Source: Cylindrospermopsis curvispora GIHE-G1 (GTDB lineage: Bacteria > Cyanobacteriota > Cyanobacteriia > Cyanobacteriales > Nostocaceae). From it: a stretch of DNA of 64,000 nucleotides. Below the pieces are notes generated by a model. The model was not told where the DNA came from, made no database searches, and saw only the letters and a program-made list of their open reading frames with translations. A program made the translations under genes and the position numbers. Location of the stretch: positions 3,395,501 through 3,459,500 of the forward strand of contig NZ_CP060822.1 in the NCBI RefSeq assembly GCF_014489415.1, written 5' to 3'. Below, one piece after another: positions 1 to 64,000 of this stretch; position 1 is the first letter of the stretch, and each line of letters begins with the position of its first letter.

Positions 1-551
1 AGGTCCTAGATATTCTCAACAAAAATGATATCAAGGGCACTTTCTTCGTAGTTGGAAAAAATGTCCAGCGTTATCCCGATTTAACTAGACGTATAGTTAA
101 TGAGGGTCATTCTATAGCTAACCACACTTGGCATCATTGGTATCACGCCATGAATCCTCAAGTCGCTGCATACGAGGTTGCAAGCACTACAGATATTATA
201 TTCAAAACTACAGGAGTGAAAACAGGACTGTTTCGTCCCCCCGGTGGTGCTATGACTAATGGGGTCGCTTCCTATGCTAAAAATAATCAATATGCTGTTA
301 TTATGTGGTCTTCCGATTCCATAGACTACTCTCGTCCCAATCCCAATAAAATTATTAGTAATATTTTTAAAACAGCAAAACCTGGAGGAGTTGTGCTAAT
401 GCATGATGGAGGAGGAGATCGCTCTCATACTGTTAAAGCCTTACCACAGATCATTAATAGTTTTCGCAAGCAGGGCTACAGTTTTGTCACTGTTCCACAA
501 TTGTTAGAAATGCAGGAGAAACCAAAACAGGTAGTTGCTAAGAAGAAATGA
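1..551 (+). CDS. Polysaccharide deacetylase (NodB domain), 5' end outside window
   Basis: The reading frame is open from base 3 with no start inside the window, so the N-terminus is missing; the ATG at base 150 is internal. Visible NodB motifs are GTFFVVG, the zinc-site HSIANHTWHH, the RPPGG motif and the C-terminal VLMHDGG motif. The family removes N- or O-acetyl groups from peptidoglycan, chitin-like or exopolysaccharide sugars in a metal-dependent reaction, usually outside the cytoplasm. The first catalytic motif (TFDDG) must lie upstream of base 1. The C-terminus is short and lysine-rich. The substrate cannot be told from the sequence. The gene converges with the glutamate synthase gene, with 30 bases between the stops. 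Confidence 0.9.
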   Translation, partial: VLDILNKNDIKGTFFVVGKNVQRYPDLTRRIVNEGHSIANHTWHHWYHAMNPQVAAYEVASTTDIIFKTTGVKTGLFRPPGGAMTNGVASYAKNNQYAVIMWSSDSIDYSRPNPNKIISNIFKTAKPGGVVLMHDGGGDRSHTVKALPQIINSFRKQGYSFVTVPQLLEMQEKPKQVVAKKK

Positions 552-571
552 AGAGGGGGAATTTACCCTCT
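552..571. terminator. Possible bidirectional hairpin between convergent genes
   Basis: AGAGGG and CCCTCT form a 6-bp stem around an 8-base loop in the 30-base gap between two convergent stops. No U-run follows on either strand, so its activity as a terminator is uncertain. Confidence 0.35.
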
Positions 572-581
572 CCCATGACTT

Positions 582-3500
582 CTAACTAACTGCGGAACTC
601 ATTTCTTTGTTGGCCTTCTCCCCTTCTGCATTAGCTTCTAAGCTATCTGCTTCCGATGGCGGTACTACTTGCCAGAATTTAGGTAGGTATTCTTCCCATT
701 TATTGAGAATTAATTGCGCTTTTTGAGATTCCGTGCGATCGCAGTGGGCTTTAATTAGGTCATACAACTGTTTTTTGCCTGCTTCGGTTACTAGGGGCTG
801 AATTTTGACTATTGTCTTATTCACTAGATCAGGAAAGCTACCATCTTCGTCTAAGAAGTAGGCCAATCCTCCAGTCATTCCCGCACCAACGTTACGTCCT
901 ACTTTGCCCAAAACTACCACTACCCCACCTGTCATATACTCACAACAGTGGTCTCCCGCTCCTTCAATTACTGCTGTACCTTTGGAATTCCGTACTGCAA
1001 ACCTTTCACCAGCTAAACCACTGGCAAATAAAGCTCCTCCAGTCGCACCATAAAGACAGGTGTTACCAACTATCACGTTTTTATCCGCATCATAGTTAGC
1101 TCCCGCTGGGGGTCTAATAATAATTTCCCCACCGTGCATCCCTTTACCTACATAATCATTAGCTTCCCCCTCCAGGGTTAGGGTTATCCCAGGTAAAATA
1201 AACGCTCCAAAACTCTGTCCCACACTACCTTGGAAATTTAAGTTTATCTGCCCTTCAAAACCAGAATCACCGTATTTAGATGCGATCGCACCTGCTAATC
1301 TTGAGCCTACGGTTCTATCGGTGTTTACGACTTTGTAGGTTTTGGTGACTGTAGCTTGATTTCTGATGGTTGTTTGAATATCCTCATCAGCCAAAATTCT
1401 GTTGTCTAGAACTTCTCCATTACTGTGAACTTCTTCGTGGGTTAACCAGGTACGATTGGATTTAGTATCTGGTAACTTAATTAAACAATCTAGATTCACA
1501 GATTGGGTTTTGGTTAACTGGACATGGGAACGTTTAGTTAATAGGTCTGCTCTACCAGTCAATTCGTTTAGGGAACGATATCCCAGTTTGGCCAGCAAGC
1601 TGCGCACCTCTTCCGCTATAAAATAGAAGAAATTTACCACATGTTCGGGAATACCCGTAAACCTTTGACGTAGTTCTTCTTTTTGGGTGGCTACACCCTT
1701 GGGACAGGTGTTTAAATGACACACCCGGGCCATAATACAACCCTCGGCAATCATTGCTATAGACCCAAAACCAAATTCTTCTGCACCCATTAAAGCAGCA
1801 ACTACAACATCCCAACCACTTTTGATGCCACCATCAACCCTTAAAACTACGCGATCGCGCAGCCCATTATCCATCAGTACCCGATGCACTTCAGTTAATC
1901 CCAATTCCCACGGACTACCGGCGTGTTTAATAGAACTCAAGGGAGAAGCTCCAGTACCCCCATCATGACCAGAAATTTGAATAATATCAGCATTAGCTTT
2001 AGCCACACCTGCTGCAATTGTTCCAATACCAATTTCCGCCACTAATTTTACAGAAACCTGTGCTTTGGGATTAATTTGATGCAGGTCGAAAATCAACTGT
2101 GCTAAATCCTCAATGGAATAAATATCATGATGGGGGGGTGGAGAAATCAAGGTTACACCCGGTTTAGAACGTCGCAACATAGCAATGTAAGGACTGACTT
2201 TGGGACCGGGTAGCTGTCCACCTTCACCAGGTTTTGCACCCTGGGCAATTTTGATTTCTAACTGTTTAGCACTGGCTAAATATCCCGGTGTTACACCAAA
2301 ACGACCAGAAGCTATCTGTTTAATGGCACTGGAAGCCGTGTCACCATTCCTCAAGCCATTTAAATGAGGCAAGGTTGGTGAATGCCCATTTTCATCCACA
2401 TCCCTTAACACCCCATAACGCACTGGATCTTCCCCACCTTCCCCAGAATTCGACTTACCACCAATACGATTCATGGCAATGGCTAGATTTTCATGGGCTT
2501 CCCGTGATAATGCTCCTAAAGACATCCCACCAGTACAGAAACGTTTAGCAATATCACTGACACTTTCCACCTCTTCTAAATCTATCTTTGAGCGATCGCT
2601 ATTAAAGTCCAATAAATCTCTCAAAGCGGTAGTTGGTCTGGTTTGTAAGTGCTGTTTATAAAGCTCATAATGGTTATACTGTTTACCATCCACAGCTTTA
2701 TGTAAAGCTTTCACCAATTCTGGATTGTTACTATGATATTCTCCACCGGGGCGAAACTGAACAAATCCTAGGTTCTCCAACTTCTTCGTTGATAACTCGG
2801 GGAAGGCCTTACTGTGGAAAGAAAGCACCTCCTGAGCTAATTCCCCACAACTGATACCACCAATACGCGATGTAGTGCCTTTGAAACCTAACTTAATTAG
2901 ATCCTCACCAATACCAATAGCTTCAAAAATTTGTGCTGCTTGATAACTAGAAAGCAGGGAAATTCCCATTTTAGAAAGGATCTTCAACAAACCGGACTCC
3001 ACCGCTTGACGATAATTGGCAACTGCTTGCTCCAGGGAAATATCATTTAACTTACCCCGCTCTCGCAACTGCTGGGTTCTAGGATCAAGCCACCAATCAC
3101 GCACCGTGTCCAAGGCCATATATGGACAAACCGCACCCGCACCGTAGCCCAACAAACAGGCAAAATGATGGGTACTCCAACACTGGGCGGTGTGCACCAC
3201 CAAGGAGGTTTTCATTCTGATTCCCTGGCTAATTAAATAATGATGTACCGCACCCACAGCTAATAATGGTGGAATATAACTTAAATTGGCATTAATTCCT
3301 TTTTGACCATCCGGAGCAATCTTATCACTCAGGATTAGGATCTTTGCTCCTGCTCGCACAGACTCTGCTGCTTGTTTTTGCAAAGACTCCACAGCTACCT
3401 TTAATCCTTCCGGACCTCCATCAATAGCAAATAGGGTAGATATTTCAGCTGTACCAAATCCACACAACTTAATTGCTTCTAACTCCCCATCGGTCAAAAC

Positions 3501-5276
3501 GGGTGAGTCTAATCTTAATCTTTGATCTCCCCCCGATTGAGGATCTAATAAATTTCCCCTTTCCCCTAGTTCCACTGTCAAAGACATCACCAATTTTTCC
3601 CGTAGGGGGTCAATGGGGGGGTTAGTCACCTGGGCAAAACGCTGCTTAAAATAATCGTAGAGCAAATGGGGTTTGGCGGATAAAACTGCTAGGGGAATAT
3701 CGTCACCCATACTAAAAGTCGGTTCACCTCCAGTATTACCCATGACGTGAATAATCATTTCCACATCCTCACTTGTATAGCCAAATGCAATTTGGTTTTG
3801 CAACAGAGTTTCCCTATCTGGCACTTCCCAACTGACATGTCCATTACCTGTATGGTGACCATTCCCATTTGCACTGGATGGTAATAAATCCTTTAAGTCT
3901 TGACGATGTTTTTGCAACCAGTCTTTATATGGATGTAACTTAGCAATCCGCTGTTTAATTTCCCAGTTCTTTAACACCTCATTGCTAATCAAGTCCACCG
4001 CAATCATTTGTCCTGGACCCAGTCTACCCTTCTCCACAATACTTGCTTCGGGAAAATCCACCACACCCGCTTCTGAAGCGACCACAATATAATCATCATT
4101 GGTAATTACATAACGCGCTGGTCTCAGTCCATTCCTGTCTAAAGTCGCTCCTACACTTTTACCATCACTAAATACTATGAGAGCAGGTCCATCCCATGCT
4201 TCTTGCAGTCCACTGTAATATTCGTAGAAATCCACAATTTCTGGGTGGTCTTTTAAGGAAGGTTGATTTTTATATGCTTCTGGCACCATTATCATCAACG
4301 CCTCTAAAGGACTACGCCCAGAGCGTACTAATAACTCTAGGACGTTATCCAAATTTGCCGAATCACTACTATCTGAATTAACTAAGGGTTTATATTCTTC
4401 ATCCCTACCCTGCCAAAGGGGATGGACTAGGGTAGATTCCCTCGCCCTCATCCAGTTAATATTGCCTAGTAGTGTATTAATTTCCCCATTGTGACCCAGC
4501 AACCGCATTGGTTGAGCTAAGGGCCATTTTGGCATAGTATTGGTACTAAAACGACGATGATATACAGCAAAGGCACATTTAAAGGCTGGATTTTTTAAGT
4601 CTTGATAAAAACTGCCCAAAACAGCTGAGCGTACCATACCCTTATAAACTATGGTGCGACTGGAAAGGGAGCAAACATAAAATTCCTCTTCCAGTTCTTT
4701 CAGCTTTTTTGCAGCTTTCATTATCCGACGGCGAACTATATACATTTCTCTCTCTAGTTCATCACCGGTTTTGTCTGAAGAACGGACAAGCACCTGTTCT
4801 ATACGGGGCTGATTTTCCCGCGATTGTTTGCCTAAAACTTCGGGAGATACGGGCACCGTTCGCCAACCCAAAAGTTCTAAATTTTCTTCATTAATCACTT
4901 GGACAAATAGTTCTTTGGCCTTTTTGGCGGATTCTTCCCCTTGGGGTAAGAATATCATTCCCACAGCTATATTACCACCCTGGTCAACTTCCCATCCTTC
5001 CTCCGCTAATAATTGCCAGGGAATAGCTGTTAAAATCCCCGCTCCATCTCCTGAGTCTTGATCCGCACTACACCCTCCCCGATGCTCTAAACAGGTCAGT
5101 GCGTCTAACGCCTTGGTTAAAATTTCATGGTTGGCATAATTTTTCCTATGGGCAATAAACCCCACTCCACAAGCGTCTCGCTCTTCTACTAACCATCTTT
5201 GTCCCTGATAAATTTCCCTATTTTCTCTATCCAACATTGTCATATTTTGACCTTGATTTAATGATTGATCATTCAT
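582..5276 (-). CDS. gltS: Ferredoxin-dependent glutamate synthase (Fd-GOGAT), large subunit
   Basis: A 1564-residue class II glutamine amidotransferase that converts glutamine plus 2-oxoglutarate to two glutamates, the second half of the GS-GOGAT ammonium assimilation cycle. The N-terminal nucleophile is Cys36 in DACGVGF; the residues before it are the usual propeptide. The central part and FMN-binding barrel follow ([20 protein letters not shown]), then the 3Fe-4S cysteine cluster [15 protein letters not shown] and the C-terminal beta-helix rich in GGxxxG repeats. No beta subunit (gltD) is adjacent, which together with the cyanobacterial setting favours the ferredoxin type (also called glsF) over the NADPH type. 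A 714-base spacer lies upstream. Full length, with no damage seen. Confidence 0.97.
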
Positions 5277-5990
5277 AATTCGGTTCTCGTTCTGTTAGTG
5301 GGTGGTGTTACCGGAGGTAATGGTAAATTCGTTGACAAAACATATCAATATTTATATTGATACAACTCTAACCCTATTTTGGCCATTTATGTGGTTATAT
5401 TTATTCACCTATATTAATTCATACCTGATTTTCGTTAGTGCTTTGGGACAACAAGTTTCTTCCCTGCTGGTTGAAACCTGAGCCGGAATATTGTTTATCT
5501 AACATGAGGTTATGGTTCTTATAGGTTTATTCTGATGTTGAAAGCGAATCCTTTTTCCGTTTGACGGACCAGATGTAAGGATCTCAGTCGTCTGGGAAGA
5601 CTATAGGGAACTGCCATATTACTATCGCACTCTCCTATATACTATACCCCCACATCCCCAACTATAACACCATAAAACACTTGAGCGTTACTATTGAGTA
5701 TTCTTAAACCGCGTTTGGGATTCACTTTTGTTGCATTTCTGCTCGTTGCCAAATTAACCTCACACACTTATTTACGCAGGTGATATTGTAGTTGGCTCAT
5801 TGAGATAACAATAAATATGTAACCCGAAAAGCCACACCTACAAGTTTGTACTTTGCTAGCTTAGTGAAGCCTAGTAGTTTACCGTATTTTTATTGCCTGT
5901 GGTCAAAAACTACAAGTAGCCATAATATATAATATCATCCTTTAGAGAAAAAATTTTTTCTCAACAATTTTTCCAAAAAATTTAGAGCTT
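5277..5990. other. 714-base intergenic spacer with candidate structured elements
   Basis: No convincing gene is seen. The spacer separates two divergent genes and should hold both promoters. Two adjoining hairpins lie at 5556-5568 (TCCGT-TTG-ACGGA) and 5569-5595 (CCAGA/TCTGG, 17-base loop). A perfect 18-base AT-rich palindrome lies at 5945-5962, 28 bases before the start of the next gene. I searched by eye for an NtcA site (GTA-N8-TAC) upstream of the glutamate synthase gene and found no perfect match. Confidence 0.5.
5945..5962. repeat. Perfect 18-base palindrome before the phosphodiester-glycosidase gene
   Basis: The sequence reads GAGAAAAAA followed directly by TTTTTTCTC. On the plus strand it could act as an operator or as a hairpin in the leader of the gene that starts at 5991. 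Its function is unknown. Confidence 0.6.
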
Positions 5991-7823
5991 ATGGTATCAG
6001 TCACAGCCAATAAACAAATATCTTTATGCTTAGGTGCAATCTCAGTTTTGGCTACAACTATTTTTACCAGCCATGCTCAAGTTCCTCCGCCCAGGGGTTC
6101 TTCGGGTAATCAAATTACTCTCAATGGTAGTAAGTTGCCAGCATCTTGGATCCAATTACGGCAAGGTGACCAAATAATCACATATTTGAGTGATGCGGCT
6201 TTGAGCCAATTTGTAGGGGTGGATTTACTAAACACCACCAATCCGGAATTACAACCGGTTGATTGGTATTCCAACGTACCTGTAAGATCTCTAAAAGCCA
6301 CAATTTTAGGGGGATATCGCTATTTGGAAATTTCCCCCCTGGCGGAAAAAAATAAGTGGCAAATTCAAACCAACGGTGCTAATTTGATGATTTCTACCCC
6401 TTCGGTAACAATCAATGATATCCGTCAGGGTAAGGGGTCTTGGGGAGACCGTTTGGTCATAGATATGGATTATGCTGCACCCTGGAAGGTAAGACCTGGT
6501 CAACCTATTAACTCAGGACCCATCGTTACCAATTCAGCACCGGGCCAAGCCCCTGTACAACCTAATCGGGAATGGATTATTAGTATAGATGGTAAAGCGA
6601 CTGACGCACTGGTCAAAAAGTATCTGGCTACATCTAGTCCAAATCCCCTCATACGAAAAATTCAGATGACTAACCGGGTGAAAAATACACAGCAGACCAA
6701 TATACATTTAAGTTTACCTCTTGCTTTATCTCCCCGCGTTACTACCCTTTCTAACCCTAACCGCTTGGTTATTGATGCGCGTCAGGATGCTTTGGTTCCT
6801 AGAGATATTACTTGGAGTAAAGGACTCCGTTGGCAACAAGGATTTATTAATCTCGGCAAAGACAGCTTTCCTGTAGTTTGGTTGGAAATTAATCGGAAAA
6901 CATCAGGGTTAAATTTACAACCCATATTACCCAATCCTCAGACACAAACAGGCACAGCACCACTAACATTAACTGCACAACGCTACTCAGCTATGGCGGC
7001 AATTAATGGTGGTTACTTTAATCGTAATAATCAGCTACCATTAGGTGCAGTACGCCAAAATGACCAGTGGATTTCAGGACCTATACTCAATCGAGGTGCG
7101 ATCGCATGGAATGATCAAGGGGAGTTTTATTTTGGTAGGTTGAGTTTAAACGAAACCCTAATTGTCAATCAGGATAATAAACAAACATCTCTCCCAGTTT
7201 TGTTTTTGAATAGTGGCTATGTACAAAATGGCATAGCTCGTTATACATTTGCTTGGGGACCTGACTATGTACCACTAACCAATAATGAAACTATCCTAAC
7301 AGTTCAAAATGGTCAGATTACTAAACAATCCCCACCCAAGGGGGCCATTTCCATACCTCAGGATGGCTATTTACTGATCTTGCGGGGAACTGCTGTCAGC
7401 AAAGCTTCCCTTTTGAGTGTTGGCACAAAAGTAAATTTGGAAAGTTCCACCACACCTGGTGAGTTTAACACCTATCCCCACATTATTGGAGCAGGTCCCT
7501 TATTAATTCAAAATCAGCGAATTGTTGTTGATGCCAAAGCTGAAAAATTTAGTCAGGCTTTCATTAAGGAACGAGCAGTTCGTAGTGCTATATGCACTAC
7601 GAACACTGACAATTTAATTCTTGCTGCAGTTAATAACCGTGTTGGTGGATGGGGACCAACATTAGAAGAACATGCCCAGATCATGCAAAAGATAGGTTGT
7701 ACAAATGCCCTTAATCTAGATGGGGGTAGTTCTACAAGCTTATATCTAGGTGGACAATTACTGGACCGGTTCCCCAACACTGCTGCTCGTGTTCATAATG
7801 GCATTGGTGTTTTCTTAAAGTAA
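5991..7823 (+). CDS. Secreted phosphodiester glycosidase (NAGPA/DUF2233) family protein
   Basis: A 610-residue protein. Residues 1-29 look like a signal peptide ending near SHAQV. The N-terminal half is a beta-rich region resembling the cyanobacterial AMIN-like or copper-amine-oxidase-N-like envelope domains, which I cannot name with certainty. The C-terminal half has the phosphodiester glycosidase fold signature: AAINGGYFNRNN, the RSAICT segment, NLDGGSSTSLY and a final HNGIGVFL. Relatives of this domain cleave sugar-phosphodiester bonds or act in exopolysaccharide metabolism. The product probably acts in the periplasm or cell wall. No operon partner is tightly linked; a cupin gene follows after about 110 bases. 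Confidence 0.85.
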   Translation: MVSVTANKQISLCLGAISVLATTIFTSHAQVPPPRGSSGNQITLNGSKLPASWIQLRQGDQIITYLSDAALSQFVGVDLLNTTNPELQPVDWYSNVPVRSLKATILGGYRYLEISPLAEKNKWQIQTNGANLMISTPSVTINDIRQGKGSWGDRLVIDMDYAAPWKVRPGQPINSGPIVTNSAPGQAPVQPNREWIISIDGKATDALVKKYLATSSPNPLIRKIQMTNRVKNTQQTNIHLSLPLALSPRVTTLSNPNRLVIDARQDALVPRDITWSKGLRWQQGFINLGKDSFPVVWLEINRKTSGLNLQPILPNPQTQTGTAPLTLTAQRYSAMAAINGGYFNRNNQLPLGAVRQNDQWISGPILNRGAIAWNDQGEFYFGRLSLNETLIVNQDNKQTSLPVLFLNSGYVQNGIARYTFAWGPDYVPLTNNETILTVQNGQITKQSPPKGAISIPQDGYLLILRGTAVSKASLLSVGTKVNLESSTTPGEFNTYPHIIGAGPLLIQNQRIVVDAKAEKFSQAFIKERAVRSAICTTNTDNLILAAVNNRVGGWGPTLEEHAQIMQKIGCTNALNLDGGSSTSLYLGGQLLDRFPNTAARVHNGIGVFLK

Positions 7824-7843
7824 ATGAATTGTGAAGAGTTAAT

Positions 7844-7867
7844 GTGGAGCAGGGATTTTTTAGCTCC
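7844..7867 (+). terminator. Weak hairpin after the phosphodiester-glycosidase gene
   Basis: GGAGC and GCTCC pair around a loop that contains TTTTTT. The U-run is in the loop rather than after the stem, so it is a poor terminator. Confidence 0.25.
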
Positions 7868-7931
7868 AGTAGACCACCATTAGGTAGGTTTTAATTTAAT
7901 ATTGTGATGTGAGATTAGTTTGGAGATTAAT

Positions 7932-8351
7932 ATGGCTCAATTGACAGAAAAACTTTCCCACAATGCACTTAGTCTGAGCACCACTGCTGACCATAAGGGA
8001 ATCCTTGCTGGTGAATTACGTCCTTGGGGATCATTCACTGTTTTAGAGGAAGGAAGGGGCTATAAAATTAAACGTATTGAGGTTAAACCCGGACATCGTC
8101 TTAGTTTGCAAATGCACCACCACCGCAGCGAACACTGGATAGTCGTCTCTGGTACGGCTAAAGTTGTGTGTGGAGATCGGGAAATCCTCCTGAGTAATAA
8201 TCAGTCCACATACGTGCCTCAATGCACAGTGCACCGCCTAGAAAATCCCGGTGTCATCCCCTTAATTTTAATAGAAGTCCAAAATGGAGAATATTTGGGG
8301 GAAGATGATATCATTCGTTACCAAGATGATTATGCTCGTGATCATCATTAA
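7932..8351 (+). CDS. Cupin, mannose-6-phosphate isomerase type II-like
   Basis: A 139-residue single-domain cupin. The opening RPWGSF, the metal-site run LQMHHHRSEHW and the later VPQCTVHRLENPG match the C-terminal isomerase domain found in bifunctional mannose-1-phosphate guanylyltransferase/mannose-6-phosphate isomerase proteins, here as a stand-alone protein. The likely role is sugar-phosphate isomerisation for nucleotide-sugar and polysaccharide synthesis. I chose the ATG at 7932 because a GGAG ribosome site sits six bases before it; an upstream in-frame TTG at 7920 overlaps that site and is less likely. Confidence 0.85.
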   Translation: MAQLTEKLSHNALSLSTTADHKGILAGELRPWGSFTVLEEGRGYKIKRIEVKPGHRLSLQMHHHRSEHWIVVSGTAKVVCGDREILLSNNQSTYVPQCTVHRLENPGVIPLILIEVQNGEYLGEDDIIRYQDDYARDHH

Positions 8352-8406
8352 GAATGGTATGAATAAACCATTAACCACTTAAACCCTAATTAGCCATTTC
8401 CCTGCC

Positions 8407-8733
8407 ATGATTAGCTTGAGTTCAGCAGCTACCAATGAAATTGGACGCTTAAAATCCAAACAGCAGCTCCATAGTTTATTCCGGGTGCGGGTCCAACCAG
8501 GTGGTTGTTCCGGGTGGTTATACCATATCTCCTTTGACCAGTTGATTAACCCAGAAGATCAAGTGTTTGACATTGACAACCTCCAACTGGTCATGGATCA
8601 GGAAACCATGAAGTACATCAACGGTTTAACCATTGATTATTCCGAAGACCTTATGGGTGGGGGTTTTCGTTTCCACAATCCCCTGGCCACCTCCACCTGT
8701 AGCTGCGGTAATTCCTTCTCCATGACATCTTAA
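8407..8733 (+). CDS. HesB/IscA-type iron-sulfur cluster assembly protein
   Basis: A 108-residue A-type carrier. The three family cysteines are Cys34 in PGGCSG and Cys98 and Cys100 in STCSCG, which can hold a 2Fe-2S or 4Fe-4S cluster or iron for delivery to target proteins. The length is typical of the family. It lies about 100 bases upstream of rpsL on the same strand. It lacks the strict CGCG ending of IscA, so the exact subfamily is left open. Confidence 0.9.
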   Translation: MISLSSAATNEIGRLKSKQQLHSLFRVRVQPGGCSGWLYHISFDQLINPEDQVFDIDNLQLVMDQETMKYINGLTIDYSEDLMGGGFRFHNPLATSTCSCGNSFSMTS

Positions 8734-8835
8734 CCCACCGTTAATTACAAAAAAATAATTGACGGAAAAACCAAAAAAAAGTTATAATCAGGATTTGTTA
8801 AAATAAAAAATAGGCAGCTTAATGCGCTGTAACTC

Positions 8836-9219
8836 ATGCCAACAATACAGCAGCTAATACGTAGTGAGCGCGAACTAGCGCGTCAGAAAACCAAGTCCCC
8901 TGCTCTGAAGCAATGTCCTCAACGTAGAGGAGTGTGTACCAGGGTATATACAACCACCCCCAAAAAGCCCAACTCAGCTCTGCGGAAAGTGGCAAGGGTG
9001 AGACTGACCTCCGGATTTGAGGTGACGGCTTATATTCCGGGAATTGGTCACAACTTGCAGGAACACTCGGTGGTGATGATTCGTGGTGGTCGGGTAAAAG
9101 ATTTGCCTGGGGTCAGATACCACATTATCCGTGGCACCCTAGATACAGCTGGAGTGAAAGACCGGAAGCAAGGACGTTCCAAATATGGAACTAAACGCCC
9201 GAAAGAGACCAAAAAATAG
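8836..9219 (+). CDS. rpsL: 30S ribosomal protein S12
   Basis: A 127-residue protein of normal length with the conserved decoding-centre segments [12 protein letters not shown] and [13 protein letters not shown], where streptomycin-resistance changes occur in other bacteria; the wild-type lysines are present. S12 sits at the ribosomal A site and monitors codon-anticodon pairing. It is the first gene of the str-type operon rpsL-rpsG-fusA-tuf-rpsJ. A 154-base gap containing a strong hairpin separates it from rpsG. Confidence 0.98.
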
Positions 9220-9222
9220 GTT

Positions 9223-9259
9223 TTAGGCGATTAATTGTCTTTAGGATTAATCGCCCTAA
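9223..9259 (+). promoter_or_regulatory. Strong hairpin between rpsL and rpsG
   Basis: A 13-bp stem with one bulged base is built on GGCGATTAAT and ATTAATCGCC, with a 10-base loop. No U-run follows, so it is more likely an RNA processing, stabilising or translational-control structure than a terminator. In E. coli the S7 protein represses translation at the rpsL-rpsG junction; a similar role here is inference. Confidence 0.6.
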
Positions 9260-9373
9260 CTAACACCCTGTGTTGTGGAAGAAAGCCTTCTGTGTTTGAT
9301 AGAGAGTGAAGATGTTCTGATAACATATAATCTCGTAGTTTCGTTACTAAAATTTCCAGTTTAAGGATGAAGT

Positions 9374-9844
9374 ATGTCTCGTCGTGGTGTTAGTCAAAAG
9401 CGGCCAGTTCCGCCAGACTCAGTGTACAATAGCCGCCTTGTCAGTATGATAATGCGGCGGGTAATGCGTCATGGGAAAAAGTCTCTGGCCGCTAGGATAG
9501 TTTATGATGCCTTCAAAACAATTGAAGATAGAACAGGTGGTAGCCCCCTAGAGGTATTTGAGAGGGCAGTGCGTAATGCCACCCCTCTAGTAGAAGTAAA
9601 AGCTAGAAGGGTAGGTGGTGCAACCTATCAAGTACCCATGGAAGTCCGGGCGGACCGGGGAACAGCTTTAGCTCTAAGATGGTTGGTGCAATTTTCTAGA
9701 TCGCGCCCAGGTCGCACCATGGCCAGTAGACTGGCCAATGAGCTAATGGACGCAGCCAACGAAACAGGAAGTGCCATTCGTAAGCGGGAAGAAACTCACC
9801 GCATGGCGGAAGCAAACAAAGCATTTGCACACTACCGTTATTAA
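9374..9844 (+). CDS. rpsG: 30S ribosomal protein S7
   Basis: A 156-residue protein of standard bacterial length, starting [10 protein letters not shown] and ending AFAHYRY. It contains the conserved [13 protein letters not shown] segment. S7 is a primary 16S rRNA-binding protein that starts assembly of the 30S head, and in many bacteria it regulates its own operon. It is co-oriented with rpsL and fusA. An AAGGATG-like ribosome site precedes the ATG. No oddities. Confidence 0.98.
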
Positions 9845-9857
9845 GTGAGATATGCAC

Positions 9858-9889
9858 CGATATATCCTCAGTTTGTGAGGAGTATATCG
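9858..9889 (+). promoter_or_regulatory. Strong hairpin between rpsG and fusA
   Basis: CGATATATCCTCA pairs with TGAGGAGTATATCG (one bulge) around a GTTTG loop, starting 14 bases after the rpsG stop. There is no U-run after it. It is probably an mRNA processing or stability element that separates rpsG and fusA expression. Confidence 0.6.
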
Positions 9890-9986
9890 CTAGATTTCTG
9901 CCTAAGACGGTTTTCCGTAAAAGTATAGAATCTTAACAAAGAGTAATATACAAGATATCATGGCACTATAATTATAGGAGGTAAAT

Positions 9987-12065
9987 GTGGCACGCACAAA
10001 CCCGCTAGAGAAAGTACGCAACATCGGTATTGCGGCGCACATAGATGCGGGAAAAACTACAACAACAGAGAGAATACTATTTTACTCTGGGATAATTCAT
10101 AAAATCGGCGAAGTTCATGAAGGAACAGCCGTAACCGACTGGATGGAGCAGGAAAGGGAAAGGGGAATTACCATTACCGCTGCTGCTATTAGTACCAGCT
10201 GGAAAGATCATCAAATTAACATTATTGACACTCCTGGTCACGTAGACTTCACCATAGAAGTGGAACGTTCCATGCGGGTGTTGGATGGGGTGATAGCCGT
10301 GTTCTGTTCTGTGGGTGGAGTTCAACCCCAGTCCGAGACCGTATGGCGTCAGGCGGATCGCTATAAAGTGCCTCGTATAGCTTTCATTAACAAGATGGAT
10401 CGCACAGGAGCGAACTTCTACAAAGTGCATGAGCAAATGTGCGATCGCCTACGTGCTAATGCCATAGCCATCCAACTTCCCATAGGTAGCGAGAGCGAGT
10501 TCCAAGGTATTGTAGATTTGGTGCGGATGCGTGCATATATTTACACTAATGACCAAGGGACAGATATTCAAGAAACAGAAATTCCGGCTGAATTAGCAGA
10601 ACAAGCGGCAGAGTATCGAGTAAAGCTGATTGAAGCAGTAGCGGAAACAGAAGATGCTCTGATGGAGAAGTATTTTGCGGGTGAAGATCTCACCGAAGCG
10701 GAAATTCGTAGTGCCCTGAGAAAGGGAACAGTGGCTGGAACAATTGTACCAGTGCTTTGTGGTTCAGCCTTCAAGAACAAAGGCGTACAGTTAATGTTGG
10801 ATGCAGTGGTAGATTACCTACCAGCTCCAATAGACGTACCAGCGATTCAAGGTACACTACCCAACGGGGATACAGTAGAGCGGAGAGCTGAGGATAGCCA
10901 ACCGCTATCAGCTTTAGCCTTCAAAATTATGGCAGATCCCTATGGAAGACTTACCTTTGTCCGGGTTTACTCTGGCGTGCTGAAGAAGGGTAGTTACGTA
11001 CTTAATGCTACCAAAGGTAAGAAAGAACGTATTTCCAGACTGGTGGTACTAAAAGCGGATGAGCGTCAGGACGTAGAAGAACTGCGTGCTGGTGACCTAG
11101 GAGCAGCAGTAGGGTTAAAAGACACCTTGACGGGTGACACCCTATGTGATGAGGGATCCCCAGTAATTCTGGAATCCCTATTTATTCCCGAGCCGGTTAT
11201 TTCCGTCGCAGTAGAGCCTAAGACCAAAAATGACATGGATAAGCTTTCCAAAGCTTTACAGGCTCTTTCAGAAGAGGATCCCACCTTCCGGGTTAGTGTG
11301 GACCCAGAAACCAATCAGACGGTAATTGCTGGCATGGGGGAACTACACCTAGAAATTCTGGTAGACCGGATGTTGAGGGAATTTAAGGTGGAAGCCAACG
11401 TGGGTGCACCCCAGGTAGCCTACCGAGAAACCATCCGCAAAGCTGTCAACAGAATTGAGGGCAAATTTATCCGTCAAAGTGGCGGTAAAGGTCAATATGG
11501 TCACGTAGTCATTGACTTGGAACCGGGTGAACCTGGGACTGGTTTTGAATTCGTCTCCAAAATAGTTGGTGGTGTGGTTCCCAAAGAATACATTGGACCA
11601 TCGGAGCAGGGTATGAAAGAATGCTGCGAATCCGGTGTATTAGCTGGATATCCACTCATTGATGTGAAGGCTACCCTAATAGATGGTTCTTACCATGATG
11701 TAGACTCTTCAGAAATGGCCTTCAAAATTGCTGGGTCCATGGCTATGAAAGAAGCTGTGGCAAAGGCCTCACCTGTGCTCTTAGAACCCATGATGAAAGT
11801 TGAGGTAGAAGTACCTGAGAACTTCCTGGGTGATGTGATGGGGGATTTAAACTCTCGTCGCGGACAAATTGAGGGCATGGGTTCGGAGCAGGGACTGGCT
11901 AAGGTAACTGCTAAAGTACCCCTAGCGGAAATGTTTGGCTATGCTACAGATATCCGGTCTAAAACTCAAGGACGGGGTATTTTTTCCATGGAATTTAGCC
12001 ATTACGATGAAGTACCTCGCAACGTGGCTGAGGCAATTATCGCAAAAAGCAAAGGGAACGCATAA
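9987..12065 (+). CDS. fusA: Translation elongation factor G
   Basis: A 692-residue GTPase that drives ribosomal translocation and, with RRF, recycling. The G1 motif AHIDAGKTT, the G3 motif DTPGHVDF and the G4 motif NKMD are intact, and the C-terminal EF-G domains IV and V are present. The start is GTG at 9987, five bases after a perfect AGGAGG (9976-9981); the overlapping ATG at 9985 is out of frame. EF-Tu follows after 18 bases, so the two are co-transcribed. Full length. Confidence 0.98.
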
Positions 12066-12083
12066 TTAAAAAAGGAGATATAC

Positions 12084-13313
12084 ATGGCACGCGCAAAGTT
12101 TGAAAGGAACAAACCTCACGTTAATATTGGTACTGTTGGCCACGTTGACCACGGTAAAACAACTTTAACAGCAGCTATTACCATGACCTTGGCTGCTTTG
12201 GGTCAAGCAGTGGCTAAAGGCTATGACCAAATTGATAATGCGCCCGAAGAAAAAGCTCGGGGTATTACCATCAATACTGCCCACGTTGAGTATGAAACAG
12301 AAAAACGTCACTACGCCCACGTAGATTGTCCAGGACACGCTGACTATGTGAAGAATATGATCACTGGTGCTGCACAAATGGATGGTGGTATTCTAGTAGT
12401 AGCTGCTACTGATGGACCTATGCCTCAAACCCGTGAACACATTCTTCTAGCAAAACAAGTGGGTGTTCCTAGCTTGGTTGTCTTCTTAAACAAAGAGGAT
12501 ATGATGGATGACCCCGAATTGTTGGAACTGGTAGAATTAGAACTGCGGGAATTATTGACCAGTTATGAATTTGATGGCGATAATATTCCCATTGTCAAGG
12601 GTTCTGGCTTGCAAGCTCTCCAAGCAATGACCGCTAATCCTAAGACTCAACGAGGCGAAAATCCTTGGGTAGATAAAATCTACGAACTGATGGATGCTGT
12701 AGATTCCTATATCCCCACCCCTGAGCGCGATATAGACAAACCCTTCTTGATGGCAGTAGAGGATGTGTTCTCTATTACTGGTCGTGGTACGGTCGCTACC
12801 GGTCGGATTGAACGTGGTAAGGTGAAGGTTGGTGATAACGTTGAATTAGTGGGTATTAGAGACACTCGAGCTACCACGGTGACCGGGATTGAAATGTTCA
12901 AGAAGAGTCTTGACGAAGGGATGGCTGGTGACAATGCGGGTGTGCTACTACGCGGTATTCAAAAAACCGACATTGAACGGGGTATGGTAATTGCTAAACC
13001 CGGTTCTATTACCCCCCACACCCAATTTGAAGGTGAGGTTTATGTTCTCACCGAAAAGGAAGGTGGTCGGAAAACCCCCTTCTTCCCTGGTTATCGTCCC
13101 CAGTTTTATGTACGGACAACCGATGTAACGGGCACTATTAAAACTTTTACTGCTGATGATGGCGGTGCGGCAGAAATGGTAATGCCTGGAGACCGGATTA
13201 AAATGACTGTGGAACTGATTAACCCTGTGGCCATTGAACAAGGTATGCGTTTTGCTATTCGTGAGGGTGGTCGGACTATCGGTGCGGGTGTGGTGTCGAA
13301 AATTCTAAAATAG
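12084..13313 (+). CDS. tuf: Translation elongation factor Tu
   Basis: A 409-residue GTPase that carries aminoacyl-tRNA to the ribosome. G-domain motifs [17 protein letters not shown] and NKEDM are present, followed by the two beta-barrel domains; the length is normal for cyanobacteria and plastids. An AAGGAG ribosome site lies seven bases before the ATG. A hairpin with a U-run follows the stop, so much tuf transcription may end before rpsJ. Confidence 0.98.
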
Positions 13314-13341
13314 AACTCACCTTTTTGCTCTGAAGAAAATG

Positions 13342-13379
13342 GAGCGGAGATGGTTACAATTCATCTCTGCTCTTTTTTC
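13342..13379 (+). terminator. Rho-independent terminator or attenuator between tuf and rpsJ
   Basis: An 11-bp stem (GAGCGGAGATG paired with CATCTCTGCTC, one G-U pair) with a 9-base loop is followed by a run of six T. It lies entirely between the tuf stop and the rpsJ start and overlaps a spurious in-frame ATG at 13350. Confidence 0.85.
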
Positions 13380-13427
13380 TTCCCTCAAGCTCTAAATCTA
13401 AAATTCACAGAACCAGGAAAACTAAAG

Positions 13428-13745
13428 ATGGCAACTTTACAGCAGCAAAAGATCAGAATCCGCTTACAAGCTTTTGACCGACGTTTATTAGATACATCTT
13501 GCGAGAAGATTGTAGATACGGCCAACCGGACTAACGCCACAGCTATTGGACCTATTCCTTTACCCACAAAACGCAAAATATATTGCGTGCTGCGTTCTCC
13601 TCACGTAGACAAGGATTCCCGTGAACACTTTGAAACCCGTACCCATCGTCGCATTATTGATATTCATCAACCATCTTCTAAAACTATTGATGCCCTGATG
13701 AAGTTGGATTTACCATCCGGTGTGGACATTGAAGTTAAACTATAG
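13428..13745 (+). CDS. rpsJ: 30S ribosomal protein S10
   Basis: A 105-residue protein of standard length, starting [14 protein letters not shown]10 binds in the 30S head and also acts as NusE in antitermination. The ATG at 13428, preceded by CAGGAAAA, gives the usual N-terminus; a longer in-frame start at 13350 falls inside the terminator stem and is rejected. In cyanobacteria rpsJ commonly closes the str operon after tuf, as here. A strong terminator follows. Confidence 0.97.
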
Positions 13746-13770
13746 CCAAAACGCTAAATAAAGCTTTGAT

Positions 13771-13792
13771 GGGTCAAGAGTTGGCTTGACTC
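13771..13792 (+). repeat. Hairpin after rpsJ
   Basis: An 8-bp stem (GGGTCAAG with CTTGACTC) and a 6-base loop directly precede the operon terminator. It probably stabilises the 3' end of the transcript. Confidence 0.45.
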
Positions 13793-13845
13793 AAAAGGTG
13801 GAAAGGAGGGAAAGCAAAACCCCTTTTTTCCACTTTTATTTTTCC
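13793..13845 (+). terminator. Operon terminator after rpsJ
   Basis: The left arm 13793-13810 (AAAAGG.. to GGAGGG) pairs along almost its whole length, with one bulge and two G-U pairs, with 13821-13837 (CCCTTTTTTCCACTTTT). A T-rich tail TTATTTTT follows. This is a convincing intrinsic terminator for the str operon. Confidence 0.8.
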
Positions 13846-13969
13846 TGTTTCTGATACAATATTCTCAAATAATCTCAAGTACAAACTTTCACCCAGACTT
13901 GGGTGTAAAATATTAGTAACATACATAGCCTTTATAGTCTTAACAATATACTTTATCCCCTAACCCAAA

Positions 13970-14620
13970 ATGACATCTTCCCCCAAAATTGCCGTCCGCG
14001 AACTACCCCTTTTCCCCCTACCAGAAGTGGTGCTTTTTCCCACTAGACCTTTGCCCCTGCATGTGTTCGAGTTTCGCTACCGAATTATGATGAATACTAT
14101 TTTAGAGAGCGATCGCCGGTTTGGGGTGTTAATGGTAAATCCAATTAATGGTGCTATAGCCAATGTTGGGTGTTGTGCAGAAATAATTCATTATCAACGA
14201 TTGGAAGATGGCAGAATGGAAATCCTAACTTTAGGACAACAAAGATTTCGGGTGCTCGAATATGTGAGAGAAAAACCCTATCGTGTAGGTTTAGTGGAGT
14301 GGATGGAAGAAAATCCACCAGCCTTGGATTTAAGACCTTTAGCTACGGAAGTGGAGCAGCTATTGCGGGATGTAGTTCGTCTCTCTTCCAAATTGACGGA
14401 CAGGGATATTGAATTGCCAGAAGATTTGCCAGATTTACCACGGGAGCTATCTTATTGGATAGCTAGTAACCTATACGGTGTAGCCGATGAACAACAAGCA
14501 TTGTTGGAATTACAGGATACCCAAGCCCGATTAAACAGGGAGGCGGAAATCTTGACATCTACTCGTAATCATCTGGCCGCACGTTCAGTCTTGAAAGATA
14601 CCTTTGATGATATAAAGTAG
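13970..14620 (+). CDS. Lon N-terminal (substrate-binding) domain protein
   Basis: A 216-residue stand-alone LON domain: LPLFPLPEVVLFPTRPLPLHVFEFRYR at its start (positions 8-34) is the typical opening. There is no AAA+ or protease domain, so it cannot be a Lon protease by itself. Such proteins are widespread in cyanobacteria and are thought to bind or recruit protein substrates. The C-terminal 60 residues are predicted alpha-helical. It is a single gene with its own upstream region. Confidence 0.9.
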   Translation: MTSSPKIAVRELPLFPLPEVVLFPTRPLPLHVFEFRYRIMMNTILESDRRFGVLMVNPINGAIANVGCCAEIIHYQRLEDGRMEILTLGQQRFRVLEYVREKPYRVGLVEWMEENPPALDLRPLATEVEQLLRDVVRLSSKLTDRDIELPEDLPDLPRELSYWIASNLYGVADEQQALLELQDTQARLNREAEILTSTRNHLAARSVLKDTFDDIK

Positions 14621-14831
14621 TATGTCATGCAGGTGACGGTGGGCAATTTTTTGCATGTACCGTGGGAGGGATTTTTAGACCATCTTAGGGACTAAAAAGC
14701 CAAAACATATTATTTATGACCAAAAACCTCAATATATCAAAACTTTAATCGTTCTAACTCCAATTATTTAGGGTATAACATGAGAATATGTTTATCAAAA
14801 ACTTTGGTTTTTGCCTTGGACACCTATTTTT

Positions 14832-15098
14832 ATGGACATTCAGTTAATCAACATTGGTTTTGGCAACATAGTTTCTGCTAATCGGGTAATTGCCATTGTT
14901 AGTCCCGAATCAGCACCTATTAAGCGAATTATTGGCGATGCCAAAGATAGAGGACAATTAGTTGACGCCACCTATGGTCGTCGCACTAGGGCGGTAATTA
15001 TCACTGATTCTAGCCATGTTATTCTCTCAGCAATTCAGCCAGAAACAGTGGCCAATCGTTTTGTTCTTTCCCGTGACCATCACACAGCTGACAATTGA
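14832..15098 (+). CDS. RemA/DUF370 family DNA-binding regulator
   Basis: An 88-residue protein starting [12 protein letters not shown], the standard DUF370 N-terminus; an in-frame ATG at 14811 lacks this match. The segments SPESAPIKR and [12 protein letters not shown] are family hallmarks. In Bacillus RemA oligomerises and activates biofilm matrix genes; the role in cyanobacteria is not settled. The guanylate kinase gene begins 21 bases downstream, the same pairing seen in many bacteria, which suggests one transcript. Confidence 0.92.
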
Positions 15099-15119
15099 TA
15101 ATAAGTCCCAAATTAGACA

Positions 15120-15725
15120 ATGCAATTTTTACCTCTTATTTCCAGTGCTACTACCCGCCCCGGTAAGCTAATTGTTTTAACAGGTCCTAGTGGAGTTGGT
15201 AAGGGAACTTTAATGCAAAAACTTTTGGCACAACATCCTCAATTGTATTATTCAGTTTCTGCTACTACTCGCTCTCCTCGTCCGGGAGAAATTGATGGCA
15301 AAAGTTATTACTTTATCACCCCCAACAGCTTTCAAGAGTTAGTTGCTCAGGGGGAATTTTTGGAGTGGGCGGAATTTGCTGGTAATTATTATGGAACTCC
15401 TCGTGCTGCTGTTCTCCAGCAAATTAAGTTGGGAAGATCGGTGATTTTAGAAATTGAATTGGCCGGGGCCAGACAAATCAAAGCTTCTTACCCTGACGCC
15501 TTAAGCATTTTTATTTTGCCTCCTTCATTTCTAGAATTAGAAAACCGCATCCGAGCAAGAGGACAAGATTCGGATGAAGCCATCACTCGTCGTCTTAACC
15601 GGGCTAAGGAAGAAATTAAAGCCGCTTCAGAATTTGATATTCAAATTGTCAATGATGACTTCGCTACAACGTTAAATGAACTGGAAACTATTTTAAAAGC
15701 TATTTCAAGTTTTTCAGAGCTTTGA
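15120..15725 (+). CDS. gmk: Guanylate kinase
   Basis: A 201-residue enzyme that phosphorylates GMP to GDP with ATP. The P-loop GPSGVGKGT lies at residues 22-30, followed by the GMP-binding segments [11 protein letters not shown] and the YYGTP motif. The length matches the family. It probably shares a transcript with the RemA-like gene upstream. It converges with psaL. Confidence 0.96.
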
Positions 15726-15754
15726 AACTAAGATATTCACTTTGTCTTTCACCA

Positions 15755-15785
15755 CCACACCAGATTATGTATGATTATGGTGTGG
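15755..15785. repeat. Inverted repeat between gmk and psaL
   Basis: CCACACCA and TGGTGTGG form an 8-bp stem with a 15-base loop between the convergent stops. It is a candidate bidirectional terminator, but no U-run follows on either strand. Confidence 0.4.
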
Positions 15786-15805
15786 GGGCGCAGAAATTAT
15801 GGAAA

Positions 15806-16327
15806 TTAACCAATTAAACCTTGGATAATTCCAGAGTTCAGGGTCAAGAAGAAAGCAACTACAGCACCACCAATACCACCAATTAAGAAAGCACTGGTGA
15901 AGTTATTCCAACTTTCTTTGGAATTAAATGCGTCTCCTGGAACTTTAGTCACTGTTACACTCGCTAGTGCTGGAGCAGGATTGCTATTAGCATACAGAGA
16001 CAGACATGCGGTAAGAATGATAACTAAACCCACACTGCCCAATAATCCAGCTAAATTGGCATTGGCAGAATCACGTAGGGGACCTAACTTATCAAAAGGA
16101 CCAAAAAGTAAGTAGCCATGTGCCATGCCCACTTCCAGTCCCCGTCTAAAAGGAGTTAATCCGGGTCTATAAGCAGGTAAGTTGCCAATAAACCACTTAA
16201 CCAAAGGGGATGAGTTAATTGGGGTTTCCAAGTTTCCATCCTGGGGATTACCACCAGCTGCTCTTACGGTTTGCTGATTTCTGGGGTCACTGGGGAGATT
16301 TTTAGATTTATTTGCTGCTTGTGCCAT
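15806..16327 (-). CDS. psaL: Photosystem I reaction center subunit XI (PsaL)
   Basis: A 173-residue thylakoid membrane protein required for trimer or tetramer formation of photosystem I. The N-terminal stretch contains TPINSS and the conserved NLPAYRPGLTPFRRGLEVGMAHGY (read at positions about 49-72); two or three hydrophobic helices follow. It lies downstream of psaF and psaJ on the same strand, 129 bases after the psaJ stop. That gap holds a long inverted repeat, so psaL may be controlled separately. Confidence 0.97.
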   Translation of the reverse strand: MAQAANKSKNLPSDPRNQQTVRAAGGNPQDGNLETPINSSPLVKWFIGNLPAYRPGLTPFRRGLEVGMAHGYLLFGPFDKLGPLRDSANANLAGLLGSVGLVIILTACLSLYANSNPAPALASVTVTKVPGDAFNSKESWNNFTSAFLIGGIGGAVVAFFLTLNSGIIQGLIG

Positions 16328-16363
16328 GTTTTGTATTGCCTCAATATTGCTTCAACATTATGG

Positions 16364-16429
16364 TCGGTAAACAGTTGTCAAGGATAGGTTGAGATATGGT
16401 TAACTCTCCTAAATAGTACTGTTTACCGA
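16364..16429. repeat. Long inverted repeat between psaJ and psaL
   Basis: The arms TCGGTAAACAGT (16364-16375) and ACTGTTTACCGA (16418-16429) are perfect complements, separated by 42 bases. They lie just upstream of psaL. They could be paired operator half-sites or a long stem in the psaFJL transcript. Confidence 0.65.
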
Positions 16430-16456
16430 TCAAGACTATATTTCGGTCTAGCTGGC

Positions 16457-16606
16457 CTAGGGTAGGGGGTGGAACAGTAGGTCAGGGAAAAAGCGGTTAA
16501 ATTCGATGAGAATACCCGCTGTGATAGTCAGCCAAATTGTGGCTGCTACGGGAGCTGTGGAAATAAACTTGATTAGGTAGGATGATTGATCGCTTTTATC
16601 AGCCAT
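16457..16606 (-). CDS. psaJ: Photosystem I reaction center subunit IX (PsaJ)
   Basis: A 49-residue protein read on the minus strand. It starts [14 protein letters not shown], has one membrane helix, and contains the conserved [20 protein letters not shown] stretch before ending LLFHPLP. PsaJ sits next to PsaF at the edge of photosystem I and stabilises it. The gene is 40 bases downstream of psaF, so the order psaF-psaJ-psaL is the usual cyanobacterial one with psaL added. Confidence 0.95.
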
Positions 16607-16646
16607 GGATTTAGTCTCCGAAAACAAGTGGATGGGAGCAGATGAA

Positions 16647-17141
16647 CTAGCGAGGAGAAACGGTAATTTCCGAGTCCTTAGCAGTTAATTCACCAGAGAG
16701 AAATTCTTTAATCGCTGCTGCTGGCCAAGCAAACCCACTGGTGATAATGGGTAGTGCTAAACCCAGATCAATTTGGATCTCTTTTTGCTCGCTATCAGCT
16801 TCTTTTTTGATTGCTTGTAAGTAAGCACGGCCTACCCAACCAATCCAACCAGCAATGTAAAGGAAGAGAATACTAGGAATTAAAAAGTCCCCTGCACGAT
16901 CTAAACGACCGTCAACAATTAGGTGGGGATAGCCCTCAGGACCACATAAAGCCTGTGAATATCGTTCAAACCGCTTTTTCCCAGATTCGGGATCAGCAGT
17001 GGTATTACGGGCATTTAGAGCCAGATCTTGAAAAGCGGGAGAGTCTTTACAAGGAACAAGGTTGGCGCCCAGGGCATGGGCCTGAGGGGCAAAATTGAAC
17101 CAGAGACCAATCGCTAAAATCAAAGCAAACAATCGTCGCAT
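16647..17141 (-). CDS. psaF: Photosystem I reaction center subunit III (PsaF)
   Basis: A 164-residue precursor. The start at 17141 ([13 protein letters not shown]) gives a clean signal peptide cleaved near AHALGANL; an in-frame ATG at 17213 would add 24 residues with no family match and is rejected. The mature protein is lumenal at its N-terminus with one membrane helix ([16 protein letters not shown]) and is the docking region for plastocyanin or cytochrome c6 in some lineages. It is the first gene of psaF-psaJ-(psaL). Confidence 0.96.
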
Positions 17142-17509
17142 GGAGTTGTTTCCCTTTGTTACAAAAAAGTAAGTTTTTTGACTTCTCCCCGCTTTAAATA
17201 TACGGAGATTCATTAGAACCGTTTTTGTTCCACAAGCGTACTCTAATTGGCGCAGTCAAAAACGCCTTACTGACTCCATCTGGATCAACTCCAAATATTG
17301 TCGATACTTTTTTTCATGTTACCATGGTGTACAAAACGAAGCGGCCTGTACAGTGTGGGATTTGGATAACTAGCAAGTCATCATACTCTTGGCAGGGAAT
17401 CGAGTAAAGTTGAAGTAAATAAAAGTTAAAGCTTCGCAACCAAAAGTTAAGATTTGACGACTTGGGGGTTTGGACCTCCATTCCCATTTTCTCGCACCTA
17501 GAACAATTT
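17142..17509. other. 368-base divergent spacer between psaF and tsaD
   Basis: This region must contain the light-regulated psaFJ promoter and the tsaD promoter. I see a single TTACA-type half-site near 17158-17165 but no complete direct-repeat HLR1 element for the regulator RpaB. No gene is supported. Confidence 0.4.
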
Positions 17510-18553
17510 ATGACAACTATATTAGCTATCGAAACCAGTTGTGATGAGACTGCTGTGGCTATCGTTAAAAATCGTTACGTGAAAAGCAGTGTCATAGCTT
17601 CCCAGATTCCTCTCCATCAGCGATATGGTGGAGTGGTTCCAGAGGTGGCTTCTAGACAACATTTAGAAACAATTAATCAGGTAATAGCACAGGCCCTAGA
17701 TGACAGTTTGATGAGCTGGGGAGAAATTGACGGTGTGGCTGCTACTTGTGCCCCTGGACTGGTGGGAGCTTTATTAGTGGGTCTCACTGCTGGAAAAACT
17801 TTGGCTATGGTCCATGAAAAGCCTTTTTTGGGAGTTCACCACCTAGAAGGTCATATTTATGCTACCTATTTGGCTGAACCTGATTTGAATCCCCCCTTTC
17901 TTAGCTTACTTGTTTCCGGTGGACATACAAGCTTGATTTATGTTCAAGATTGTGGTATGTACGAAACTTTGGGACAAACTGTTGATGATGCTGCAGGTGA
18001 GGCCTTTGATAAGGTGGCTCGCTTATTGGGCTTAGCTTATCCCGGAGGCCCAATTATTGACCAGTTGGCACAAATGGGCAATCCCCATGCTTTCTCTTTG
18101 CCAGAAGGCAAAATTTCTTTGCCCCAAGGTGGTTATCACCCCTATAATTCTAGTTTTAGTGGTCTAAAAACAGCTGTGTTAAGGCTTGTACAACATTTTC
18201 AAAAAGATGATGAGAAAATACCTGTAGCAGACATTGCCGCCAGCTTTCAAGCAACTCTGGCTAAAGCTTTGACTAAAAGAGCGATCGCCTGTGCCTGTGA
18301 CCATGGTATAAAAACAATTGCCATAGGTGGTGGTGTAGCAGCTAACAGCGGACTTAGACAACACTTACAAGCAGCTGCCAGAGAGCATAATCTGCGGGTT
18401 CTTTTCCCCCCCTTAAAATTTTGTACTGATAATGCTGCTATGATTGGTTGTGCTGCATCTGACCATCTGTCACGTGGTCACCAGTCTAATTGGACTTTAG
18501 GGGTTCACTCCCGACTACCTGTGACTCAGGTAATGGATTTATATAAAGTTTAA
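17510..18553 (+). CDS. tsaD: tRNA N6-adenosine threonylcarbamoyltransferase
   Basis: A 347-residue ASKHA-fold enzyme (formerly Gcp/YgjD) that, with TsaB and TsaE, transfers threonylcarbamoyl to A37 of tRNAs reading ANN codons. The ATP-site start [12 protein letters not shown] and the metal-binding HHLEGH (His111, His115) are intact. The ATG at 17510 gives the normal N-terminus; an in-frame start 48 bases upstream is unlikely. Its stop codon overlaps the stop of the convergent hydrolase gene by four bases. Confidence 0.97.
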
Positions 18554-19410
18554 CCAGTAATAATTGAAATAATATGTTTACTAACTCCATCCGGTTGCTC
18601 TAGCATGGCCAGATGGCCACAATTGGGAATTTCAATCACATTATCGCCAACATATTGAAAGAGCCAATGAAAGCTGGCCAAATGACGTACATACTTAGGT
18701 TCTATCACTTTATCATCAGCACCTGTTAAAAAGTAAACTGGCTGTTTTATCTGTGAAACTAACTGAGGCAAACTATTCACTTCCTCTTCAGTTGTGGAAC
18801 TCATAAGTGTTCCTATAGCTGATTGAGGATCAGCGATGATAAAATCCATAATTCTTTGACGGGCCCAGTGCCGATCCAAAGGACGTGCCACATTAGTTCT
18901 AGTAAAAAACAAATCAATTAAGGGGAGTTGGTAAAGCCAACGAGGTCGGATTTGTAGAAACTTTTGACCCGTGGCACGGAACCGCTCAAAGGCCTCTTTC
19001 AAGTAAATTCCACCACCAGCATTAATACAAATTACACCTTGAACTAAGTTTGGCAATTGGAGTGCGGTTCTTAAAGCAATTGTACCTCCCCAGGAATGAC
19101 CAATTAGCCAGACTCTAGAAATACTCAGTAATTCCAGGAGAGCAATTAAGTCCTGAGAATAGGCCCCAGTGGAATAGGGAGAATGGTCATGGGAGTTATG
19201 GGGTTGACCACAGGATTGGCATTGAGATTCCCCAAAACCCCGCAAATCGTACGACAGGCACTGAAAATCAAGGGAAAGACGAGAAATTAGCGGTTGCCAA
19301 TAGCTACGACTATTTAGCCAACCGTGGATAAACACCAGAGTGTCAGGGTGGGAGGTAGGGACTGTTAATTCGTAGGCGTGTGGAACGCCAAGTATTTCTA
19401 TTTTTGCCAT
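18550..19410 (-). CDS. Alpha/beta hydrolase
   Basis: A 286-residue alpha/beta hydrolase. The nucleophile is Ser106 in GHSWGG, the acid is probably Asp232 or Asp233 in TGADDKVI, and the base is His266 in [13 protein letters not shown] at residues 27-31 forms the oxyanion side. A cap domain lies between residues about 135 and 205. No signal peptide is seen, so it is cytoplasmic. The substrate cannot be assigned. It shares a four-base stop-stop overlap with tsaD. Confidence 0.9.
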
Positions 19411-19710
19411 ACCTGGGGTTTCATAGAGGAAGTTAAATCAATTACACAATTACAGTCAACTGTCCTAGACTATTTTAACCTGTTCTAGAACCCAACTATA
19501 AAATCTGGAACTGGAAGGAACAGGAAGTGCTAAAGTTAAAAGTGTGTGGAAAATCTGATCCAGAATCACGATTACCCTTTCTAACCTCCTTATTATTCAA
19601 CTTACCCCCTGTGGTTCTTGAACAGAGATTAAATGGTGCAAGCGTTTTTCTAGGTTAGTACGCACTGTCAAATATAAACAACTTATTCGTGTTACCCGAA
19701 CCGCATTGGC
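19411..19710. other. 300-base divergent spacer
   Basis: This lies between the hydrolase gene (minus) and the GNAT gene (plus). Nothing beyond presumed promoters is seen. Confidence 0.35.
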
Positions 19711-20238
19711 ATGGGTTTTTGGAAAACTTGGTTTACTAATTCCAACTCTGTAGCGACAACTAAAACCGGCACATTTGATGAGTATGCACGGGGAGATAAG
19801 CGTAATTCTAGCGTCAGTGGCGATAGTATTGTTTTCAGCACTGAACGAGATATTGATCTATACGAACTGGAAGAACTCTGTGATGCGGTTGGTTGGTCGC
19901 GTCGTCCCCTAAGAAAAGTGAAAAGAGCCATTGACCATAGTTTCCTCGTGGCCTCCATGTGGCAAATACGAGGGAGCAAAAAGCGGTTAATTGGTTTTGC
20001 TCGTGCTACGTCAGATCATGCTTTTAATGCCACTATTTGGGATGTGGTAGTTCATCCAGACTTCCAAAATCAAGGTTTGGGTAAGGCATTGATGAAATTT
20101 GTTCTCAAAAAACTCAGAAACGAGGAAATCAGTAATGTGACCCTTTTTGCTGATGCCCATGTGGTGGACTTCTACCGCACTATGGGGTTTATCCCAGACC
20201 CGGAGGGGATTAAGGGGATGTTCTGGTATCCTGAATGA
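19711..20238 (+). CDS. GNAT family N-acetyltransferase (Ycf52/NSI-like)
   Basis: A 175-residue acetyltransferase. The acetyl-CoA pocket motif is [15 protein letters not shown] (about residues 113-127), followed by the C-terminal [13 protein letters not shown] segment. The architecture with an about 45-residue N-terminal extension resembles the plastid-encoded Ycf52 and plant NSI acetyltransferases, which modify plastid proteins and influence state transitions. That specific role is inference from resemblance. A tRNA-Pro gene on the opposite strand follows 35 bases downstream. Confidence 0.85.
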
Positions 20239-20272
20239 GCCTAGGAAAGGGAAATGGAGGGCATGTAAAAGG

Positions 20273-20346
20273 TCGGGATGACAGGATTTGAACCTGCGGC
20301 ATCCTGCTCCCAAAGCAGGCGCGCTACCAAGCTGCGCTACATCCCG
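20273..20346 (-). tRNA. trnP-UGG: tRNA-Pro (anticodon UGG)
   Basis: The minus strand folds as a cloverleaf: acceptor CGGGATG with CATCCCG, anticodon stem CCTGC/GCAGG around loop TTTGGGA (anticodon TGG), and T-arm GCAGGTTCAAATCCTGT with the standard TTCAAAT loop. The discriminator base is A. CCA is not encoded. Confidence 0.97.
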
Positions 20347-20555
20347 ATAAGTGGACTTTTATGTGGAGCGGAAGTTTTACGCACCATATAAAAACTAACT
20401 TATTTTTTTTGTTTTGTCAACAGCAACTGTACTTTTTTTGAAAGTTACTGGAAGTTGGGCATGGTGACCTCCACAATTTGTTAAACTTTCAATGGCATCG
20501 TTCCCAGATGTTTCAAACAAGATACGCTAATTCAAAACAAGGAGAATCACAGCAA

Positions 20556-20660
20556 ATGGGCGGGGAAATTTTAAATGCAGGTATTTTGTCCTTCGGACTG
20601 ATTTTCGCTGGTTGGGCTATAGGCGCCCTACTGCTGAAAATTCAGGGAGCAGGAGAATAG
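20556..20660 (+). CDS. petM: Cytochrome b6f complex subunit 7 (PetM)
   Basis: A 34-residue single-helix protein, [11 protein letters not shown].. to ..LLKIQGAGE, matching PetM in length and pattern. An AAGGAG ribosome site (20539-20544) precedes the ATG at 20556; upstream in-frame ATGs are not needed. PetM is a peripheral subunit of the thylakoid cytochrome b6f complex that carries electrons from plastoquinol to plastocyanin. The ycf39 gene follows after about 140 bases. Confidence 0.93.
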
Positions 20661-20684
20661 ATTCAAAAAAATGGGTAACTCCTC

Positions 20685-20703
20685 ACCTTAAGGTGGGGGA
20701 TCC
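20685..20703 (+). repeat. Palindrome after petM
   Basis: CCTCACCTTAAGGTGGGG is self-complementary with one G-U pair and can form a compact hairpin around TTAA. There is no U-run. It could be a transcript 3'-end structure for petM or an operator for ycf39. Confidence 0.4.
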
Positions 20704-20799
20704 CCAACCACAAAAATGTGAAAAATGTAAAGTTTTATTTCCATACCTGAACTCTGTTAAAATTTTTATCACAAAACATAAAAATTTATAACGACCATA

Positions 20800-21795
20800 A
20801 TGACATTACTAGTTGTTGGTGCTACTGGCACTCTTGGCAGACAAGTTGTTCGTCGTGCTGTAGATGAGGGTTACAAAGTCCGCTGTTTAGTAAGAAGTCT
20901 GAAAAAAGCAGCATTTCTGAAAGAGTGGGGCGCCGAACTGGTGAAAGGAGACCTGTGTTATCCAGAAACCTTATTGGGTGCTTTAGATGGTGTAACGCAG
21001 GTAATAGACGCTTCCACTTCTCGTGCTACAGATTCATTAACTATTAAACAAGTGGACTGGGAAGGTAAAGTAGCATTAGTTCAAGCTGCTAAGTCTGCTG
21101 GTATAGAGCGGTTTATTTTCTTCTCAATTTTGGATGCTGACAAATATCCTAAGGTTCCCCTAATGGAAATTAAGCGTTGTACAGAATTGTTCATAGTTGA
21201 GTCTGGTTTAAACTATACAATTTTAAGACTAGCTGGTTTTATGCAAGGGCTGATTGGTCAATATGGCATTCCTATTTTGGAAAATCAGCCAGTATGGGTC
21301 ACTGGTGAGTCTTCACCAGTAGCTTATATGGATACTCAAGATATTGCTAAGTTTGCAATTCGCGCCCTGACTGTACCAGAAACTGAAAAACAAACCTTTC
21401 CTCTGGTGGGGACTCGTGCTTGGAGTGCAGAAGAAATAATTGATATTTGTGAGCGCCTGTCAGGAAAAGATGCCAAAATCACACGAATGCCCTTAGGTCT
21501 ACTACGGGGCGTTCAGGGCCTGCTAAGATTTTTTCAGTGGGGGTGGAATGTGGCTGATAGACTGGCTTTTTCGGAAGTTCTAGCTAGTGGTAAACCTCTA
21601 AATGCTTCTATGGACGAAGTATACACAGTATTTGGACTAGATAAACAACAAACTACTACTGTAGAAATTTACTTACAAGAGTATTTTAGCAGGATTATGA
21701 AAAAGCTAAAAGAGTTAGACTACCAAAAAGCAAAAGAGAAGAAAAAAGACAAAAAAACCCCTTTCAAGCAGTCTACAAAAGTTAATAGTCAATAA
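20800..21795 (+). CDS. ycf39: NAD(P)-binding photosystem II assembly factor Ycf39
   Basis: A 331-residue atypical short-chain dehydrogenase. The Rossmann motif [11 protein letters not shown] lies at residues 7-17. The active-site Tyr/Lys pair of classical SDRs is not seen in the usual spacing, as expected for this NmrA-like family. Ycf39 (HCF244 in plants) works with HliD and chlorophyll synthase to deliver chlorophyll to newly made D1. The C-terminus ends in an unusually lysine-rich tail of about 30 residues (from KKLKELDYQ onward). Confidence 0.93.
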
Positions 21796-21878
21796 AATTC
21801 CCAACCGGTGACTATATTATTCCAAAATGTGTCAGGATAACTAAATATCAAGCAGCGCCCAAACCTGGATGTTTTAAT

Positions 21879-22796
21879 GTGCCAAAAGCAGGCATTATCT
21901 ACAACGACGTAAAACCGATAGCGGGTCGAGTCGCTATCGAACTCCAAGACCAGCTGACCGCAGCTGGTTGGGATGTATGTATGACAGCAAGTATTGGTGG
22001 TATATTGGGCTACTCCAACCCCGATAGTCCCGTATGCCACACTCCCATATCAGGTCTTACACCTCCCGGATTTGACTCAGATATGAGGTTTGCAGTGGTA
22101 TTAGGTGGAGATGGGACAGTTTTAGCAGCTTCCCGTCAAGTTGCTCCCTCTGGTGTACCATTGTTAACTGTCAATACAGGTCACATGGGGTTTTTGACGG
22201 AGACCTATCTGAATCAGCTGCCCACAGCTATGGAGCAGGTGATGGAGGGTCACTATGAAATCGAAGACCGGGCCATGCTGAATGTTCAAGTCTGGAGGGG
22301 GGACTCAGTTTTGTGGGAAGCGCTTTGTTTAAATGAAATGGTATTGCATCGAGAACCACTAACCTCGATGTGCCATTTTGAAATTGAAATAGGTCGTCAT
22401 GCAGCTGTGGATATTGCCGCAGATGGTGTGATTGTTTCTACTCCCACAGGTTCAACAGCCTACTCCTTAAGTGCTGGCGGCCCGGTGATTGCCCCGGGTG
22501 TGCCCGTAATGCAGTTGGTTCCCATTTGTCCCCATTCTCTGGCTTCGAGAGCGTTAGTGTTTCCCGATCATGAACCAGTAAATATTTACCCGGTTAACAT
22601 CCCTCGATTGGTAATGGTCGTTGATGGTAATGGTGGGTGTTTTGTTTTGTCCGAGGATCGGGTATATTTACGCCGCTCGGAATACAAGGCTAGGTTTATA
22701 CGCTTACAACCACCGGAGTTTTTCCGAATTTTACGGGAGAAATTGGGTTGGGGACTACCCCATATTGCTAAACCCAGTTCGGTGGAGTTGCCATAA
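21879..22796 (+). CDS. nadK: NAD kinase
   Basis: A 305-residue ATP-NAD kinase that makes NADP. The GGDGT motif ([12 protein letters not shown]), [10 protein letters not shown] and [15 protein letters not shown] are all present. The start is GTG at 21879, giving [15 protein letters not shown], the normal cyanobacterial N-terminus. The response regulator gene begins 44 bases downstream on the same strand. Confidence 0.96.
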
Positions 22797-22840
22797 CTTT
22801 TGATCATTATCCAGCAGTAAACCCTATCGGAAAAATCAAT

Positions 22841-23533
22841 ATGATGCCTTCTCATGGCTCCCGTGTTCTGGTGATTGAACCTGATGAAACTCTAGCTAGT
22901 CAATTGGGCTTTGATCTTCATCTTCAAGAGGCTGGATATGAGGCTATTATAGCTACTGATGCTAATAGCGGTTTGCATAAATGTCGAGATTTACAACCGG
23001 CTTTAATAGTTGTTGATAGAATGTTGCCAGGAGAGTCTGGATTATCTTTTTGTAAAAACCTCCGAGCCACTGGCAATACTAAGCCGGTTCTGATATTAAT
23101 GGCCAGAGACGCCATGGATGACCGTGTGGCTTGCCTAGAGGCGGGTGCAGATGATTATATTCTTAAGCCTTACCGTTCCGAGGAATTTTCCAAGCTCATT
23201 CGTTTATATCTCAAACCAGATGTTGACAGTAGTGAACAGTTACGCTTTGGAGATTTAGTCCTAGATATTGGTACTCGTCGCGCTATCCATAACAATAAAG
23301 CCATTGATTTAACAATGAAGGAATTTGAACTATTAAAGTTCTTTATGGAACATCCCCGGGAAGTTTTAACCCGGGAACAAATTTTGGAAAATGTTTGGGG
23401 TTATGACTTTGTTGGTGAGTCCAATGTAATTGAAGTATACATTCGCTACTTACGATTGAAAATCGAAGAAAATGGACAAAAGCGTTTGATTCAAACAGTG
23501 CGAGGTGTGGGATATGTATTAAGAGAGTCCTAG
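22841..23533 (+). CDS. nblR: OmpR-type response regulator, NblR-like
   Basis: A 230-residue protein with a receiver domain (phosphoacceptor Asp59 in VVDRMLPGESG, Lys in DDYILKPY) and a C-terminal winged helix (EVLTREQILENVWGY, TVRGVGYVLRES). The receiver is atypical: the usual acidic pair is EPD, and the Ser/Thr switch position reads LILMARD with Met. NblR controls phycobilisome breakdown and survival under nutrient and high-light stress, and in Synechococcus is reported to act without phosphorylation. The NblR assignment rests on recognised overall similarity and is less certain than the family. Confidence 0.8.
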   Translation: MMPSHGSRVLVIEPDETLASQLGFDLHLQEAGYEAIIATDANSGLHKCRDLQPALIVVDRMLPGESGLSFCKNLRATGNTKPVLILMARDAMDDRVACLEAGADDYILKPYRSEEFSKLIRLYLKPDVDSSEQLRFGDLVLDIGTRRAIHNNKAIDLTMKEFELLKFFMEHPREVLTREQILENVWGYDFVGESNVIEVYIRYLRLKIEENGQKRLIQTVRGVGYVLRES

Positions 23534-23604
23534 GTAGAAAAAAATTTTGTTTAGCCTATTGCCAAAACAAAAAACTAGGTTATAATAGGAAAGTTGCCGA
23601 AGAA

Positions 23605-23688
23605 GGGCGGATGGCGAAACTGGTAGACGCACCACACTCAAAATGTGGCGACCTTGCGGTCATAGGAGTTCGATTCTCCTTCTGCCCA
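23605..23688 (+). tRNA. trnL-CAA: tRNA-Leu (anticodon CAA)
   Basis: An 84-base class II tRNA: acceptor GGGCGGA with TCTGCCC, anticodon stem CCACA/TGTGG around loop CTCAAAA (anticodon CAA), a long variable arm GCGACCTTGCGGTC, and T-arm AGGAG-TTCGATT-CTCCT. The discriminator base is A; CCA is not encoded. No intron is present. Confidence 0.96.
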
Positions 23689-23721
23689 TTAAAGAAAATA
23701 AAATATAGTCCCATCAAGGAC

Positions 23722-23751
23722 AAGGTGCGCCGGAACAAACCAGCGTACCTT
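23722..23751. repeat. Hairpin between tRNA-Leu and the peroxiredoxin gene
   Basis: AAGGTGCGC and GCGTACCTT pair over nine positions (one wobble) with a 12-base loop. It is placed between convergent transcripts and may end one of them, although no U-run follows. Confidence 0.45.
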
Positions 23752-23773
23752 ATCTAAAGAGTTTGGAGTGGTT

Positions 23774-24211
23774 TTATAGGGCAATAGCTGCTAGAACATC
23801 GCTAGCATGGGTGGAAGTGTTAACTGTGGTGTCAACATGAGCAATCTTGCCATTTGGATCTATGATATAAGTAACACGTTTAGCATAACCGCCGCCATCC
23901 ACATCGTAAGCTTTTATTAAAGATTTATCAGTATCAGCTAACAGGGGAAAATTGAGCTTATATTTTGTGGTGAATGCTTGATGGGAAGTCACATCATCAG
24001 CACTTACTCCTAAAACTACTATATCTTTCCCTTGGTAGTCACTTTGGGCATCCCGAAAACTGCAAGCTTGTTTGGTGCATCCAGGAGTGTCATCTTTGGG
24101 ATAAAAATATAGAACTACAGTTTTACCGGCAAAATCAGATAGTGACACTGTGTTGCCGTTTGTATCCTTGGTGGTAAATGCAGGTGCTGTTGTACCAACT
24201 GATAATGCCAT
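23774..24211 (-). CDS. Peroxiredoxin, PrxQ/BCP type
   Basis: A 145-residue thioredoxin-fold peroxidase. The peroxidatic Cys45 and resolving Cys50 lie in DTPGCTKQAC, the five-residue spacing of the PrxQ (bacterioferritin comigratory protein) class. It reduces hydrogen peroxide and organic peroxides with electrons from thioredoxin. There is no signal peptide. It is monocistronic. Confidence 0.94.
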   Translation of the reverse strand: MALSVGTTAPAFTTKDTNGNTVSLSDFAGKTVVLYFYPKDDTPGCTKQACSFRDAQSDYQGKDIVVLGVSADDVTSHQAFTTKYKLNFPLLADTDKSLIKAYDVDGGGYAKRVTYIIDPNGKIAHVDTTVNTSTHASDVLAAIAL

Positions 24212-24284
24212 ACTTGATCTTTCCTGTGTGAGAATATGTTGATAGCAAGATTCAACCCCATTATATATCTTTTAAACACTATTA

Positions 24285-27026
24285 TCAATCTTTAGGAAGG
24301 ATTCTGGGACGTGAAACTTGTAAATCCGAGGCCCTTTGAAAGTCAAAACCAGCTCCATTTTCATCTCCCAATTCACGGCGAGCAAATCCTCGCTCATAGT
24401 ATGCTGAGGCAAATTCAGGGGAGATCTCAATAGCTTGAGTGTAATCATCTATTGCTCCTTTGTAATCTCCCAATTCACGGCGAGCACCTCCCCGCTCATA
24501 GTAAGCTAAAAAAGCAGACTCAGGCTCAATCTTAATAGTTTGAGTGTAATCATCTATTGCTCCTTTGTAATCTCTCAATTTACGGCGAACACCTCCCCGA
24601 TCGTAGTATGCTGAGGCGAATTCAGGAGAAATCTCAATAGCTTGAGTGTAATCATCTATTGCTCCTTTGTAATCTCCCAATTCACGGCGAGCACCTCCCC
24701 GCTCATAGTAAGCTAAAAAAGCAGACTCAGGCTCAATCTTAATAGCTTGAGTGTAATCATCTATTGCTCCTTTGTAATCTCCCAATTCACGGCGAGCACC
24801 TCCCCGCTCATAGTAGACTGAAGCAAGTTCAGGGGAAATCTCGATAGCTTGAGTGTAATCATCTATTGCTCCTTTGTAATCTCCCAATTCGCGGCGAGCA
24901 GCTCCCCGATTAATATAAAAACCATGATGGGGGTTGAGCAATATAGCTTGATCCATTACTTGTATTGCTTCTTGATACATTGTTAGACTAAGCAGGATAT
25001 AAAACTTTTGACTATATAAACTAGTGTCCATTGATTGCAGTTTAATGGCTTGATTAATAGCTGCTAGGGCCATGCTGAGTCTTCCAAATTTTATGTTGAG
25101 TGCAGCTAACCTATTCCATGCTACAGAAAAATCAAATTTAGCTTTGACAGCTTGTTCAAATGCTCCTGTTGCTTCAGTATCGTTACCATTAGACTCCAGA
25201 GACAAACCCTTGCCATAATAGGCCAAATGAATAAATGCTGGCTTCCGTTCAATTGCGTTTTCAAAGGCTGTTACCGCCTCTTGATAGCGACCTAATAGCC
25301 ACAATTGATTTCCCCTTTCTATCCACTCAATAGCACTAGCCTTTCCCATGGAAGCATTAACTAATACTATTGTTTTTCGAATAGACTCTATTTCCCATGA
25401 TTTTAACTGTGGTGCTGGCGTATTTTCCACCCGCTCTGGTCGGGTATTCAATTGGGGCGCAATCCTTAAAAAGGTACTAATGGGAATGCCCAAATTATAA
25501 CCCAATTGTACCCTATCATCTACACCTCCATCCTCTGTTGTCTCCTCCATCACAACTTGTCCTTCCGCTTTCCCATGAATACAAATGACCCTGCCCTGGC
25601 TATCCACCACTGGTCCCCCACTCATGCCTCTCTGACTAACACTTGTATATACTAGTTCGTACTCTTTTCCTAAATTGGCATCTTCTATTGTTGTATAGTC
25701 AATATCCTTTAATTCCTGCCCAGCACTTTTTAGTGCTAATAATCCGTTTTCCTTACTAAAAATTTGTCCAACTGTCAACCGGGGTGTTTGTCCCAGTTTT
25801 GGCTCTCCAACTGTGAATACATATTGGTGATTTTCTACAGCATAATTTGCTAGCGTTGCGACTGGATAGTTTTCCCCACTATTAAATTTTACTGTAGCTA
25901 TATCTACCCCTTGTACCAATTTTATACCGCTATTGTCTAAGGGATATTTCTGTCCACTGGCAGTAACTAATGTATGATTTTTAGTTACGCAATGGTTATT
26001 GCTAGTCTTGTGAGGTATTTTGCAAAGCACGTGAGCGCTGGTTAGAACAGTGTAAGTATTTCCCTCCCGGGCAATTATCACTCCTGACCCATTATTGCCA
26101 TCACCATCAATTCTGACTGTAAACTCCCTAACTTTACTTTCAATATTACTTAGCCATTCTGGTAATATTGGCATTTCTGGTACTGATCTATTTCTCCTGG
26201 GTACGGGTAGTCCATATCTTGCGAGAATTTCCGGTTTCAGCTGAGCCAATATTGAGCCAACAGGTATACCCCAACTGAGTTTCCTAAATTCTTTAATTTC
26301 CGACACTAGGGGTTTTTTCCCATCTGCATACACATAACCATTATTTAATATAGGAAAAGCAGACTTACCATGGATTCCTATCAGATCTCCCGTTGAGTTG
26401 ATGATTGGACCCCCACTCATACCCTGTTGTGTAGCGCTGTCATACCCTATTTCATATCCTTGAACAAATGTCGGTTGAGAAACAATTTGTTTAATTGTTC
26501 CTGGAGAGAAGATTATTTTACTACTGTTGACAGAGTATCCCGATGCCATTACCGCCGTGTCTTGCTTAATTGCCGTATTCAGAATTTGTTTTGTTAAGCA
26601 GTATTTCCTATTAGGTGTAAATTCTAGAATAACCAAGTTTATCTTATCCAGTTGTTGCTGATCAGCAAGCTTATAATTGTATAGCGCACGCCCTTGGTGG
26701 ACCCTGCCATCGTGAGTTTGAATACGAAGCGCAGCAGGTGTAATACCACTAATGACATCACCACTTGTCAGCACCAAATAGGAGCCACCTTCCTGGGCAA
26801 TTAGAGTTCCTGAACCACCAGTGTTGTCTCCCATAACTCTGACTGTAATTCTTTGAGCTATGGTTTTTAATTGTTCTGGAGAGTAAAATTCCCCTTCCCG
26901 TTGCAATTCACAAGAAGATTCCCGTCCAGGAGTAGTTTTGGCAAGGGACTGGGGGGAACTGCTTAACACTAATGTCGGCAACAACAATAGTACCGGTAAA
27001 CAACATGTCAAGTTTGTTTTCATCAT
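24285..27026 (-). CDS. Secreted double trypsin-like domain protein with TPR repeats
   Basis: A 913-residue protein: signal peptide (about 1-30), trypsin-like domain 1 (about 55-265), domain 2 (about 300-510), then TPR repeats to the end. In domain 1 the catalytic His is replaced by Asp90 (LTSGDV) while Ser204 (GMSGGP) remains, so it is probably inactive. Domain 2 keeps His332 (TSAHV), Asp375 (GVDIATV) and Ser469 (GMSGGP). The last five TPRs are nearly identical at DNA level and alternate in two types. Paralogous to the gene ending at 27181; the two are tandem. The likely site is periplasm or cell surface; the substrate is unknown. Confidence 0.88.
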   Translation of the reverse strand: MMKTNLTCCLPVLLLLPTLVLSSSPQSLAKTTPGRESSCELQREGEFYSPEQLKTIAQRITVRVMGDNTGGSGTLIAQEGGSYLVLTSGDVISGITPAALRIQTHDGRVHQGRALYNYKLADQQQLDKINLVILEFTPNRKYCLTKQILNTAIKQDTAVMASGYSVNSSKIIFSPGTIKQIVSQPTFVQGYEIGYDSATQQGMSGGPIINSTGDLIGIHGKSAFPILNNGYVYADGKKPLVSEIKEFRKLSWGIPVGSILAQLKPEILARYGLPVPRRNRSVPEMPILPEWLSNIESKVREFTVRIDGDGNNGSGVIIAREGNTYTVLTSAHVLCKIPHKTSNNHCVTKNHTLVTASGQKYPLDNSGIKLVQGVDIATVKFNSGENYPVATLANYAVENHQYVFTVGEPKLGQTPRLTVGQIFSKENGLLALKSAGQELKDIDYTTIEDANLGKEYELVYTSVSQRGMSGGPVVDSQGRVICIHGKAEGQVVMEETTEDGGVDDRVQLGYNLGIPISTFLRIAPQLNTRPERVENTPAPQLKSWEIESIRKTIVLVNASMGKASAIEWIERGNQLWLLGRYQEAVTAFENAIERKPAFIHLAYYGKGLSLESNGNDTEATGAFEQAVKAKFDFSVAWNRLAALNIKFGRLSMALAAINQAIKLQSMDTSLYSQKFYILLSLTMYQEAIQVMDQAILLNPHHGFYINRGAARRELGDYKGAIDDYTQAIEISPELASVYYERGGARRELGDYKGAIDDYTQAIKIEPESAFLAYYERGGARRELGDYKGAIDDYTQAIEISPEFASAYYDRGGVRRKLRDYKGAIDDYTQTIKIEPESAFLAYYERGGARRELGDYKGAIDDYTQAIEISPEFASAYYERGFARRELGDENGAGFDFQRASDLQVSRPRILPKD
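24350..24900 (-). repeat. Tandem TPR-coding repeats with a two-TPR higher-order unit
   Basis: Five consecutive copies of a 34-35 residue TPR (GDYKGAIDDYTQAI...) are nearly identical in DNA. They alternate between an EISPE..AS.YY type and a KIEPESAFLAYY type, so the real duplicated unit is two TPRs, about 207 bases. Confidence 0.85.
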
Positions 27027-27180
27027 ACTTCCACTTCCTTATTCCTATCTATTGACTACATCTTGCCCACTAGGCATTTCCGGTTTGTTGCACTTATTTT
27101 ATGAACAAGGCGTATTGAGTGATGTTGTTATGATGCACTTGACCTGATAATAATAACTCTACACCATTTGTGTAATGGAT

Positions 27181-29550
27181 CTATTTTCCATTTCTTATGT
27201 CCCAGATTACCACCCCATCAGAATTTAGCCTAAGAGCCTGGGTGTAATCATCTATTGCTCCCTTGCTGTCTCCCAACTCTTTGCGAACAGATCCCCTGGC
27301 AGTGTAGGTATAGGCAACATTGGGATTCAGATCAAGGGCTTGAGTATAATCATCCATTGCCTCCCGCTTATCTCCTAAATTATTATGTATATCCCCCCTT
27401 ATAACATAAAAAATAGCACGGGGATCAACTAGGATAGCCTGATCTATTGCCTGTATAGCTTCTTTGTACCTTTTCAAATTAGATAATAAATTACCCTTCA
27501 ATCCGTAAAGATTAGGACTAATGGTCTGAGACTTAACTGAATTTTGATGAAATATAGCCTGACCAACATCCAACAATGCCTGATCTAAGTTTCCTAACTT
27601 CTGATTTGCTAAACTTAAAAAGTACCACCCAGGAACAAAATCGGGTTTAGCTTGAACAACTTGTTTGAAAACTTCCACTGCTTCAGTGTCGTTACCATTC
27701 CACCATAGGGACAATGCTTTACCATAATAGGCTAAATGAATAAAGGCTGGCCTCCGTTCAATTGCGTTTTCAAAAGCTGTTGCCGCTTCTTGATAGCGAC
27801 CTAATAGCCACAATTGATTCCCCCTTTCTACCCACTCAATAGCACTAGCATTTCCCCTAGAGACATTTACTGATAGTATTGCCTTCCTAATAGACTCTAC
27901 CTCCCATGATTTTAATTGTGGTGCTGGCGTATTTTCTACCCGGTCTACTCGGGTATTCAATTCGGGTGCAATCCTTAAAAAAGTGCTAATGGGAATACCC
28001 AGGCTATAACCTAATTGCACCCTGTTGCCTATACTAACACCTCCATCCTCTGTTGTCTCCTCCATCACAACTTGTCCCTCCGCTTTCCCGTGAATACCAA
28101 TCACTCTACCCTGGCTATCTACCACTGCTCCCCCACTCATTCCCCCTAGAGTAATACTTGTATAAACAAGTTCGTATTCTTTACCTAAATTAGCGTCTTG
28201 TATTGTATAGTCAATACTTTTTAAGTTTTGACCAGTACTTGTTAGTGCTAATAATCCCTTCTCCCTGCTGAAAATTTGTCCAATTGTAAATCGCCAAGAG
28301 GGTGTTCGTCCCAGTTTTGGATATCCAACCGTGAATATGTATTGGTGATTTGCCACAGGATAATCTGCTAATGTTGCGACTGGATAGTTTTCCTCACTAT
28401 TAAATTTTACTGTGGCTAAATCTACCCCTTTCCCTAATTTTATACTGCCATTGTCCAAGGGATATTCCCGTCCACTAGCAGCAATAACTGTATAATTTTC
28501 TTCTACACATTTATTCTTGTCCTCCTTGCTACGACTAATCTTTTGGGGTATTTTGCAAACCACGTGAGCACTGGTTAGAACAGTGTAAGTATTTCCCTCT
28601 CGGGCAATTATTACTCCTGATCCATTATTACCACCACCATCAATTCTAACTGTAAACTGCCTAACCTTACTTTCAATATTCCCCAGCCATTCTGGTAATA
28701 TTGGTATCTCTGGTACTGATCTATTTCTACGTGGTATGGGTAGTCCATATCTTGAAAGAACTTCCGGTTTGAGCTGAGCCAATATTGAGCTAACAGGTAT
28801 ACCCCAACTGAGTTTCCTAAATTCTTCAATTTCTGACAGTGGGGGGGTTTTTCCGTCTGCATACACATAACCATTATTTAATATGGGAAAAGCAGACTTA
28901 CCATGGATTCCTATTAGGTCTCCCGTTGAGTTGATGATTGGACCCCCGCCCATCCCCTGTTGTATAGTGCTGTCATACCCTATTTCATATCCTTGGGCAA
29001 ATGTCGGTTGAGAAACAATTTGTTTAATTGTTCCTGGGGAGAAGATTATCTTACTACTGTTGACAGAATATCCCGATGCCAGTACCGCTGTGTCTTGTCT
29101 AATTTCCGTATTCACAATTTGTTTTGTTAAGCAGTATTTCCTATTGGATGTGAATTCTAGAATAACTAAGTTTATTTTATCTAGTTGCTGCTGTTCAGCG
29201 TTCTTATAATTGTATAACATACGCCCTTGGTGGATCCTACCATCGTGAGTTTGAATACGAAGTGCACTAGGTGTAGTACCACTAATGACATCATTACTTG
29301 TCAGCACCAAGTAGGAGTTACCCTCCTGAGCAATGAGCGTTCCTGAACCACCACTGTTGTCTGCTATAACTCTGACCGTAATTCTTTGAGCTATAGTTTT
29401 TAATTGTTCTGGAGAGTAAAATTCGCCTTCCCGTTCTAATTCACAAGAAGATTCCTGTTTAGGAGTAGTTTTGGCAAGGGACTGCGGGGAACTACTCAAC
29501 ACTAGTGTGGGCACCAAAAATAATATCGGTAAACAAGATGTCAAGTTCAT
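27181..29550 (-). CDS. Secreted double trypsin-like domain protein with TPR repeats, paralog 2
   Basis: A 789-residue paralog of the upstream-numbered gene, with the same layout: signal peptide (about 1-27), two trypsin-like domains, then TPRs. Domain 1 has lost both His (Asp87 in LTSNDV) and the nucleophile (Gly201 in QGMGGGP). Domain 2 is intact with His329, Asp377 and Ser472. It lacks the expanded near-identical TPR block. The gap to the next copy is 154 bases, and a COP23-type gene lies 16 bases upstream on the same strand, so those two are likely co-transcribed. Confidence 0.88.
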   Translation of the reverse strand: MNLTSCLPILFLVPTLVLSSSPQSLAKTTPKQESSCELEREGEFYSPEQLKTIAQRITVRVIADNSGGSGTLIAQEGNSYLVLTSNDVISGTTPSALRIQTHDGRIHQGRMLYNYKNAEQQQLDKINLVILEFTSNRKYCLTKQIVNTEIRQDTAVLASGYSVNSSKIIFSPGTIKQIVSQPTFAQGYEIGYDSTIQQGMGGGPIINSTGDLIGIHGKSAFPILNNGYVYADGKTPPLSEIEEFRKLSWGIPVSSILAQLKPEVLSRYGLPIPRRNRSVPEIPILPEWLGNIESKVRQFTVRIDGGGNNGSGVIIAREGNTYTVLTSAHVVCKIPQKISRSKEDKNKCVEENYTVIAASGREYPLDNGSIKLGKGVDLATVKFNSEENYPVATLADYPVANHQYIFTVGYPKLGRTPSWRFTIGQIFSREKGLLALTSTGQNLKSIDYTIQDANLGKEYELVYTSITLGGMSGGAVVDSQGRVIGIHGKAEGQVVMEETTEDGGVSIGNRVQLGYSLGIPISTFLRIAPELNTRVDRVENTPAPQLKSWEVESIRKAILSVNVSRGNASAIEWVERGNQLWLLGRYQEAATAFENAIERRPAFIHLAYYGKALSLWWNGNDTEAVEVFKQVVQAKPDFVPGWYFLSLANQKLGNLDQALLDVGQAIFHQNSVKSQTISPNLYGLKGNLLSNLKRYKEAIQAIDQAILVDPRAIFYVIRGDIHNNLGDKREAMDDYTQALDLNPNVAYTYTARGSVRKELGDSKGAIDDYTQALRLNSDGVVIWDIRNGK

Positions 29551-29566
29551 TTCTAAGCTCTTCCTC

Positions 29567-30136
29567 TTATCTTAAATCATCCACAGTGATAATTGGTGCA
29601 TTTTTTATATAATTGGTTACACTTAAATAAGTACTCGTTTCCGCTGATTGCATAATAGTGCCAGAGGTACTTCCTGTCATTATAGATATAAGAGATCCCA
29701 ATACTTCCCAAGGGTTGCGTGTATACTCCATAGTGAATAGTTGATTCTCGCTATTACAACTACCCCCAAGGGTTGTCGCACAAACTATTGGATAGCCATT
29801 GGTGGTTCCCGCAGTTAAATACTGTAGACTCCCCATTTGGTAAGATTGCTCGAATCTGCTAGATACTACCCTGCAACGACTACTAGGATTCCATTGCTGA
29901 CCAAATAATTTGGATTTCCAAGTAATAAATCTCACATAACCTTTACGTTCTGGAACCCAGGCTACAGTCATTGGTAATTTCGCCTTCATGACGGGATCAA
30001 ACATTTCTTGGCACGAAAATGTGACTTCATCGGGAAAATTGACCTCATATCCTGACTGGCTGAATGCCGGATAAACATTTATATTTAATGTAGTTAAAGT
30101 CACCGCTAACCCGGAGAAAAACAATGATAGTTTCAT
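29567..30136 (-). CDS. COP23 domain secreted protein
   Basis: A 189-residue protein. The start at 30136 (MKLSLFFSGLAVTL) gives a signal peptide and has a GGAG ribosome site; an in-frame start at 30178 is less likely. The mature part shows the COP23 pattern: VTFSCQ, TVAWVPERKGYVRFITW, SSRCRVVSSRF, LQYLTAGTTNGYPIVCATTLGGSC. Paired cysteines suggest disulfides. COP23 was first described as a circadian-oscillating membrane protein in a cyanobacterium; its function is unknown. It precedes the trypsin/TPR genes on the same strand. Confidence 0.8.
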   Translation of the reverse strand: MKLSLFFSGLAVTLTTLNINVYPAFSQSGYEVNFPDEVTFSCQEMFDPVMKAKLPMTVAWVPERKGYVRFITWKSKLFGQQWNPSSRCRVVSSRFEQSYQMGSLQYLTAGTTNGYPIVCATTLGGSCNSENQLFTMEYTRNPWEVLGSLISIMTGSTSGTIMQSAETSTYLSVTNYIKNAPIITVDDLR

Positions 30137-30267
30137 AGACCACTCCAAAAAACACACAATTTTTACTCTTAACAACATAGCATATTACCGGATTCCTTAC
30201 CACCCCATAGCTGCTACAACTAGGATAGATAATCCACATAAATAACATTTAACAGTGAGGAAGGAAA

Positions 30268-32130
30268 ATGCACCATAGGAATTGTTTGGAAGTTCGCAAT
30301 TTGCGAGTGGAATTTTCCGGGGATGGTGCCCAGGTACAAGCTATCGATGGCATTAGTTTTGATGTACCCCAAGGTCAAACCCTGGGAATAGTTGGTGAGT
30401 CCGGTAGTGGTAAATCAGTCACAGCTCTGGCAATTATGGGTTTATTGCCATACCCCGGTCGGGTAACTGGAGGACAAATTTTATTCCGCAATCAAAAAAA
30501 TGCCCAACCGCTGGATTTATTAGCTCTACCGTCACGGGAAATCCAGCTTTACCGTGGTGGGGATATGGCAATGATTTTTCAAGAACCAATGACTTCCCTC
30601 AACCCGGTTTATAACATTGGTTTTCAATTAACAGAAGCAATTGAGCGCCATCAAAATGTCACCCTAGCTGAAGCTAAAAGAATTGCGATCGCCCGATTAC
30701 AGGAAGTAAAGCTATTACCCAAGGATGAAAACATTAAACAGCAGTATTTAGAAAACTGGCATCAAACCCATCCCAAAACCCCACTACCCAATGATTATCA
30801 ATTAGCACAGTTGGTGAAAGAGTATAAGATGGCAATGCTAGAACGCTACCCCCATGAGTTGTCAGGAGGTCAGTTGCAAAGAGTCATGATTGCCATGGGG
30901 ATTTGTTGTAATCCATCTTTGTTAATTGCTGATGAACCAACAACCGCTTTGGATGTAACAGTGCAAGCGACAATTATGGAACTGATGAGAGAACTCCAAA
31001 AAAGTCGTAACATGGCTATGATTTTCATCAGTCATGATTTAGGACTAGTTGCTGAAATTGCCGATCAAGTAGCAGTGATGTATAAAGGTAAAATTGTCGA
31101 ATGTGGTTTGGCATCACAAATTTTCACCCATCCCCAGCACCCATATACTAAAGGTTTAGTAGCTTGTCGTCCCACTCTTAACCAGCGACCACAAAAATTG
31201 CTGACGGTTTCTGACTACATGATAGTACAAAGATATCCCAATGGAGAGCTGATTATTAAGTCAAAAGAACCGAATATCCCTCGACAAATTACCCCAGCAG
31301 AAATTGAAACGCGAATAGATGATTTAACCAGAAAATCCCCACTTTTACAAATTCATAACCTCAAGGTGGGCTTTCCTGTTCGCGGTTTGTTGGGAGGTAA
31401 CAAACGATATCATATAGCTGTGAATGGTGTTTCCTTTGATGTCTATCCAGGAGAAACTTTAGGTTTAGTGGGAGAATCGGGTTGCGGTAAAACTACTTTG
31501 GGTAGAACCCTGATCAGATTAATTCAACCCATGGCGGGAAAAATTATATTTGAAGGACAAAACATCACTAATTTTTCAGGAACTCAATTACAGACCCTGA
31601 GAAAACAGATGCAAATAATTTTTCAAAACCCTTTTAGTTCCCTCGACCCAAGAATGAAAATTGGTGAAGCAATTATGGAACCCTTGTTAATTCATTCCGT
31701 AGGGAAAACCAAACAACAGCGCCAGGAGATTGTTGTCCAACTTTTAGAACGAGTGGGATTAAGTGCAAATGATATGAATCGCTATCCCCATCAATTTTCT
31801 GGTGGTCAACGTCAGCGTATTTGTATAGCCCGTTCCTTGGCACTAAATCCTAAATTTATTATTTGCGATGAGTCGGTTTCCGCTCTCGATGTCTCCGTTC
31901 AAGCTCAGGTCTTAAATCTCTTGAAGGAATTACAACAGGAATTTCAATTAACTTATATTTTCATTTCCCATGATTTAAGTGTGGTTAAATTTATGAGCGA
32001 TCGCATTTTGGTCATGAATGAAGGTAAAATTGTGGAGGTTGGTACGTCTGAGAGTATTTATCATCAACCTAGGGAAGAATACACAAAAAAACTAATAGCC
32101 GCCATTCCCCAAGGAAATATTAACTACTAG
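30268..32130 (+). CDS. Peptide-type ABC transporter ATPase with two fused nucleotide-binding domains
   Basis: A 620-residue fusion of two complete ABC domains of the Opp/Dpp/Gsi class. NBD1 has GESGSGKS and LSGGQLQR; NBD2 has GESGCGKTT and FSGGQRQR, each followed by the oligopeptide-transporter C-terminal segment (HPQHPYTK in the first). It powers uptake of peptides, glutathione or nickel-like substrates when joined to permeases and a binding protein. None of these are adjacent here, so it is an orphan ATPase gene whose partners lie elsewhere. Confidence 0.93.
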   Translation: MHHRNCLEVRNLRVEFSGDGAQVQAIDGISFDVPQGQTLGIVGESGSGKSVTALAIMGLLPYPGRVTGGQILFRNQKNAQPLDLLALPSREIQLYRGGDMAMIFQEPMTSLNPVYNIGFQLTEAIERHQNVTLAEAKRIAIARLQEVKLLPKDENIKQQYLENWHQTHPKTPLPNDYQLAQLVKEYKMAMLERYPHELSGGQLQRVMIAMGICCNPSLLIADEPTTALDVTVQATIMELMRELQKSRNMAMIFISHDLGLVAEIADQVAVMYKGKIVECGLASQIFTHPQHPYTKGLVACRPTLNQRPQKLLTVSDYMIVQRYPNGELIIKSKEPNIPRQITPAEIETRIDDLTRKSPLLQIHNLKVGFPVRGLLGGNKRYHIAVNGVSFDVYPGETLGLVGESGCGKTTLGRTLIRLIQPMAGKIIFEGQNITNFSGTQLQTLRKQMQIIFQNPFSSLDPRMKIGEAIMEPLLIHSVGKTKQQRQEIVVQLLERVGLSANDMNRYPHQFSGGQRQRICIARSLALNPKFIICDESVSALDVSVQAQVLNLLKELQQEFQLTYIFISHDLSVVKFMSDRILVMNEGKIVEVGTSESIYHQPREEYTKKLIAAIPQGNINY

Positions 32131-32138
32131 CAATTGAA

Positions 32139-32939
32139 TTAAACTACTAACTTCCAACTAACCATCACCAAAATGCTGTAGATAATCAACTTAAGTGGAC
32201 GTTGTGGAGTAATTTGGCAAAGTTTTGAACCCAGTACCACCCCTGGGACTGAACCTATCCATATTGGTAATACTAAACTCCAATCCACCGTTCCCAAGGT
32301 CAAGTGACCCAAGGATGTAAATATTAATAGGATTGCTGCTTGGGTAATATCTGTACCTACTAACTTTTGTGCATCTAAGCTAAACAAAGTAACCAATACC
32401 AATGCGAACATAGAACCAGATGAAACACTAGTCATACCGACACAGAATCCTAAAAAGACCCCGATTAACAAGGTTAAAAAACGACCTTGATCGGTTTTAA
32501 CATTTAATTTAGGGGGTTCGGGAAAATTGACCTGGGGGAACAGTGTGATTATTACCATTTGTGCTAATGCTGTTAGTGTCACTATCAAAATCATTATTCC
32601 TAATAACTTCAATAAGAGACTATCCATCTCATACCCATTAGTTCTAAGTTGATGTAAAAGACCTACACCTACCAGCGATCCAGAAACACTACCCATGGCT
32701 AACCATTTAACCACTTCCATGTCTAGGGTTTTTTGTTGCCAATGTTTAACCCCACCCACTACCTTCATTAGCGTAGCAGCTACAACATCTGAACTGATAG
32801 CAATAGAAGGTGGAACTTGAAAAACGAAAATCAACATAGGAGTAACCAGGGATGCGCCTCCTACTCCCGTTAAACCCACAATGGTGCCAATAAAAAAGCT
32901 GAAAACTGGTAGCAGTAAGTAGTCCATCCTTCCCCTCAT
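32139..32939 (-). CDS. TauE/SafE family sulfite-type exporter
   Basis: A 266-residue membrane protein with about eight predicted helices and the family's two related halves: GLTGVGGASLVTPML near the N-terminus and a second half starting near LLIGVFLGFCVGMTSVSSGS. Members move sulfite, sulfoacetate, taurine-derived or related anions. It is convergent with the ABC ATPase gene (8-base gap) and divergent from a second TauE/SafE gene. It is one of three TauE/SafE genes within 4 kb. Confidence 0.9.
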   Translation of the reverse strand: MRGRMDYLLLPVFSFFIGTIVGLTGVGGASLVTPMLIFVFQVPPSIAISSDVVAATLMKVVGGVKHWQQKTLDMEVVKWLAMGSVSGSLVGVGLLHQLRTNGYEMDSLLLKLLGIMILIVTLTALAQMVIITLFPQVNFPEPPKLNVKTDQGRFLTLLIGVFLGFCVGMTSVSSGSMFALVLVTLFSLDAQKLVGTDITQAAILLIFTSLGHLTLGTVDWSLVLPIWIGSVPGVVLGSKLCQITPQRPLKLIIYSILVMVSWKLVV

Positions 32940-33452
32940 CTACATCAAAATAATAGTATATGGTGCATTAGTATCCTAACATACATCTTTCAAGTCCCAG
33001 TAAATAACTAAAACTCGATTGGATTACCGTATTTAATCACGATTAAACCTCGGATGTCAAGAGGTGAGAGGGATTATTTTCTTGTTTTTCCAAGTCTGGG
33101 TTGTGTGGATATTTCAGTGATGATTTTCCCCAGAAATGAAAATATAAACTACTCTTTTGGGTGATTAAAGTAATCAAGCAAAAACTATCAAAATAGTTAA
33201 TTCCCCCCCAATCCCACCTTATTGAGTGTCTTAACAATCATCAAGAAATTGTTAAAAATATTGAAAAAGACTTGCACAATCAAAAAAAATAATATAGGAT
33301 ACCCTACAATACAGTGTAATTCATATATCCTAATAACAAGTTTTATTGTGATCAGGAAAAACAGTCTTGGTTTGTTGAATTTATCCAATTACTTTCCAAC
33401 ATAAACATATTCACCACTAATCAACAAGTATTAATAAACCGTGGAGGGGAAT
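32940..33452. other. 513-base AT-rich divergent spacer between two TauE/SafE genes
   Basis: No gene is supported; short frames here have no family features. It should contain two divergent promoters. An ATACAGTGTAAT element at 33309-33320 resembles ATACAGTAGAAT in the ArsR/persulfide-dioxygenase promoter (37195-37206). Confidence 0.4.
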
Positions 33453-34289
33453 TTGAGTATATTGGCATTTTCTGTATTAGTTTGGGTGGGATCCTTTAGT
33501 GCTGGTTTAGTAGGTTCTTTAACCGGGTTGGGAGGGGGTGTTGTCATAGTTCCGCTATTAACTTCCGTTTTTGGGGTTGATATTCGTTACGCTATTGGTG
33601 CTTCCTTGGTTTCAGTTATTGCTACATCCTTAGGTTCAGCATCGACATATATTAGAAAGGGATTTACTAATATTCGACTAGGAATGTTTTTAGAGGTTGC
33701 TAGTACTATTGGTGCGGTTGTTGGTGCATCCATAGCTACCATTGTTTCAGTTAAATTCCTCACTATCGTTTTAGCATTTGTGCTAATTTATTCAGCATAT
33801 TTATCCCAAAGACCAAAAACGGAATGTGTTGAGGTTGTCAAATCAGATCCCCTAGCTGAATACCTCCAATTAAATGGTACTTACCCCATAAATGATGGTG
33901 TAATGTCTTATCAAGTAAACTCCCTACCTGCTGGTTTTAGCATTATGTTACTAGCAGGAATTCTTTCTGGTTTACTAGGTATTGGGTCTGGAGCATTTAA
34001 AGTTTTAGCGATGGATCAAGCAATGGGTTTACCCTTTAAAGTTTCCACTACCACTAGCAATTTTATGATTGGTGTAACAGCAGCAGCTTCTGCTGGCATA
34101 TATCTAAGTAGAGGATATATTGAGCCAGGCTTGTCTATGCCCGTACTGTTGGGAGTTTTACCGGGTGCTTTTTTAGGGGCCAGAATTTTAATTGGTGCCA
34201 AAACTCAAACCCTCAGAATTATCTTCAGTATCATCTTAGTATTGATGGCACTAAAAATGGTCTATAACGGTTTAACAGGGGGAGTATAA
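33453..34289 (+). CDS. TauE/SafE family anion exporter, second copy
   Basis: A 278-residue membrane protein with the duplicated TauE/SafE motif: LTGLGGGVVIVPLL in the first half and LLGIGSGAFKVLAMD in the second. I chose the TTG at 33453 because GGAGGGG lies directly before it; the in-frame GTG at 33441 (four residues longer) sits on that site. A DUF1634 gene starts 4 bases after the stop, a known pairing for this transporter family. It probably exports a sulfur-oxyanion, judged from neighbours. Confidence 0.9.
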   Translation: MSILAFSVLVWVGSFSAGLVGSLTGLGGGVVIVPLLTSVFGVDIRYAIGASLVSVIATSLGSASTYIRKGFTNIRLGMFLEVASTIGAVVGASIATIVSVKFLTIVLAFVLIYSAYLSQRPKTECVEVVKSDPLAEYLQLNGTYPINDGVMSYQVNSLPAGFSIMLLAGILSGLLGIGSGAFKVLAMDQAMGLPFKVSTTTSNFMIGVTAAASAGIYLSRGYIEPGLSMPVLLGVLPGAFLGARILIGAKTQTLRIIFSIILVLMALKMVYNGLTGGV

Positions 34290-34293
34290 TAAC

Positions 34294-34860
34294 ATGTATA
34301 AATTAAATTCTGGTTTTAGATGGACTTCATCAGCGGAAATAGAAATCGAATTAATGGGACTGGTTCTGATTCCAGAAGAAACTGATTCTGATATTGAACA
34401 ATTAGAGCAACAGCAGCTGGATCAAAATAACAGTATAAATAATACTAACTTTTCTAGTGAAATTACTAGTTTTTGCCATCCAAATAAGTCGCAATCTGAA
34501 CAACAACTAGAAAATATCCTGAGTAATTTACTCGGACATGGTGTATTAATTGCTAGCACTGTTGTGTTTGCGGGCGGGATGTTATATTTAATCCGTCATG
34601 GTTTTGAACCTGCTGAGTATCACAGATTCAGAGGTACACCGTCGCAGTTTTGTTCACCCATGGGTGTGATAAATGCTATTTTTTCCGGTAGTGGAAGGGG
34701 GATAATTCAACTAGGACTTCTAATCTTGATTTCTGTCCCTATTTTGCGCGTGGTTATTTCCTTTTTGGTTTTTATGTTCCAGAGAAAATTTACTTACGTG
34801 GTGATGACCTTACTGGTACTTGCTACTATTAGTTATAGTTTGGTAAGTGCTTCTTTGTAA
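34294..34860 (+). CDS. DUF1634 membrane protein, TauE/SafE partner
   Basis: A 188-residue protein. The first about 75 residues are acidic and Gln/Asn-rich and probably cytoplasmic. Three hydrophobic helices follow (around GVLIASTVVFAGGMLYL, GIIQLGLLILISVPIL and VVMTLLVLATISYSL). DUF1634 genes commonly follow TauE/SafE genes, as here with a 4-base gap, which suggests one transport unit. Its 3' end overlaps the convergent third TauE/SafE gene by 28 bases. Confidence 0.85.
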   Translation: MYKLNSGFRWTSSAEIEIELMGLVLIPEETDSDIEQLEQQQLDQNNSINNTNFSSEITSFCHPNKSQSEQQLENILSNLLGHGVLIASTVVFAGGMLYLIRHGFEPAEYHRFRGTPSQFCSPMGVINAIFSGSGRGIIQLGLLILISVPILRVVISFLVFMFQRKFTYVVMTLLVLATISYSLVSASL

Positions 34861-35795
34861 TATGGAGAAATACCTGCACTTTTCACCAGACCAGTGGCAG
34901 TTTTTTTACCTGTAGCAGCAGTCTGATTTTGAAACAGTACAAAAGCAGCAACAGCTATTAAAAAATAACCAAAATACTTCTGTAATTTTCTTCCATCAAT
35001 GAACCCAGACAGATAACCACCAAAAAAGCTACCTAAACTAGCAGCAAGAATAAAACTACCTATTAAATTCCAATCCAAATTCACACGTCCCAAATAACCC
35101 AAAAAACCTGCCATTGCATTAGCTACTAAAATTAACAAAGAAGTACCAATGGCTTCTTTCATGGGTGTTTTACCTAAAATTACTAAAGCAGGAACAATGG
35201 CAAAACCGCCTCCAACCCCTATCAACCCAGTTAATGTTCCCACTCCCAACCCCTCGGTTAACAACCATAACCAGCAATACTTGCAAACTGGGGGTTGGTA
35301 AATATGCTCGTAAACATCATCTTGACAAATATCTTCATCCTGTGGTGGATAACCCCGATCTAAATCGAAAGATCTATCCTTTCTTGCTTGTAAATCCTTT
35401 TGGTATTTTACGGATGATTTATCTGGATTTTGCCTACTTCTTCTGATCATAAGGAATGCTGCTATCAACATCACAATTGCAAAAAGCAGCATTTGTAAAT
35501 TGTCAGTAATAAATGGTAAACCTGCAATTTTAGCACCTAAAAAAGCACCTAACATGGTAGCGGAGCCAAAAATAAACGCCTTACGAAAATTGATATTTCG
35601 ATTTTTCCAGTGAGGAATTAATCCAATCAAGCTGACCGTACCAACAATGATTAAGGTCATGGCAATTGCTGACTTGGTTGGCACCCCCATCACATACACT
35701 AAAACCGGTAGGGCTAAAACTGAACCACCACCACCTATTAACCCTAAGCTAATACCTATTCCAGTCGCCAAAATATGTCCTAAGATCCACATCAT
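34833..35795 (-). CDS. TauE/SafE family exporter with cysteine-containing central loop
   Basis: A 320-residue member, longer than the other two because of a hydrophilic loop of about 55 residues (about 120-175) that is acidic and holds Cys157 and a CKYC motif (Cys171, Cys174). The two halves carry GLIGGGGSVLALP and GLIGVGGGFAIVPALV. It is the last gene of a likely operon after a persulfide-dioxygenase-like enzyme and a rhodanese (gaps 47 and 70 bases), so it probably exports a product of sulfide or persulfide oxidation. The first Met may be skipped in favour of the second. Confidence 0.9.
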   Translation of the reverse strand: MMWILGHILATGIGISLGLIGGGGSVLALPVLVYVMGVPTKSAIAMTLIIVGTVSLIGLIPHWKNRNINFRKAFIFGSATMLGAFLGAKIAGLPFITDNLQMLLFAIVMLIAAFLMIRRSRQNPDKSSVKYQKDLQARKDRSFDLDRGYPPQDEDICQDDVYEHIYQPPVCKYCWLWLLTEGLGVGTLTGLIGVGGGFAIVPALVILGKTPMKEAIGTSLLILVANAMAGFLGYLGRVNLDWNLIGSFILAASLGSFFGGYLSGFIDGRKLQKYFGYFLIAVAAFVLFQNQTAATGKKTATGLVKSAGISPYYKEALTKL

Positions 35796-35865
35796 AGTTT
35801 CTTATACCCCACTTGCAATCCACCAATTTTTAAAAACAGACCCCCTGTAGGGAGTCTTAGTATTT

Positions 35866-36405
35866 TCAACCTCTTTGGTTATAGGGCAATTTCTTCAATA
35901 GCATAGCCATGGCACAAGTATTAGTTAACCCAGCAAATACCAAACCACTCCCTACAAAACCACTTAAAATTAAAAACCAAGGAGAAACCAAAACTCCTAA
36001 AACTGTCCCAGTAACTACCAAAGTTCCTGCCACTATTTGCACCTGTCTCATTATACTTATAGGAGCATTTTTATTCCTATTAGTTACATACCCTGACTTT
36101 TTCCAAGCACTAATTCCTCCCTCCAATTGACTGAAATCCCTAAATCCAAATTCTATTAATCTATGAGCAGCTTGTTGGGATCTATTTCCTGAATGGCAAT
36201 AAATAACTATCTTTTTGCCAGTTAATAAGGATATTTTTTCTGGCTCCAATTTTGATAGAGGTAAAAGTTGAGAACCGGGAATATGCTCACCCATAAATTC
36301 TTCCTGCTCTCTCACATCTATCAAATGTACTCTTTGGCTTTCTAACAATTCTTTCACCTGTGAAGCATCTAATGCTTGTAATTCTTCTTTACCTGAAATC
36401 TCCAT
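35866..36405 (-). CDS. Rhodanese domain fused to DUF2892 membrane anchor (YgaP-like)
   Basis: A 179-residue protein. Residues about 10-110 are a rhodanese domain with active-site Cys in IYCHSGNRSQQ. The rest is a DUF2892 pair of helices ending TNTCAMAMLL, as in E. coli YgaP. It transfers sulfane sulfur between thiols, sulfite and cyanide, here tethered to the cytoplasmic membrane. It lies 47 bases after the persulfide-dioxygenase-like gene and 70 bases before a TauE/SafE exporter on the same strand. Confidence 0.92.
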   Translation of the reverse strand: MEISGKEELQALDASQVKELLESQRVHLIDVREQEEFMGEHIPGSQLLPLSKLEPEKISLLTGKKIVIYCHSGNRSQQAAHRLIEFGFRDFSQLEGGISAWKKSGYVTNRNKNAPISIMRQVQIVAGTLVVTGTVLGVLVSPWFLILSGFVGSGLVFAGLTNTCAMAMLLKKLPYNQRG

Positions 36406-36452
36406 TTGCCTACTCCTGTTGCCATATTTACCAATTTATCCGGTCCACACCC

Positions 36453-37148
36453 TTAAACCGCCTTACCGCAAAGTTGATTCGCAGGAACTGCTGCCATCAT
36501 TTTCTGAGGATTTGGCAACTTCAATTCATTCATTAGTTTGACAAATGTCTCCCGATTATATCCCTTAAACCGAGGGTTATATTTTCTTTCTTCACCGATA
36601 GTAGAAACTGTAAAACCTCTATAATCATGTCCTGGATAAACTTCTATTTCGTCCGGAAGTGTAAACAATTTTTCGGTGACAATGTCAAATAGAGTTTCCG
36701 CACTTCCACTTTGAAAATCAGTTCTCCCGCAACCTCTAATTAATAATGAATCCCCAGTAAACAACTTCTCTTGATTGACTAAAAAAGCTAAATGACTGTC
36801 CGTATGTCCCGGTGTCCCAATCGCTAAAACATTAATCTCCCCCAGGGTTAATATTTCCCCATCTTCCATCTGTTTGTCCGCACAACTGACGAAAGAATTA
36901 GCAGGTACAATCCCCAAACACCCTGTTCGCTCCCGCAGTTTGCCTGTACCTGTGATATGATCAGCATGAATATGAGTTTCTAAGCAATACTGTAATGTTA
37001 AACCTAGTTCCTCAATTACCTGTAAGTCCCTTTCTACTTGCTCCACCACAGGATCCACTAGCACGGCCGCTTTTGTCTGCTCGTCAGCAATTAAGTATGT
37101 ATATGTGCTAGATTCTCTGTCAAAAAGTTGTCTAAATAACATATTCAC
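36453..37148 (-). CDS. MBL-fold persulfide dioxygenase-like enzyme (ETHE1/Blh type)
   Basis: A 231-residue metallo-beta-lactamase-fold protein. The iron-site motif is THIHADHITG, followed by GTPGHTDSHLAF, FTGDSLLIRGCGRTDFQ and YPGHDYRGF, the signature of ETHE1-type enzymes, which oxidise glutathione persulfide to sulfite. The first gene of an operon with a rhodanese and a TauE/SafE exporter, divergent from an ArsR-type gene. ATG at 37148 or the third residue could start it. No quinone:sulfide oxidoreductase is seen nearby. Confidence 0.92.
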   Translation of the reverse strand: MNMLFRQLFDRESSTYTYLIADEQTKAAVLVDPVVEQVERDLQVIEELGLTLQYCLETHIHADHITGTGKLRERTGCLGIVPANSFVSCADKQMEDGEILTLGEINVLAIGTPGHTDSHLAFLVNQEKLFTGDSLLIRGCGRTDFQSGSAETLFDIVTEKLFTLPDEIEVYPGHDYRGFTVSTIGEERKYNPRFKGYNRETFVKLMNELKLPNPQKMMAAVPANQLCGKAV

Positions 37149-37170
37149 CCTCGACTTTTACCCTCTGCCT

Positions 37171-37214
37171 ACTTGATAATATAATCATATTACTATACAG
37201 TAGAATAGTCAAGT
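37171..37214. promoter_or_regulatory. Candidate ArsR-type operator region
   Basis: The 105-base divergent spacer contains two palindromes, TAATAT-AATC-ATATTA (37177-37192) and ACTAT-N8-ATAGT (37192-37209), both enclosed by ACTTGA (37171-37176) and TCAAGT (37209-37214). ArsR-family dimers bind such dyads. The location between the repressor and its likely target operon supports this. Confidence 0.55.
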
Positions 37215-37253
37215 ACAAATTTCAGAAATTCTCTAAAATTTTCCGAATTTTTT

Positions 37254-37586
37254 ATGTCAGATATGTATCCAGAAGCTCTAATCCATGTTGCAGAATATTT
37301 CAAAGTGTTGTCGGAGGTAAGTCGATTACAGGTTTTGTGCTGTTTGAAGACAGGAGGAAAAAATGTCACCCAGGTAATAGCAGAAACCGGTCTAGGTCAA
37401 GCGAATGTGTCTAAACACCTGAAGATTCTGACCCAAGCAGGTATTGTAAAAAGAAGACCTGAAGGGGTGATGGTGATTTATGAGATTGTGGATCCCATAT
37501 TGTTTCAACTGTGCGATTTAGTGTGCGATCGCTTGCAGGTTAGATTAGAAGAGCAGACCAGGGAGTTACAGGATCTTAGATTGTAA
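37254..37586 (+). CDS. ArsR-family repressor, likely persulfide-responsive
   Basis: A 110-residue winged-helix repressor. The recognition helix is TGLGQANVSKHLKIL. Cys29 and Cys30 in helix 2 (LQVLCCLKTGG) and Cys87 and Cys91 in the last helix (LFQLCDLVCDR) occupy the region where the sulfide sensors BigR and SqrR form an interprotein-independent polysulfide bridge; no arsenic-site ELCVCDL motif is present. It is divergent from the persulfide dioxygenase operon with palindromes between. The ligand is inferred from cysteines and context. Confidence 0.88.
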   Translation: MSDMYPEALIHVAEYFKVLSEVSRLQVLCCLKTGGKNVTQVIAETGLGQANVSKHLKILTQAGIVKRRPEGVMVIYEIVDPILFQLCDLVCDRLQVRLEEQTRELQDLRL

Positions 37587-37612
37587 GAAACTCCCAGATA
37601 CTTCGAGTTTTA

Positions 37613-38899
37613 CTAGCTGAATTGCTCCTCCGTATCCAAATTAAATAACATTTGTAAAGTTCGCATACAGTTACGTCGGGCTTCTATGTCCTGTTGTGAT
37701 CGTAATTGTACCATAGGGTCATGTAATATTTTATTAACTATTCCCCTAGTCAGGGCTTCAATTACTTCCTGATGTTTTTCGCCAAATTCCGAACCCAATC
37801 GGGAAAGAGCCTTTTGTAATTCTTGTTCGCGGATGTGTTCGATTTTATTTCTCAAAGAACTGATAGTAGAGACAGTTTCCAAACTGCGCCACCAGATATC
37901 AAAAGACTCCACCTCTTCGTCCAAGATTTTTTCAGCTTCTTGGGCCATTTTGCGACGACTTTCGTAGTTTTGAGCTACCACTGCTTTTAAGTCATCCACA
38001 TTAAAAACCTGGACATTATTTAAACAATTTACATCCGAGTCCACATTGCGAGGTACGGAGATATCAAACAACATGAGAGAATGGTTAGGGTCTAAAACCA
38101 TTTCTAATTTAGAGCGGTTGATAATTGGTTCTGTGGAGGAAGTGCTAGTAAAGACTAAATCACTATGAGAAATAACAGACATCATTTCTGGGAGGAGATG
38201 AATGTGAATAGTCACCTCTGGAAACTGTTTAGCCAGTTCTGCTGCTCGTTCCCGGGAGCGATTAACAATACTAATATGGGATGCGCCCTTAGAAATCAAA
38301 TGTTGTACCAGTAGACGAGACATTTTTCCCGCACCCACAATTAGTACCCGGTATAGTTCTAAATTTTCTACCTTAATTTGTGCCAACTCTACAGCTGCTG
38401 AACTAATAGAGACCGCTCCAGTGCCAATACTCGTTTCAGAACGAACTCTTTTACCAGCAGTTAAAGCTTGTTTAAATAAACGATTTAAAATTGTTTTTAC
38501 ACCATTGTATTGCTGTCCCAGTTTGTGAGTATTTTTCACCTGAGCCAGAATTTGTCCTTCTCCAAGAACTAGACTATCCAAACCAGCAGCAACTCGCAGG
38601 ATATGAGTTACAGCATCGGTATGGATGAGAGTAAACAGATGTTGACGTAAAGAACCTACAGGTAGTTTGCTATGCTCAGCGAGAAACTGTGTCACTTCCC
38701 GAACTCCCTGGGGGATATCGCTGCTGACAACATAAATTTCTAACCGGTTACAGGTACTGAGGATAGCCACCTCATCAATGTGAGGATAGTTGAGCAAGTG
38801 AGCGATCGCACTTTCGGTTTGGGGTTCAGGAATACTTAATTTTTCTCTTACTTCAACTGGGGCTGTTTTGTGACTTAACCCCACTACTGCAATATTCAT
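37613..38899 (-). CDS. hemA: Glutamyl-tRNA reductase
   Basis: A 428-residue enzyme that reduces glutamyl-tRNA to glutamate-1-semialdehyde with NADPH, the first committed step to heme and chlorophyll. The start [14 protein letters not shown] at 38899 is the family N-terminus; an in-frame start 81 bases upstream is rejected. The catalytic Cys50 lies in STCNRLEIY; the Rossmann motif VGAGKMSRL and the C-terminal dimerisation helices are present. It lies downstream of glpX on the same strand with about 110 bases between. Confidence 0.97.
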
Positions 38900-39008
38900 C
38901 TTTAATTTCTTATGACTGGAGTAACGCTCTTGCTGTTTTTCGTAGTTATCATGGCAAAGGGTAACAGGTACACTTGCCAATTACCCTTTACCAGTTAGTT
39001 AACAAAAA

Positions 39009-40046
39009 TTAGTGCAGTTGTACAACTTTAGGTTGTTCAAACATGTGAATAGTATCTACAAAGCGAGCAGTCTTAGACTGAGTAGAGATGACCAAACTTT
39101 GAGTTCTTGCACCACCGTGGAAGAACCGCACACCTTGCATCAAATTACCACTAGTAATACCACAAGCTGCAAACAAGACAGTTTGACCAGATGCCAATTC
39201 ATGAGCATCATAAACTTTATCTGGTTCATTAATACCCATAGAGGAAAGTCTTTCTAAATTAGACTCCTTACTTTCGCCAATCAAACCAGTTTTAACCACT
39301 GCGGGGTCGTAAATTAACTGACCTTGGAAGTGACCACCCAGGGCGCGCATAGCAGCAGCAGAAATTACACCTTCAGGAGCTGCACCAATACCCATGAGAG
39401 CGTGGATATTAGTACCAGCAAAACCGCAAGACAAAGCTGCACCCACATCACCATCAGAGATCAATTGAACTCTTGCACCAGCTTCACGGATCTCCTTAAT
39501 TAAATCATTGTGGCGCTCGCGCTTCATAACAACGACCACCAGTTCCTCAATAGATCGGCCCAAGCATTCAGACAGAATCTTAAGGTTTTCAGTAGCTGAC
39601 TTATTGATATCAACCTTACCCTTAGCTGCTGGGGGTGCGGCCAACTTCTTCATATAGAAGTCAGGAGCAGCAAAGAGACCACCTCGTTCAGAAATTGCTA
39701 AAACTGCCATGGAACCTGGTTGTCCATAAGCTACCAGATTAGTACCTTCGCAGGGGTCAACAGCAATATCAATTTCCATTAACTCATCAGGGCTACAGGA
39801 GATAGCATTGTCTGGATTAGCACAAATTCCCACTTCTTCACCGATGTAAAGCATAGGCGCGTCATCACGTTCCCCCTCACCAATTACAATGCGACCGCGC
39901 ATATAGATTTTATTCATCCGTTCGCGCATAGCTTCTACTGCTACCTGGTCAGCAGTGTTCTTTTCACCCTTACCCATCCACTTTGCAGAGGCGATCGCAG
40001 CTTGTTCGACAACCTCAATAATTTCTAAACCAATTGTATTTTCCAC
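39009..40046 (-). CDS. glpX: Class II fructose-1,6-/sedoheptulose-1,7-bisphosphatase
   Basis: A 345-residue enzyme of the Calvin cycle; in cyanobacteria this class hydrolyses both FBP and SBP. Metal- and phosphate-binding segments [19 protein letters not shown] and KRERHNDLI are present, and the length is typical. The 200-base upstream spacer should hold its promoter. A hemA gene follows on the same strand. Confidence 0.96.
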
Positions 40047-40256
40047 AGGTCTACCCTCTTAATTGCTGATCTTTAGCGACTTTTGCTATGGCTATTTCAG
40101 TCTATAAGTCTACCAAAGTCCGGTACTTCAATGAGAAATACTTTGGATAATCAGTTTGTTAAGTTTTACAACCAGGAGAAGACACCGGTCTATTTTCCTA
40201 TACACAAAGGTAGAATTTTGTCAAGTAAACAAGGATAAGAAGTGGAAGGCAAAAAT

Positions 40257-40781
40257 ATGGAATCCAACTACCTATCACTGGTCAAATATCATCAGGGATG
40301 GATGAGTGAAGCTCTCAAACTAGCAAAGATTGCGGGTGATGCGGGGGAAGTACCTGTGGGATGTGTAATTGTGAATCCCCAGGGTGATTTAATTGGTCAG
40401 GGGGAAAATCGCAAACAACGAGATCAAGATCCTACCGCCCATGCAGAAATTATTGCCATTCGTTCAGCAGCAAGAACCTTACAAAATTGGCATCTAGATC
40501 AATGTACACTTTATGTCACCCTGGAGCCATGTCCTATGTGCGCTGGTGCTATCATTCACGCAAGATTACAGACTTTAGTCTACGCAGTAGACGATCCTAA
40601 AACTGGTGCCATTCGTACTGTTATTAACATCCCTGGTAGTCCTGCATCCAATCACCGTTTACAAGTTATTGGAGGTATGCTGGAATCCGCTTCCCGTGAA
40701 CAATTACAGTCTTGGTTCATATATCAAAGATCCCAAAAAACTCAAAAATCTGCTTACGGATCAAATGGTAATAAGTCATAG
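40257..40781 (+). CDS. tadA: tRNA-specific adenosine deaminase
   Basis: A zinc deaminase that makes inosine at position 34 of tRNA-Arg(ACG). The HAE motif (PTAHAEIIAIRSA) carries the zinc His and catalytic Glu, and PCPMCAGAI carries the two zinc cysteines. The ATG at 40257 (174 residues) has GAAGG seven bases before it; a GTG at 40242, also with an AAGGA site, would add five residues. It is followed after about 100 bases by an acyltransferase gene. Confidence 0.95.
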   Translation: MESNYLSLVKYHQGWMSEALKLAKIAGDAGEVPVGCVIVNPQGDLIGQGENRKQRDQDPTAHAEIIAIRSAARTLQNWHLDQCTLYVTLEPCPMCAGAIIHARLQTLVYAVDDPKTGAIRTVINIPGSPASNHRLQVIGGMLESASREQLQSWFIYQRSQKTQKSAYGSNGNKS

Positions 40782-40882
40782 ACACAAGGTAAAACTGTCC
40801 AGATAGAAAAACAAAAATTACCCAAGAAAATTTACGGTGGAAATAATCCAGTTTGCGTCACATCCGCTAACTACTAACCACC

Positions 40883-41650
40883 ATGAAGGAATCTCACTCT
40901 GCTTCTACCAGTTTCGCGGGTCAGTCTCCAAATATTTGCTTAGATCCTCCCTTTTCCCACACTAGGTCTTGGATTTCTCCCTGGTTAACTCCCTTGGCCT
41001 ATTGGTTAGGATATAATTTGGTTATACCCTGGTTTTTTGGTCGTATTGATGTTGCAGGTCAACAACATATTCCCACCAAAGGTGCAGTGATTTTAGCACC
41101 TACACACCGTTCTCGTTGGGATCCCCTGCTTTTAGCTTATGCTGCGGGGCGTTATATCACCGGACGGGATCTGAGATTTATGGTGATGAGTAGTGAATGT
41201 CGAGGGATACAGGGTTGGTTTATTCTCAGTATGGGTGGTTTTGCTGTCAATCTTCAACGTCCTGGGATCAGATCTCTACGTCATGCTATAGATTTAATTT
41301 TAGGGGGAGAAATGTTAGTTATTTATCCTGAGGGTGGAATTTTTCGAGATGGTAAGATTCATCCCTTAAAATCCGGTATAGCTCGTTTGTCTATAAATGC
41401 TCAATCTCTAGATCCTAATTTAGATATCAAGATTATACCTGTTGCTATTAATTACGATCGACCCTACCCTAATTGGGGAACAAAAGTCAAAATTCGTATT
41501 GGTGAACCAGTTAAAGTTATGGACTATATGCATGGTTGTTTAAAACAGAATGCTAAATATTTAACTAGGGATTTAAGAAGTAAATTAGAAAAAGTTGGTG
41601 ATTCCCAACCAGATTTCTCTTTAGGAACTAATTGTTTAACCAACTCCTAA
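40883..41650 (+). CDS. plsC: 1-acyl-sn-glycerol-3-phosphate acyltransferase family protein
   Basis: A 255-residue membrane-associated acyltransferase. The catalytic HX4D motif is HRSRWD in LAPTHRSRWDP, and the substrate motif is IYPEGGIFRDGKIHP. It likely acylates lysophosphatidic acid in phospholipid and galactolipid synthesis; related paralogs exist, so the exact acceptor is not certain. Its stop shares four bases with the stop of the convergent subtilase gene. Confidence 0.88.
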   Translation: MKESHSASTSFAGQSPNICLDPPFSHTRSWISPWLTPLAYWLGYNLVIPWFFGRIDVAGQQHIPTKGAVILAPTHRSRWDPLLLAYAAGRYITGRDLRFMVMSSECRGIQGWFILSMGGFAVNLQRPGIRSLRHAIDLILGGEMLVIYPEGGIFRDGKIHPLKSGIARLSINAQSLDPNLDIKIIPVAINYDRPYPNWGTKVKIRIGEPVKVMDYMHGCLKQNAKYLTRDLRSKLEKVGDSQPDFSLGTNCLTNS

Positions 41651-43725
41651 TCCCCATAACCAATCAGTAATTCCCAACCATTAAGTTTACCCATATCCTG
41701 GGGAGAACAGTCAACAACATGTAACTGCCAATTTCCCTTAGCTGATGAATTCAGCAGCTGTTTGAGAACTGGTTGGGAACTAACTGTATAGGTTTTTTCT
41801 AAACGGGTTTGTCTTCCTAAAGTGCGACTTTGCAATAACAAAGACTGACCGTTAGGGGGAATCAAATAAATTTCTAGATCTCCCAAAAAATCATGGCTAA
41901 TATTCACGGCAATTCTAATATCATTAATAATAATATTTTGAGGGACCACAATTGTAGTTCTCACTCCTTGTTTTTGCCCATCGGGAATAGTAACCTGATT
42001 TTTATTTTCACCCCTGATCAATTTATTGGCAACCAATCCATTCCCTCGTAATTTTTGGGCTGCTCTTACTGCTTTAGCTGCATTCACCTTACCATAACCA
42101 AACCACAAGCAATGACCATTGCTATTATAAGTACCTCCCTGCAAACCCAATTGGGGATCTGGTTGTGGATCAACAATTTTATCAGTGGTTTCTTGTAAAA
42201 TACGGTTGACTTGTTGAGCGGTTAAATCCGGATTGGCTGATAACATTAATGCTGCTACTCCAGCAACCACAGGGGTAGCACTAGAAGTTCCACCAAAATT
42301 ATTAGTGAAGTTTCCAGGATTGTAACCCGCTTTCCCTATTTGATCTGTTGTCAACATTCCCAGGCCATCTATAGTTGTTGAAATAGTCGGTTGGGTGTAA
42401 ACAAAACCACTTTCTTGAAACCACATTCCCGGAGGAGCATTATTACTAGGAGCGCAAACAGAAATATTCTCTCCCCAATTGCTGTAGGCGGCTTTTTTAT
42501 TTAAACTTGTAGATGCAGAAACGGCAATTACATCGGGATGAATAGCAAAACCACTTAACCACTTGGTTTTGCCTTTTAACAGATCCTTAGGCCAATTCTT
42601 CTCGTCTATTGTACCACTAATGGGACGGTTAGCATTACCTGCTGCAAAAAGAATTACACATCCTTTTCCATTCCGTCCCTGGGTTGCAGCACGGGTAATT
42701 GCTGCTTTTTGGCGTAAAGATAAGGGAAAATAAACCGCAGATGCTCCCCAGCTACAGGAGATAACACTGGCATTGTATTTTAATGCCCAGTTGAATATGT
42801 CCTCAATTGATTCATCATCCAAATATCCAGTTGTACGAATTGGCATGAGGGCACAACCGGGGGCCACACCAACAATACCCTGTCCATTTTCTTCAGCAAC
42901 TGCTAGTCCAGCACAAGCAGTACCATGACTAGTTTCTTGCTCTCCTGGTAGGGGTAAAAAGTCTTTTTCTTTCAAATCTCTGGGAGCAACAATTTTACCC
43001 ACTCCTTGTAAATCTGGGTGGTTCAAATCAAAGGAGTCATCCACAACTGCGACTACCACTGAACGTATCCCACGAGTTATATCCCAAGCTTGCTCTACAC
43101 AAATGTGTGAACTGATCGCCAGTTGATTTCCACCATTGTGATTGAGATACCACTGTTGAGGATAGAGAGAATCGCTGGGTCTGTAATGGGTTTCTTGTTG
43201 AATAAAAACGTTTGGTTCTGCTGCTAAGACTTCTGGCAGGATTTGTAGTTGGTTGGCAATTTTTAGAGGATTATGTGGGGAATGTTTGCTGACTAAAAAT
43301 ATAAAGGTATTGGGTAAATCAGCTATGGGTTGGTCTTCAGTTAGATTAAGTGAAGATGTTATAACACTAGTTTTATCATTATCTAACCCAGCAGCAAATT
43401 GAATTGTTATCTGATCACCCAAATAGACATAGGTGCTAGGGTTATCCTGCAATTGATAAACATGACTGGCAAAAACTACTCTTTGATCGGATCTAGCCTG
43501 GAACATAGACGCTTCTATCTGATCCGGTGCAACAGTGAACAATTCCAACTTAGCTCTGGGGATGGTACGCTGCCATTTTCCCCAGGAGATCCTAGATAAT
43601 TCCTCCTTGCTTAGGTCAGCATGGAAACGAATGGTGAAGCGTTCCGTGGATTTTATGAGAATCAACTCTTCTCCTCCACGTTGTAAAACTACTGGTTGGT
43701 TATTGTTGATCATGTTCTTGATCAT
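41647..43725 (-). CDS. Subtilisin-family (S8) protease with C-terminal P domain, PrcA-like
   Basis: A 692-residue protease. The N-terminal about 190 residues act as a prodomain-like region. The catalytic triad is Asp229 (VVDDS), His267 (SHGTACAG) and Ser481 (GGTSSATP), with oxyanion Asn364. The last about 120 residues form a proprotein-convertase P domain (HDFLGDLEIYLIPPNGQ; GNWQLHVVD). It resembles the calcium-dependent protease PrcA of Anabaena. No signal peptide is evident, consistent with a cytoplasmic or unusual location. Stop-stop overlap of four bases with plsC. Confidence 0.93.
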   Translation of the reverse strand: MIKNMINNNQPVVLQRGGEELILIKSTERFTIRFHADLSKEELSRISWGKWQRTIPRAKLELFTVAPDQIEASMFQARSDQRVVFASHVYQLQDNPSTYVYLGDQITIQFAAGLDNDKTSVITSSLNLTEDQPIADLPNTFIFLVSKHSPHNPLKIANQLQILPEVLAAEPNVFIQQETHYRPSDSLYPQQWYLNHNGGNQLAISSHICVEQAWDITRGIRSVVVAVVDDSFDLNHPDLQGVGKIVAPRDLKEKDFLPLPGEQETSHGTACAGLAVAEENGQGIVGVAPGCALMPIRTTGYLDDESIEDIFNWALKYNASVISCSWGASAVYFPLSLRQKAAITRAATQGRNGKGCVILFAAGNANRPISGTIDEKNWPKDLLKGKTKWLSGFAIHPDVIAVSASTSLNKKAAYSNWGENISVCAPSNNAPPGMWFQESGFVYTQPTISTTIDGLGMLTTDQIGKAGYNPGNFTNNFGGTSSATPVVAGVAALMLSANPDLTAQQVNRILQETTDKIVDPQPDPQLGLQGGTYNSNGHCLWFGYGKVNAAKAVRAAQKLRGNGLVANKLIRGENKNQVTIPDGQKQGVRTTIVVPQNIIINDIRIAVNISHDFLGDLEIYLIPPNGQSLLLQSRTLGRQTRLEKTYTVSSQPVLKQLLNSSAKGNWQLHVVDCSPQDMGKLNGWELLIGYGD

Positions 43726-43836
43726 TAAATATTTTTGATAAAGATACTGGAAACTATGCTTAACTTAGTATGGTGGCCACCCTAGTATATATGAAGTTGG
43801 AGGAATTTTCCCATCAACCCCAAACTATTTGACTTT

Positions 43837-44406
43837 ATGAACCTCAAAACTATTTACTTATTCTCAATAATATTTTTTGGTCTGTCCTTACCCGTCCAAT
43901 CTCAGGTAGTCCAGTCACCAAATAAACCAGTACAAACTAAACCTAATGATAAGCAACCCAGTCCAACCCCAAGCAAGAGCGAAAATACCAATATATTAAG
44001 TATCACAGGGGGCGATCGCCTGATGAAGGAGGGACAGGAAGCGGTGTCTGGCAAAAACTATACTCTAGCGGTCAAAAAACTCCAGGAAGCGCGTCAAATA
44101 TATAATCAGCTATCTACTTTTTACCAAGATTTAAATGCCAGTTTTTCTGGAATTGATTTTAGCATCTCTGATTCCCACCGCAAAAAGGCCCTAGAAACAG
44201 CCCAAAAACGAGATGAAGCAACTTATCAGTTAGCATTGGTACATCGTTCATTAAACCAACCTGATTTGGCCATACCTCTTTTAATTCAAGTCATTAAAAG
44301 TCAAAACCCTACCTGGGAACTAGGCAAAAAGGCTTATCAACAACTGTGGGAACTAGGTTTTGTCGACACACCTTATCCTGGAAAGACAGACAATCCAGGA
44401 AAGTAG
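43837..44406 (+). CDS. Secreted protein with helical TPR-like region, function unknown
   Basis: A 189-residue protein with a signal peptide ([22 protein letters not shown]), a Pro/Lys/Ser-rich low-complexity stretch to about residue 50, then helical repeats ([40 protein letters not shown]) that resemble TPRs. The family is not recognised. A BolA-type gene follows 56 bases downstream on the same strand, then grxD. Confidence 0.75.
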
Positions 44407-44462
44407 CAGATTCTGGAATAACTGATAATAATTTAAAGAAGGATGTTTTTTCAGGAATAACA

Positions 44463-44693
44463 ATGATAACTCCCCAACAGGTTGAACAAATGATTAAAGG
44501 AGAACTACCGGATGCACAAGTGCAAGTGCAAGACCTAACCGGTGGTGGAGACCACTATCAAGTAACAGTGGTTTCATCCCAGTTTGCGGGTAAAGGACTT
44601 GTACAACAACATCGGATAGTTTATGATGCTTTAAAACAAGCTATGTCAACCGAGGCGATTCACGCTTTGGCTTTGAAAACATCTGCTCCCTAG
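44463..44693 (+). CDS. BolA family protein
   Basis: A 76-residue protein starting [16 protein letters not shown], with the conserved [16 protein letters not shown] and QHRIVYDAL segments. BolA proteins bind CGFS glutaredoxins through a shared 2Fe-2S cluster and act in iron signalling. The grxD gene lies 35 bases downstream, so the partners are probably co-expressed. An AGGA sequence precedes the ATG at 44463; longer in-frame starts overlap the previous gene and are rejected. Confidence 0.93.
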
Positions 44694-44728
44694 ACTATTG
44701 ACAATTAACACAACAAGGAATTAAAACC

Positions 44729-45064
44729 ATGACAGTAGAAAACCCAACAGAAATTACAGCAACAATTGATAAATTAGTCAAAGAAAACAAAATAATGGTT
44801 TTCATGAAAGGAACTAAATTAATGCCTCAATGTGGTTTCTCTAATAATGTTGTACAAATTCTCAACACTTTAGGAGTCCCCTTTGAGACCTTTGATGTTC
44901 TTTCTGACTATAACGTTCGTCAAGGTATTAAGGAATATTCCAACTGGCCCACAATTCCCCAGGTTTACATTAATGGGGAATTTGTTGGTGGGTCTGATAT
45001 TTTGATTGAACTATATCAAAAAGGTGAATTACAGCAAAAAGTTGAAGTAGCATTAGCTTCTTAA
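44729..45064 (+). CDS. grxD: Monothiol CGFS glutaredoxin
   Basis: A 111-residue glutaredoxin with [12 protein letters not shown], the monothiol active site that coordinates a glutathione-ligated 2Fe-2S cluster, and the [16 protein letters not shown] glutathione-binding segment. It works in iron-sulfur cluster trafficking together with BolA, whose gene is directly upstream. An AAGGAA site precedes the ATG. Its stop overlaps the stop of the convergent transporter remnant by four bases. Confidence 0.96.
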
Positions 45065-45507
45065 ATATCCTCTTTAATCCCCCTTTTTAATCTAAGGGGG
45101 AACCCGTTGGCAAAGTTTTTATTGAGCCACCAAAAACAAATTACCAACATTGTAGATATCAATAACAGACCAGCTACAGCTCTAAAGGTAATTTGTGTGC
45201 CAAAAACTAGAGCTTCAACTGGTGCATTCGTCACATCTATACTAAAACTAAGATCAGCACTGGTAATAGTCGTAAAAGAGAATATGGCTCCCACCAGGGG
45301 AACTCCTACCGTTTGTCCTAAAATCCTGGATAAGGATAAAAAACCAGAAGCAATACCCAAGCTATGTGATTGAATCATCACAGGTAAAGCCAAATTGACG
45401 ATATAAACATCTAGGGCAAAAATGAACACCCCAATTCCAATACCTAGAACTGTTAACCACCTGTGGGGATTTTGAACTTCTTCTTGCTGGGTGTAAATCG
45501 CTTTCAT
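45061..45507 (-). pseudogene. DHA2-type MFS exporter remnant with large internal deletion
   Basis: About 148 residues. The N-terminus (NPHRWLTVLGIGIGVFIFALDVYIVNLALP) is helix 1 of an EmrB/QacA-like exporter. At HSLGIASGFLSLSRILGQTVGVPLVGAIFS it jumps to the C-terminal region near helix 11, and ends after the last helix. A full protein has about 450-500 residues and 14 helices, so roughly 300 residues are missing while the frame stays open. It is the last gene of the operon behind the homocitrate-synthase-like gene (gap about 47 bases from the ATG). It is almost certainly non-functional as a transporter. Confidence 0.8.
45079..45100. repeat. Inverted repeat inside the 3' end of the MFS remnant
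   Basis: CCCCCTT and AAGGGGG form a 7-bp stem with an 8-base loop, 15 bases after grxD. It could end transcription from either side, and it is coding for the tail of the remnant. Confidence 0.45.
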
Positions 45508-45554
45508 ATTTTTGAGTGGGGTGTTTTTAAAAACCAAATTTTTTGTTTATTTGT

Positions 45555-46736
45555 TTAGGGTATGTCCAGGAGTTTTTCAGATCCTTGAATTTGACAACGG
45601 TCAATAATACTTGGTAAATCCTCCTGAATATCTATGGGTGTACCTCTTTTGGCCATTTCTTTCACTGCTTGTAAGATTTTGCTGACTAAATCTTTATTTT
45701 GTGCCAAATCTTGTCTACCAATGTGAATTAAAGCCTGTTCTACAGCAGTAGATCCAGATTGCATTCCCAATGCTATACCACTTTTCATTCCTAAAGTTTG
45801 GGGATCTAAACTCTGATACAAACTCTCATCTTTTACCACTGCTTTTACGTGAACACCCGCATAATGGGTGAAGGCATTTTTACCAGTTATTGGTCGATTG
45901 GGAGGAATTACAATGTGGGCATATTTACTAACAAAATCATATAAATCTCGCAGAAAATGGAGTTGCCATTTTTTTGCTTCTCCCATGTCAACTAAGTTAA
46001 CCAATAATTCTGCCAAGTCCACAATTCCCGCTCTTTCTCCCAATCCCATAACTGCTGTATCAATCATATCTACCCCCGCTCTATAAGCATCTAAAGCATT
46101 GGTTAGCGCTAGGCCCTTGTCATTATGACAATGTACTTCTATTTGCGGGTATAAACCTTGATTGGCTAGTTCTTCTTTCAAGGTTTTTACCTGCACATAA
46201 ATACTACGACTAGGATCAAAAGGTGTCGTATAACCTGTTGTATCAGCTATACTAACGATGTCCGCCCCCGCTTTAATCGCTGCAGTAGCTGCTTGAACAA
46301 CATTTTCCATAGATGATCTAACTGTATCCTCCGGTGTGTATCTAATTAATAAATCGGGTTTTTGGGTTTTTGCATATTCAATTACTTCTACAATCTTCTC
46401 TATTGCTGCTGATAAACAAATGTTATAGTCTTGTTTCAATCGCTTTTGCGAAACACTGAAAAACACCCCCAAAAAGTCAACTCCGCAATCAATAGCTTTT
46501 TTGACAGCATCTATTTTGCACAGCGAATGAGCACCAATTTTAGCTTTAAGACCCTCCTTAACTATTTGTTGAATAGCCCAAGCAATTTCATTATCTACTG
46601 ATGGATTACCCACCTCAATCACATCTACACCTATTTCATCTAATAACCGGGCAATTACTAACTTTTTTTCCGGAGAAAAATAAACCCCTGGTGTCTGCTC
46701 ACCTTCTCTTAGCGTAGAATCCAGAATTTTAATCAT
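45555..46736 (-). CDS. Homocitrate-synthase-like DRE-TIM metallolyase
   Basis: A 393-residue Claisen-condensing enzyme. The N-terminal DSTLREGEQTPG gives Arg10 and Glu11; metal ligands are His202 and His204 in VHCHND; GLGERAGI and the C-terminal ITGKNAFTHYAGVH follow. His70 (IGAHSLCK) aligns with the 2-oxoglutarate-selecting His of AAA-pathway homocitrate synthases, a position that is Leu in isopropylmalate synthases. It lacks the long regulatory domain of LeuA. It sits 11 bases after a P-loop kinase-like gene in a four-gene operon, not in a nif or leu cluster. NifV function is possible; the product is not proven. Confidence 0.85.
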   Translation of the reverse strand: MIKILDSTLREGEQTPGVYFSPEKKLVIARLLDEIGVDVIEVGNPSVDNEIAWAIQQIVKEGLKAKIGAHSLCKIDAVKKAIDCGVDFLGVFFSVSQKRLKQDYNICLSAAIEKIVEVIEYAKTQKPDLLIRYTPEDTVRSSMENVVQAATAAIKAGADIVSIADTTGYTTPFDPSRSIYVQVKTLKEELANQGLYPQIEVHCHNDKGLALTNALDAYRAGVDMIDTAVMGLGERAGIVDLAELLVNLVDMGEAKKWQLHFLRDLYDFVSKYAHIVIPPNRPITGKNAFTHYAGVHVKAVVKDESLYQSLDPQTLGMKSGIALGMQSGSTAVEQALIHIGRQDLAQNKDLVSKILQAVKEMAKRGTPIDIQEDLPSIIDRCQIQGSEKLLDIP

Positions 46737-46747
46737 ATTATGTTTCT

Positions 46748-47614
46748 TTAATTCAGAAGAAAATGTTTGACTTTTTTAGCTATCTGCTCAGGAGAATTGT
46801 AGGTTGTATCTATCACTAAATTTCTTTCAGGAGCTAATTTTTTCAATGTGGCTTTTGTGCTAACAGGATCATAACTTTTTCGTTCTTCAATCATAATCTT
46901 TAAGCGATCGCGCAGAGCAGATGGTGAATATAGTCCCTGTTCTACCTGAGCCAAAATTGCTGCTGTCTCTTCCGATGAAAATAACTCTGATACTTCTGGT
47001 ATTTCTAGATCTGCAAAGTTGTTATTTTTTCTCACTTCATGATCATGAATAATTTTCATAGGTTTAGCAACGTGATCAAATGAATCATTTCGCATCAGAA
47101 GTCTTTGTAATCGCACATATTCAGAAGCTTCCAGTAACACAAATTTAGCCTTGGGGAGAATTTCTACGGCGTACTTTATTTCATCTTTTCCTCGCAGTCC
47201 ATCAAATATTATAGGAAAGCGTACTTGTAAAGGATGGATTTGTAATTGGCTCAAAACATGAACCATTCCTCCTGGAAATAGTTGTTTATAACGATGGGTA
47301 TAATAGAAACGTGCTAGACGACAGGAAGGTTTAGCTTCTTCTACTTCATCCATTTTCATGATTGTCGGAATAATAAACTGATCAGTTAAAGCACGACGAT
47401 TAGGGAGTAAAGTAAATGCTAGTCCTAAATCCCATAAACTGGCATTGACTGTACTTTTGCCCACACCAGTTAATCCTACCCAAATCAATAAGGGATGCTC
47501 AACTAATGGTCGCCAACCCTGAGAAGTCGAAAACCCAATTCCAATCCCAGGAACTAGTTCTACTAGTTCCACAGAACCTGTTTGAACCGGTTGTTCTTGA
47601 TCTAACTGGTGCAT
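46748..47614 (-). CDS. P-loop NTPase, kinase-like, function unknown
   Basis: A 288-residue protein with a Walker A motif GLTGVGKST at residues 47-55. A lid-like basic stretch LPNRRALTDQF, FDGLRGKDEI (possible Walker B region) and a helical C-terminus follow. The layout is that of a small-molecule kinase or a single-domain ATPase rather than an AAA+ ring protein. I do not recognise a named family. It starts 2 bases after the EamA exporter stop and ends 11 bases before the homocitrate-synthase-like gene, so it probably acts in the same pathway. Confidence 0.75.
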   Translation of the reverse strand: MHQLDQEQPVQTGSVELVELVPGIGIGFSTSQGWRPLVEHPLLIWVGLTGVGKSTVNASLWDLGLAFTLLPNRRALTDQFIIPTIMKMDEVEEAKPSCRLARFYYTHRYKQLFPGGMVHVLSQLQIHPLQVRFPIIFDGLRGKDEIKYAVEILPKAKFVLLEASEYVRLQRLLMRNDSFDHVAKPMKIIHDHEVRKNNNFADLEIPEVSELFSSEETAAILAQVEQGLYSPSALRDRLKIMIEERKSYDPVSTKATLKKLAPERNLVIDTTYNSPEQIAKKVKHFLLN

Positions 47615-47616
47615 GT

Positions 47617-48570
47617 TTATTCTGCTTTTTGTAATATGGGATGTTCAGATTTTTCGCAAGTTTTGGCAAAAAATATTCCTACCAAAACTATTACAAATGC
47701 TACTAAGTTTAAAGCACTCAAAGCCTCTGCAAAAATCAACTTAGCAAAAATTGCTGTGCAGGTTGGCTCAAGCAGCAAAAAAATAGCAATGAAACTAGAG
47801 GAAAACTGCTTGAGTTGGTGAACTAAAACACATTGTCCAAAACACTGGCAAATAATAGCAAGGGCTAAAATAATTAGCCAACTATCTAAAGAACAAGGGA
47901 AAAATTTATCCTCTGTCAACCAAACAAAGGGAATAAGAATCAAAGCACCAATGGCACATCGCCAACAAAGCAGCCTTACAGCTGAAAATTTAGAACGTAA
48001 ATGCTCTAAAATCAACAAATTGAGAGCATAAAAAATTGCTGCAAGCAGACCTAAACCATCACCAATTAAATGCTCTATTCCAATTTTAAAATCTCCAATT
48101 CCAATTAAAGAGGCTCCAATTAATGCTAGAAACATACCCAATATAAACTGAGTCTGGAATCTTTGCCGAAAAAACAACCATCCCTGTAAACAGGTAAAAA
48201 TAGGAGATAAATTTCGCATTAATGTGGAATTTGCAACACTGGTTTGAGTTAACGACAATGCCCAAAAAATAACAGAAGCTGTTCCTATTATTCCCACTAG
48301 TACTAGTAATAGGACTTCACTTTTTTCCGGTACTCGCTGATCATGCTGTTGCTCGGGAGATTGAATAATTGATATACTTATCCAATGCCAAACCCTTAAA
48401 ACAATTGCTGCAATCCAAAGACGATTAAAAACAGTTGCTACTGGACCAATTTCTCGTTCACTCAATTTAATAAAAATAGCCGCACAGGAAAGTGCAATCA
48501 AAGCAATAAATAAGGATAAAAAACTTCCTTTAGAAGGGGGAATATATTCTTCAGTAATACTTGCTAACAC
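47617..48570 (-). CDS. EamA/DMT superfamily transporter
   Basis: A 317-residue protein with ten hydrophobic segments in two EamA repeats, as in metabolite exporters such as RhaT/YdcZ relatives. Start is GTG at 48570, with AAGGAG seven bases upstream. First gene of the operon EamA-P-loop protein-homocitrate-synthase-like-MFS remnant; the gaps are 2, 11 and about 47 bases. An exporter for the pathway product is the simplest reading. Confidence 0.88.
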   Translation of the reverse strand: MLASITEEYIPPSKGSFLSLFIALIALSCAAIFIKLSEREIGPVATVFNRLWIAAIVLRVWHWISISIIQSPEQQHDQRVPEKSEVLLLVLVGIIGTASVIFWALSLTQTSVANSTLMRNLSPIFTCLQGWLFFRQRFQTQFILGMFLALIGASLIGIGDFKIGIEHLIGDGLGLLAAIFYALNLLILEHLRSKFSAVRLLCWRCAIGALILIPFVWLTEDKFFPCSLDSWLIILALAIICQCFGQCVLVHQLKQFSSSFIAIFLLLEPTCTAIFAKLIFAEALSALNLVAFVIVLVGIFFAKTCEKSEHPILQKAE

Positions 48571-48623
48571 CCGTTTTCTCCTTGACAGGCGATCGCCTAT
48601 TTAGTTAAGGTACCTGACACTAA

Positions 48624-48658
48624 AATTCCCCTTAGCTCAGTCGTGCTAAAGGGGATTA
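48624..48658 (-). terminator. Hairpin after the conserved 84-residue gene
   Basis: AATCCCCTTTAGC pairs with GCTAAGGGGAATT (one bulge) around an 8-base loop on the minus strand, with a short T-rich tail. It lies 37 bases past the stop of the gene at 48695. Confidence 0.6.
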
Positions 48659-48694
48659 AAACAGTAGTTGAGTTATCAGTAGGAATAAAAACAG

Positions 48695-48949
48695 CTAGTA
48701 ATAACCATGATAACGCTCAGGTTCTGGTTGCACCACCGCAAAGTTAGACCCATCATGTAAGTAGCGAATGGCCTCCTCCTCTAAGCGATGAATTAGATAG
48801 GGTTCAATAGCATTACTTTGTCGCAGAGCTGCTAGATATCCATCCAAGTACATCCGCATATCATCTTGATGGTAACCGCGATTCCATAATTCGACGAAGG
48901 CGTCCGTAAGTCTTTGGTAGTAGCGGATGGTTTGTGTGTCTTGAAGCAT
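48695..48949 (-). CDS. Conserved cyanobacterial 84-residue protein (possibly DUF6761)
   Basis: A small soluble acidic protein, MLQDTQTIRYYQRLTDAFVEL at the start (21 positions) without its final residue counted as family motif; the core includes DDMRMYLDGYLAALR and IEPYLIHRLEEEA. It appears conserved among cyanobacteria; I associate it with DUF6761 from memory. All-helical prediction, no membrane segment. Own terminator and a 470-base upstream spacer, so it is monocistronic. Function unknown. Confidence 0.75.
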   Translation of the reverse strand: MLQDTQTIRYYQRLTDAFVELWNRGYHQDDMRMYLDGYLAALRQSNAIEPYLIHRLEEEAIRYLHDGSNFAVVQPEPERYHGYY

Positions 48950-49419
48950 AACCGCTGATTTAATTTAGTGAGAATGGGAATTGTATATGATTTACAATCA
49001 AAATTGACACTCCACCATCTAAAGAGAGGCGGATTCTTTAAGACTTGCTTGAAAGGGATATTCAAGGGTCCCCCGCAGTGTTAAATAAACCCTCCAGCAG
49101 TTAACGACTTGATCATATCCTAAATTATAGTCAAGATTAAACATTTTTTCCCAGTTCCCAAAAGCAAAACTAAGATTAAAATTTCCCGCATTGCACCTAA
49201 CAAATATCAGGGTGGGGATTGGTTGCAAAAGTTAAAATAAGATAAAATTAAAATTAGAATAAAATAAGATTTTGCCAAATTTCCAGGAGATTTAAATTTT
49301 TTGTGAGGTTTTGGGTGAGTAAATATAAAGATTAGGTCAACTCAAGTAACAAAAACTACAAAACATTCCGCCTGAGATTGTTAATTTGAAAATCATCGAC
49401 GCTAAGGGGTCTTACAACT
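48950..49419. other. 470-base spacer between a small conserved gene and a response regulator
   Basis: AT-rich. A 10-base direct repeat AAAATAAGAT occurs at 49234-49243 and 49261-49270. A short minus-strand frame (49019-49144) may be a decayed gene. No other feature is seen. Confidence 0.45.
49019..49144 (-). pseudogene. Possible remnant of a small cyanobacterial protein
   Basis: A 41-residue frame starting MFNLDYNLGYDQVVNCW and containing LEYPFQASL, which resembles the YPFQA core of short cyanobacterial calcium-binding-like proteins. It ends abruptly after SASL. No ribosome site is obvious. It could equally be chance. Confidence 0.25.
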
Positions 49420-50199
49420 GTGGGATCGGTTTGTATTGAAATTATTGAGGGGAATCCTCATCTGAGATCTTTGCTGGGTTGGCACTTGCAACAGCTAGAA
49501 TACAAAGTACATCAAGCCGCTAGTATCTATCAAGCAAGGGAAGTTTTTTTAACCCATCAGCCAACCTTGGTTATTCTGGATGCTGATTTGTCCGACAGTG
49601 ACGGTGTGGAATTTTGCCGCTGGTTACATGGTCAGGATCAACCTTTAATCCTGATGTTATCTGCTCGTAATAATGAGACGGATATTGTAGCAGGGTTAAA
49701 AGCGGGAGCGGATGACTATTTAAGTAAACCCTTTGGTATGCAAGAATTTCTTGCACGAGTAGAATCTTTGATTCGCCGCAAACGTACGCCTACTGCACCA
49801 GCTCACTTAGATTATGGTAGTTTACAAATTGATTTAGTTCAACGTCGGGTGCGTCTGCAAGGGGAATTTGTAGATTTAACACCTCAGGAGTTTAGTCTAC
49901 TTTATGTTTTAGCCCAAGCTGGTGGGTCACCTTTGAGTAGATCTGAGTTGCTACGTCGTGCTTGGCCAGATGCTATTGATAATCCCCGAACTATTGATAC
50001 TCATGTTTTATCATTGCGGAAAAAGGTAGAACTGGACCCGCGCCAACCTAGTTTGATCCAAACTATTCGCAATGTGGGTTATAGATTTAACATGGAAATT
50101 TTAAAGGCAACTGTTCCACCTGTTTTACCAGCTCAAACTAGGTTAACAAGGGAAAGATTTACTGATAATCGTGCTACTTTAGCTACTCAGAGGGGGTGA
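49420..50199 (+). CDS. OmpR-type response regulator
   Basis: A 259-residue protein: receiver domain with phosphoacceptor Asp54 (VILDADLSD) and Lys in DDYLSKPF, then a winged-helix DNA-binding domain (LTPQEFSLLYVL; RTIDTHVLSLRKK; IQTIRNVGYRF) and a basic, Thr/Arg-rich tail of about 30 residues. One of the usual acidic-pocket residues is missing (IIEGNP instead of a DD/ED pair). GTG start at 49420 with AAGGGG ten bases upstream. No histidine kinase is adjacent. The regulon is unknown. Confidence 0.9.
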   Translation: MGSVCIEIIEGNPHLRSLLGWHLQQLEYKVHQAASIYQAREVFLTHQPTLVILDADLSDSDGVEFCRWLHGQDQPLILMLSARNNETDIVAGLKAGADDYLSKPFGMQEFLARVESLIRRKRTPTAPAHLDYGSLQIDLVQRRVRLQGEFVDLTPQEFSLLYVLAQAGGSPLSRSELLRRAWPDAIDNPRTIDTHVLSLRKKVELDPRQPSLIQTIRNVGYRFNMEILKATVPPVLPAQTRLTRERFTDNRATLATQRG

Positions 50200-50207
50200 G
50201 GTGTGCT

Positions 50208-50999
50208 TTACCATTCCTCTTCTGCTGGTGTCATGAGATTGGTCTTTATAGCGTTCCATTCCACTTGTGAGCTGGCTAGGTTGGTGACAATTTGACCTTG
50301 CTCAAGATGCAATAAACGATTACTAAACTCTTGGAAAATGTCAATTTGATAGGTGACCATCAAAACTGCGGTTTTTACATCTGGGCAAAGGTCAGAAATC
50401 CCTTCTGTGATTCTTTCTAGCAACCAGGAAGTCTCAACTGGGTCTAGAGCGGAAATGGGTTGGTCTAACAACAGAATTTTGGGCCGGGTGACAAGAGCGC
50501 GCACCAGGGCTACTAATTGCTGCTGACCCAGGGAAAGCTGTAATTCTGTCATTCCCATCCAAGTTTGGGGAATTTTTAGTCGCTCTCTCCAATATCCAAT
50601 TCTTTCTTCAATTTCTCCCTGAGATATATTTCTTAATAATAAAGGATATGCTAGGGATTCCCTAACTGTCATCCCCAACAGTTTAGGTTCTTGTGCTACA
50701 AGAACTACCTGTTGACGCAGTTCTACCATGGGAATTCCAGGGTATTCTTGGTTATTTAAGTAAATTTTACCACTACTAGGATCCTCTAGTCGGTTCAGTA
50801 GTCTGAGCAGGGATGTTTTTCCAGATCCTGATTTACCTACGACTATTGTGCGATCGCCTGGAAAGATTTCCCAGGAGATATTTTGCAAGATTGGATACCC
50901 CATCATGTTTTTGGGCGATGGGGCTTTCAATTTTGCCCATAAACTAACTTGCTCCAGTTTGAGCAGGGGTGATAATTTTTCGGGAGCATCTTCCAGCAT
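50208..50999 (-). CDS. ABC transporter ATP-binding protein
   Basis: A 263-residue single nucleotide-binding domain. Walker A is GKSGSGKTS, the signature is LSLGQQQLVALVRAL (LSLGQ instead of LSGGQ), and Walker B is ILLLDQPISALDP, where Gln replaces the catalytic Glu that normally follows the Walker B Asp (LDEP). This weakens ATP hydrolysis in other ABC proteins. The next gene on the strand (12 bases upstream) codes for a small membrane protein, not a classical permease, so the transporter is incomplete here. Confidence 0.88.
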   Translation of the reverse strand: MLEDAPEKLSPLLKLEQVSLWAKLKAPSPKNMMGYPILQNISWEIFPGDRTIVVGKSGSGKTSLLRLLNRLEDPSSGKIYLNNQEYPGIPMVELRQQVVLVAQEPKLLGMTVRESLAYPLLLRNISQGEIEERIGYWRERLKIPQTWMGMTELQLSLGQQQLVALVRALVTRPKILLLDQPISALDPVETSWLLERITEGISDLCPDVKTAVLMVTYQIDIFQEFSNRLLHLEQGQIVTNLASSQVEWNAIKTNLMTPAEEEW

Positions 51000-51011
51000 T
51001 AAATCAAACGG

Positions 51012-51551
51012 TTAAATCATAGAATTAGCTATGTTAATAGTCCAAGCATCTACCAATAATAGGATAATAGTACAAATCAATAAGATTAAATACATCCATG
51101 GCTGGGATAGAGGACGGACATCGGTGGTGTCTATACCTGTTTTTAACTGAACAAGTTTCACTAGGCGGTTAAATCCAGCAACGCGCATGGGCAACAAATA
51201 AGCTTTGCCTTCATCCGTGAGGAAATAATAAACCAAACCTCCCTGTCCTGTGGTGCGACATTTGAGACTTTTAATTTCAGACCAGGGTAAGGACCAGTCT
51301 TGACGTAACAGTTTAGGAACCCAAACAGGATAGGTGACTTGAATTTCTTGTTCGTTGACAATCACTCTTTGGGTAAGCACAGCATATAATGCCACTAATC
51401 CAATTATTATCCCTAACCATAATACTAGTGGTGTGACAGGTGCTTGTGTAACTTCCGCTAAAAATGGTAAAGGTAGTGTTAAGGCTATATAGAGTGTGAG
51501 GAGAGTAATTCTAATCAACGGAGAAAGGAAAAACGTGGTGCTTTCAGTCAT
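51012..51551 (-). CDS. Membrane protein with PH-like middle region, function unknown
   Basis: A 179-residue protein: two N-terminal hydrophobic helices (about 8-30 and 38-60), a hydrophilic beta-rich middle (VNEQEIQVTYPVW; DWSLPWSEIKSLKC) of the kind seen in bacterial PH/DUF membrane proteins, and a C-terminal helix (WMYLILLICTIILLLV). The family is not recognised. It lies 12 bases upstream of the ABC ATPase gene, so the two are likely co-transcribed. Confidence 0.75.
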   Translation of the reverse strand: MTESTTFFLSPLIRITLLTLYIALTLPLPFLAEVTQAPVTPLVLWLGIIIGLVALYAVLTQRVIVNEQEIQVTYPVWVPKLLRQDWSLPWSEIKSLKCRTTGQGGLVYYFLTDEGKAYLLPMRVAGFNRLVKLVQLKTGIDTTDVRPLSQPWMYLILLICTIILLLVDAWTINIANSMI

Positions 51552-51774
51552 AGATTTTCTGGGCCAGAATCCAGATGTGGGATTGAGGGCGGTATCATAT
51601 CATATCATAAATCTAAAAAAAGCACTGGCCAAACCGGAAGGAATCTTCCAACTTTCGATAGAAATAATGCAGAAAATTCCAGTTGGTAGTCCCAGTTACA
51701 GCAATTGGGGATCATTGAGTGCTAAAGTTAAATATGTAATGTAAAATTGCGGCGTAATAAGCTCCTCAGCAGTT

Positions 51775-52176
51775 ATGGCTCAAATATTAGATTCTCTACC
51801 ACCAGAGCAATCGGGGAAAATCCTCTGCTGCTACATCAATGCTACGAGTAAAATCCAGGTAGCTCGTATCTCTAACGTTCCTAATTGGTATTTTGAAAGA
51901 GTTATCTTTCCCGGACAGCGACTTGTATTTGAAGCTCCTAAATATGCTCAAATGGAGATTCACACGGGAATGATGGCTAGTGCAATTCTCTCCGATACTA
52001 TACCCTGCGATCGCCTAAGATTGACGGAAACAGATGAAGATGAGAATGATGGAAACCCGACACTAGCAGTAGATGTTGATAACAATCGTGATATTTCTAG
52101 CGAAGTTCATAAACAATTCGCATTGTTAGAAGCAAAAACGTTTGCGAGTTATTCAACTTCCTACAGTAAGGATTAA
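51775..52176 (+). CDS. DUF1830 domain protein
   Basis: A 133-residue protein with the cyanobacteria-specific DUF1830 core: ILCCYINATSKIQVARI, NVPNWYFERVIFPGQR and EIHTGMMASAILSDTIPCDRL. The C-terminal about 45 residues are acidic and low-complexity (DEDENDGNP) and differ from the core. No signal or membrane segment. Function unknown. A terminator lies about 120 bases downstream. Confidence 0.88.
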   Translation: MAQILDSLPPEQSGKILCCYINATSKIQVARISNVPNWYFERVIFPGQRLVFEAPKYAQMEIHTGMMASAILSDTIPCDRLRLTETDEDENDGNPTLAVDVDNNRDISSEVHKQFALLEAKTFASYSTSYSKD

Positions 52177-52297
52177 AGATTATTCCGCAACTAGTCCAAT
52201 TGGCTCAATCATCACTGAGCATATCAATTAAACAGTTGTGCTTTTTTAACCCCCGATTAATATGTTGTGATTAGAAAAAAATATCCTTGTTAACCAC

Positions 52298-52324
52298 AAA
52301 GGTGCTAATTTCAGCACCTTTTTT
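52298..52324 (+). terminator. Intrinsic terminator after the DUF1830 gene
   Basis: AAAGGTGCT and AGCACC(TTT) form a stem of 6 to 9 bp around a 6-base loop, followed by TTTTTT. It is 121 bases after the stop. Confidence 0.85.
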
Positions 52325-52412
52325 ATGGAAATACACACTAAATGTTAGGATAATCGAGGCTGAAACTGTAAAAAAACCATAAACTACTAAATTTTACTCA
52401 ACAAGACTTAAT

Positions 52413-52871
52413 ATGCACCTACCTTCTTTTTTATGGCTATGGAGAATAGCTGCCTGGTCCATGGGTCTAGCCATTTTCGTTTATACTATTCTAGCTATTA
52501 CAGCTTACTGGTTATGGCAAGTCAGAACTAATGGTAGATCTCCCTTAGGCGTAGTTGTGCCAAAAGTCAATAATTTGGTAAAAACCCTTCATTATCTTCT
52601 TGGTATTACCCTAATATTTTTAGTATTATTACTGTTATTAATTGGTATAGTTGGTACATTAGGGCATTTTGGATCCCTAGGGCATTCTTCCCATTTATTT
52701 GCTGGATTAACCGTAGTCATACTGGTTCTGATTTCTGCTCTTAGTGCTACTCAAATTAGTCAGGGCAAATTTTGGGCCAGACCCTTACACATCACCCTCA
52801 ATGCAATTTTGTTTTTCGGTTTTGCTTGGGTCTGTCTCACAGGTTGGAATGTGGTTCAAAAGTATTTATAA
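52413..52871 (+). CDS. DUF4079-like four-helix membrane protein
   Basis: A 152-residue integral membrane protein with four helices (near AAWSMGLAIFVYTILAITAY, LLGITLIFLVLLLLLIGIV, LFAGLTVVILVLISAL, ITLNAILFFGFAWVCLTGW). His60 (TLHYLLG), His75-region residues (LGHFGSLGHSSH) and His107 (RPLHITLN) resemble the heme or metal positions of cytochrome-b561-like folds. I associate it with DUF4079 with moderate confidence. A radical SAM gene begins 51 bases downstream on the same strand. Confidence 0.7.
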   Translation: MHLPSFLWLWRIAAWSMGLAIFVYTILAITAYWLWQVRTNGRSPLGVVVPKVNNLVKTLHYLLGITLIFLVLLLLLIGIVGTLGHFGSLGHSSHLFAGLTVVILVLISALSATQISQGKFWARPLHITLNAILFFGFAWVCLTGWNVVQKYL

Positions 52872-52922
52872 TAGTAGGTGAATTGAGTTTTTAACCTCAA
52901 AAATCCCCGATAACTTGGCAAG

Positions 52923-54518
52923 ATGGCAGTTAAAACAACCATGATGGCAAACCGAATACTCTATGTTCGTCTTCCCTGTAACCCCATCTTTCCTATTGGG
53001 GTAGTTTACCTTTGTGATCATGTTCACAAACAATTCCCTGACATTGAACAACGAATTTTTGACCTGGGAACAGTTCCACCCCTGGACTATGGTGCTGCGC
53101 TGGATAGATGTATAGACGAATTTCAACCCACACTATTAGTTTTTTCTTGGCGAGATATTCAAATATATGCTCCCGTGGGTGGTAGAGGTGGTAACCCTTT
53201 ACAAAACGCTTTTGAATTTTACTATGCTAAAAATCCCTTAATCAAACTACGGGGAGCTTTGGGTGGGTTGCGCATCTTCATTGCCTATTATTTAGAACTT
53301 TGGCGAAACCTGGGTTTAATCCAGGGTGGGATGAAACGCGCCAAAAAATACCAGGCTCAAGCACGTGCAGTGGTTGGTGGTGGAGCAGTGAGTGTATTTT
53401 ATGAACAGTTGGGGAAAAGTTTACCCAAGGGAACAATTGTTTCTGTGGGGGAAGGAGAAACCTTACTGACTAAATATCTCAAAGGAGAAGAATTCCGCGA
53501 TGAACGCTGTTATGTGGTAGGGCAAAATACTCCCCGTCAACGGTTAATTCACGAACAACCAACCCCCTTAGAAAAAACCGCTTGTAACTACGACTATATC
53601 GAAACCGTTTGGACGGAATTCAACTATTATTTACAGGACAAAGATTTTTATATTGGAGTACAAACCAAGCGTGGTTGCCCCCATAACTGTTGCTACTGCG
53701 TATACACTGTAGTAGAAGGTAAACAAGTTCGTATTAACCCTGGTGATGAAGTGGTAGCTGAAATCAGACAGTTATATGAACGTGGGGTTCGTAACTTCTG
53801 GTTTACTGATGCCCAATTTATCCCTGCTCGTAAGTATATTGATGATGCCATAGAACTATTAGGGAAAATAGTTGATTCTGGTATGACGGATATCCATTGG
53901 GCCGCCTATATTAGAGCAGACAACTTAACACCTGAACTGTGTCAGTTGATGGCTAAAACTGGCATGAATTACTTTGAAATTGGTATTACTAGCGGTTCTC
54001 AGGAACTTGTACGCAAAATGCGTATGGGTTATAACTTGCGCACGGTTTTACAAAACTGCCGAGATCTAAAATCAGCGGGTTTTAATGATTTAGTTTCCGT
54101 CAACTACTCTTTCAATGTTATTGATGAAAGTTTTGAAACCATTCGTCAAACTATTGCCTATCATCGAGAGCTAGAAAGAATATTTGGCAGTGATAAGGTG
54201 GAACCGGCAATTTTCTTTATTGGATTGCAACCCCATACCCATCTAGAAGAATATGCGTTTAAAACTGGTGTCCTCAAACCAGGTTATAATCCTATGAGTT
54301 TAATGCCATGGACAGCTAAAAAACTTCTGTGGAACCCAGAACCACTAGGTTCCTTTTTTGGAGAAGTATGTTTACAGGCCTGGCGTCGTAATCCTAACGA
54401 TTTCGGAAGAGAGGTAATGAACATCTTAGAAGAACGGTTAGGTTGTGCTGACTTGGAATCAGCATTGACAGCTCCCATGGAAAGGACTCAGCCACAACGT
54501 TTGGCTAGTGTATCTTAA
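52923..54518 (+). CDS. B12-binding-type radical SAM protein
   Basis: A 531-residue protein. The N-terminal about 190 residues resemble the cobalamin-binding domain class (RILYVRLPCNPIFPIGVVY; VGGGAVSVF; SVGEGE). The radical SAM cluster is Cys252, Cys256 and Cys259 in KRGCPHNCCYCVY, the CX3CX2C pattern. Cyanobacterial relatives are named photosystem II high-light acclimation radical SAM proteins in annotation sets; the reaction is unknown. The start could be Met1 or Met8. The DICT gene follows 26 bases downstream. Confidence 0.88.
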   Translation: MAVKTTMMANRILYVRLPCNPIFPIGVVYLCDHVHKQFPDIEQRIFDLGTVPPLDYGAALDRCIDEFQPTLLVFSWRDIQIYAPVGGRGGNPLQNAFEFYYAKNPLIKLRGALGGLRIFIAYYLELWRNLGLIQGGMKRAKKYQAQARAVVGGGAVSVFYEQLGKSLPKGTIVSVGEGETLLTKYLKGEEFRDERCYVVGQNTPRQRLIHEQPTPLEKTACNYDYIETVWTEFNYYLQDKDFYIGVQTKRGCPHNCCYCVYTVVEGKQVRINPGDEVVAEIRQLYERGVRNFWFTDAQFIPARKYIDDAIELLGKIVDSGMTDIHWAAYIRADNLTPELCQLMAKTGMNYFEIGITSGSQELVRKMRMGYNLRTVLQNCRDLKSAGFNDLVSVNYSFNVIDESFETIRQTIAYHRELERIFGSDKVEPAIFFIGLQPHTHLEEYAFKTGVLKPGYNPMSLMPWTAKKLLWNPEPLGSFFGEVCLQAWRRNPNDFGREVMNILEERLGCADLESALTAPMERTQPQRLASVS

Positions 54519-54544
54519 AATCATTATCCCACCCCCCTCCTCTC

Positions 54545-55825
54545 ATGTTAAAAGGTTCTATTCTCCAACAACTAGAAACCGTTTGCCGCCATAGTAACCG
54601 ACCTATTCGGTATGGAGTGTATTATAAAAATACCTTGGTCTCTCTCTGTCACGCATTGGAAGACCATATCCTAGACAAGAGAGAGCGACCCATAGTAGTT
54701 ACTTGTTTTCAACGCGGTAAATGGTATTTACAAGAAGCCAATAGATACAGGGAGATAGCAGCATGTAGTCAAGATGTTGTAATTATGGCTACTGATGATG
54801 CGGGTTTTGCAGCACATTCCACCAGTCAACTGCCAAACGTCAATTTGGTTGAGTTGAACACCACAGATCCCTTATCCCAAGAATGGCATTTAATTATTTT
54901 GGCCCCTAGCTACGCATCAATGGTTATTTGTCAAGAATTATCGGATGCGGATTATGGCATGCAGGGTTTGCCAAGTTCTGACCTGGAAAGGAAGTTTTAT
55001 GGAATGTGGACCTTTGAGCCAGATTTAGTCCTCAAAACTACAGAACTCGCGATCGCCCATATAGAAAATTACAATCAGGAATTGGCACGCAAGCTCAATA
55101 GCCATAAAGAGATAATTGAGACGCAAATGGCTTCTTCTGAGGAGGTTGGGATAATTGTATCTCGTGTCATTGAGTACCTACAGAATAGTGAAAACACTGT
55201 TACATCTACCAAGGGGAAAAACTCCCTCAGTCGTAACTTAGTTTCTAATGAATTACAAGCTTTGTTACGAATGGCTCAATTGATAGAGATGAGAGATATT
55301 GAGAATCCCATGGCTGCGGTTCAGGTAGCAGGAATGGCAGAAGTTATGGCACAATTACTTGACCTTCCCCCATGGCAAATTAAAAGATTACGTCTAGCTG
55401 CTTTACTCCATCGTATATATAACCTGAAACAAAATAAAACCAATGGGGAAGTGCAGGTATTAGACATCATGCCAGAATTGCAGGACATAGCCCAAATAAT
55501 TATCCATCAGAATGAGTGGTGGAATGGTAGTGGTGTTCCGGAGGGGTTGTCGGGGGAGGAAATACCTTTAGAGTCGAGAATTCTAGCTTTAGTAATGGAA
55601 TTTCAACGGGAGATTAACCAACAGCACAAAAATCCACAAGGTATGGAGGATATATTTGCCCTCGCTTTGTCCAAGTGCAAACAGCAAGAGCACACTCGCT
55701 TTGACCCTGAACTAATAAATACCCTTAATTTATTAGTCCTAGGTTTACAACAGGGACTGGATCTACCTTGTATGACACCCAAATTTAGTAATAGTATGTG
55801 GTTAATTGATTCCCGACAGTCATGA
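54545..55825 (+). CDS. DICT sensory domain fused to a degenerate HD-GYP-like domain
   Basis: A 426-residue protein. Residues 1-170 are a DICT domain (GVYYKNTLVSLCHALEDHI; ERKFYGMWTFEPDLV), found in cyanobacterial light and second-messenger signalling proteins. Residues about 235-400 resemble HD-GYP phosphodiesterases but lost key ligands: LAALLHRIYNL has Arg where the HD Asp should be, and HQNEWWNGSGVPEGL replaces the HHExxxGxGYP motif. It probably binds rather than cleaves cyclic dinucleotides. Its stop overlaps the start of the pentapeptide gene by four bases. Confidence 0.85.
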   Translation: MLKGSILQQLETVCRHSNRPIRYGVYYKNTLVSLCHALEDHILDKRERPIVVTCFQRGKWYLQEANRYREIAACSQDVVIMATDDAGFAAHSTSQLPNVNLVELNTTDPLSQEWHLIILAPSYASMVICQELSDADYGMQGLPSSDLERKFYGMWTFEPDLVLKTTELAIAHIENYNQELARKLNSHKEIIETQMASSEEVGIIVSRVIEYLQNSENTVTSTKGKNSLSRNLVSNELQALLRMAQLIEMRDIENPMAAVQVAGMAEVMAQLLDLPPWQIKRLRLAALLHRIYNLKQNKTNGEVQVLDIMPELQDIAQIIIHQNEWWNGSGVPEGLSGEEIPLESRILALVMEFQREINQQHKNPQGMEDIFALALSKCKQQEHTRFDPELINTLNLLVLGLQQGLDLPCMTPKFSNSMWLIDSRQS

Positions 55826-56487
55826 TTCAACCAATCTCAAATCTAAGAGCCAAAATGAACATAGAAACTCTAAAATCAGAAAAAACTAAACAACTACCAG
55901 GAGCAAATTTAGAAGACCAGGATCTGTCTGAATTTGACCTAACTGCTGTGAATTTAGCGGGTGCTAATTTAATGGGCGCTCATTTAGTCAGTGCTAATCT
56001 GGAGGGGTCACATCTTGAGGGAGCCAACTTAATGGGTGCAAGTTTGCAAGGAGCAGATTTGCGAGCAAACCTGACAGGAGCTAATCTAATGCAAGCAGAT
56101 CTCACTGGTGCAGATCTGAGGGGGAGTAATTTACGAGGTGCAAATTTAATGGGCGCCACAGTTGCGGGAGCATCTTTAACCGCAGCTTTTCTCAGCGGTG
56201 CTAACCTGATGAGTGTTAACCTTCAGGGGGTTGACCTCCGGGGTGCTGATCTACGAGGTGCTAACCTCACCGGAGCAAATCTTAAAGGTGCTGATTTGAG
56301 TCGTGCAGACCTACAAGGAGCATTATTAAATCAAGCGAATCTAGAAGAGTCTGATTTAAGAGGAGCCAATTTAGCCGGAGCCAATTTAGCCGGAGCAAAT
56401 TTACTTTGTGCTGAGCTAGAAGCAGCTAGTCTAAATGGAGCTAGTTTATATCAAGCTTGTTTATTGGGTACAATTCTAGAAACTTAA
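55822..56487 (+). CDS. Pentapeptide repeat protein
   Basis: A 221-residue protein. After about 35 residues it consists of A(D/N)LxG pentapeptides (for example ANLMGAHLVSANLEG), predicted to form a right-handed quadrilateral beta-helix. One repeat is irregular around GADLRANLTG, where the register slips by one residue. It starts with an ATGA overlap on the DICT gene, so the two are translationally coupled. Function unknown; soluble. Confidence 0.92.
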   Translation: MIQPISNLRAKMNIETLKSEKTKQLPGANLEDQDLSEFDLTAVNLAGANLMGAHLVSANLEGSHLEGANLMGASLQGADLRANLTGANLMQADLTGADLRGSNLRGANLMGATVAGASLTAAFLSGANLMSVNLQGVDLRGADLRGANLTGANLKGADLSRADLQGALLNQANLEESDLRGANLAGANLAGANLLCAELEAASLNGASLYQACLLGTILET

Positions 56488-56513
56488 CATGATTAACACA
56501 ATGTCAGCAGAAC

Positions 56514-56531
56514 TCCCCCGATTTGGGGGGA
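56514..56531 (+). repeat. Hairpin after the pentapeptide gene
   Basis: TCCCCC and GGGGGA form a short strong stem. No U-run follows. It may protect the 3' end of the DICT-pentapeptide transcript. Confidence 0.4.
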
Positions 56532-56557
56532 TCATCATTATATTAAAAATATAGAAC

Positions 56558-56647
56558 ATGAGCAACTTTGCGGAATGGTTGACCGTTTTTGCGTACTTGG
56601 GATTGGCCCTGTTTATTATTTGGGCTATTTTTAAAAATCGGAATTAG
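56558..56647 (+). CDS. Possible 29-residue single-helix membrane protein
   Basis: The frame reads MSNFAEWLTVFAYLG, continues as one hydrophobic helix and ends FIIWAIFKNRN. The length and layout resemble small photosynthetic or cytochrome-complex subunits, but I recognise no family. No clear ribosome site precedes it. A second, similar frame follows after 11 bases. Confidence 0.45.
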   Translation: MSNFAEWLTVFAYLGLALFIIWAIFKNRN

Positions 56648-56658
56648 ATTTAGATTTA

Positions 56659-56775
56659 ATGGAATTATGGAATAGTTTATTGTTTGTTTTGATTATTTGG
56701 CAAGTTTTTAAAAACCAAAATAACAGTCCTGATTCTGTTGTTTATCACTTGCTAAATGAGTTGTGCTACATATAA
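56659..56775 (+). CDS. Possible 38-residue single-helix membrane protein, similar to its neighbour
   Basis: The frame starts MELWNSLLFVLIIWQVFKNQN; its IIWQVFKNQN ending of the helix mirrors IIWAIFKNRN of the frame just upstream, suggesting an old duplication. A hydrophilic tail of 17 residues follows. No ribosome site is seen, so it may be a decayed copy. Confidence 0.3.
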   Translation: MELWNSLLFVLIIWQVFKNQNNSPDSVVYHLLNELCYI

Positions 56776-56809
56776 ACTACTCAAGAGATTTTTGGAAGGA
56801 AAAATAAAC

Positions 56810-57247
56810 ATGACTCTGATTGATGGTCTAAAAAATGATGATAAAAGACAAATGCTAGTAGCTGACTGCATGAACCTATTGGAAACACGAGTTGCCAATA
56901 TTGGAGGTATTTCTGGCATTGCTATTAAAGCTGGCTATGCTACTATTAAGGGAATAAGTCCCAAGTATTGTGCTGGGGCGGTTGAACGTCTTTTACCAGA
57001 ATCTTTTGCTGCACTTGAACCATTATGGAATGAGGGATTAGAAACGGGAGATGCGGTAACCCACCTCACCCAAAATCGCTCTCGTACAGCAGATGCGATA
57101 TTTAGTGTTACTGATATTCGTATTGAAAAAAGCACTAATTCTACCATCAAGGGTGTTTATGGCAAACTACGAGTGTCAGCCAAAAAGCATGTGGAAGAGG
57201 TAGTACCTGATTTAGCGCAGATTCTTGATAAGTACACCAAAAATTAG
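56810..57247 (+). CDS. Conserved 145-residue protein (possibly DUF6918)
   Basis: Starts MTLIDGLKNDDKRQML at 56810, nine bases after GGAAGGA; an in-frame ATG 54 bases upstream is rejected. The core has GGISGIAIKAGYATIKGI, LLPESFAALEPLW and a C-terminal VKGTYxKLRxSAKKHVEE-like segment (here STIKGVYGKLRVSAKKHVEE). I associate it with DUF6918 from memory. Soluble, helical. Function unknown. It converges with the nuclease gene. Confidence 0.8.
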   Translation: MTLIDGLKNDDKRQMLVADCMNLLETRVANIGGISGIAIKAGYATIKGISPKYCAGAVERLLPESFAALEPLWNEGLETGDAVTHLTQNRSRTADAIFSVTDIRIEKSTNSTIKGVYGKLRVSAKKHVEEVVPDLAQILDKYTKN

Positions 57248-57272
57248 AAACGGAAATGGGGAAATGGGGTGG

Positions 57273-58160
57273 TTACAAGTTATCAACTTGGCTTTCAATT
57301 ATTTTCTGAATATCAGGAGAAACAGTAGACAGAAAATCATATCCTGTTAATTCCTCTAACTTGTCAACACTAGTTCTAAAGAGTCTCCAATTATTATCCA
57401 GTTGTTCATCATTGGGAATATTGACAGCAATCACACGAGTGTTGGCATTCACATCTTGCAGTCCCAAACCAGGGCGATCTAAAACCACAATAATCTTCCA
57501 GGTGTATTGGGGAATTGTCACCAAATTTTTCAGTTTACCTTTGTCACCAGACCCACCAGCAATAATATAAAGTTGCTTTCCTTCCTCAGCTAATTTCATA
57601 CTATAGTCCTCTAAATTACCCCAGGTATTACGATTGTTGTCGGGTGTTTGAGGAATAATATTAGTCATTAAAAAAGTGGCTGAATTGTCTTCCACGCTCT
57701 GAGTTCTGTCTGCTGATCTGGCAATGTGACCTCTATCGTATCCTGAACTGTTGTAAACATTTGGTTTTATACGTGGCCAACTATCAGGTAGGGTGTCATC
57801 AGGCCTAAAATTGTCTTGGCGTTTCGCATCTCCTAACCAGGATTTATCAAGTTGCCAAGCAACCCAGTTAGCACTACCATGACTCCGATTGTAGGACAAT
57901 GCATATTGAGGTTTTATCATTAGGTAATTATCTGGATTGTCAAGACTGGATGTGGCATTACTGGGATTACCTAATAATAGGTGAATAGATGTCACACTGT
58001 TCTTTATTGTATCCGGTTTCGTTGGTAGAGATATTGCCTTTGCTGGTATACACGAAGTTAGTATAATAAGTGTTAAGTTAATCAACAGGCAAAAAGCAGC
58101 AAAAAAAATACGGTTCAGATTGGGCACTGATAGGAAATATAGTTTTTTCAATTCTTTCAT
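57273..58160 (-). CDS. DNA/RNA non-specific endonuclease (NucA family), lipoprotein-like
   Basis: A 295-residue nuclease. The catalytic DRGH motif is YDRGHIARS with His145, and the metal Asn lies in NNRNTWGNLE (about 175-184). It is closest in layout to Anabaena NucA, a sugar-non-specific secreted nuclease. The N-terminus has a hydrophobic segment ending LTSC (Cys37), which fits a lipobox, so the enzyme may be tethered to the membrane on the outer side. No NuiA inhibitor gene is visible next to it. Confidence 0.9.
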   Translation of the reverse strand: MKELKKLYFLSVPNLNRIFFAAFCLLINLTLIILTSCIPAKAISLPTKPDTIKNSVTSIHLLLGNPSNATSSLDNPDNYLMIKPQYALSYNRSHGSANWVAWQLDKSWLGDAKRQDNFRPDDTLPDSWPRIKPNVYNSSGYDRGHIARSADRTQSVEDNSATFLMTNIIPQTPDNNRNTWGNLEDYSMKLAEEGKQLYIIAGGSGDKGKLKNLVTIPQYTWKIIVVLDRPGLGLQDVNANTRVIAVNIPNDEQLDNNWRLFRTSVDKLEELTGYDFLSTVSPDIQKIIESQVDNL

Positions 58161-58213
58161 GGTCTATAACCATTCCATTAATAGATTATAAGAAGATTAC
58201 AAGAGTATTTAAT

Positions 58214-59056
58214 CTATCTTGCTCGCATTTGATATGCTAACAGAGCCATACCTAACATTCCCACAATACCTTGAAAGGGATTATTATTAACACCTGTGAC
58301 CCAATCGGGAACTACTCCTGAAGGTTGAACCAATGCACCCACATTAATAATATAGTATCCCCAAACCAATCCACTATGTAAACCCATGGGTAAACCTAAT
58401 CTTCCTCTTTTCTTATGCTTTCCCCACACTTGAGTTAAGCCTAGTAATACTAAAGCTGGAAATTGCGGTAAGGTACTAACAATAGCTGATATTGGTCGAA
58501 TGAAATGGGCAACGGCGAATAAAATGGCATTTATTGCCGTGGATAAACGGGAACCATAATCTCGGTTCAGCTCATCTAGCAACCAACCACGAAATAATAA
58601 TTCTTCCGCAAAACCAACACCACTAGCAACTAGTAAACCTTCCAAAATGATTTGAACTATAAATACTTTTGGTGGTTGCCATAGGATCCAACCTAATAAA
58701 CCTTGTACGCTAAATAGTAGTATAATGCTCAATATTCCTAGACTTAAACCCTGGCAGAAATCTACACCATTTAAACTAGATAGCTCTAAACCATAGTCAG
58801 TTAGTATTTTGTCTCTTTGATAAATTTTTTTCCCCCACAACCTAACCAAGAAAATGAACTCTCCATACAGCAAGACCATGGTGAAAATGCTTTCTAAATT
58901 GCCATCTTCCACCAATAAGTATATGGGTATGGCAAAAGGCAACCATAATACTAACAAACACAAAATAAAACAACCTACTCTCTGTGGAGCAGGTCTTTGG
59001 GAAATCCACAAAGCTATTTTGCTAGGTCTAAACATTTTAATATTATTTTCTATCAC
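58214..59056 (-). CDS. CPBP family intramembrane metalloprotease
   Basis: A 280-residue membrane protein with about eight helices and the CPBP/Abi motifs EELLFRGWLL (motif 1), AVAHFIRP (motif 2 His) and GLHSGLVWGYY (motif 3). Relatives cleave prenylated or other membrane substrates, or act in bacteriocin self-immunity. The GTG start at 59056 shares one base with the stop of clpS; an ATG seven codons later is an alternative. It is co-transcribed with clpS. Confidence 0.9.
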   Translation of the reverse strand: MIENNIKMFRPSKIALWISQRPAPQRVGCFILCLLVLWLPFAIPIYLLVEDGNLESIFTMVLLYGEFIFLVRLWGKKIYQRDKILTDYGLELSSLNGVDFCQGLSLGILSIILLFSVQGLLGWILWQPPKVFIVQIILEGLLVASGVGFAEELLFRGWLLDELNRDYGSRLSTAINAILFAVAHFIRPISAIVSTLPQFPALVLLGLTQVWGKHKKRGRLGLPMGLHSGLVWGYYIINVGALVQPSGVVPDWVTGVNNNPFQGIVGMLGMALLAYQMRAR

Positions 59057-59337
59057 TAATCATCAGGTTCAATGGTGCTAGTAAGACCATAATTATTTAA
59101 ACTTTCACAATAAAACTCGGCATGCTCTAAAGCACAGCTTATAACCAAAGCTAAACCATTACTGTGAGCTTCCATCATAATGGTAACAGCTTGAGGTTGG
59201 GTGAGACTGGGTATGGTGGAAAGGAGTACCTGAACAACATACTCCATGGAATTATAGTCGTCATTGTGCAGCAGAACGCGATAACGGGGCGCCAGCTTGC
59301 GGGTTGTGGAGGGTTTTTCAATGGTTTCGACTGACAC
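59056..59337 (-). CDS. clpS: ATP-dependent Clp protease adaptor ClpS
   Basis: A 93-residue adaptor. After a flexible N-terminus (to about residue 18) the core reads YRVLLHNDDYNSMEYVV, with the N-degron pocket Asp/Asn residues, then HSNGLALVISCALEHAEFY. It delivers N-end-rule substrates to ClpC/ClpA. Stop overlaps the start of the CPBP gene by one base, suggesting coupling. Divergent from the Uma2 array. Confidence 0.94.
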   Translation of the reverse strand: MSVETIEKPSTTRKLAPRYRVLLHNDDYNSMEYVVQVLLSTIPSLTQPQAVTIMMEAHSNGLALVISCALEHAEFYCESLNNYGLTSTIEPDD

Positions 59338-59460
59338 TGCTCTTGAATGATTGTGGATTTACTACATTTGGAGGTTTGGCTTTGCCACCTATTATATTCT
59401 ATGATTTTGGGTCTTTCAACATTTGATAGAATAAAAATAAATCGAGCAAAGGTAACTTTT

Positions 59461-60324
59461 ATGGCAACCCTACTCAGTGAAAGTAAATCACAGACGGGAC
59501 TAGTTATCTCATGGGAAGCGTTACCCGATGATTTTCAACTAGAGGATGAACCAGTGGACAATACAGCACAACCACTTTTAGCAGGTGCTTTGTGTGAAAG
59601 TTTAGAAATCAGTGGTTTTATTGAACCACAGATGTTAATAGCTTTTAATTTTGCTTTATGTGCCACATTAAATGCTCAATTTATCGCCAAAGCACCAGAT
59701 TGGCTATATATACCTTCAGTTAAAGAAATATTGCCAGGACGCAAAAGCTATACACCCCATTTAGAAGGGGATATACCAGCTGTGGTTATGGAATTTTTGT
59801 CAGATAAAGAGGGCGGAGAATACTCATTTAAACGTACCTATCCGCCGGGAAAATGGTTTTTTTATGAACAGATATTACAAGTTCCTATTTATATAATTTT
59901 TGATCCAGATGGAGGGTTAATAGAATATTATCAACTGGAAAATGAACGTTACGAACTAAAGCAACCAGACGAAAATGGTCGTCATTGGATTAAGTCAATG
60001 GGACTATTTTTAGGAACTTGGCAAGGTACAAAAGAAGGCCGTACTGGCTATTGGTTGCGATGGTGGGATAAAACAGGTAATTTGTTACCTTGGTCCTTAG
60101 AACTGATTGAACAGGAACGTCAACGAGCAGAGCAGGAACGTCAACGAGCAGAACAGGAACGTCAACGAGCAGAACAGGAACGTCAACGAGCAGAGCAGGA
60201 ACATCAACGAGCAGAACAGGAACATCAACGAGCAGAACAGGAACGTCAGGAAAAAGAAAGGTTAATAGCTTATTTGCGATCGCAAGGAGTTGATCCTAAT
60301 AATTTACCTAATCATGCTGGGTAA
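59461..60324 (+). CDS. Uma2 family nuclease-like protein, copy 1
   Basis: 287 residues, starting MATLLSESKSQTGL at 59461; an in-frame start at 59347 lies outside the repeated unit and is rejected. The PD-(D/E)XK-type Uma2 fold shows Asp in APDWLYIP, Glu in VVMEFLSDKE and Lys in PPGKWFFYEQ, then IIFDPDGGLIEYY. After residue about 222 come six QE[R/H]QRAE heptads forming a coiled coil, then a C-terminal LIAYLRSQGVDPNNLP tail. This copy has TAQPLL and AFNFAL where the others read TGQPLL and AVNFAL. Biological role of Uma2 proteins in cyanobacteria is unknown. Confidence 0.9.
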   Translation: MATLLSESKSQTGLVISWEALPDDFQLEDEPVDNTAQPLLAGALCESLEISGFIEPQMLIAFNFALCATLNAQFIAKAPDWLYIPSVKEILPGRKSYTPHLEGDIPAVVMEFLSDKEGGEYSFKRTYPPGKWFFYEQILQVPIYIIFDPDGGLIEYYQLENERYELKQPDENGRHWIKSMGLFLGTWQGTKEGRTGYWLRWWDKTGNLLPWSLELIEQERQRAEQERQRAEQERQRAEQERQRAEQEHQRAEQEHQRAEQERQEKERLIAYLRSQGVDPNNLPNHAG

Positions 60325-60383
60325 ATTAGCTCTTATTCAGCATATCTCTCATCCCTTGACGATCAACCTAACCCACCAGATTA

Positions 60384-60400
60384 GCGTACTGCTACGCAGT
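60384..60400. repeat. Nested palindrome in the spacer between copies 1 and 2
   Basis: GCGTA-CTGC-TACGC and ACTGC-TAC-GCAGT overlap, so two alternative hairpins compete. The same element recurs at 61382-61398 between copies 2 and 3 and is absent between copies 3 and 4. Confidence 0.6.
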
Positions 60401-60479
60401 GACTTCGGTATTGCACTTAAACCTACAGCTTCAATAAATAGATGATAGAATAGAAATAAATCGAGCAAAGGTAACTTTT

Positions 60480-61322
60480 ATGGCAACCCTACTCAGTGAA
60501 AGTAAATCACAGACGGGACTAGTTATCTCATGGGAAGCGTTACCCGATGATTTTCAACTAGAGGATGAACCAGTGGACAATACAGGACAACCACTTTTAG
60601 CAGGTGCTTTGTGTGAAAGTTTAGAAATCAGTGGTTTTATTGAACCACAGATGTTAATAGCTGTTAATTTTGCTTTATGTGCCACATTAAATGCTCAATT
60701 TATCGCCAAAGCACCAGATTGGCTATATATACCTTCAGTTAAAGAAATATTGCCAGGACGCAAAAGCTATACACCCCATTTAGAAGGGGATATACCAGCT
60801 GTGGTTATGGAATTTTTGTCAGATAAAGAGGGCGGAGAATACTCATTTAAACGTACCTATCCGCCGGGAAAATGGTTTTTTTATGAACAGATATTACAAG
60901 TTCCTATTTATATAATTTTTGATCCAGATGGAGGATTAATAGAATATTATCAACTGGAAAATGAACGTTACGAACTAAAGCAACCAGACGAAAATGGTCG
61001 TCATTGGATTAAGTCAATGGGACTATTTTTAGGAACTTGGCAAGGTACAAAAGAAGGCCGTACTGGCTATTGGTTGCGATGGTGGGATAAAACAGGTAAT
61101 TTGTTACCTTGGTCCTTAGAACTGATTGAACAGGAACGTCAACGAGCAGAACAGGAACGTCAACGAGCAGAACAGGAACATCAACGAGCAGAACAGGAAC
61201 GTCAACGAGCAGAGCAGGAACGTCAACGAGCAGAACAGGAACGTCAGGAAAAAGAAAGGTTAATAGCTTATTTGCGATCGCAAGGAGTTGATCCTAATAA
61301 TTTACCTAATCATGCTGGGTAA
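60480..61322 (+). CDS. Uma2 family nuclease-like protein, copy 2
   Basis: 280 residues, identical to copy 3 and nearly to copy 4 in the nuclease domain, with five QE[R/H]QRAE heptads. All three candidate catalytic residues (Asp in APDWLY, Glu in VVMEFLS, Lys in PPGKWFF) are kept. The upstream 37 bases are the same as in the other copies, so each gene probably has its own promoter and ribosome site region. Confidence 0.9.
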   Translation: MATLLSESKSQTGLVISWEALPDDFQLEDEPVDNTGQPLLAGALCESLEISGFIEPQMLIAVNFALCATLNAQFIAKAPDWLYIPSVKEILPGRKSYTPHLEGDIPAVVMEFLSDKEGGEYSFKRTYPPGKWFFYEQILQVPIYIIFDPDGGLIEYYQLENERYELKQPDENGRHWIKSMGLFLGTWQGTKEGRTGYWLRWWDKTGNLLPWSLELIEQERQRAEQERQRAEQEHQRAEQERQRAEQERQRAEQERQEKERLIAYLRSQGVDPNNLPNHAG

Positions 61323-61477
61323 ATTAGCTCTTATTCAGCATATCTCTCATCCCTTGACGATCAACCTAACCCACCAGATTAGCGTACTGCTACGCAGTGA
61401 CTTCGGTATTGCACTTAAACCTACAGCTTCAATAAATAGATGATAGAATAGAAATAAATCGAGCAAAGGTAACTTTT

Positions 61478-62362
61478 ATGGCAACCCTACTCAGTGAAAG
61501 TAAATCACAGACGGGACTAGTTATCTCATGGGAAGCGTTACCCGATGATTTTCAACTAGAGGATGAACCAGTGGACAATACAGGACAACCACTTTTAGCA
61601 GGTGCTTTGTGTGAAAGTTTAGAAATCAGTGGTTTTATTGAACCACAGATGTTAATAGCTGTTAATTTTGCTTTATGTGCCACATTAAATGCTCAATTTA
61701 TCGCCAAAGCACCAGATTGGCTATATATACCTTCAGTTAAAGAAATATTGCCAGGACGCAAAAGCTATACACCCCATTTAGAAGGGGATATACCAGCTGT
61801 GGTTATGGAATTTTTGTCAGATAAAGAGGGCGGAGAATATTCATTTAAACGTACCTATCCGCCGGGAAAATGGTTTTTTTATGAACAGATATTACAAGTT
61901 CCTATTTATATAATCTTTGATCCAGATGGAGGATTAATAGAATATTATCAACTGGAAAATGAACGTTACGAACTAAAGCAACCAGACGAAAATGGTCGTC
62001 ATTGGATTAAGTCAATGGGACTATTTTTAGGAACTTGGCAAGGTACAAAAGAAGGCCGTACTGGCTATTGGTTGCGATGGTGGGATAAAACAGGTAATTT
62101 GTTACCTTGGTCCTTAGAACTGATTGAACAGGAACGTCAACGAGCAGAACAGGAACGTCAACGAGCAGAACAGGAACATCAACGAGCAGAGCAGGAACGT
62201 CAACGAGCAGAACAAGAACATCAACGAGCAGAACAGGAACGTCAACGAGCAGAACAAGAACATCAACGAGCAGAACAGGAACATCAGGAAAAAGAAAGGT
62301 TAATAGCTTATTTGCGATCGCAGGGAGTTGATCCTAATAATTTACCTAATCATGCTGGGTAA
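61478..62362 (+). CDS. Uma2 family nuclease-like protein, copy 3
   Basis: 294 residues, the longest copy, with seven QE[R/H]QRAE heptads before a terminal QEHQEKE unit. The nuclease domain matches copy 2. Every copy is exactly 245 residues plus seven times its heptad count, so length differences come only from the heptads. Confidence 0.9.
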   Translation: MATLLSESKSQTGLVISWEALPDDFQLEDEPVDNTGQPLLAGALCESLEISGFIEPQMLIAVNFALCATLNAQFIAKAPDWLYIPSVKEILPGRKSYTPHLEGDIPAVVMEFLSDKEGGEYSFKRTYPPGKWFFYEQILQVPIYIIFDPDGGLIEYYQLENERYELKQPDENGRHWIKSMGLFLGTWQGTKEGRTGYWLRWWDKTGNLLPWSLELIEQERQRAEQERQRAEQEHQRAEQERQRAEQEHQRAEQERQRAEQEHQRAEQEHQEKERLIAYLRSQGVDPNNLPNHAG

Positions 62363-62455
62363 ATTAGCTATGTAAATGTAGGTTAGGTTTCATACTTCAA
62401 CTGACCCACTTAAATAGATGATAGAATAGAAATAAATCGAGCAAAGGTAACTTTT

Positions 62456-63277
62456 ATGGCAACCCTACTCAGTGAAAGTAAATCACAGACGGGACTGGTT
62501 ATCTCATGGGAAGCGTTACCCGATGATTTTCAACTAGAGGATGAACCAGTGGACAATACAGGACAACCACTTTTAGCAGGTGCTTTATGTGAAAGTTTAG
62601 AAATCAGTGGTTTTATTGAACCACAGATGTTAATAGCTGTTAATTTTGCTTTATGTGCCACATTAAATGCTCAATTTATTGCCAAAGCACCAGATTGGCT
62701 ATATATACCTTCAGTTAAAGAAATATTGCCAGGACGCAAAAGCTATACACCCCATTTAGAAGGGGATATACCAGCTGTGGTTATGGAATTTTTGTCAGAT
62801 AAAGAGGGCGGAGAATACTCATTTAAACGTACCTATCCGCCGGGAAAATGGTTTTTTTATGAACAGATATTACAAGTTCCTATTTATATAATTTTTGATC
62901 CAGATGGAGGATTAATAGAATATTATCAACTGGAAAATGAACGTTACGAACTAAAGCAACCAGACGAAAATGGTCGTCATTGGATTAAGTCAATGGGACT
63001 ATTTTTAGGAACTTGGCAAGGTACAAAAGAAGGCCGTACTGGCTATTGGTTGCGATGGTGGGATAAAACAGGTAATTTGTTACCTTGGTCCTTAGAACTG
63101 ATTGAACAGGAACGTCAACGAGCAGAGCAGGAACGTCAACGAGCAGAACAGGAACGTCAACGAGCAGAGCAGGAACATCAACGAGCAGAGCAGGAACGTC
63201 AGGAAAAAGAAAGGTTAATAGCTTATTTGCGATCGCAAGGAATTGATCCTCATAATTTACCTAATCATGCTGGGTAA
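62456..63277 (+). CDS. Uma2 family nuclease-like protein, copy 4
   Basis: 273 residues, the shortest copy, with four QE[R/H]QRAE heptads. The C-terminal tail reads GIDPHNLP where the others read GVDPNNLP. The candidate catalytic residues are kept. A terminator lies 85 bases downstream and closes the array. Confidence 0.9.
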   Translation: MATLLSESKSQTGLVISWEALPDDFQLEDEPVDNTGQPLLAGALCESLEISGFIEPQMLIAVNFALCATLNAQFIAKAPDWLYIPSVKEILPGRKSYTPHLEGDIPAVVMEFLSDKEGGEYSFKRTYPPGKWFFYEQILQVPIYIIFDPDGGLIEYYQLENERYELKQPDENGRHWIKSMGLFLGTWQGTKEGRTGYWLRWWDKTGNLLPWSLELIEQERQRAEQERQRAEQERQRAEQEHQRAEQERQEKERLIAYLRSQGIDPHNLPNHAG

Positions 63278-63361
63278 ATTAGCTATGTAAATGTAGCTCC
63301 TGTAGCATTGACTGCTCCCGCAATCAACGGTTAATAATTTAATAACCAATACTGGTAAATG

Positions 63362-63393
63362 AAAAGCTCCTCACCTGGTGCGGGGCTTTTTTT
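63362..63393 (+). terminator. Intrinsic terminator after the Uma2 array
   Basis: AAAAGCTCCTCAC pairs with GTGCGGGGCTTTT (one mismatch, one G-U) around a small loop, followed by a T-run. Confidence 0.8.
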
Positions 63394-63516
63394 ATGGCGT
63401 ATTATTTGAGTAATGCCATGAGTTGAGGGTGTTGGGTGCTGGATCCCTTATGAGTTCACCTATAGAGATTCTAGAATAAAATCGGTAAGGTTATTTTTTA
63501 AAAACTCCTTCTCACC

Positions 63517-64000
63517 ATGCCCAAACACTTTAACACTGCTGGACCATGTAAAGCTAATATCCACTATATGCTCTCCCCCACTGCTCGCCTACCGGATTTG
63601 AAAGCGCTAATTGATGGAGAAAATTACTTTATCATTCATGCACCGCGACAAGTAGGCAAAACCACGGCTATGATAGCTCTAGCTCAAGAATTGACTGATA
63701 GTGGGGAATACACCGCCATCATGCTCTCTGTGGAAGTAGGAGCAGGGTTTTCCCATAATCCCCAGCAAGCGGAGCAGGTTATTTTGGAAGAATGGAAACA
63801 GGCGATCAAATTTTACTTACCCAAAGAACTGCAACCATCCTATTGGCCAGAGCGTGGAGCAGACTCAGGAATAGGCAAAACTTTAAGTGAGTGGTCTGGC
63901 CAATCTCCAAGACCTCTTGTAATCTTTTTAGATGAAATAGATTCCCTAACAGATGAAGCTTTAATCTTTATTTTAAGACAATTACGTTCCGGTTTTCCCC
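63517..64000 (+). CDS. AAA-like ATPase domain protein, 3' end outside window
   Basis: The frame opens at MPKHFNTAGPCK and stays open to the last base (161 codons), so the gene continues past the window. Walker A is HAPRQVGKTT and Walker B is LVIFLDEID, with a sensor-like ILRQLRSGF. This arrangement matches the AAA-like (P-loop, often followed by a nuclease-like domain) proteins common in cyanobacteria and other bacteria with many mobile genes. Function unknown. The Uma2 array ends 240 bases upstream. Confidence 0.85.
   Translation, partial: MPKHFNTAGPCKANIHYMLSPTARLPDLKALIDGENYFIIHAPRQVGKTTAMIALAQELTDSGEYTAIMLSVEVGAGFSHNPQQAEQVILEEWKQAIKFYLPKELQPSYWPERGADSGIGKTLSEWSGQSPRPLVIFLDEIDSLTDEALIFILRQLRSGFP

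What the first reader, a model, noticed from the sequence alone, without database searches (positions are those of the whole stretch)
59424..63297. Recent tandem quadruplication of a Uma2 nuclease gene with variable coiled-coil length
Four near-identical units differ mostly in the number of 21-base heptad repeats: 6, 5, 7 and 4. Each protein is exactly 245 residues plus 7 per heptad. The nuclease core is held constant while the coiled coil varies, as in proteins whose oligomer length or partner choice is tuned by repeat slippage. The near-identity implies very recent amplification or gene conversion.
Basis: partly seen in the sequence, partly recalled or inferred. Interest (0 to 1): 0.65.

Follow-up and report, generated by a model that had tools for sequence, protein, structure and literature searches.

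The report
Uma2 nuclease gene array, variable helices
A cyanobacterium carries four almost identical neighbouring copies of a putative DNA-cutting enzyme gene that differ mainly in how many 7-residue segments extend a helical rod at the protein's end, and this is one of eight such gene clusters in its genome, which makes it a natural series for asking whether rod length decides which copies work together.

Summary
Cores differ by 2-6 of 648 nt. The array is not isolated. The 4.06-Mb genome has 70 Uma2 genes; 61 are of the heptad-tail type and 54 of those sit in eight clusters from four subfamilies. Across this genome and its sister, 72 of 73 tails keep the same phase modulo 7. The sister genome has one copy with no full heptad beside the same ATPase gene. 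A tail/3'-flank mosaic in the window, and concerted evolution in a second array, support recent amplification by recombination. Cores are under purifying selection (dN/dS 0.13-0.16) and keep the D/E/K residues. 'Coiled coil' is unproven: EQERQRA has only Ala as hydrophobic residue and looks like a salt-bridged helical rod. The closest parallel is Rpn, another PD-(D/E)XK toxin family, with tandem arrays and a variable-repeat helix that tunes partner matching. I favour length-matched self-association (inferred); neutral slippage in recombining arrays is nearly as likely. Large arrays look unusual: three single-contig relatives have mostly dispersed tailed Uma2 genes. New variant of a known kind.

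The parts
59461..60324 (+). Uma2 copy 1, 287 aa, 6 heptads
60480..61322 (+). Uma2 copy 2, 280 aa, 5 heptads
61478..62362 (+). Uma2 copy 3, 294 aa, 7 heptads
62456..63277 (+). Uma2 copy 4, 273 aa, 4 heptads
60109..60234 (+). heptad tract of copy 1 (6 x 21 bp, EQERQRA/EQEHQRA)
61128..61232 (+). heptad tract of copy 2 (5 x 21 bp)
62126..62272 (+). heptad tract of copy 3 (7 x 21 bp)
63104..63187 (+). heptad tract of copy 4 (4 x 21 bp)
59422..59460 (+). 39-nt leader before copy 1, with AAGG ribosome-binding-like motif; matched 100% before all four sister-genome copies; copies 2-4 carry a near-identical leader
60325..60479 (+). 155-bp spacer 1-2, identical to spacer 2-3
61323..61477 (+). 155-bp spacer 2-3
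62363..62455 (+). 93-bp spacer 3-4; its first 19 bp equal the 3' flank of copy 4
63293..63334 (+). 42-nt end of a psbA gene (VAPVALTAPAING stop) at the 3' edge of the array; same join as in the sister genome
63517..64000 (+). start of a 514-aa AAA-type ATPase gene, neighbour of the single-copy locus in the sister genome (98.3% over 1711 bp); runs past the window

Best explanation
A recently amplified tandem array of a Uma2-family PD-(D/E)XK nuclease gene. Each protein is a conserved nuclease core, a polar alpha-helical rod built of n heptads (about 10.5 A each, two helical turns, so the helix face stays nearly in register), and a conserved amphipathic cap (KERLIAYLRSQG[VI]DP.NLP). Unequal recombination and slippage between 21-bp units and between gene copies keep cores alike and change rod length in whole heptads. 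Most likely function, inferred from Rpn: the cap and rod mediate self-association that sets or restrains nuclease activity, and rod length decides which partners match, so an array encodes several partly separate versions of one toxin-like or defence nuclease. Shown here: anatomy, phase constancy, purifying selection, retained catalytic residues, expansion relative to the sister locus, signs of exchange between copies. Inferred: nuclease activity, self-association, length matching, defence role.
For: Anatomy. 72 of 73 tails in two genomes share one length phase mod 7 within each subfamily. Core dN/dS 0.13-0.16 against the other copies of the subfamily. D80, E111 and K131 kept in every intact copy of four subfamilies. 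Rod predicted as one continuous helix 212-260, block pLDDT mostly 83-95, with no repulsive and many favourable i+3/i+4 charge pairs. Sister genome: one copy with zero full heptads beside the same ATPase gene and with the same psbA-end 3' flank. Mosaic: tails group copies 1+4 and 2+3, 3' flanks group 1+2 and 3+4. In the D array, shared with the sister (6 versus 5 copies), end copies are orthologous (4 nt of 705) yet tails are 83 versus 97 aa, and sister internal copies cluster together. That array lies beside type I restriction genes hsdM/hsdS. Rpn: tandem duplication arrays, variable-repeat dimerisation helix, only a repeat-matched RpnS blocks RpnL (PMC10327210). Uma2 was proposed as a solo toxin forming paralogue cassettes (PMC2701414).
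Against: No function has been measured. The unit is 7 residues, not 4, and the core is Uma2, not Rpn. An internal antitoxin start is not clearly conserved. Tail lengths within arrays are not over-dispersed: subfamily A has 9.9% equal pairs within arrays against 3.1% between arrays, so recent duplication rather than selection for difference dominates there. Single-copy A orthologues have identical tails in both genomes, so variation tracks the array state. No phage record carries the family, and most arrays are not next to obvious defence genes.
Confidence: 0.4

Rival explanations
1. Neutral spacer: the rod tolerates any whole number of heptads, and its length drifts by slippage and unequal crossing-over because array copies recombine often; the frame and 7-residue step follow from the 21-bp unit alone.
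For: Single-copy orthologues keep identical tails while array copies vary; equal lengths are more frequent within arrays than between; homologues in other genomes range from none to several heptads with conserved cores.
Against: Subfamilies A, C and D, with different unit sequences, all keep the phase, with one exception in 73; the R/H site is the only amino-acid variation in the 22 full units of the window array, suggesting constraint on the rod itself.
Confidence: 0.35
2. Gene dosage: amplification is selected for more of one protein, and tail length is incidental.
For: Near-identical cores; other array expansions in the same genome.
Against: Each unit's rod differs; four diverged subfamilies expanded in the same genome, not one.
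Confidence: 0.1
3. Selfish spread: the nuclease cuts or nicks DNA near its own gene and so promotes its own duplication by recombination repair.
For: Copies of subfamily B sit at several sites with a shared left edge and different upstream DNA in both genomes; recombination-like joins, including a psbA end; the Rpn authors raise the same idea.
Against: No target-site duplication or terminal inverted repeat was identified by eye (not searched systematically); psbA and ATPase repeats could supply the recombination sites without it.
Confidence: 0.1
4. Assembly artefact: one gene repeated by misassembly.
For: Reads were not available, so this is not formally excluded.
Against: Private SNPs, different spacers and tails; genome in 2 contigs; the sister assembly also has a 5-copy Uma2 array.
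Confidence: 0.03

Closest known systems
Uma2 family (PF05685, COG4636, formerly DUF820)
   Same: HMM match above cut-off; D/E/K residues; expanded in cyanobacteria; paralogue cassettes described in 2009 (PMC2701414)
   Different: Long variable heptad tail; arrays of near-identical copies; eight clusters in one genome
Rpn (COG5464) intragenic toxin-antitoxin nucleases (PMC10327210)
   Same: PD-(D/E)XK superfamily; C-terminal helix with a repeat number that varies between copies; arrays made by tandem duplication; copy number varies between relatives
   Different: Different nuclease family; 7- not 4-residue unit; internal antitoxin start not established; phage defence untested
EcoR124I/II specificity TAEL repeats (as cited in PMC10327210)
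   Same: Short repeat whose number changes function in a restriction system
   Different: Four-residue repeat in a type I restriction enzyme's DNA recognition; here a C-terminal tail on a putative nuclease
Uma2 and rpn expansions in Thermosynechococcus (PMC9403480)
   Same: Lineage-specific Uma2 copy-number expansion
   Different: 15-17 copies; tandem heptad variation not described in the passages read

Membership tests
Uma2 (PF05685) | Profile match over curated cut-off | tested here: met
   32.2-33.9 bits vs 27
Uma2 (PF05685) | PD...E-x-L...K catalytic residues | tested here: met
   D80, E111, K131 in all intact copies of four subfamilies
Uma2 (PF05685) | Nuclease activity | not testable with these tools
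   needs protein assay; core model too poor for a fold match
Rpn (COG5464) | Rpn-type nuclease domain | tested here: not met
   Pfam scan gives only Uma2 for the core
Rpn (COG5464) | C-terminal helix with variable repeat number | tested here: met
Rpn (COG5464) | Four-residue repeat unit | tested here: not met
   unit is 7 residues
Rpn (COG5464) | Intragenic antitoxin start | tested here: inconclusive
   M180 in most but not all homologues; synonymous conservation dip at codons 201-216 between the 1% and 5% permutation levels
Rpn (COG5464) | Phage defence | not testable with these tools
   no PADLOC family matches the core; needs a plaque assay
Type II toxin-antitoxin pair | Small antitoxin gene next to each toxin gene | tested here: not met
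   spacers of 93-155 bp; no ORF of 60 aa or more listed between copies
Classical coiled coil | Hydrophobic residues at two heptad positions (a, d) | tested here: not met
   only Ala at one position in subfamily B; A, C and D have more Leu/Ile

The most novel reading that the evidence does not exclude
Uma2 arrays are a length-coded nuclease family: each copy's heptad number gives it a private self-association or autoinhibition partner, so recombination in the array generates new, mutually insulated toxin or defence specificities without touching the catalytic core.
Probability: 0.2. Interest if true: 0.78.

Novelty: new variant of a known kind. Interest (0 to 1): 0.52.

Why it matters
Uma2 is one of the most expanded cyanobacterial gene families and still has no established role. 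These arrays give a ready-made series in which the core is held constant and only rod length changes, so the idea that repeat number sets partner choice in PD-(D/E)XK toxins can be tested outside Rpn. If it holds, a shared principle would link two nuclease families. The genome also offers eight clusters in which concerted evolution and slippage can be followed.

Tried and rejected
Structure: AlphaFold2 on 45 close homologues gave a confident tail but a core largely below pLDDT 50; the PDB fold search was therefore meaningless, and PDB sequence searches with the window protein found no credible relative. Internal translation start: checked by codon-level conservation, inconclusive. Phage or plasmid origin: no phage or viral hit, 11 distant plasmid hits. 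Promoter and terminator scans: promoter matches no more than shuffles; terminator-like matches lie on the minus strand within the genes. Over-dispersion of tail lengths in arrays: not seen. NCBIfam gave no match for the window protein. No paper in the library holds both 'Uma2' and 'coiled coil'.

Full report
Observation. Four ORFs on the + strand at 59461-60324, 60480-61322, 61478-62362 and 62456-63277 encode 287, 280, 294 and 273 aa. Subtracting 7 residues for each of 6, 5, 7 and 4 heptads leaves 245 in every case. The 21-bp arrays are found independently by TRF. Cores of 648 nt differ by 2-6 nt, with two amino-acid changes, both in copy 1; the last 75 coding nt differ by 0-3. Copy 1 has a longer possible ORF from 59347, but the leader with a ribosome-binding-like AAGG precedes the ATG at 59461, as in the other copies.

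Identity. PF05685 (Uma2) matches at 32.2-33.9 bits against a cut-off of 27. Aligned with three other subfamilies of the same genome (here called A, C and D; the window array is B), the residues D80, E111 and K131 are kept in all intact copies. Uma2/DUF820 has been placed in the PD-(D/E)XK superfamily with structure 1wdj (PMC1913061). The core is under purifying selection: dN/dS is 0.13-0.16 against other copies of the subfamily and 0.09-0.21 against three more distant homologues (L063, L064, L065).

Genome context. The window lies in a 4.06-Mb, two-contig genome, a Nostocales cyanobacterium judging from its relatives. It has 70 Uma2 genes above cut-off. By my count are of the heptad-tail type and 54 of these lie in eight clusters: A at about 340, 389, 1422 and 2970 kb (6, 7, 14 and 6 copies), C at 514-529 kb (6, interleaved with ATPase/PDDEXK_9 genes; one is a diverged relative with a short tail), D at 3350 and 3648 kb (6 and 5), and B in the window (4). 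Tails change in steps of 7: within each subfamily 72 of 73 tails from this genome and its sister share one phase, the exception having one extra Lys.

Sister genome. The only same-genus genome held has 26 Uma2 genes. Its copy at 2677122 has no full heptad. It is followed by the same psbA-end flank as window copy 4, then by the same 514-aa ATPase gene (98.3% over 1711 bp), and is preceded by the leader type of window copy 1. The left flank of the window (clpS-like and CPBP-protease-like genes, named from their sequence) lies elsewhere in the sister, so the array's left edge is also a rearrangement breakpoint. The window cores differ from all sister B copies by 20-27 nt, but from one another by 2-6.

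Exchange between copies. Writing distinct units as letters, the tails read ABAACDE, AADABE, AADBFAFG and ABACH. The opening units group copies 1+4 and 2+3, while the 3' flanks group 1+2 and 3+4. All four combinations are present, as expected if copies have recombined; slippage could also create such homoplasy. In the D array, present in both genomes (6 versus 5 copies), the end copies are orthologous (4 nt of 705 apart) but have tails of 83 and 97 aa, while three internal sister copies cluster together. Single-copy A orthologues differ by 2 of 639 nt and have identical tails. Tail change therefore tracks array membership.

The tail. AlphaFold2 predicts one helix over residues 212-260, then a turn at the GxDP motif. 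EQERQRA has Ala as its only hydrophobic residue, no repulsive and many favourable i+3/i+4 pairs; this is closer to a single charged helix than to a classical coiled coil. The A, C and D tails have more Leu or Ile and could be true coiled coils. Self-association is therefore an inference for B. A heptad adds two turns (700 degrees, about 10.5 A), so length changes while the helix face turns by only about 20 degrees; this is helix geometry, not a measurement.

Distribution. Among 113 related ORFs in 109 loci only three close same-strand pairs were seen, two of them with near-identical cores and different tail lengths. Many of those loci come from draft assemblies, which can collapse arrays. In three single-contig relatives, 25-34 matches per genome are mostly dispersed, with only a few adjacent pairs. 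Large arrays thus look unusual, though the sample is small.

Interpretation. Rpn proteins share the superfamily, tandem-duplication arrays and a variable-repeat C-terminal helix, and matching repeat number is needed for the short form to block the long form (PMC10327210). Uma2 was proposed in 2009 as a solo toxin forming paralogue cassettes (PMC2701414). The D array lies directly beside hsdM and hsdS, with hsdR also seen in the sister. I therefore favour a toxin-like or defence nuclease whose rod length controls partner matching. Against this, lengths within arrays are not over-dispersed, an internal start is not established, and nothing has been assayed. Neutral change in a recombining array is nearly as likely.

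Verdict. Real, recent and part of a genome-wide pattern; a new variant of a known kind.

Noticed in passing
63293-63334 and L033:2858-3940: The 3' edge of the array is a 42-nt psbA end (VAPVALTAPAING stop) followed by terminator-like sequence nearly identical to that after the full psbA gene downstream; the ATPase gene lies between the two, so psbA repeats may have driven rearrangement here.
   Followed up: partly
G000:C1:3350601-3357374 (L026) and G001:C1:1709547-1715079 (L147): A Uma2 array (6 versus 5 copies) lies directly beside type I restriction genes hsdM/hsdS in both genomes, with different tail lengths.
   Followed up: partly
G000:C1:1422064-1438995 (L024): A 14-copy Uma2 array with tails of 38-122 residues; one copy (1432039-1432965) breaks the heptad phase by one extra Lys.
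   Followed up: partly
L023:2761-18215: Uma2 genes interleaved with near-duplicate AAA-ATPase_like/PDDEXK_9 genes, suggesting a repeated two-gene unit.
   Followed up: no
60379-60413 and 61377-61411: The two identical 155-bp spacers contain a palindromic, repeat-like sequence (GCGTACTGCTACGCAGTGAC) of the kind seen as dispersed repeats in cyanobacteria (from memory, not searched).
   Followed up: no
59385-59422: Synteny with the sister genome breaks just upstream of the array; the clpS-like and CPBP-like genes lie elsewhere in the sister genome (95% identity).
   Followed up: partly
G000:C1:3356064-3356393 (L026): A truncated 109-aa Uma2 fragment inside the D array that keeps an in-phase heptad tail.
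   Followed up: no
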